This document shows positions 1-32,312 of a stretch of 32,312 nt of DNA, piece by piece. A program made the translations under genes and the position numbers. The stretch is from an uncultured Pseudomonadota bacterium (GTDB lineage: Bacteria > Pseudomonadota > Gammaproteobacteria > Methylococcales > Methylomonadaceae): assembly GCA_903902945.1 (NCBI GenBank), contig CAIUWU010000223.1, forward strand, positions 1-32,312, given 5' to 3'. Positions within the stretch are counted from its first letter, which is position 1. Each line of letters begins with the position of its first letter. A model generated the notes under the pieces. That model was not told where the DNA came from. It worked only from the letters and a program-made list of their open reading frames with translations, and made no database searches.

Positions 1-472
1 GAGTTTCCGATTTCAGTGCCGCTGCCAGACCATCGGCATACGGAAATAAAGATGCAGTATGACCATCATTGCCCATCCCGACGATCGCAAAAGTAAACGG
101 CTTGGGCAGCGCCTGATAATTGGCTTCGGTTTCGGCCAGCCCCTTGGCGGCAGTATTGGCGGCAGTCTTCATACCGACAAAAGTAGCCACTTTGGCATTG
201 TTGACCAGCAGGCTTTTGCGGATCAGGGCTTCATTACTGGCGCTGTGTTGTTGATCGACCCAACGTTCGTCAACCAAGGCAACTTTTACCTTTTTCCATG
301 CCAGATCCATTTTCGAAAGTGCCTCATACAGCGGCGCCGGGGTTGTACCGCCAGAGACAAACAAAGTTGCACTACCGTGCTTGCTTAATGACTCAGACAA
401 CATGTCCTGACATTCAGCAGCCAAGGTTGTGAATAAATGATTGCGTTGCTCGAAGTGAAATTCTCTAACCAT
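1..472 (-). CDS. pgl: 6-phosphogluconolactonase (3' end truncated by window edge)
   Basis: Reverse-strand reading from ATG at 472: MVREFHFEQRNHLFTTLAAECQDMLSESLSKHGSATLFVSGGTTPAPLYEALSKMDLAWKKVKVALVDERWV...; SGGTTP and VDERWV are family motifs. Adjacent to zwf. No stop before position 1. Confidence 0.88.
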   Translation of the reverse strand, partial: MVREFHFEQRNHLFTTLAAECQDMLSESLSKHGSATLFVSGGTTPAPLYEALSKMDLAWKKVKVALVDERWVDQQHSASNEALIRKSLLVNNAKVATFVGMKTAANTAAKGLAETEANYQALPKPFTFAIVGMGNDGHTASLFPYADGLAAALKSET

Positions 473-549
473 AGCAGTGTTTCTCAATTATCAATCCAGA
501 ATAATAGCTTTAATCCTTGCGGGGATCTTTGAATGGAAGGCATAGCCGA

Positions 550-2022
550 TTACTCTTCCCAGGCCCGCCCATCCCTTGCCAGCAGCGCCACGGACGCCAC
601 AGGCCCCCAGCTGCCGGCCGGATAAGGCTTGGGAAGTGAATGATTATTGGCCCAGGCAGACTGAATCGAATCGACCCAGGTCCATGCCTGTTCAATTTCT
701 TCGCGCGACAGGAATAAGGTGGGATTGCCGCGCAGCGCTTCCAAAATCAGTTTTTCATAACCGCCAAAAATGCGGTTTTTCTTGAAGGTTTCGGAAAAAC
801 TCAAATCCAGCTTGGTTTGTTGCAATTTGATATTGCCATCGATACCGGGCACTTTATTCAGCATCATCACATCGACGCCTTCATTCGGTTGCAAATGGAT
901 CACCAGTTTGTTAGCCGGCAAGTCTCTGAAACTATCCTTGAAAATGTTGTGCGGCAGCTGTTTGAAGTTGACCACGATTTCAGTGCGTTTATTAGGGGTC
1001 CGCTTACCGGTCCGCATATAAAACGGTACACCCGCCCAGCGCCAGTTATCGATATCGACACGCACTGCCACGAAGGTTTCCGTCGTGCTTTGAGTGTTGG
1101 CGCCTTCTTCCACCAGATAACCGGGTACGGCGGTACCTTTAATAAAACCATCGGTGTACTGACCACGCACCGTTTTTTCGTCGACGTTATGCGGTGTAAT
1201 CGGTCTCAGTGCCTTCAGCACCTTGATTTTCTCATTATGGATGCTTTCGGCCGACAGATCGGCAGGCGGTTCCATCGCCACAAAAGTCAGAATCTGTAAT
1301 AAATGATTCTGCAACATATCGCGCAGCTGGCCGGTTTTATCAAAATAATCCCAACGTCCTTCGATACCAATGTCCTCACCAACGGTAATCTGAATATGAT
1401 CAATGGTATTGTGATCCCAGTTGGTGGTAAAAATCGAATTGGCAAAGCGCAACGCCAGCAAATTCAAAACGGTTTCTTTGCCTAAATAATGATCGATTCG
1501 ATAGACCTGTTCTTCATGAAATACATCGGCTACCACATCATTAATTTCTTTGGATGACTTTAAATCATGGCCAATCGGCTTTTCCATCACCATCCGTGCG
1601 TCGGGCGTCAACACCCCAGAGCTGTGCAGCCCCTGACAAATACTCTTAAACAATAACGGCGATACCGCGAAATAGTTAACCATCACCCGATTGGTGCTAT
1701 CGACTATCGCATTTAATTGCTGGTATTGAGCCACATCGGTCAGGTCGATTTTCAGATAAGACAGCCGTTTGGAAAAACGCTGCCAGATTACTTCATCAAC
1801 CGTGTTATTCAGAAACAATTGCAGACTTTGCTGAGCAATCGCGGTAAAGCTTTCACTGCTTTCATCCAGCCTGTCCACACCGATAATTCGGGTATCGGCT
1901 TCGAGTAAATTGTGTTTTTCCAATCGGTAGAGAGAAATCAGTAACTTACGTTTTGATAAGTCACCCAGAGCGCCATAAATGACTAAATCGCAGGGTCTGT
2001 AGTTGGTCATTGTGAGTGTCAT
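550..2022 (-). CDS. zwf: glucose-6-phosphate 1-dehydrogenase
   Basis: 490 aa ORF with N-terminal dinucleotide-binding motif (DLVIYGALGDLSKRKL) and active-site RIDHYLGKE. Downstream pgl on the same strand. True start may be the internal Met at 2010. Confidence 0.96.
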   Translation of the reverse strand: MTLTMTNYRPCDLVIYGALGDLSKRKLLISLYRLEKHNLLEADTRIIGVDRLDESSESFTAIAQQSLQLFLNNTVDEVIWQRFSKRLSYLKIDLTDVAQYQQLNAIVDSTNRVMVNYFAVSPLLFKSICQGLHSSGVLTPDARMVMEKPIGHDLKSSKEINDVVADVFHEEQVYRIDHYLGKETVLNLLALRFANSIFTTNWDHNTIDHIQITVGEDIGIEGRWDYFDKTGQLRDMLQNHLLQILTFVAMEPPADLSAESIHNEKIKVLKALRPITPHNVDEKTVRGQYTDGFIKGTAVPGYLVEEGANTQSTTETFVAVRVDIDNWRWAGVPFYMRTGKRTPNKRTEIVVNFKQLPHNIFKDSFRDLPANKLVIHLQPNEGVDVMMLNKVPGIDGNIKLQQTKLDLSFSETFKKNRIFGGYEKLILEALRGNPTLFLSREEIEQAWTWVDSIQSAWANNHSLPKPYPAGSWGPVASVALLARDGRAWEE

Positions 2023-2143
2023 TAATTGAATGAGCTTGAACTTTGTCAGCTAAGGGAAACTAACAAAATCTAGCTGAAAGTTAATAATGGCCGCATTATA
2101 AAGGCCGCTAGGGCCGCTAAACAAGTTTGGTTCCGGTGCAAGG

Positions 2144-4741
2144 CTATGACGCCGCCAGAATCTGTTTTAACTGATATAGGGTTTCTAAGGCCGCTTTAGG
2201 ACTTAATTCATCAGGATTCACCGCTTCCAAAAAGGTCATGGCCGGATGCGGCTCGCTATTGGCAAACAGATCCAGCTGATTGATTTCCTGATGAGTTTTG
2301 GTTTCCTGAACCGCCATGTTTTCCAACTGTTGCAGTTTCTTGCGGGCATTGCTGATCACCATGTGCGGCACACCTGCCAACGCCGCCACCTGCAGCCCGT
2401 AACTCTGGCTGGCCGGTCCCGGTTTCACGGCATGTAAAAACACAATTTTGTCAGCATGTTCCATGGCATCGAGATGAATGTTGTGAATACTGCCATGCTC
2501 CTCGGCCAGCGACGTCAGTTCAAAATAATGGGTAGCAAACAAAGTGAAAGCCCCGGTTTTACGGGCCAGATAATCAGCACAAGCCCAGGCCAACGACAAA
2601 CCGTCAAAGGTACTGGTGCCACGACCGATTTCATCCATCAGAATCAGACTATTACTGGTGGCGTTGTGCAAAATGTTGGCGGTTTCCGACATTTCCACCA
2701 TAAAAGTCGAACGGCCGCTAGCCAGATCATCGGAAGCGCCGATACGGGTAAAAATTTTGTCAACCGGCCCGCAAACCAGGCGCTGAGCCGGTACATAACA
2801 ACCAATATGCGCCATCAGTACAATCAAAGCCGCCTGCCGCATATAAGTCGATTTACCGCCCATATTGGGACCGGTGATAATCAGCATCCGGCGATCGCCG
2901 GCAAAACACAGATCATTGGCCACAAAAGGCGTTCTCGATAACTGCTCCACCACTAAATGCCGACCGGCAGTAATTTCAATACCCGGCGTGTCAGTCAGAA
3001 TCGGCTGCGATAAGTCCAGACTGGCGCTACGCTCGGCAAAATTAACCAGCACATCCAATTCGGCTAGTGCTTCGGCGCAGCGTTGCAATAAAGGCAAAGA
3101 TTCCAGCAAGCGATTCAATAAGTCGTCATACAGCGCTTTTTCATAACTCAGTGATTTTTCACGCGCACTCAAAACTTTATCTTCAAAGTTTTTCAGTTCT
3201 TCGGTGATATAACGCTCGGCACCTTTCAGTGTTTGTTTGCGCGCATAATGCAGCGGCACTTTATCCGCATGCAGATTGGAAATTTCAATGTAATAGCCAT
3301 GCACCCGGTTGTAATTGACTTTGAGGGTCTGGATACCGGTTGACTGCCGCTCGCGCAGTTCCATATCAATCAGAAACTGGTCGGCGTTCTGACTGAGATC
3401 GCGCAGCATATCCAGTTCGGCATCATAACCTCTGGCAATCACCCCACCATCGCGGATCAAAACCGGCGGATTATCGACCAGCGCCATTTGCAATAATGCC
3501 AGCAACTCCGGTTGCGGTTGTAGCGCTTGTCCTAGATCCGCGAGGTGAGGGCAGTCGGTTACTGCTTGCAAATCAGACTGTAAGACCGGCAATACCGCCA
3601 GCGTCTGCCGTAGCATCAGCAAATCGCGGGGACGCGCCGATTTCAGCGCAATCCGTGCGCCGATACGTTCGATATCACCCACCTGGCGCAGATTGTGCTG
3701 CAAATCCTGATAGCGCAGATTGTCCAGCAAGCTGGCAATACTGTTATAGCGATGATTAATCACGGCCTGATTGCGCAAAGGCCTGTGAATCCAGCGTCGC
3801 AGACAGCGACTGCCCATTGCCGTCACGGTTTTATCTAACACACCTGACAAGGTGTATTGCAGTTGTCCGCTAGCGTGAGTATCCAGTTCCAGATTACGCC
3901 GACTGGCGGCATCGAGTGCAATGCAATCCTGCGCCTGTTCAATGCTGATACCCTGAATATGCGGCAGCGCGGTTTGTTGGGTGTCGCGCAAATATTGCAA
4001 TAAACAACCGGCAGCGGAGATGGCAACTGTTAGAGTCTCGCAGCCAAAGCCTTTTAAATCGTGACAATGAAATTGCTTCAGAATCAGCTGCCGGCAACTT
4101 TCATAGTCAAAATGCCAAGCTGGCCGTCGGGTCAGACCACGACGCTCTTTGACTGCCACTGGTAACTCCCAGGTCTCGCTGAATAGCAACTCGGCCGGGT
4201 CCAGTCGTTCTATTTCGCTCAGCAACTGATTATCACTATCCAGCTGCTGCAAAATAAATTTGCCGCTGCCAATATCCAGACTGGCCAGACCATAGCTCCC
4301 GCCTTCATATGCCACTGCCACCAGCAGATTATCTTTGCGATCGTCGAGCAAGGCTTCGTCGGTCACGGTACCCGGCGTAACCACTCGCACCACTTGGCGC
4401 TCGACCGGTCCTTTAGTTTTGGCCGGATCACCGGTCTGTTCACAAATCGCAATCGACTCGCCCTGTCTGATCAGCCGGGCGATATAGTTTTCCGCCGCAT
4501 GATAGGGAATCCCCGCCATCGGAATAGGCTGTCCAGCCGAGTGGCCTCGGGCTGTCAGAGTAATATCGAGTAACTGGGCGGCTTTTCGGGCATCGTCAAA
4601 AAACAACTCATAAAAATCGCCCATCCGGTAAAACACCAAGGTGTCTGGATGTTGAGCTTTTATTCCCAGATATTGCTGCATCATCGGGGTGTGTTGTGTT
4701 TCTGGCTTTTTTGATTGCGCAGTAGTTTCGGCTTTTTTCAT
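2144..4741 (-). CDS. mutS: DNA mismatch repair protein MutS
   Basis: Contains [32 protein letters not shown], Walker [15 protein letters not shown] and [12 protein letters not shown]. The ORF track starts at 4819, but MKKAETTAQ at 4741 is the more likely start. Confidence 0.97.
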
Positions 4742-5223
4742 TACAACTGTATGTCTTAAAAATAATTGAGTAAGTGCCCGATTTTGTTTTCTCAAACAAG
4801 CTGCGCATCGTGGATACAACTGTCAGGAGAGAACGATGCCGAATACGGTGTTGATAGATCGGCTTAAAAATTTATGGCTAATCGAAAATGGCAAAACTTA
4901 TCATGCTATAAAAAATGGACTCATACAAACTGGCATCGGCTTTTCCAAATCACTTGATTGAAGTTAGATCAATTTTCAGCATTTTAGCCATCGAGACGAA
5001 GCAGAATTGTTTTGATTAGCCTGATTACAAGAGAACATTTGATAACACTATGATATTACTCGCAATTAAGCCTACCCTGTAAAACGCCTGCTTTTGACAC
5101 CGTATCACGGCCTTGCTTGGATCTGGTTTTGGGTAAACAGTCCTGTGAATTCTGCAGCGGAAAATATATCCTTGATGCCCTAAAACGAATACACTCAGCC
5201 GCCCTCAACCCGATGATGCCTTG

Positions 5224-6399
5224 ATGCGAAACACCGATAGACTTCAACAGGTACAAACACCGATTATCCCCATGATCGCCAATTGGACCCGACAAACTCC
5301 GGGGACACTGTCACTCGGGCAGGGGATGGTGAGCTATCCGCCACCGGATGCTGCAATGCAAGCCGCACTGGAGTTCGGTAGGTTGGCGGAGAATCATCTT
5401 TACGGATCGCCGTTGGGTCACCCCAAGCTGCTGGCGATGATCCAGACAAAATTACGGCAAGACAATCACATCTGCGACCAAGCTTATCAAGTCATGGTAA
5501 CGGCTGGTTCGAATATGGCTTTTTTAAATATCATCATGGCCATTAGCGATCCAGGTGATGAAATCATTCTGCCGCTGCCCTATTACTTTAACCAGGAAAT
5601 GGCAATTCAGATGCTGGGATGCGTTGTGGTGCCGGTCCCGGTGGGTGAAGATTACCAACTCGATCTGCCAGCCTTGCAAGCCGCCATTACCGAAAAAACC
5701 CGCGCGATTGTCACCGTGTCGCCGAATAATCCTTCGGGAGCCGTTTATCGGGAAAATGATTTGCGCGCGGTCAATGCCTTGTGTCAACAACGCGGTCTTT
5801 ACCATATCAGCGATGAAGCTTATGAGTATTTTACCTACGAGGGTGCCGCACATTTTTCACCGGCGAGTCTGGCCGATGCTAACGGACACACGATTAGTCT
5901 TTATTCCTTATCCAAAGCCTATGGCTTTGCCAGTTGGCGGCTAGGTTATGCGGTTTTTCCGGAAGCATTACTGCCGGCGATGTTAAAAATTCAGGATACC
6001 AACTTGATTTGTCCGCCCGCCATTACCCAAGTAGCGGCGATCGGTGCGCTTGCGGCAGGCGCCGATTATTGTCGTCAACAATTACCGGCACTTGCCCTGA
6101 CCAGACGCCATCTACTGCAACAACTGCAGACAATCGCTGATATTTGTCAGGTGCAAGCGACTACCGGCGCTTTTTATTTATTACTGAAAATCCGCACATC
6201 ATTAAGCGATCTTGAACTGGCCGAGTCTCTGATCAAACAATACCAAGTGGCTGCTATTCCCGGCTGTGCATTTGGCTTGCAAGGCGATTGTTATCTGCGA
6301 ATATCCTATGGCATGTTAAGTCCGACACAAGCAGGCGAAGCGGTCCAGCGCCTGATCACCGGCTTACTTGGATTATGTCGCAAAAACCCAGCAACCTGA
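5224..6399 (+). CDS. PLP-dependent class I/II aminotransferase
   Basis: About 391 aa; VSPNNPSGAVYRE, ISDEAYEYFTYEG and SLSKAYGFASWRLGY (PLP lysine region) are fold-type I aminotransferase motifs. ATG at 5224 preferred over TTG at 5221. Confidence 0.9.
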   Translation: MRNTDRLQQVQTPIIPMIANWTRQTPGTLSLGQGMVSYPPPDAAMQAALEFGRLAENHLYGSPLGHPKLLAMIQTKLRQDNHICDQAYQVMVTAGSNMAFLNIIMAISDPGDEIILPLPYYFNQEMAIQMLGCVVVPVPVGEDYQLDLPALQAAITEKTRAIVTVSPNNPSGAVYRENDLRAVNALCQQRGLYHISDEAYEYFTYEGAAHFSPASLADANGHTISLYSLSKAYGFASWRLGYAVFPEALLPAMLKIQDTNLICPPAITQVAAIGALAAGADYCRQQLPALALTRRHLLQQLQTIADICQVQATTGAFYLLLKIRTSLSDLELAESLIKQYQVAAIPGCAFGLQGDCYLRISYGMLSPTQAGEAVQRLITGLLGLCRKNPAT

Positions 6400-6452
6400 G
6401 TTTGTGGATAAATCCCCCGCAGATTTGCGGCTCAAAGCCGTGACAGGCCGCT

Positions 6453-7982
6453 TTACAATTGCTCGATCTGCTGCAGGATAGAGGCCGCATGGCTACTGAT
6501 GGCATGCTGTTCGGCAAGCGGGAAACGCGCCAGATTCCGATACACCATCCCCAGACGCGGATTGCTTGCCAGCTGTTGACGATGGCTGATGAAAAAATTC
6601 CAATACAAGGCATTGAACGGGCAGGCATCCTCGCCGGTGCGTTTTTTCTTGTCATAGCGGCAGGCCTGACAATAGTCACTCATGCGATCGATATAAGCAG
6701 CACTGGATACATAGGGCTTGGTGGCCAGCAAGCCGCCATCGGCAAACTGACTCATGCCCAGCGTATTGGGTAGTTCGACCCATTCGAAAGCATCGATATA
6801 AACCCCTAAATACCAGCGATGCACTGCGCTCGGCGCCAATCCGGCCAGCAGCGCAAAGTTGCCGATCACCATCAGGCGCTGGATATGATGGGCATAGGCG
6901 TAATTCAGTGACTGCCCAATCGCAGCAGCCAGACAATTCATCCGGGTTTCACCGCTCCAAAACCAGGCAGGCAGGGGCCGCTGATGCCCCCAATGATTCT
7001 GATCCAGATAGCCGGGCATTTTTGCCCAATACACGCCGCGCACATATTCACGCCAGCCCAGAATTTGCCTGATAAACCCTTCGCTGGCTGCCAGCGGCAC
7101 CGTACCATCCCGCCAGGCTGCCTCTGCGCTGGCAACCACTTCCTGCGGACTGAGCATCTTGGTGTTGAGAGCGAATGACAGCAATGAATGAAACAGACGC
7201 CAGCTATGGCGGGTCATGGCATCCTGAAAGTCACCGAAATAGGGCAGCGCCTGCCGGATGAACTGATCCAGCTGCTGCAATGCTTGATGGCGATTCAGCG
7301 GCCAACGGCAATCCGCGGCATCCACGGCGCCAAAACTCGGCACGCCGGCAACGACAATTTCCCGCCAAAGCGCCGAATGATTATGACGAGGCCGCTGATC
7401 GTAAGGGATAGCAGGCGCACCGGGCCAGCGCTTACGATTGTCATGATCGAAATTCCATTCTCCGCCACAAGGACGCTGTTTATGGTCAAGCAGTACCTGA
7501 TGCTTAAGTCGCATCCGCCGATAAAACATTTCCATCAGCCAATGCGGTCGTGAGCCGAACCATTCCGCTGCTTGATGGCGTGAACTATAAAAATGTTCAG
7601 TATCGCAAGCCTGGCTAGAGATGGATAAACGGCGGCAATACTCTTGCAACTGCTGATCCAGTCGCCATTCGTCCGGCATTTGATATTCAAACCGTTGAAT
7701 CTGATAGCGTTCAATCAACGCATCAAGGTTAGCAGTTAGCGATTGCCGGTTATCGGTAGCAGCGATGCTGAAATAATGCAGCTTATGACCTTGCCGGCTG
7801 AGTTGCTCTGCAAAATCGCGCATGGCGGCAAAAATGGCCAGGATTTTCTGGCCGTGATGCAGCACATAATCGGTTTCCTGGCGAATTTCCATTAAGGTAT
7901 ACAGCACATTAGCGTCGGCTTCTGTAAACCAGCTATGTAAGGGATTGAGCTGATCACCCAGAATCAGCCGCAGGGTAGTCAT
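6453..7982 (-). CDS. cryptochrome/photolyase-related protein (FeS-BCP/DUF523-type deoxyribodipyrimidine photolyase-related family)
   Basis: MTTLRLILGDQLNPLHSWF, IRQILGWREYVRGVYW, and C-terminal cysteines in DYCQACRYDKKKRTGEDACPFNALYW, typical of iron-sulfur photolyase-like proteins. Confidence 0.9.
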   Translation of the reverse strand: MTTLRLILGDQLNPLHSWFTEADANVLYTLMEIRQETDYVLHHGQKILAIFAAMRDFAEQLSRQGHKLHYFSIAATDNRQSLTANLDALIERYQIQRFEYQMPDEWRLDQQLQEYCRRLSISSQACDTEHFYSSRHQAAEWFGSRPHWLMEMFYRRMRLKHQVLLDHKQRPCGGEWNFDHDNRKRWPGAPAIPYDQRPRHNHSALWREIVVAGVPSFGAVDAADCRWPLNRHQALQQLDQFIRQALPYFGDFQDAMTRHSWRLFHSLLSFALNTKMLSPQEVVASAEAAWRDGTVPLAASEGFIRQILGWREYVRGVYWAKMPGYLDQNHWGHQRPLPAWFWSGETRMNCLAAAIGQSLNYAYAHHIQRLMVIGNFALLAGLAPSAVHRWYLGVYIDAFEWVELPNTLGMSQFADGGLLATKPYVSSAAYIDRMSDYCQACRYDKKKRTGEDACPFNALYWNFFISHRQQLASNPRLGMVYRNLARFPLAEQHAISSHAASILQQIEQL

Positions 7983-8167
7983 GATTTATCCTGTGTTGAA
8001 CGATGGCGCCGGCAACGCTCTGAGCAATATTTGACTTGCTGCCAGACTTTAGCCCATTTTTTGCGCCAGACCATTGGCCGGCCACAACAGCTGCAAAGTT
8101 TGGATGGTAGACATGCTTTTTGATGCATCAAAATTTCAGATGGTTTTTTTAGGGTCTGTAAACACAA
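7979..8167 (-). CDS. DUF2256-like small Cys-rich protein
   Basis: KLCSCCGRPMVWRKKWAKVWQQVKYCSERCRRHR matches the DUF2256 pattern. Overlaps the photolyase-like start codon by 4 bp. Start may be the internal Met (MHQKACLPSK). Confidence 0.8.
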   Translation of the reverse strand: MCLQTLKKPSEILMHQKACLPSKLCSCCGRPMVWRKKWAKVWQQVKYCSERCRRHRSTQDKS

Positions 8168-8313
8168 AGCCGGAGCAGGCTGATGACAATTAACCGCCTT
8201 GAATATGCCTGATGATTAGACAATGGCAAGTCTGATAAGCCTTGGTAAGCTTTGGCGAGCTTTGCCAAGCCAACCAACGTCATCTCAATACACCCAAAAC
8301 AGGTAACCGCACT

Positions 8314-9675
8314 ATGCAAGCCTTAGCCTTTGTCGATCTGGAAACCACTGGTACATCAGCGACCCAAGATTCAATTACCGAGATTGGCATCGTACTGGTA
8401 GATGACGACGGGGTCAGAGAATGGAATCAGTTATTGCATCCAGAGATGCGGATTCCATTATTTATCGAACAAATGACCGGTATCAGCAACGCGATGGTGG
8501 CCAAGGCCCCGACCTTTGCACAGGTTGCCACAGACATCGAAGCTCTACTGGAAGGTCGCTTGTTTATCGCCCACAACGCTCGCTTTGATTACAGTTTCCT
8601 GAAAAATGCCTTCCAGCGTATCGGCAGGGACTTCAAAGCGCAGGTACTGTGTACGGTTAAATTATCTCGGGCGCTCTATCCGCAGTATCAACGCCATAAT
8701 CTCGACAGCTTGATCGAACGCCATCAACTCACAGTCAATGATCGCCATCGCGCACTGGCCGATGCGCAACTGCTTTATCAGTTCTGGCAGCGGATCAATC
8801 GCGAATTCTCCGCTGATCTGATTGCCGATACGGTCAAAAGCCTGCTGCGACACCCCAGTCTGCCGTCACAACTCGATCCCCATCTGCTGCACCAATTACC
8901 CGAAACGCCCGGCGTTTACCTGTTTTATGGCGATAACGATTTACCGTTGTATATCGGCAAAAGTGTCAATATTCGCCAGCGGGTGTTGTCTCATTTTGCC
9001 GCCGACCATCGCCACGGCAAGGAGATGGCTTTATCGCAACAAACCAAGCGTATCGACTGGCTGGAGACCGGTGGCGAACTGGGCGCCTTATTGACCGAAG
9101 CCAGACTGATCAAGCAAATGATGCCGATACATAACCAGCGTTTGCGTCGCAAAAATGACCTATGCGCCTGGCAATTACAGCAGCAACAGCAACAGCTGAT
9201 ACCGCATCTAAGCTGGGCCAGTGATCTGGATTTTGGCAAACAAGATAATTTGTATGGTCTGTACAGTAATCAGCGTGACGCTCAAAAGTCCTTGCGTCAT
9301 CTGGCCGAACACCATCAGCTCTGTCTGGGCATCCTCGGCCTTGAAAAACTCGGCAGCGGCAAACCCTGTTTTGCCTATCAGCTCAAACGTTGTCGAGGTG
9401 CTTGTGTCGGCAACGAATCCGCCCAGCAACATGCCACACGCTTATTAACTGCCATGCAGACACTGAAACTGGCCAGTTGGCCTTATCGCGGTGCGATAGG
9501 CATTCGTGAACAAAACGATGTGCATGTGATTGACCACTGGTGTTATCTGGGTACCGCTCACAGCGCTGAACAGTTGCAGCAATTACGGGCACAAGGTCGA
9601 CCGGCATTTGATCGCGATACTTATCTGACTTTGCTCAAAGCCTTACAACACAGCGAGGTCATCGAATTGGATTAG
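8314..9675 (+). CDS. DnaQ-like 3'-5' exonuclease fused to GIY-YIG/UvrC N-terminal-like (Cho-type) nuclease
   Basis: N-terminal DEDDh exonuclease (ALAFVDLETTGTSATQDSITEIGIV, HNARFDYSFL, HRALADAQ), then GIY-YIG (LPETPGVYLFYGDNDLPLYIGKSVNIRQRVLSHF, LLTEARLIKQ). ORF track start at 8242; MQALAFVDLET at 8314 is the likely start. Confidence 0.88.
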   Translation: MQALAFVDLETTGTSATQDSITEIGIVLVDDDGVREWNQLLHPEMRIPLFIEQMTGISNAMVAKAPTFAQVATDIEALLEGRLFIAHNARFDYSFLKNAFQRIGRDFKAQVLCTVKLSRALYPQYQRHNLDSLIERHQLTVNDRHRALADAQLLYQFWQRINREFSADLIADTVKSLLRHPSLPSQLDPHLLHQLPETPGVYLFYGDNDLPLYIGKSVNIRQRVLSHFAADHRHGKEMALSQQTKRIDWLETGGELGALLTEARLIKQMMPIHNQRLRRKNDLCAWQLQQQQQQLIPHLSWASDLDFGKQDNLYGLYSNQRDAQKSLRHLAEHHQLCLGILGLEKLGSGKPCFAYQLKRCRGACVGNESAQQHATRLLTAMQTLKLASWPYRGAIGIREQNDVHVIDHWCYLGTAHSAEQLQQLRAQGRPAFDRDTYLTLLKALQHSEVIELD

Positions 9676-9854
9676 TGGCCACCAGCAATAATGCCGGGCC
9701 AGAGTGCTGACTGAAATTGAGGTGGCGCTCAATCTGCGATCAGCGTAGCTATTTTGACGCTTGCTTGATAATGCCACCCTTTGCTAATCAAATTCACGCG
9801 CATATCAACAGCAAGTGGGGTTATTGAATAAGGCGTTGACGATCAAACAAATCC

Positions 9855-10385
9855 TCACTTAAAGCTGATCTCACCAATCGCTATCAGCTTGTCGAGAAAC
9901 GCAGCGTCGGGGATGTCTTGTTCTGCGTAAGCGGCAACAGTGACACCGGCAGCAGCAAACATTTTATCGACCGCCTGATTGATCAGCACATGACTGCTGT
10001 GCTGCTTTTTGCGTAAATAGATCACTTGCTTGATGCCTACCTGAATAATCGCCTGGGCGCAGGTATTACAGGGAAACTGGGTGGTATAAAGCCGGGCCCC
10101 CTGCATGTCGTGGGCCATACAGTTATAAATCGCGTTCTTCTCGGCATGCACCACATAAGTATGCTTGGAATGCAGCAAGTCACTGTCATCTTCATCCTGC
10201 CAGAACTGCGGATCGTCATCGTCGCAACCGACAGGCAGGCCGTTATAACCAATACCAATAATCTTATGGTTGGGGTCGACAATACAGGCGCCGTTCTGGG
10301 TTTTGCTGTCTTTGGAACGAAACGATGACAACAGAGCGATAGCCATAAAATAACTATGCCAGCTCATGTAGTTGTTTTTTTTCAT
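9855..10385 (-). CDS. dCMP deaminase family protein
   Basis: HAEKNAIYNC and PCNTCAQAI zinc-binding motifs. Start chosen at MKKNNYMSWHSYFM (10385); the ORF extends to 10421. Confidence 0.88.
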   Translation of the reverse strand: MKKNNYMSWHSYFMAIALLSSFRSKDSKTQNGACIVDPNHKIIGIGYNGLPVGCDDDDPQFWQDEDDSDLLHSKHTYVVHAEKNAIYNCMAHDMQGARLYTTQFPCNTCAQAIIQVGIKQVIYLRKKQHSSHVLINQAVDKMFAAAGVTVAAYAEQDIPDAAFLDKLIAIGEISFK

Positions 10386-10459
10386 GATGTTGTAAGGGAA
10401 GCAAAATAAAAGCCAAAACAATGGCGGGCATTATCTACCATCTTGACCCAAAAGTAAGA

Positions 10460-12472
10460 CTAAAAGGCGACCCTGATTCCAAGCTCTGCACTGCGTCCGG
10501 CTTCAGGGGCAAAATTGCGTAGATAAGAGCTGGCGTTGCGAATATTGGCATTCAGCAGATTAGTGGCTTTGAGGAACAGTGTGTAGTGTCCGGCATCAGC
10601 GGTTTTGAACTGATAATTGAGACCGTAATCCAGCAGGTAATAACCGGCAGTACTGGTTTCAAAGGCACCGGCATAAGGCTGATTATCGCGACGACTCAGG
10701 CGCAGATAGCTTGATAACCGACTGCGGCTAAAACCGATTTCCATGCCATAGCGTAACGGCGGCATGCGTGGCACATCACCACCGCTAACGAATTGTCCCC
10801 GGGTGTAATCACTGAATAAAGTCAGCTCGGTCACCCCCTGATGATGCTCCATCAGCGGTAACACCAGCTTCGCTTCATAGCCTTTAAAAATCGCATTCTG
10901 CTGGTTATAAGCCAGAACCGGGCGTTGAATCCCTGCTTCCAGCACATAATCACCATTACGTTGCTGATAAATGTAATCCTCAGCCCAGTTATGAAACCAG
11001 TCAAACTCGGCTCTTAACCAGTCGGTTTTAAACCGGTAGCCCAAATCCAGGTTATACAAGGTTTCAAGTTGCAAGCCCGGATTGCCGAGTTCGTAGCTGC
11101 GAGTGGCATCATGATAACCGTGGGTAAACAGTTCCTGAACACCCGGTGCGCGGGCTCCTCGACTGAGCCCCAGATTGACGCTGTGATGACGATTAACCTG
11201 CCACTTGGCCGAGAGGGCGGCGCTGACTGGGGTATAACTCAGACTACTAGAAGCGTCAGCATGCAGACTGTCTTGTTCAACTCTCAGCCCCAGCTGAAAA
11301 TCAACGGCGCGCCAGCGATAATTTTCCAGCGCAAACAGCCCGAAATTTTGGGTCAGTGCTTTGGGTAAAATCTGTTCACCGGTCAGTTTTCCGACCGCGA
11401 ACATCTCGCTGGATTGCACCTGTAAGCCCCAGATTCCTTCAATCGCACCGAGCGGCTGATGACTCATTTCCAGCCGACCTTCATAACTTTGATTATTGAA
11501 ATAAGCGCCGGGCTGGCCATTGCTGATTTCGGTATGCTGATAATCGGTATAACCCAGACGGGTTTTCAGCTGTCTGGCCAGCGCAAATGGCTGATTCAGC
11601 TCACTTTTGAAATCATATTTGTTTTGCTGCATGGCAATCCGGGTTTGCTCATCGCCACTGCCATCCGGCGCGATGCCGTAATGGTTGTTGAGACTATTGA
11701 TACTCAGACCGGCGAAACCGCTAGCCATTAACCATGACAGACCCGCCGAACCGCTGATGGCTTCGGCACCGGTATTAGTGAGTTTGCCGGAAGAATTCTG
11801 GACTACATCCAGCCCCGGATCGGTAATCGCGGTTTTGGCGCTATCGATTGCCGTGCCAGCAATACCCATATCGCCATGCTGTTTATAAAAACCATCCAGA
11901 TGCCAGGCCAGTTGGTCAGTGGCGCCGTCATGTTTGATCGCTGAGCTGGTTTCATCACTGACTGAGTTAAAGCGTTGTTCCAATACAGTGCTTTGCCCGG
12001 CACGCGGCGCCTGATCGGGAATCCGCTGATCCAGCACATTGACCACGCCGCCTACTGCACCGCCGCCGTATAGCAAGCTGGCCGGGCCTTTGATGATCTC
12101 GATGCTCTCTGCCGTTAAAGGATCGACACTAACGGCATGGTCGGGACTCAACGCCGAGGCATCGTTACTACCAATACCATTATTCAGCACCCGCACCCGA
12201 GGACCGGATTGACCGCGAATCATCGGCGTGCCGACTCCCGGACCAAAAGACTGATTCTGCACCCCCAGTTCATTTTTCAGGGTTTCGCCTATCGTGGTCC
12301 CGGTTTTCAGCAATAACTCATCACCGGCAAGCGTTGTCACCGGTGAACCGCTAAGCGGATAGGCGGGATCAGAACTGTCACTGACTACCACTTCATCGAG
12401 TTGTGAACTGACATCGTCAGCCAGAACCGAAGTCGGTATTAGTAACCATAAAACAGGAGTAAGGGCTTTCAT
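10460..12472 (-). CDS. TonB-dependent outer membrane receptor, ZnuD-like
   Basis: Signal peptide, plug domain (GTPMIRGQSGPRVRVLNNGIG, SPDHAVSVDPLTAESIEIIKGPASLLYGGGAVGGVVNVLDQRIP) as in ZnuD-type receptors, C-terminal aromatic beta-signal (ELGIRVAF). Confidence 0.88.
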   Translation of the reverse strand: MKALTPVLWLLIPTSVLADDVSSQLDEVVVSDSSDPAYPLSGSPVTTLAGDELLLKTGTTIGETLKNELGVQNQSFGPGVGTPMIRGQSGPRVRVLNNGIGSNDASALSPDHAVSVDPLTAESIEIIKGPASLLYGGGAVGGVVNVLDQRIPDQAPRAGQSTVLEQRFNSVSDETSSAIKHDGATDQLAWHLDGFYKQHGDMGIAGTAIDSAKTAITDPGLDVVQNSSGKLTNTGAEAISGSAGLSWLMASGFAGLSINSLNNHYGIAPDGSGDEQTRIAMQQNKYDFKSELNQPFALARQLKTRLGYTDYQHTEISNGQPGAYFNNQSYEGRLEMSHQPLGAIEGIWGLQVQSSEMFAVGKLTGEQILPKALTQNFGLFALENYRWRAVDFQLGLRVEQDSLHADASSSLSYTPVSAALSAKWQVNRHHSVNLGLSRGARAPGVQELFTHGYHDATRSYELGNPGLQLETLYNLDLGYRFKTDWLRAEFDWFHNWAEDYIYQQRNGDYVLEAGIQRPVLAYNQQNAIFKGYEAKLVLPLMEHHQGVTELTLFSDYTRGQFVSGGDVPRMPPLRYGMEIGFSRSRLSSYLRLSRRDNQPYAGAFETSTAGYYLLDYGLNYQFKTADAGHYTLFLKATNLLNANIRNASSYLRNFAPEAGRSAELGIRVAF

Positions 12473-12505
12473 GAATACGGACAAAGATTTTAAAACGGCA
12501 GCTAA

Positions 12506-12542
12506 TGTTATATTGTAACACTCTGGTGAGTGATAATATCAC
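12506..12542. promoter_or_regulatory. two Zur-like operator palindromes upstream of the TonB receptor
   Basis: TGTTATATTGTAACA (12506-12520, one mismatched pair) and GTGATAATATCAC (12530-12542, perfect around a central A). They resemble the proteobacterial Zur-type palindrome TGTTATANTATAACA. Confidence 0.5.
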
Positions 12543-12556
12543 ATCCGTTATCCGTT

Positions 12557-13762
12557 TCAATGTCCCGGTTTTTTTAAATACTGATAACTTTCCAAGGCAA
12601 TTTGCCATTCTTCATCGGTTTTTATCACCAGAATCGCAGTCCGGCTGTCGGCGCTGGCGATATTGCCAACTTCGGCATCAGGCGTCTGATTTTTGGCGAC
12701 ATCTAAATCAATCCCCAAACCATGCAGGTTTTCAAGACAATGTGCCCGCAACCAGGCATCATTTTCGCCAATACCTCCGGTAAAAATCAAAGCATCGACG
12801 CGACCTAATACCGCCAGATAAGCGCCGATATACTTCTTGACCCGGTAGGCATAGATAGCCAGAGCCAGCTGAGCCTCAAGATCGCCGTCACCGGCATGCT
12901 GATGAATAGTGCGCATGTCGTTCTCATGACATAAACCTTTGCAACCGCTTTGCTTATTAAGCAGCGTTTCGATGGCAGCGAGACTCATATTTAATGAACG
13001 GCTCAGATAAAAAATAATCCCCGGATCGAGATCACCGCTACGGGTTCCCATCATTAGACCTTCCAGCGGAGTCATGCCCATTGAGGTATCAACGCTGTGA
13101 CCAGCAGCGATTGCGGTAACGCTGGCCCCATTGCCCAGATGCAAGGAAATCAGATTCAGCGCCGATAACGGTTTATCCAGATATTGCGCCGCACGTCCGG
13201 CAACATAACGGTGCGAGGAACCATGAAAGCCATAACGCCTGACGCCATGATCCTGATATAAAAAACCGGGTAGGGCATATCGATAAGCATAGTCAGGCAG
13301 GCTCTGATGAAATGCGGTATCGAATACCGCGATCTGCGCCAGATCAGGCATTTGCCGGCGGGCTTGTTCAATCCCCAGCAAATTGGCCGGATTATGCAGC
13401 GGTGCCAGCGGAATTAGCTCGCGAATCGCCTCAATCACTGCATCGTCGATCAGCTGCGGCGCCGAAAAGCGCTCACCACCGTGCACCACTCGATGCGCAA
13501 TACATAGCAATGGTTGCGACTGATAGGCTGAACAGGTCTGCAGCGTGGCGAATACCTGCTGCAAGGCGTCAGCATGATCCTTAATTGTCAGCGTTTCCTG
13601 CTGAGAAGCCTGGTTATCGACCGTGTATTTATGATGGGCCAGCTGTTCGCCGATACATTCAACCAGACCCGACATCAGACACAATTGCGGCTGTATTGAT
13701 AACAGACTGTATTTCAATGACGAGCTGCCCGAGTTGATCACCAGAATATTGGTCTGTTGCAT
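12557..13762 (-). CDS. ackA: acetate kinase
   Basis: ILVINSGSSSLKYSLL, HLGNGASV, SMGMTPLEGLMMGTRSGDLDP, FTGGIGEN. Confidence 0.97.
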   Translation of the reverse strand: MQQTNILVINSGSSSLKYSLLSIQPQLCLMSGLVECIGEQLAHHKYTVDNQASQQETLTIKDHADALQQVFATLQTCSAYQSQPLLCIAHRVVHGGERFSAPQLIDDAVIEAIRELIPLAPLHNPANLLGIEQARRQMPDLAQIAVFDTAFHQSLPDYAYRYALPGFLYQDHGVRRYGFHGSSHRYVAGRAAQYLDKPLSALNLISLHLGNGASVTAIAAGHSVDTSMGMTPLEGLMMGTRSGDLDPGIIFYLSRSLNMSLAAIETLLNKQSGCKGLCHENDMRTIHQHAGDGDLEAQLALAIYAYRVKKYIGAYLAVLGRVDALIFTGGIGENDAWLRAHCLENLHGLGIDLDVAKNQTPDAEVGNIASADSRTAILVIKTDEEWQIALESYQYLKKPGH

Positions 13763-15871
13763 CTAGTGGTGCTCCTGGGCCTGAATGGCGGTAATGATGA
13801 CGGTATTGACAATATCGGGCACCGTACAGCCGCGGCTTAGATCATTGACCGGTTTATTGAGTCCCTGCAATACCGGGCCAATAGCAATTGCATCCGAGGA
13901 ACGCTGCACCGCCTTGTAGGTATTGTTGCCGGTATTGAGGTCGGGAAAAATGAATACCGTTGCCTGACCCGCCACATCACTGGCTGATAATTTGGTTTTG
14001 GCCACTACCGGATCAACGGCAGCATCGTACTGAATCGGACCCTCTAGTTTCAGATGCGGACGGCGTTGTCTGGCAATTGCCACGGCGGCGCGTACTTTAT
14101 CAACCGCTTCGCCTTTACCGGAATCACCGGTCGAATAGGACAGCATTGCCACTTTGGGTTCGATATTAAACAACGCGGCGGTATCGGCGGCGTTAATGGC
14201 AATATCGGCTAACTGCTCGGCATCGGGATCGGGATTCACCGCACAATCGCCATAAACCAATACCTGATTTTCCAGACACATAAAAAACACACTGGAAACC
14301 ACTTCAGCGTCGGGCTTGTTTTTAATGATTTCAAAGGCCGGTCTGATGGTGTGTTGTGTGGAATGCACGGCGCCCGATACCATGCCATCCGCATAACCGA
14401 GCTGGACCATCAAGGTACCGAAATAGCTGACATCGGCCATCAGATCGAAAGCAGTGTCATAAACCACGCCTTTATGCTGGCGAGCCTGAAAATAATAATC
14501 GGCAAATAACCGGCGCCATGGTGAATCCAGCGGATCAATGATCGCCACCTGATCCAGTTTTAAAGACAATTTCTGAATTTTCTGTTCAATCGCCGCACGG
14601 TTTCCCAGCAGAGTGATATCGACCACATCACGCAAGCGCAAAATTTCGGCGGCGCGCAGAATGCGTTCTTCTTCGCCTTCCGGCAGCACAATGTGCTTTT
14701 TCTGCTGTTTGGCGCGTTGCAAAATGTCATATTCGAACATCAGCGGTGTCATTCTATGCGCGACACTACGGAACAGGCGCAGCCGCAATTCCACCAGATT
14801 GATGTGTTTTTCCATAAAGCCCAGGGCCGCAGCAATTTTGCGTTCATCCTGCCAGTCAAGTTCGGCATTGATCTCGCTGACAGCCAGCGCGGTACTGAAG
14901 GTATCATCGGCTACGCGTAACAAGGCAAACGGTAAAGAACCCAGGCCATTCAACAAATCCATTACCGTTCTGGACACAGGCGCAGAGCCGGTCAGTAACA
15001 AACCGGCTATCTTGGGATGCGCATCTGCCTGATAACTGATCAGAGAGGCCAACATAATATCGGCTCGGTCACTAGCACTGATGACCAAATCACCATCGGC
15101 AATGGCAGGCAGGAAGTCTGCTGTCTGCATGGAAGCAATCTTGTAATTCAACACTTCCCGGGCCAGTGTCGCCCGGGTAGCAGACAAGATCTCCGGCCTG
15201 AGTGCCTGGATAATATTGTGGATACTCGGCTTATCGAAACTGGCCTCCGGCGGCAAGCAATACAGGGGATAATCGGCCTGATGCGGAATCAGACAATTAA
15301 AGCCGGCCGCCTGCGAAGCCAGTCCGGTGATTACCAGTGCCAACACATTAGAACGATATTGTTTCAGGGTATAGCGAACGCTGCCGAGCAGGCTTTCCAG
15401 TTGTGTTTCATCACGGTTGGCGCCCTGAATCACCGCTAGTAACAGGGCATCGAGGTTATTGGCGATATCCAGATTGAATTCAAACTCATAAATCGAATCG
15501 CCCGCCAGATAGTCCGAGCCGACGCAAATCACGCTGGGACATAATGCTTTTAATGCCTTGTACTTGGCCAAAATGTGTTTCAGCAATTCGTCATATTGCT
15601 GGTTGGCCAAATACTCATGCACCTGTCCTGAGGTACAGCCGTACATGGCGTCTATCGGTATTTCCGGACCGTAACGCTTGCTAACGAAATTGATCAGGTG
15701 ATCATTGCCCGGGCTGTTTTCAATCACCGGACGAAACACTACCGCTTTTCCGGCATGAGCAATAGACATTTCCATCATCACTAACATCAACAACGACAAA
15801 TCGTTGCCACGGTCGAAGCCGGCAATATAAATGGTTTGCGGTGTTTGTTGCGGATTTACTAGATCTTGCAT
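13763..15871 (-). CDS. pta: phosphate acetyltransferase
   Basis: N-terminal P-loop-like/DRTGG-type regulatory region and C-terminal PTA domain (IVLPEGEEERILRAAEILR, GMVSGAVHSTQHTIRPA, FPDLNTGNNTYKAVQR). Abuts ackA. Confidence 0.96.
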   Translation of the reverse strand: MQDLVNPQQTPQTIYIAGFDRGNDLSLLMLVMMEMSIAHAGKAVVFRPVIENSPGNDHLINFVSKRYGPEIPIDAMYGCTSGQVHEYLANQQYDELLKHILAKYKALKALCPSVICVGSDYLAGDSIYEFEFNLDIANNLDALLLAVIQGANRDETQLESLLGSVRYTLKQYRSNVLALVITGLASQAAGFNCLIPHQADYPLYCLPPEASFDKPSIHNIIQALRPEILSATRATLAREVLNYKIASMQTADFLPAIADGDLVISASDRADIMLASLISYQADAHPKIAGLLLTGSAPVSRTVMDLLNGLGSLPFALLRVADDTFSTALAVSEINAELDWQDERKIAAALGFMEKHINLVELRLRLFRSVAHRMTPLMFEYDILQRAKQQKKHIVLPEGEEERILRAAEILRLRDVVDITLLGNRAAIEQKIQKLSLKLDQVAIIDPLDSPWRRLFADYYFQARQHKGVVYDTAFDLMADVSYFGTLMVQLGYADGMVSGAVHSTQHTIRPAFEIIKNKPDAEVVSSVFFMCLENQVLVYGDCAVNPDPDAEQLADIAINAADTAALFNIEPKVAMLSYSTGDSGKGEAVDKVRAAVAIARQRRPHLKLEGPIQYDAAVDPVVAKTKLSASDVAGQATVFIFPDLNTGNNTYKAVQRSSDAIAIGPVLQGLNKPVNDLSRGCTVPDIVNTVIITAIQAQEHH

Positions 15872-15907
15872 GAATTAGACAATCCAGAATTTGAAACGGG
15901 ATTAAAA

Positions 15908-15934
15908 CAGGATGACCGCAGACCGGTCATCCTG
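15908..15934 (-). terminator. Rho-independent terminator downstream of pntAB
   Basis: CAGGATGACC-gcagacc-GGTCATCCTG, a 10-bp perfect stem with 7-nt loop. On the minus strand it is followed by TTTTAAT and sits just past the pntB stop. Confidence 0.82.
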
Positions 15935-15945
15935 TGATGATGGCG

Positions 15946-17331
15946 CTAGTTTTGCAGCGCTTTAAGCAGGGCTTGCAGTCTGTCGTTGGCATCGCCAAAC
16001 AACATTCGAGTGTTTTCATGAACGAATAACGGATTGCCAACACCGGCATAGCCGGATGCCATACTGCGTTTCAAGACAATGGTGGTCTGCGCTTTCCAGC
16101 ATTCCAGAACCGGCATGCCGGCAATCGGGCTGTTGGGATCATCCAGCGCCGAAGGGTTAACGATGTCATTGGCGCCAATCACGATCGCCACGTCGACATC
16201 GGGAAAGTCTTCATTGATTTCATCCATCTCGAACACGATGTCATAAGGCACTTTCGCTTCGGCCAGCAATACATTCATATGACCAGGCATACGGCCCGCC
16301 ACCGGATGAATTGCAAAGCGAACTTTCTTACCTTTGCTGATCAACAATTTGGTGATTTCGTAAACGGTATGCTGCGCCTGGGCTACCGCCATACCGTAGC
16401 CGGGAATGATGACGATGTTTTTCGAGTCATGCAGCAACTGTGCGGTTTCTTCAGCCTCGATAGGAATCACTTCACCTTCCACTTCAGCAACTTCACCACC
16501 CGAGGCAGTGCCAAAACCACCGGCAATCACGCTCAGAAAATGCCGGTTCATCGCCCGGCACATGATGTAACTCAGAATCGCACCGCTACTGCCGACCAGC
16601 GCGCCAGTCACGATCAGTAAATCATTACTCAGCATAAAGCCGGTTGCTGCTGCGGCCCAGCCAGAATAACTGTTGAGCATCGATACCACCACCGGCATAT
16701 CGGCACCGCCGATTGCCAACACCATGTGAACACCAAACACCAGCGCTATCGCCGTCATCACCAGCAAAGGCAATAGTCCGCTTGCAGAATCGGCAATAAA
16801 CACATTACCCAGCACCACGGTAATCACCAATAGGGCCAGATTCAGCCAGTGCCGCGCCGGCAATAAAACCGGTTTACCGTTAATCCGGCCACACAGCTTG
16901 CCAAAGGCAATTACTGAGCCGGAGAAAGTCACCGCACCGATGAAGATGCCGATATAGATTTCTACTTCGTGTATGGTCTTTTCGGCACCGCTCAGACTAC
17001 TGCTGTGATCGAGAAAGTTGGCATAGCCGACCAGAACCGCAGCCATACCAACCAGACTGTGCATCAGCGCCACCAGTTCCGGCATCTGCGTCATTTCAAC
17101 TTTTGCCGCAGCACGGGCACCGATAAAACCACCGATTGACAAGGCAATCAGCAAACCGACATAAGCGTTGACCTGTCCGCTGAAAATGGTTGCGACAATC
17201 GCAATCGCCATGCCGGTCATACCGAAATAGTTGCCGCGTCTGGAACTGTCCTGACGACTCAGGCCGCTCAGGCTGAGAATAAAGAGAATAGAGGCCGCAA
17301 TATAGGCCATGGTTACTAAACCGTGTGACAT
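15946..17331 (-). CDS. pntB: NAD(P) transhydrogenase subunit beta
   Basis: [80 protein letters not shown]. Start set at 17331. Confidence 0.96.
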
Positions 17332-17341
17332 GTCATTCCCC

Positions 17342-18895
17342 TTATTTTCTGAACATTTCAAGCATGCGACGGGTTACCAGAAAGCCCCCGGCGATGTTTA
17401 TGGCGGCAATCAGGATCGCTAATCCCGACAGGATTTGAACGATGGCGGCAGGTGCCGAAATTTGAACCAGCGCACCGATTACGATAATGCCGCTGATCGC
17501 GTTGGTCACACTCATCAGCGGTGTATGCAGCGAAGGTGACACATTCCAGATCACCTGATAGCCCACGAAGCAGGCCAGCACGAATACCGTAAAATGCGAC
17601 AAGAAAGATTCCGGCGCAACCGAACCCATGCCGAAAAACGCAGCCGCACCAATCACCAGCGGCAACCATTGCGACAGCGCCGAAGCCGGGGCGGGTTCGG
17701 CTTTTTGATGCGCTTTGACAGCCGCGGCGTCTTTTGCCGGCGCTGCGGATAATTTTGGCGGAGGTGGTGGCCAGGTAATACCGCCTTCTTTAATTACGGT
17801 AGCACCGCGAATTACTTCATCGTCCATATTGACGAACAAGGTTCCATCTTTCTGCGGACTTAAGTCGGTAAGTAAATGTCTTAAGTTGGTGGCATACAAC
17901 TGGCTGGACTGATTAGCCAGACGGCTAGGCAGATTGGTATAGCCAATGATGGTCACATCATGCTTGACCACCACTTGATCTTTTTCGGTGAAGCTGCAGT
18001 TACCGCCCTGTTCGGCAGCCAGATCGACAATAACACTACCCGGTTTCATCGAGGCCACCATGTCTGCGGTAATCAGCTGCGGAGCCGGTTTGCCGGGAAT
18101 CAGCGCGGTGGTAATGATGATGTCGACTTCTTTGGCCTGCTCGGCGAACAAAGCCATTTCAGCGGCAATGAATTCCGGTGACATGACTTTGGCATAGCCA
18201 CCCGTGCCAGCACCGTCTTCCTTGAAATCCAGCATCAGGAATTCGGCATCCATACTTTCAATTTGTTCTTTAACTTCAGGCCGGGTATCAAAGGCTCTGA
18301 CGATGGCACCCATGCCTTTGGCCGCACCAATCGCCGCCAGACCAGCAACGCCGGCACCAATCACCAGGACTTTAGCCGGGGGCACTTTGCCGGCTGCGGT
18401 AATCTGGCCGGTGAAAAACCGTCCAAAATGCTGCGCGGCTTCGACCACGGCACGATAACCGGCAATATTGGCCATCGAGCTTAGGGCATCCATTTTCTGC
18501 GCCCGCGACATTCGCGGCACGCTGTCCATCGCCAGTACCGTGACTTGCTTGTCAGCCAGACGCTGCATTAATTCAGGATTCTGTGCAGGCCAGATAAAGC
18601 TGATCAGATGCTGCCCGGCGTGCATTAATTCGACTTCATCGACATTCAGCGCCGGATGAAACTCAGGCGCACGGACTTTCATAATGATGTCTGATTGTTG
18701 CCACAATGCCTGTGCCGACTCAATAATCGTCACACCGGCCTGACGATAAGCATCATCACTAATATTGGCAGCCTCACCGGCACCGCTTTCAACAGCAATT
18801 TCAAAACCCAGTTTGATAATTTTTTCTGCCGCATCCGGGGTAGTAGCAACTCGTCGTTCACCTTCGTGGACTTCCTTGGGTATACCGATTTTCAT
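17342..18895 (-). CDS. pntA: NAD(P) transhydrogenase subunit alpha
   Basis: [45 protein letters not shown]-terminal membrane region. ATG at 18895; the ORF track extends to 19018. Confidence 0.96.
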
Positions 18896-19043
18896 GCGTC
18901 CTCCGTTTGAATTAAAAACAAAATCGTTAACCCGGGCGAGAATAGGGTATGGCTGTTTTTTTGGCAACGGTTTTTGAAAGTAAATAATTAACTTAAAATG
19001 ATGACCTCTGTGTGACATCCGTTGATTTTTTAGGTAGCTACCG

Positions 19044-19976
19044 GTGTATCAAGTCAAAGATTTTATTGAAACTGCAACCGGTTTGCTGTTTGCCGTCGTG
19101 GTTGCCGGCACTGAATCGCAAACAGTACGCTGTTTTCTGCGCTATGCGCTGAGCGACGGACAATGGCAGAAACTCAACACTGAACAGGCTAATCACTACC
19201 TGTCCCAGCATTTTCCCGATTATCTGTTCTACTCAGCGGCTTTGGATGCCCAGCTACATGGTGTTCCAGAGAGTGACATCATGCGCCATTATGCGCCGCG
19301 CACCGAACTACAGATCCTGCTCGGCACAACGACAAAGGATCCGGTTATCGGGCATCTGCAGCAACTTTGTGCCTGGTTAGCCGAATACCAGCTTGATCTG
19401 TCCCAAATCGGTATCACCGGTTCCTGTCTGGTGGGCCTGCAAAACCATCAATCCGATCTGGATTTGGTCTGCTACGACCGCACACTATTTCATAAACTCC
19501 GGCAGGTGCTTGAACAGCTGATTATTTCAGGAAAATGCAGCGCGCTGGAAGCAGGGGACTGGTTGGAGGCTTACCAGCGCCGTGCCTGCGCCGATCTGAC
19601 CCTAGACCAATATATTTGGCATGAACAGCGTAAATACAACAAAGCGCTGATTGCCGGACGTAAATTTGATATTTCTTTGATTAACCCAGAACCTCCTGTT
19701 AGCAGGCAATACCAAAAACATGGGTTTATCCAGCTTAACGCTAAAGTCATCGCTGCCGATCAGAGTTTTGATTATCCGGCTACTTTTGTAATTGATCATC
19801 CTGAAATCACTCAGGTGGTCAGTTTTACCGCTACCTACAATGGTCAGGCAATTGCGGGGGAAATAATTGCCGTTTCTGGACAGCTGGAAAGCAATGACCT
19901 CGGCGAGCAACGCATCGTGGTCGGATCAGACCGCGAAGCCAACGGTGAATATATCCGGGTAATCAATGTTTACTAG
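19044..19976 (+). CDS. nucleotidyltransferase-domain protein of unknown role
   Basis: GTG start. [22 protein letters not shown] fits the Pol-beta-type nucleotidyltransferase signature GSxxxGxxxxxSDxD. Overlaps the next gene by 11 bp. Confidence 0.7.
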
Positions 19977-20625
19977 TATCAGGGCCGTGATCTTTGATCT
20001 TGATGGTTTGGTGATCGATAGTGAAACCAGTTATATCCGCGCCTGGCAACAGGCAGCGGATGCCATGGGATATGATCTGAGTCATGTAGACTTTGGCTTG
20101 TTGAACGGCGCCGACGGCAAGAGGGTAGAGCAGCAATTACAGAACTGGTTTGGCGGGCAGTTTGATTTAAACCAGTTCAGAGAACACAGCTCGGCGCTGT
20201 GGCGGCGGCAGGTCGAAGCCGAAGGCATAGCCGTTAAGCCAGGCTTTGCTGAAATCATTGATCTCATCAAAACCCTAAACTGGCCTTACGCACTTGCGAC
20301 CAATAGTCGTCAGGCTCAGGCCTTATATTTACTGGAAAGTGCAGGTCTGAGCGGGGTCTTTGAGCACATCATCGGCCGCGATCAGGTTGAAAACCCCAAA
20401 CCGGCGCCGGACTTATTTCTGCATGCCGCACGGAGATTAGCAGCGCAGCCATCGCAATGTCTGGTACTGGAAGATTCCGCTACGGGTGTCGCTGCCGCGC
20501 TTGCTGCTGGAATGCGCTGCTGCTTGATTCCTTCCCACTTGCCCGCCAATCCCACCCACCAGGCTCATGCTGTATTCGACGATCTTAGTCAGTTGGCAAC
20601 AGCCATTCGGTATCATATAAACTGA
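19966..20625 (+). CDS. HAD-superfamily hydrolase (beta-phosphoglucomutase/phosphatase-like)
   Basis: VIFDLDGLVIDSETSY, ALATNSRQA, ENPKPAPDLFLHAA, VLEDSATGVAAALAAGMRC. Confidence 0.93.
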   Translation: MFTSIRAVIFDLDGLVIDSETSYIRAWQQAADAMGYDLSHVDFGLLNGADGKRVEQQLQNWFGGQFDLNQFREHSSALWRRQVEAEGIAVKPGFAEIIDLIKTLNWPYALATNSRQAQALYLLESAGLSGVFEHIIGRDQVENPKPAPDLFLHAARRLAAQPSQCLVLEDSATGVAAALAAGMRCCLIPSHLPANPTHQAHAVFDDLSQLATAIRYHIN

Positions 20626-20693
20626 AATTCTCCCCACCATGAATAGTCGACATTTTGAAAAGCGAGTACTCGCAACCGAAGAGAGGTACTTGT

Positions 20694-20990
20694 ATGAGCA
20701 CGAAATCGACCAACAGCAAAGGCAGCTACACAAGGCATAGCACCGAATACAAACAAGAAAGCCTGAACTAGCGACGTAGATTGGCGTAAGCAATTGGGGT
20801 TGAACGAATCGCAACTCTATGCCTGGTGCAAGCAGTCCGAACACACCCAAAGTATCAGTGAACGAGCAGTCATTCTAACCACAGAAAATGCTCACTTAAA
20901 ACGCCAATTGGCTCAGCAAGCGGAGGAGTTGGCGATCTTAAAAAAATGCGGCGACAGACTTCGCTCAACAATCAGTGAATTCCCTTATTA
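20694..20990 (+). pseudogene. decayed IS3-family OrfA-like transposase remnant
   Basis: MSTKSTNSKGSYTRHSTEYKQESLN then TAG at 20769; frame changes to LGLNESQLYAWCKQSEHT...ENAHLKRQLAQQAEELAILKK, then a probable second frameshift (AAATYFAQQ-like residues recoverable near 20945-20970). Confidence 0.75.
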
Positions 20991-21204
20991 AAATGATGGC
21001 AACCGGCGATTTATCCAACAAATCACGTTTTTACAGAAATAACTTTTAATGAATTATGGTGTATTGGTCTGGCGCCATGATATATTTACAAATACACAAA
21101 ATCACATTTATAGCGATTCAAAACAATCAACGATATTTTAAAACTGGTCCTTAAAACCCAAGATTAAAAAATACTCGTCTTATTTATTAGTAACAGGCCA
21201 ATTA

Positions 21205-22592
21205 ATGAAATTAAAACTTCCTTTTTTTATTTTTTCGACACTTTCTTCAGGATTAGCTCAGGCAGGTTATTCTCTTTACGAAGGGCAATATGGTGAATTA
21301 AATGCAGGTTTGGTTGCTGAAACTGCTTTATTTGCAGAAGGTAATAATCAGGGTGGTGGTGCGCAAAAAGAAGGATTAACTGATCAATTCTTGGATTTGA
21401 ATATAAAACCTTACTTAGAGGCGCTTTGAATACCTTTAAAGGTAGTAAGTTATATGGTGGTTTTAGTTATTCTTATACCAGTTCTTTAGGGCATGATCCA
21501 TCTGGCTATACAAGACGAGGTGTTATAGATTACACCAGAGAAAGTGATTATGTTAGTCTGGGTGGATATAAAGATTACCGTAATTTGTTTGCAACAGAGG
21601 ATTTATATGCTGGCTGGAATTCAGGTAAATTATTTGATGCCAACGAAAATATAACATTCGACATTTCAGGTGGCCGACAAAAATATAATATAGGATCGGG
21701 GTTTCTGATTAGTTACGGTGCCGAAAATGGAGCAAATAGAGGGGGTGGATATTTATGGCCTCGTACTTCATTTGATAATACCGTGATTGGTAGAGTCAAT
21801 GTGCATGATACAAAATTAGAAGGGTTCTATCTTGAAACCAGACCTCTGAATCCAGCTGATAAACGCAGCTATTCTGGTGTGAATATTGAACATAAGATTT
21901 CAGATACATCAAACATTGGTTTTAGTTATATCAACACTCAGAATAAACGTTCTTTGCATGACGATGGTACAAATATTTCACTAGGCATTCAAAACGTTGA
22001 TAACAATACCTATGATGCTCGGTTTGTTTTTTCACCGCTAGAGAATTTTCAGTTTAGCTCTGAATATGCTTATCAGGTAAATACAACTACTGTAACTTCC
22101 GACGTAAACGAAAAAACTAAACATAATGCGTCAGGTGGTTTTGGACAACTTGAATATAAAAGAACAGACCTCTACTTGCAACCGGCATTAAGTTATCGGT
22201 ATGCCATTCAAGATCAGAATTTTGATGGCATGTCACCTGGTATGACTAACTGGGGAACCTGGTTTCAGGGCGAAATATCAGGCATGTGGATGTTATACAA
22301 TACAAATTTAATTACACACATGGGTAAGTTAGTATTAAATCCTACAGTAGACATTACTACAAACCTGATTTACTTCAACTATACCTTTCTTGATCCATCT
22401 GCATTTAGTCAAACCTCAGGTAATTACGGAAGTGAGATTAATTTAATCACGGACTGGCAGTACAATGAAACGGTTAAGTTTACCGCCAGCCTTGCAACAT
22501 TAGTACCTGGTGAAGGTGCCAAAGAATATATGGGCGGTGATGCAAACCAAACATGGGTGCAAGGGATGTTATACGCTTCTTTCAATTACTAG
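21205..22592 (+). pseudogene. frameshifted outer-membrane beta-barrel protein (alginate-export/porin-like)
   Basis: ORF 21205-21429 starts with a signal peptide (MKLKLPFFIFSTLSSGLAQA) and ends at TGA. ORF 21426-22592 continues the same barrel in the -1 frame (LNTFKGSKLYGGFSYSYTSS...) to a terminal aromatic residue (YASFNY). Consistent with a 1-nt loss near 21420-21428. Confidence 0.65.
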
Positions 22593-22667
22593 ACATAAAT
22601 TATAATTTTGACTTTATAAAAAATTATTTGATTGTTAATAAGTCATGGCAAATTAATAGCGTACAAA

Positions 22668-23693
22668 ATGAAATCTAAAAACATCTTATTCGGCATTCTG
22701 GCTTTCTTTATATTAAGTCTAAATGTCGCAAATGCTAACAATATAAAAGTAGGCAGCATGAAGCCTGCGACAACAGTTACTCCTGGCGCACAAATCGTTA
22801 CTATTGGATTTTTTCCAATATCCATTTACGGCTTAGATATATCCAACAACACATTCTACCTAGATACCTATATGTGGTTCAAATGGAAAGGCGATATAGA
22901 CCCTACCGAATCAATGGAATTGGTTAATGCAGTTGATAAATCTTCTATGGTAAAAGAAGTATTACTAGACACACCAAGTACTCTGTCTGATGGAAATAAA
23001 TATCAGATCATGCGCATTGAGGGTCATTTTTTTCAATCATTTCTTCTCAATGACTTTCCTCTAGATAAACATAAACTCAGTATCTTGGTTGAAGATAGCA
23101 CCCATGGCTTTCAACAGATCAGTTATGAAGTTGACCAGATATCTACTGGCATTGGTGACCAGTTATTCATTCCGGGTTGGTATATAAATAAATGGAACGC
23201 CACCTCTTTGATTCATGATTATGGTACGTCATTTGGTGAAAGTGATAGTCAAAATGCCGGGGGGTCTGTGTATTCAGCAGTAAGCTTTGGAATTAATATT
23301 TCTCGCCCTTCAAGTTATTTTTTCTGGAAACTGTTACTTCCGTTAATTATCGTTATTTCAGCATCCTGGGTTAGTTTACTGCTGGATTATAGTCTTATAG
23401 AAGCCAGAACAGGAATGCCGGCTACTGCATTGCTTACTACCGTTTTTTTACAACAAGGATACTCAGATAACCTTCCTCAGGTAGGTTACTTGGTACTAAT
23501 GGATAAAATATATGTTTTGGCTTACATACTCATCGTTGTATCGCTTATAAGAGCTATTGCGACGGCATATTTTGATAATGACCATTCTAATTCAATCAAG
23601 ATAAGAAAAGATGACAGAACTATTCTGGCCACTCAAGTTATTGTATTTATAGGTTATATTATATTTATTGTTTTAAACACAAACGGTATCTAA
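22668..23693 (+). CDS. prokaryotic pentameric ligand-gated ion channel-like protein (Cys-loop superfamily, cysteine-free)
   Basis: Signal peptide; beta-sandwich ligand-binding-type region (YLDTYMWFKWKG, FLLNDFPLDKHKLSILVED at the pro-loop position); four hydrophobic segments, with M1 (FFWKLLLPLIIVISASWVSLLLD), M2-M3 and a short linker to M4. ATG at 22668. Confidence 0.72.
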   Translation: MKSKNILFGILAFFILSLNVANANNIKVGSMKPATTVTPGAQIVTIGFFPISIYGLDISNNTFYLDTYMWFKWKGDIDPTESMELVNAVDKSSMVKEVLLDTPSTLSDGNKYQIMRIEGHFFQSFLLNDFPLDKHKLSILVEDSTHGFQQISYEVDQISTGIGDQLFIPGWYINKWNATSLIHDYGTSFGESDSQNAGGSVYSAVSFGINISRPSSYFFWKLLLPLIIVISASWVSLLLDYSLIEARTGMPATALLTTVFLQQGYSDNLPQVGYLVLMDKIYVLAYILIVVSLIRAIATAYFDNDHSNSIKIRKDDRTILATQVIVFIGYIIFIVLNTNGI

Positions 23694-23753
23694 AAACTCT
23701 TGAATTTTTTATTTTCAAGAACCGTGTTTTCGTTTAAGCGAGTTTGCGTAAAA

Positions 23754-24270
23754 TTAGACTTTGTTGCATAAGCGCTTAACAATAAATAGCCGTGCAGTAA
23801 AACAGCAAGGTTTTGAACAAAATTTGCGCCGCAAACCTCGAATCGTTCGGCTTGGACCAAGCGAGGCAAAGTCAATGCCGGCGGCACAGCGCATCAATGT
23901 GATCGACGCGCTGCTGTGATCGGGGCGACTACTGTTGCCCCACTTTGGCAGAGCGTAAATGGCCTGCTTTCTGATGGCGTTGATCGAACGCATGCAAGCC
24001 GATGGTGGTGATTGTGCACAACGCATCCATTCACACCACCAAACAGCTGAAACCTTATTGGGATTTATTGGAAGAGAAAGGCATGCGATTTTATTTTCTG
24101 CCTACCTATACACTCCTGAGTTGAATTGAATCGAATTGCTGTGGCATAAGATGAAATATGAATGGCTACCTTTCAAAACATATACGCTGCATGAACTGCA
24201 ACAGGCCATTGATGAGATTGGCGTGGATTTGCCTCTAAATACACGCTAATTTTTTGCTAGGCGCTTACCT
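23754..24270 (+). mobile_element. decayed IS630-family transposase remnant
   Basis: Fragments in shifting frames: AQRINVIDALL; VVIVHNASIHTTKQLKPYWDLLEEKGMRFYFLPTYT; ELN.IELLWHKMKYEWLPFKTYTLHELQQAIDEIG. Possible imperfect terminal repeats CATAAGCGCTTAACA (23767-23781) and the reverse complement of 24255-24269 (GGTAAGCGCCTAGCA). Confidence 0.78.
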
Positions 24271-24337
24271 GATTACTTATTTGTTCAATTATCGTAAATG
24301 CCTTTTGCATTTGACGAAAAGGGGTTTACTTTTATCC

Positions 24338-24733
24338 TCAATAATTCTGACAAACATCAATGACAATTGTTACTGCTTGTATATTGCCAATTGCAGGATT
24401 ATCTTTCAAATAAGCTACTATACGTTCAGCCAGTGACACCTCTTTTTTAAGACACGCCTCAAGAGATAATGCGCTAACAACACCCGCTATAAAACCTGTA
24501 CATAAACCAGCACTTAAATTCTGTTTTTTACTATCAGTTCCCAGCCATAATGATCCTGTATTTTTATGCCATGCCAAATATTCTTCGCAATTCTCCTGTA
24601 ACCAGACACCGTCTTTAGTTTCTGCGTTAGCTTTCATCAAGGTATTGACGGCTGTTTTATCTATTCGCGCCGGCTCAGCCAAACAAACAGCCGCTTTAAA
24701 AAAAATTAAAACTACAAAAAACACTTTCTTCAT
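24338..24733 (-). CDS. secreted Rap1a/Tai-like protein
   Basis: Signal peptide (MKKVFFVVLIFFKAAVCLA) then SAGLCTGFIAGVVSAL...CLKKEVSLAERIVAYLKDNPA, resembling the Rap1a/Tai pattern (xGLCxGYIxGV...C.P..V...Q....V..YL..HP). Confidence 0.6.
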   Translation of the reverse strand: MKKVFFVVLIFFKAAVCLAEPARIDKTAVNTLMKANAETKDGVWLQENCEEYLAWHKNTGSLWLGTDSKKQNLSAGLCTGFIAGVVSALSLEACLKKEVSLAERIVAYLKDNPAIGNIQAVTIVIDVCQNY

Positions 24734-24893
24734 AATTAATAATAAACTTAATTAATGTTATGGATATTTAATTTTTTACGATTTTATGTTTTGAAAATTA
24801 TTTGCATTTTTGATTTGCATTAATTCTTTAAACGCAAAGAGTATATACTGAATTACATAGATATTATCCAATCATTATTGGGAGTTTTGATTT

Positions 24894-26807
24894 ATGACAT
24901 GTAAAACAGTGCCAGTCTATTCTCAAAATCAGAATAGTACTCGTTACGAACTCAACCCTTCTCAGGTGAAAACCGCTATTGCCATATTACTCGCCTTATC
25001 TTGTTTAAATACTGAGGCGGCAGTCATAGCAGGGACCGGAGCGGGTTTTGGCACACAAGGTAACTGGACCAGTCATGGTGGTACGCTGGATGGCATCCAC
25101 TATAGTGAGCTAAATGATATTACGACGGCTAATGTCAGTACCTTAATTGAAGAGTTTTCTTTTCCAACCAATGTCAACGGCAGCCACATGGGCACACCGT
25201 TGGTGAACAACGGCACATTGTATGCCGTCACACCGTTCCCGAATAATCTGGTAGCTTATGATCTAAGTACCGGTGCGCTTAAATGGACTTTTATACCCAA
25301 AATCCGTGGCTATGCATTCGGCGTTAACTGTTGCGATACGGTCAATCGCGGCCCGTCTTTCGCGACCCATGCAACCTACCCTAATGGACTGATTGTCTTT
25401 AATACCCTGGATAATACAACGGTAGCAGTCGATGCCTTGTCAGGCAAACAAGTCTGGCAAACAACGCTGGCTGACCCTACAACCGGGGTCACCACCAATG
25501 GCGCAACCTTAGTAGTACCCGATAAATCAAGACCCGGCGAATCGCTGGTGATCACAGGCAGTTCCAGCGGTGAAATGGCCGTCAGAGGCTGGGTTAAAGC
25601 GCTGGATTTAGCAACCGGCACCTTGAAATGGACAGCATACACAACCGGCTCTGATGTCGACGTTAAAATCAATCCAACCACTTATAAGCCTTTTTACAGT
25701 AAAGATGCCGCAGGTGACCAAGGCATTAAAAGCTGGGAAGGGGGTGGCGACAAATGGCAACAGGGAGGCAGTTCGGTATGGGGTTATATCACTTACGATG
25801 CTGACACCGATCTGTTGTTCTATGGCACCAGCCAGCCGGGCGTTTGGAATGCTGATCAGCGTCCGGGAGACAATAAATGGGGCGCCTCGCTTTTTGCCCG
25901 TAAGGCTTCAACCGGCGAAGCACAATGGATTTATCAGGTTACGCCTCATGACCAGTGGGATTACGATGCGATCAGTGAAAGTATCCCTATGGATTTAAAC
26001 ACCCCCATTACAACCGCTTCAGGTTCTCATAGTAAGGTACTGATACACTTCAACAAAAACGGCTTTGCCTATACCTTTGACCGCCAGACCGGGGAAGTCC
26101 TGTCAGCACCAATTTTTGGCCCCAACAAACAATCCGTCACCTGGGCCGATTCTATTGATTTGACAACCGGTAAACCGGTACCGCCTCAGACCAGCAAAGC
26201 AACCACGGAAGGCAGTACAACAACCGGTATTTGTCCTTCGGCAATGGGTATGAAGGGCTGGGAACCAGCAGCCTATTCACCCAGAATCAATACCGTTTAT
26301 CTGCCTGTTTTTAACCTGTGCATGAATTACCAGGGCCTAAAAACAGAATATATTGCCGGCGCGCCCTATATGGGTACCGATATGACAATTCTGCCAGGAA
26401 CCGCCTCTTTTACTTTTGCCGGCGGAGTCTTCAACATGGGGGAATTGGTCGCCTGGGATATCGCCACCAATAGCAGGAAATGGAATATCCCGGAAGTCAA
26501 ACCGATTTATGGCGGAATACTGGCGACTGCGGGTGATGTGGTTTTTTATCCTACACTGGACAATCAATTTAAAGCTGTTGATGCCAATAGCGGCGCGAAA
26601 TTATGGAATACCACGCTGGAATGCAGCTCAGTAGGCAGCCCAATTAGTTTCGTGAGTCCTAAAGATAACAAACAACGGATTGCCATTTTTTCAGGTGTAA
26701 GCTGGCTTGCAGGTGGTTTCACGGCCACTGGTAAACCCTGTCCGGGTAAAGGCGGCTCCAGCGTTGTCAGTGGCGGCGGCAGAGTCCATGTCTATAAACT
26801 GCCTTAA
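24894..26807 (+). CDS. PQQ-dependent methanol/ethanol-family dehydrogenase, XoxF/lanthanide-type by motif
   Basis: Adjacent-cysteine motif FGVNCCDTVNRG (25329-25334), GSSSGEMAVRGW, WNADQRPGDNKW and HDQWDYDAI with catalytic Asp plus Asp two residues later (codons 25959 and 25965). Confidence 0.9.
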   Translation: MTCKTVPVYSQNQNSTRYELNPSQVKTAIAILLALSCLNTEAAVIAGTGAGFGTQGNWTSHGGTLDGIHYSELNDITTANVSTLIEEFSFPTNVNGSHMGTPLVNNGTLYAVTPFPNNLVAYDLSTGALKWTFIPKIRGYAFGVNCCDTVNRGPSFATHATYPNGLIVFNTLDNTTVAVDALSGKQVWQTTLADPTTGVTTNGATLVVPDKSRPGESLVITGSSSGEMAVRGWVKALDLATGTLKWTAYTTGSDVDVKINPTTYKPFYSKDAAGDQGIKSWEGGGDKWQQGGSSVWGYITYDADTDLLFYGTSQPGVWNADQRPGDNKWGASLFARKASTGEAQWIYQVTPHDQWDYDAISESIPMDLNTPITTASGSHSKVLIHFNKNGFAYTFDRQTGEVLSAPIFGPNKQSVTWADSIDLTTGKPVPPQTSKATTEGSTTTGICPSAMGMKGWEPAAYSPRINTVYLPVFNLCMNYQGLKTEYIAGAPYMGTDMTILPGTASFTFAGGVFNMGELVAWDIATNSRKWNIPEVKPIYGGILATAGDVVFYPTLDNQFKAVDANSGAKLWNTTLECSSVGSPISFVSPKDNKQRIAIFSGVSWLAGGFTATGKPCPGKGGSSVVSGGGRVHVYKLP

Positions 26808-26825
26808 GTCTGACAAAGCAGTCTG

Positions 26826-27680
26826 ATGACCATGTTCACACAATGCAGAACGCGGACGCCTTATTCAGCACCAGTATTAATTATGGCTGCGGCAATGTTA
26901 TCAGTAGCGGTTTCAGTTCAGGCGAATCAGCCACTTCGCGTATGCGCCGATCCCGACAATCTGCCTTACTCCAATCAGCAGCAGCAGGGTTTTGAGAACA
27001 AGATTGCCTCGCTACTAGCCAAGGATATGCACAGAACACTTGCATACACATGGTTAAAGCAACGGCAAGGCTTTTTCCGGCAAACCCTGAATGCGGATCG
27101 TTGTGATGTCGTGATTGGGGTTCCAACCAGCCTGGATCTGGTTTTGACTACCAAACCCTATTACTGTTCAAGCTATATGCTGGTTAGCCGTAAAGATCGC
27201 ATGCTAAATATAAGCTCTTATAACGATCCGGCTTTAAAGGATTTAAAAATCGGCTTGCATGCCATAGGTAATGATGGCGCAAATTCACCGCCCGCAGTAG
27301 CGCTGGGTGATCATGGTCTGGCTGGCAATATTTATGGTTTCTCAATGTGGGGTAATGAGGGCGATCAAAACCCGCAGGGCTGGGTTGTTGATGCTGTTGC
27401 GGATGGCCGTATTGATGCCGCGATTATCTGGGGGCCATTTGCCGGATTTTTTGCCAAAAAACACGGTAATTTACTGCAATTAAGCCCCGCTCCTGTTGAT
27501 GAAAAAAAACCATCACTCGCTTTTGCATACAGCATTTCGATGGGCGTCAGAAAAAATGATCAGGCGTTTGCCAGCTTACTAGAGCGGAGTATCCGGCGGC
27601 AAAGCAAAACTATCAGAAAAGTACTAACCAGTTACCAGATTCCGTTTACCGAATCAGACGCCTGTTCTCCCGCTGCATAA
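26826..27680 (+). CDS. MxaJ/XoxJ-like periplasmic substrate-binding protein associated with quinoprotein dehydrogenases
   Basis: LRVCADPDNLPYSNQQQQGFENKIASLLAKDM; RCDVVIGVPTSLDLVLTTKPYYCSSYMLV; GRIDAAIIWGPFAGFFAKK. 18 bp downstream of the dehydrogenase. Confidence 0.85.
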   Translation: MTMFTQCRTRTPYSAPVLIMAAAMLSVAVSVQANQPLRVCADPDNLPYSNQQQQGFENKIASLLAKDMHRTLAYTWLKQRQGFFRQTLNADRCDVVIGVPTSLDLVLTTKPYYCSSYMLVSRKDRMLNISSYNDPALKDLKIGLHAIGNDGANSPPAVALGDHGLAGNIYGFSMWGNEGDQNPQGWVVDAVADGRIDAAIIWGPFAGFFAKKHGNLLQLSPAPVDEKKPSLAFAYSISMGVRKNDQAFASLLERSIRRQSKTIRKVLTSYQIPFTESDACSPAA

Positions 27681-27724
27681 GCAGCGGATCAAACAGCCAT
27701 CGTATTATTTATAGAAGGTACAAA

Positions 27725-28921
27725 ATGAAACTTAATCCAACTTTGTTTAAAAGCGGTCTGATACCGTTATTAGTTTTGATAAACGCCGGAACCTGCTGGG
27801 CGGCTGCCAGTCTGAGTCCTAGTAGTCAATCCATTACCGGAGTAGCCGGAAGTACAGTGACCTCAAAAACAATCACAGGAACCGGATTTACTGGCGCTAT
27901 TACATACACAGTTGCGACCGCTTTGCCAAATGGCCTGTCGATAAACAACAGCACAGGCGTTATCAGCGGCATACCCTCTATTGCACAAAAATCAACGAGC
28001 TACACAATAGCAGCAAGTGATGGAACAGCGACTGCAAGCACAAAAGTCAGTATCGCCGTTAATCCTGCACTGGCCCCCTCCAGCCAATCAATTAACATAG
28101 TTCTTGGCAATTCACTCACCACTACGGCTTTAACCGGAGCCGGTTTTGTCACTGCGCCTAGTTTTTCAGTATCGCCTGGCCTAGTTAACGGTCTGAGCTT
28201 AAACACAGCCACAGGTGTGATTAGTGGTAACCCCGCATCGACTTTAGCAACCACCACTTACACCATCACTGGCTCGGATGGTACTTTTAAAGCCACCGCC
28301 CAAACCAAGATTACCGTCAGCCCGCCGCCCCCCGCTATCTCACCTGCCAGCCAGACTATAGATGGTATCAGCAGAGGCACCACAGTTAATGGCGTTTTTA
28401 CAGGAACCAACGTTAACACCACGCCTTTTAGTGCAAGCAATTTTGGTGGCAGTGTGAGTTACAGTATCACGCCAGCATTACCTGATGGCTTAAGCATTAA
28501 TCCGACTACCGGCGTTATCAGCGGTATCGCCAAAGTACCTAAATTGGCAGCCGGCTATACCATCATCGCGAAAGGCGCTACCAGCGGTAATGCAACCGCT
28601 ACCTTATATCTGAATATTACTGATAATTGCATACCCGAAACTTTAGATTCGGCTAGTGAAGGCAGAAGAGCTTATTTACGGTTGAACTGTCAAAGCTGTC
28701 ATGGCGATAGTGGCTTGGGCGGGATGGGACCCAAAATCATTGGTCAAAATAATGTCGGTGAGCGCGTAACAATAGGCTCTTCGAGTCGTGGCATGCCGGC
28801 TTTCAAAGATTATATTTGTGGTAACGATATTAAAAATATGAACACATATCTCTACAATTTAGAACACGGACCAACCCCACCAAGCTTCAAACACTGGTGG
28901 GAAGCCAACCCAAGCCAATAA
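27725..28921 (+). CDS. three putative-Ig (He_PIG-like) repeats fused to a C-terminal cytochrome c domain
   Basis: Repeats of (L)(x)PSSQSI...LPNGLSINxxTGVISGIP...YTIxAxDG. C-terminal LNCQSCHGDSGLGGMGP (CXXCH at 28688-28702) and candidate axial Met in SRGMPAFKDYI. Confidence 0.85.
   Translation: MKLNPTLFKSGLIPLLVLINAGTCWAAASLSPSSQSITGVAGSTVTSKTITGTGFTGAITYTVATALPNGLSINNSTGVISGIPSIAQKSTSYTIAASDGTATASTKVSIAVNPALAPSSQSINIVLGNSLTTTALTGAGFVTAPSFSVSPGLVNGLSLNTATGVISGNPASTLATTTYTITGSDGTFKATAQTKITVSPPPPAISPASQTIDGISRGTTVNGVFTGTNVNTTPFSASNFGGSVSYSITPALPDGLSINPTTGVISGIAKVPKLAAGYTIIAKGATSGNATATLYLNITDNCIPETLDSASEGRRAYLRLNCQSCHGDSGLGGMGPKIIGQNNVGERVTIGSSSRGMPAFKDYICGNDIKNMNTYLYNLEHGPTPPSFKHWWEANPSQ
27809..28625 (+). 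repeat. three tandem He_PIG/Ig-like protein repeats (about 85-100 aa each)
   Basis: ALPNGLSINNSTGVISGIPS / GLVNGLSLNTATGVISGNPA / ALPDGLSINPTTGVISGIAK recur at roughly 270-300 nt intervals. Confidence 0.8.
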
Positions 28922-29142
28922 TCAAATAGCACCCAAACACAACGGACTCTTGCGGGCAGATAGGGATCAAGTCATGCCTAATTGGCGAGAACGACGCGAG
29001 CTGCTCAACCAACTGCCACTAGCATTTGATCAATGGTCATATTGAATTCTTCCCGCAAACTCGAATCGTTTTGAACGCTTTTAAAGACTAATAGCAAGCT
29101 ATAATGCCGCCTAATTTTTAGAAGCACATTGCAAACAATCCC

Positions 29143-30096
29143 GTGGTTAACAGAAAAATTCGCATTACCGCCCCCGCCAGACTCCATATGGGCTTTATCG
29201 ATTTAAGCAGCGCTTTGGATCGGCATTTTGGCAGCATCGGTGTCGGACTCAATGAAATCTCGACACAATTGACTCTTTCGGCTGCAGCGCAAACCACCGC
29301 CTGCGGTCCTTGTGCGGAGCGGGCTTTGAAATGTCTGAAGCAGTTATGTCAGCAGTTGCAAGTTTCTGATGCGCTCCAGCTTGAGATTGACAGCGCAATT
29401 CCCGAGCATGTCGGACTGGGTTCCGGCACCCAGTTGTCGCTGGCAATTGGTGTGGCTTTGAGTCATTTTTATGACTTGAAACTTTCGGTACGCGACATCG
29501 CCTGTCTGACCGATCGTGGCGCCCGTTCCGGCATCGGCATCGGCGTTTTCGAACAGGGCGGCTTTGTAGTCGATGGCGGCCGCGGCCCGGCTACCACCAC
29601 ACCACCGTTACTATCACGTATTGCAGTACCTGATGCCTGGCGTTTCATTCTGGTATTCGATACGCGCGGCCAGGGCCTGCATGGCGAACAGGAAATCAGC
29701 GCTTTCAAAGCGTTGCCAGCGTTCCCCAGAAGCAAAGCCGAACAGTTGTGTTATCTGTTGCTGATGCAAGGCTTGCCGGCACTGGCGGAAGCAGACCTCA
29801 AACAATTTGGCGCTGTCATTACTGCCTTGCAGCAGGCTGTTGGCGAACATTTTGCGCCGGTGCAGGGCGGCGTTTTCACCAGCACCGAAGTCGCTGCAGC
29901 GATGCAATGGTTACAGGCTCAGGGTGCAGTAGCAATAGGGCAGACATCATGGGGGCCAACCGGTTTTTGCGCGGTATCCAGTCAGGAAACTGCCGAGAGA
30001 TTGATAGCCGGTTTACAACAACAAGCGTATCCGCATTTGCAGTTTGCCATTACGACCGCCCGTAATCAGGGTGCCCGCATTAGTGTTACTGAATAA
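29143..30096 (+). CDS. beta-ribofuranosylaminobenzene 5'-phosphate synthase family protein (tetrahydromethanopterin biosynthesis)
   Basis: GTG start. ITAPARLHMGFIDLSSALDRHFGSIGVGL, PEHVGLGSGTQLSLAIGVAL, RGARSGIGIGVFEQGGFVVDGG: GHMP-kinase-like motifs of the RFAP synthase family. Confidence 0.9.
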   Translation: MVNRKIRITAPARLHMGFIDLSSALDRHFGSIGVGLNEISTQLTLSAAAQTTACGPCAERALKCLKQLCQQLQVSDALQLEIDSAIPEHVGLGSGTQLSLAIGVALSHFYDLKLSVRDIACLTDRGARSGIGIGVFEQGGFVVDGGRGPATTTPPLLSRIAVPDAWRFILVFDTRGQGLHGEQEISAFKALPAFPRSKAEQLCYLLLMQGLPALAEADLKQFGAVITALQQAVGEHFAPVQGGVFTSTEVAAAMQWLQAQGAVAIGQTSWGPTGFCAVSSQETAERLIAGLQQQAYPHLQFAITTARNQGARISVTE

Positions 30097-30394
30097 TATG
30101 TTCCAGGCTGTCATGCTGAAGCTGATTATCCTGCCAGCTGACAGTAATCACATCTCCGGGACGGGTGGTTTTCAAGCGCAGGGTAAAAAACGGATTTCTG
30201 GCAATACTACCCGCCATATCCAGACTGATCACCGGCTCACCATTGCATGAAATCTGCAGTTGCTGAATGAAGTGAGCCGTAATCAGCTGTCCATCGGCAT
30301 CCCGGTTACGGCCATTTTCCATAACATGGCTGATTAGCAGTTTCAGATCGGTGTACTGCGGATAACGCTGACTTCTGAGTTTGATAGTTGCCAT
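30086..30394 (-). CDS. soxZ: thiosulfate oxidation carrier complex protein SoxZ
   Basis: KLRSQRYPQYTDLKLLISHVMENGRNRDADGQLITAHFIQQLQ, NPFFTLRLKTTRPGDVITVSWQDN. Confidence 0.88.
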   Translation of the reverse strand: MATIKLRSQRYPQYTDLKLLISHVMENGRNRDADGQLITAHFIQQLQISCNGEPVISLDMAGSIARNPFFTLRLKTTRPGDVITVSWQDNQLQHDSLEHIIQ

Positions 30395-30847
30395 TTAGCC
30401 CGTCCCGCAACCGCCTTTCATGACATTAACCCATTGGCGGGTCTGCCAGTACTGCCCGTCTTGTCTGATAATCACCCAGACCTGACAGCTTTCGGCCATT
30501 TTGATGCGGCTAGTCAGATAGAGCAGGGCATTGGTTTGTAATTCTGCTTGCAAAATCAGCGGGGTGGGGTTTTTTTCGACCAGCACATACAGCCGGTCGA
30601 TATTATCCAGCTCACTGCTGATCAGCATCGGCACACTGGCGCCGTCTTCGGCATTTTCCGGGAGTTGCAGGCTGATCGAGTCGCTGTCAGTCAGTGTCTG
30701 ACCTGCAAACAGTTGTTGGAAAATGGTCTGAAAATCATCGCTGGCAAACAGCGGTCTGGGCCAGACGGCATCGACGACACGGCTGCGGAAAAAACTCAGT
30801 GCAGCCAGCCACTTCAGAAAACGGCGCCTGCTGAGCATCAACATCAA
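30395..30847 (-). CDS. soxY: thiosulfate oxidation carrier protein SoxY
   Basis: Twin-Arg-like N-terminus (SRRRFLKWLAAL) and C-terminal swinging arm GGCGTG. Directly upstream of soxZ. Confidence 0.85.
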   Translation of the reverse strand: MMLMLSRRRFLKWLAALSFFRSRVVDAVWPRPLFASDDFQTIFQQLFAGQTLTDSDSISLQLPENAEDGASVPMLISSELDNIDRLYVLVEKNPTPLILQAELQTNALLYLTSRIKMAESCQVWVIIRQDGQYWQTRQWVNVMKGGCGTG

Positions 30848-30859
30848 ACCCCAACTTAA

Positions 30860-31600
30860 TCAGGCGGATAACAACACTGTCTGCGCCAGCAGATTAATGG
30901 CGTTGTGCATTCCCAGTTTCAGATTGGCTTCGATTTCAGCCATGGTAATTTCAGTGCTTTCAAGGCCGGCGCCCCAGTTGGCGACCACAGAAATATTGGC
31001 ATACGCCAGATCCAGTTCTTTCGCCAGTGCGGCTTCCGGCATGCCGGTCATACCGACCAGATCGCAACCGTCATTGGCCAGACGCTTAATTTCGGCAGCG
31101 GTTTCCAGTCTTGGTCCCTGAGTACAGGCATAAGTGCCGGTGCCAACCACATCGATACCGGCAGTTGCCGCGGCGGCAATGATGCGCTGTCTGAGGTGTT
31201 CTGCGTATGGATAGCTGAAATCGATATGCGTCACATGCGCCAGATCATCGGCAAAAAAAGTATGTTCGCGGCCATAGCTGTAATCGATGATTTGATCAGG
31301 AATGGCAATCTGCGCCGGTTTCATGGCACGGGTAATGCCACCAACCGCAGCAACCGCCAGAATTTCAGTGACACCCAAGGCTTTTAAGCCCCAGATATTG
31401 GCGCGGTAGTTGATTTTGTGCGGCGGGATAGTGTGCGGATTACCGTGACGAGCCAGAAAAATCAGTTGCCGACCATCCAGTTCGCCAAACACATAATCAG
31501 CCGATGGCGCACCAAACGGGGTATCGACTGACTGAGTATGGGTAATGGTCAGACGATCGATTGCCGTCAGACCGGTACCACCAATAATTGCGAGCGTCAT
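30860..31600 (-). CDS. S-methyl-5'-thioadenosine/thioinosine phosphorylase family
   Basis: LAIIGGTGLTAIDRL, LARHGNPHTIPPHKINYRANIWGLKALGV, YACTQGPRLETAAEIKRLANDGCDLVGMTGMPEAALAKEL. Confidence 0.92.
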   Translation of the reverse strand: MTLAIIGGTGLTAIDRLTITHTQSVDTPFGAPSADYVFGELDGRQLIFLARHGNPHTIPPHKINYRANIWGLKALGVTEILAVAAVGGITRAMKPAQIAIPDQIIDYSYGREHTFFADDLAHVTHIDFSYPYAEHLRQRIIAAAATAGIDVVGTGTYACTQGPRLETAAEIKRLANDGCDLVGMTGMPEAALAKELDLAYANISVVANWGAGLESTEITMAEIEANLKLGMHNAINLLAQTVLLSA

Positions 31601-32142
31601 AACACGTCCTTGCAGGCAAAAATGCCATTAGCGTTTCTAAGATAGGCTTTGTAATCAAGACCAAAGCCGAATAAGTAATGATTAGCGACCTGTAAACCGA
31701 CGAAATCGGCCTGCAGCGGTTTGTCATATCCCAGTTGTTTATCCAGCAATACCGCCGAATACACCGCAGCTGCACCTTGTGATTTACACCAGTCGATGAT
31801 CGCCGCCAGAGTAAAGCCTTCGTCGAGAATATCATCGACAATCAGAATGTTACGACCGGCAAGTGGTGTCGAAGGCTTGAACAACCATTGAATCTCACTG
31901 CCGGACGTCTGGTTGCGATAGCGGCTGGCCTGAATACTGTCCAGCGTCAGTGGAAACGTCAGCCGGGTCAGCAATTGTCCGGCGGTAATGATGCCGCCAT
32001 TGATGACACATAACAGCAGCGGATTTTGCTCGGCCAGTTGCTGGTTGATGGCGGCGGCCATGTTATCCAGTGCCGCTTCGACTTCGGACTGCGTGTACAG
32101 ACAAATAGCGTTTTCTTGGATAGTACGGATTTCTTCAAGCAT
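31597..32142 (-). CDS. hpt: hypoxanthine-guanine phosphoribosyltransferase
   Basis: Phosphoribosyl-binding motif NILIVDDILDEGFTLAAI. Overlaps the phosphorylase by 4 bp. Confidence 0.92.
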   Translation of the reverse strand: MLEEIRTIQENAICLYTQSEVEAALDNMAAAINQQLAEQNPLLLCVINGGIITAGQLLTRLTFPLTLDSIQASRYRNQTSGSEIQWLFKPSTPLAGRNILIVDDILDEGFTLAAIIDWCKSQGAAAVYSAVLLDKQLGYDKPLQADFVGLQVANHYLFGFGLDYKAYLRNANGIFACKDVL

Positions 32143-32143
32143 A

Positions 32144-32312
32144 TCAGGCGGTCAGTTGGCTAAGTTGTTTGGAAACGCTTTGCCATCTGCTCAGCGTCGC
32201 TAACTGGGCCAGCTCAAACTGCGGCCGGCCTATCATTGCATTCAGATGCCTTTGTCTGGCGGCATTGGGCGCAAAGCGCACACCATCCAGTACCTGTTCG
32301 GCGGCAGCGGGA
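32144..32312 (-). CDS. C-terminal fragment of a gene, possibly beta-N-acetylhexosaminidase NagZ
   Basis: Minus-strand reading ...AAAEQVLDGVRFAPNAARQRHLNAMIGRPQFELAQLATLSRWQSVSKQLSQLTA*, truncated by window edge. The NagZ call is tentative. Confidence 0.4.
   Translation of the reverse strand, partial: PAAAEQVLDGVRFAPNAARQRHLNAMIGRPQFELAQLATLSRWQSVSKQLSQLTA

Follow-up and report, generated by a model that had tools for sequence, protein, structure and literature searches.

What is the role of a c-type cytochrome that closes a methanol dehydrogenase-type operon and carries its haem domain behind three immunoglobulin (Ig)-like repeats? The question arises from a 32,312-nucleotide stretch of DNA from an uncultured Methylomonadaceae bacterium – hereafter the window. 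A reading of these letters alone (the sequence-only reading) had taken the protein for an unusual electron acceptor of the adjacent dehydrogenase, with the repeats acting as a spacer, a surface anchor or an adhesion module, or placing the haem for extracellular or outer-membrane electron transfer.

Architecture of the cytochrome and its operon

We found that the cytochrome gene spans exactly 27725-28921 on the forward strand as a single uninterrupted open reading frame of 398 amino acids that starts with ATG and is preceded by a ribosome-binding-like AGAAGG. Within a tight operon it comes third, following a XoxF-like and a XoxJ-like gene across gaps of 18 and 44 bp, which agrees with its earlier placement at the end of a quinoprotein cassette. 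The single frame, together with the same gene order in independent assemblies, excludes an erroneous joining of two open reading frames, an artefact that the sequence-only reading had considered. The operon contains the following features:

24894-26807 (+): XoxF-like PQQ methanol/ethanol dehydrogenase, 637 aa, with a W-D-Y-D motif and a Cys-Cys pair (TIGR03075, Pfam PQQ, active-site alignment)
26826-27680 (+): XoxJ/MxaJ-like periplasmic binding protein, 284 aa (TIGR03871, 282.5 bits, cut-off 212; closest solved structure XoxJ 6ONP, E 2e-45)
27725-28921 (+): operon cytochrome, 398 aa, with a signal peptide, three He_PIG units and a monohaem cytochrome c domain (single ORF, Pfam, AlphaFold2 model)
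27725-27802 (+): Sec-type signal peptide, likely cleavage AWA/A, no canonical lipobox (sequence read by eye; N-termini of relatives are of the same type)
27812-28066 (+): He_PIG unit 1, residues 30-114 (Pfam, family-repeat model, AlphaFold2)
28070-28327 (+): He_PIG unit 2, residues 116-201 (Pfam, family-repeat model, AlphaFold2)
28382-28624 (+): He_PIG unit 3, residues 220-300, with an insertion close to its start that other units lack (Pfam, family-repeat model, AlphaFold2)
28625-28918 (+): monohaem class I cytochrome c domain (Cytochrome_CBB3, PF13442, residues 310-376, 30.8 bits, cut-off 27)
28688-28702 (+): CXXCH haem attachment site (CQSCH), the sole one in the protein and invariant in the family
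28793-28795 (+): candidate axial Met357 in a GMP motif, invariant in 25 family haem domains
28883-28918 (+): F..WW....PS(Q/R) motif at the C-terminus that marks the family, present in most members, its second Trp invariant

The He_PIG family (PF05345) matched the protein over three stretches (E 2.3e-21, 76.4 bits against a gathering cut-off of 24); scored singly, two units exceed the Pfam cut-off and the third falls just under it. Unit borders were set by a model built from the repeats of the family. The repeats described in the sequence-only reading are therefore real, but the recurring LPxGLSINxxTGVISGxP core assigned to them is less regular than claimed: in unit 2 it is LVNGLSLNTATGVISGNP, and unit 3 terminates in GIA. 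AlphaFold2, given an alignment of the window and locus sequences, predicted three consecutive beta-sandwiches (pLDDT mostly 90-98) followed by a C-terminal helical domain at lower confidence. Foldseek matched this model to tandem cadherin and titin rods – matches that inform on the predicted fold and not on function.

Consistent with a class I c-type cytochrome, the haem domain combines an N-side CXXCH, a C-side Met357 and the PF13442 match. Among solved proteins its profile matches CcoP and the haem domain of quinohaemoprotein alcohol dehydrogenase. Predicted alone, the domain reached a modest pLDDT of 69 and gave no significant fold match, so that the assignment of its fold rests on sequence. 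The signal peptide, three repeats, single CXXCH and candidate Met of the sequence-only reading were all borne out. We saw no lipobox, membrane anchor, sortase signal, PEP-CTERM or C-terminal anchor in the cytochrome sequence.

We considered membership in the MxaG/XoxG cytochrome cL family and ruled it out at the threshold of TIGR03872 (147.8 bits): this model matched nothing in the window and matched just two of nine family haem domains, weakly (best E 0.027). In the functional sense, the protein is a candidate XoxG, with its gene in an operon with xoxF and xoxJ both here and in relatives.

The presumed dehydrogenase partner and the host genome

The XoxF-like enzyme scores 473.2 bits against TIGR03075, slightly under the cut-off of 480, and its nearest solved structures are the lanthanide XoxF enzymes 4MAE and 6DAM. 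Its W-D-Y-D motif is the lanthanide-type Asp-x-Asp, with an extra Asp two residues past the catalytic Asp; Asp-x-Asp is present in all 23 operon dehydrogenases compared. As judged from these residues, the enzyme is probably a lanthanide-dependent alcohol/methanol dehydrogenase. Residue 314 is a Gln at the position of the metal-ligand Asn of XoxF/MxaF enzymes (motif YGx(x)NP; YGTSQPG here, versus YGSGNP in the genome's own XoxF5). This Gln is nearly invariant in the operon XoxF clade; one locus, L061, retains Asn. Because of the Gln, and because the window haem domain is long-branched, activity of the operon cannot be assumed.

We identified a second, canonical xoxF-xoxJ pair (XoxF5) on contig C280 of the same genome. 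MxaF and MxaI were undetectable in the genome, though for MxaI, whose family matched no control genome either, this is a weak negative; the operon enzyme and the canonical XoxF5 are its only methanol/ethanol-type PQQ dehydrogenases. Given two AMO/pMMO-A matches, the second xoxF-xoxJ pair and no detectable MxaI, the host is a methanotroph that appears reliant on XoxF-type enzymes. Its genus group takes in a genome whose locus (L006/L055) matches Methylomonas koyamae R-45383.

Within this genus-level group, the XoxF5 of Methylomonas sp. LW13 directly reduces the c-type cytochrome XoxG4 (PMC5874918). XoxG4 is encoded away from xoxF5 (PMC5723320, PMC5874918), and no cytochrome gene was found near xoxF in the Methylococcaceae studied (PMC5723320). 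The window cytochrome would share with XoxG4 the role of a c-type cytochrome with a lanthanide XoxF partner; in contrast to the unlinked XoxG4, it is operon-linked to a second, divergent XoxF. The operon family thus supplies a candidate for the xoxF-linked cytochrome that earlier papers did not find.

A further likeness is to the XoxG of XoxF3 systems in Acidobacteria, Gemmatimonadetes and others, in which a monohaem class I cytochrome lies beside XoxF and often XoxJ (PMC10875860). XoxF3 occurs in 22 gammaproteobacterial genomes among 179 methanotroph genomes, sometimes as two copies in Methylomonas (PMC12482762), and XoxF3 systems are stated not to have been studied experimentally (PMC10875860). 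A profile of the window cytochrome family matched the cytochromes of oxidase-linked XoxF clusters (hhalign 98.4%), clusters that we equate with the XoxF3 type by gene content only (matching PMC10875860). The clusters examined differ from the window in lacking He_PIG repeats and in containing cytochrome oxidase genes. In the XoxF tree, which has no named XoxF3 reference, the two XoxF5-like outgroup rows lie farther from the operon dehydrogenases than these clusters do. One genome (G012) contains two copies of the operon, which fits, without proving, an XoxF3 identity of the dehydrogenase. Acceptors of divergent and XoxF3-type enzymes being unstudied, the family offers an operon-linked, dedicated candidate in methanotrophs.

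Two other cytochrome types bear comparison. In cytochrome cy the haem domain follows an N-terminal linker, and the membrane anchor stays uncleaved. The window protein resembles cy and the CcoP-cy fusions (6XKX) in its CcoP/cbb3-type haem domain ending an N-terminal linker, but where cy keeps its anchor it has a cleavable AxA signal peptide (predicted by eye). With the MxaG/XoxG cytochromes cL, whose partner is XoxJ (6ONP), it shares an operon role beside XoxF and XoxJ and a single CXXCH, while falling under the family-model threshold. As the sequence-only reading had stated, cytochromes of that family normally lack such repeats – none were reported in the MxaG/XoxG literature we found. A search of full-text open-licence literature returned no description of an Ig/He_PIG fusion to a cytochrome or methanol dehydrogenase; although this is weak evidence of novelty, an Ig-stalk cytochrome in a methanol dehydrogenase operon appears undescribed.

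The surroundings of the operon are mixed. Immediately after it comes a gene of the beta-RFAP synthase family (29143-30096, +; methanopterin-type cofactor), and an exported 131-aa Rap1a-like protein (PF18602, 30 bits) is encoded divergently (24338-24733, -); in genome G060 a Rap1a-similar protein, recognised by eye, lies just downstream of the operon (L003, 967-1491). Further upstream are a pentameric ligand-gated ion channel homologue (22632-23693, +; TIGR00860, 53.6 bits) and a probable outer-membrane beta-barrel, recognised by eye (21205-22592, +), that is split into two frames of 74 aa (with a signal peptide) and 388 aa by a frameshift, pseudogenization or assembly error. These channel and barrel genes are flanked by stretches that by eye look like IS3-/IS630-type transposase remnants (20794-20991 and 23750-24130).

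A conserved haem domain behind a variable segment

The haem-domain profile identified 18 named loci in our genome collection, and additional loci came from relatives. Prevalence was taken from a Methylococcales sample spanning the order, in which 12 of 121 genomes (the window's own included) contained a match at E < 1e-14, a patchy distribution; a class-wide search with the same profile gave mostly generic cytochromes with weak E-values. Named records are nearly all Methylococcales, with a few less specific; one (L044) is labelled a Nitrosomonadales metagenome-assembled genome, an order that includes Methylophilaceae.

The XoxF-XoxJ-cytochrome order is kept wherever the contig is long enough, and the gaps are short, or the gene calls overlap, in every relative with all three genes on its contig. 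The family's CXXCH, one Met and the C-terminal (second) Trp are retained in all 25 aligned haem domains. Most members keep the full F..WW tail, including the cytochrome of G677 (L134), which belongs to the same operon and consists, in 120 aa, of only a signal peptide and a haem domain; we infer that this genome is of alphaproteobacterial type. Separately, an apparent transposase pair interrupts the operon XoxF gene of G021 (L037, 2432-4014), and that copy is probably inactive.

Ahead of this conserved domain, the family varies widely. Across 27 loci, known from single assemblies, the segment before the haem domain ranges from 8 to about 1436 aa and is of unrelated kinds:

Absent or minimal: L052, L057, L050, L134
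Ser/Thr/Gly-rich: L034-L039, L053-L056
(SG)n: L049, L101 (5' ends cut or uncertain)
Two Ig-like repeats unnamed by Pfam (non-He_PIG): L033
One He_PIG: L032, L046, L047, L048, L061
Three He_PIG: window
Five He_PIG: L051
Seven He_PIG: L045
Sixteen He_PIG: L044

The operon and the fusion, whose co-occurrence the sequence-only reading had proposed to survey, both recur in other genomes. That reading had also described acceptors of this type as small, which holds as a rule but not for the operon's own family, whose members measure 120 to 1560 aa. Even close relatives differ, L033 having its two Ig-like repeats where L058 has a short linker; the cultivable Methylovulum psychrotolerans and Methylomonas koyamae carry short linkers in this operon. 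With none to sixteen Ig-like domains among relatives, the stalk has the look of a spacer that evolves rapidly and can be exchanged; the natural length series of 0, 1, 3, 5, 7 and 16 domains lends itself to probing the effect of a spacer on periplasmic electron transfer.

The longest array shows signs of tandem growth. Similarity among units 3-14 of L044 recurs with period 3 (64-81% identity within the sets 3/6/9 and 4/7/10/13), and the ends of the array match units 1-3 and 4-6 of L045, in order. The 16 units of this gene, which is known from one metagenome bin, are well explained as seven units plus three extra triplets gained by tandem amplification.

All He_PIG carriers in the XoxF tree except L061, which branches close by, group into a single clade with support 100; for L044, the fetched stretch contains no complete XoxF. 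The haem tree, which is short and weakly supported and places the window domain on a long branch, requires at least two changes of spacer state. For L046, L047 and L048, the three closest sequences, Nei-Gojobori dN/dS – based on small numbers – was 0.19-0.25 in the spacer, compared with 0.03-0.08 in the haem domain and 0.06-0.07 in XoxF.

Role of the cytochrome and its repeat array

On balance, we favour the protein being the operon's dedicated XoxG-like acceptor for the XoxF-like enzyme, with its He_PIG half serving passively as a spacer or bulk module that can be interchanged. Export of the cytochrome to the periplasm would rely on a cleavable Sec signal peptide; there, the C-terminal CXXCH/Met haem domain would accept electrons singly from reduced PQQ and hand them on to the respiratory chain. 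The conserved F..WW tail may dock on XoxF. The three He_PIG domains would form a rod of Ig-like beta-sandwiches, dispensable for electron transfer as such, whose length and even fold could change freely between orthologous operons. The replacement of He_PIG by disordered-looking linkers, or its complete absence, in other members speaks against a specific essential ligand, as the lack of any anchor does against a surface tether; together these favour an inert module on a periplasmic carrier, as in the spacer option of the sequence-only reading. A counterpoint is that an unanchored free end offers no obvious lever for growth to 16 domains.

Surface anchoring and adhesion to carbohydrate or the cell envelope, also raised in that reading, are not supported. 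A related proposal is that the array retains the carrier near the dehydrogenase or terminal oxidase by binding an outer-membrane component, peptidoglycan or exopolysaccharide. Tandems of the He_PIG/cadherin-like kind typify surface proteins, enterobacterial plasmids yielded He_PIG relatives by tblastn within inverse-autotransporter and Ig-like proteins (the plasmid search matched the He_PIG region only, with no cytochrome), and the model's cadherin and titin matches point the same way. Purifying selection on He_PIG, with dN/dS of about 0.2, would fit a fold-preserving role as well as a binding role. We nonetheless consider retention or adhesion unlikely: orthologues have plain Ser/Thr/Gly linkers or nothing in place of the domain, none of the anchoring signals sought was seen, and the He_PIG spacers (52-63% S/T/A/G/N, acidic residues at most 3.6%) are nearly uncharged. 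The same scarcity of acidic residues led us to set aside calcium-binding cadherin-like rods. A slimmer chance attaches to the spacer being near-neutral baggage: the stretch separating signal peptide from haem domain would tolerate change, slippage and tandem duplication would have filled it, and selection would act only to prevent misfolding. The extreme turnover of length and type (L033 versus L058, 16 versus 7 units) and a dN/dS several-fold above that of the haem domain are as such baggage would predict, but He_PIG persists across a well-supported clade under purifying selection, and long arrays are costly in translation and export.

Extracellular or outer-membrane electron transfer, with the long Ig stalk serving a porin-cytochrome conduit, is harder still to credit. 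It is unsupported at the locus itself, where the cytochrome lacks a lipobox and a membrane anchor and no outer-membrane conduit is linked; the protein has a single haem and no secretion signal beyond Sec, and stalk-less relatives keep the same operon. We retain it at low probability because another contig of the same genome (C20:1-2920, L157) encodes a multihaem cytochrome fragment with at least seven CXXCH haems, truncated by the contig start, and after it an MtrB/PioB-like porin (393 bits). This pair is a putative MtrA/MtrB-like porin-cytochrome conduit, unlinked to the operon, and resembles one proposed for Methylobacter on an anode (PMC13322032). In a more elaborate and comparably improbable scheme, the family would be an evolvable 'reach' system in which triplet-block duplication tunes stalk length, carrying methanol-derived electrons across the envelope or along the lumens of intracytoplasmic membranes and, in some strains, to such a conduit; its range of 0 to 16 domains would span some 0 to 60 nm, assuming that every domain adds about 4 nm.
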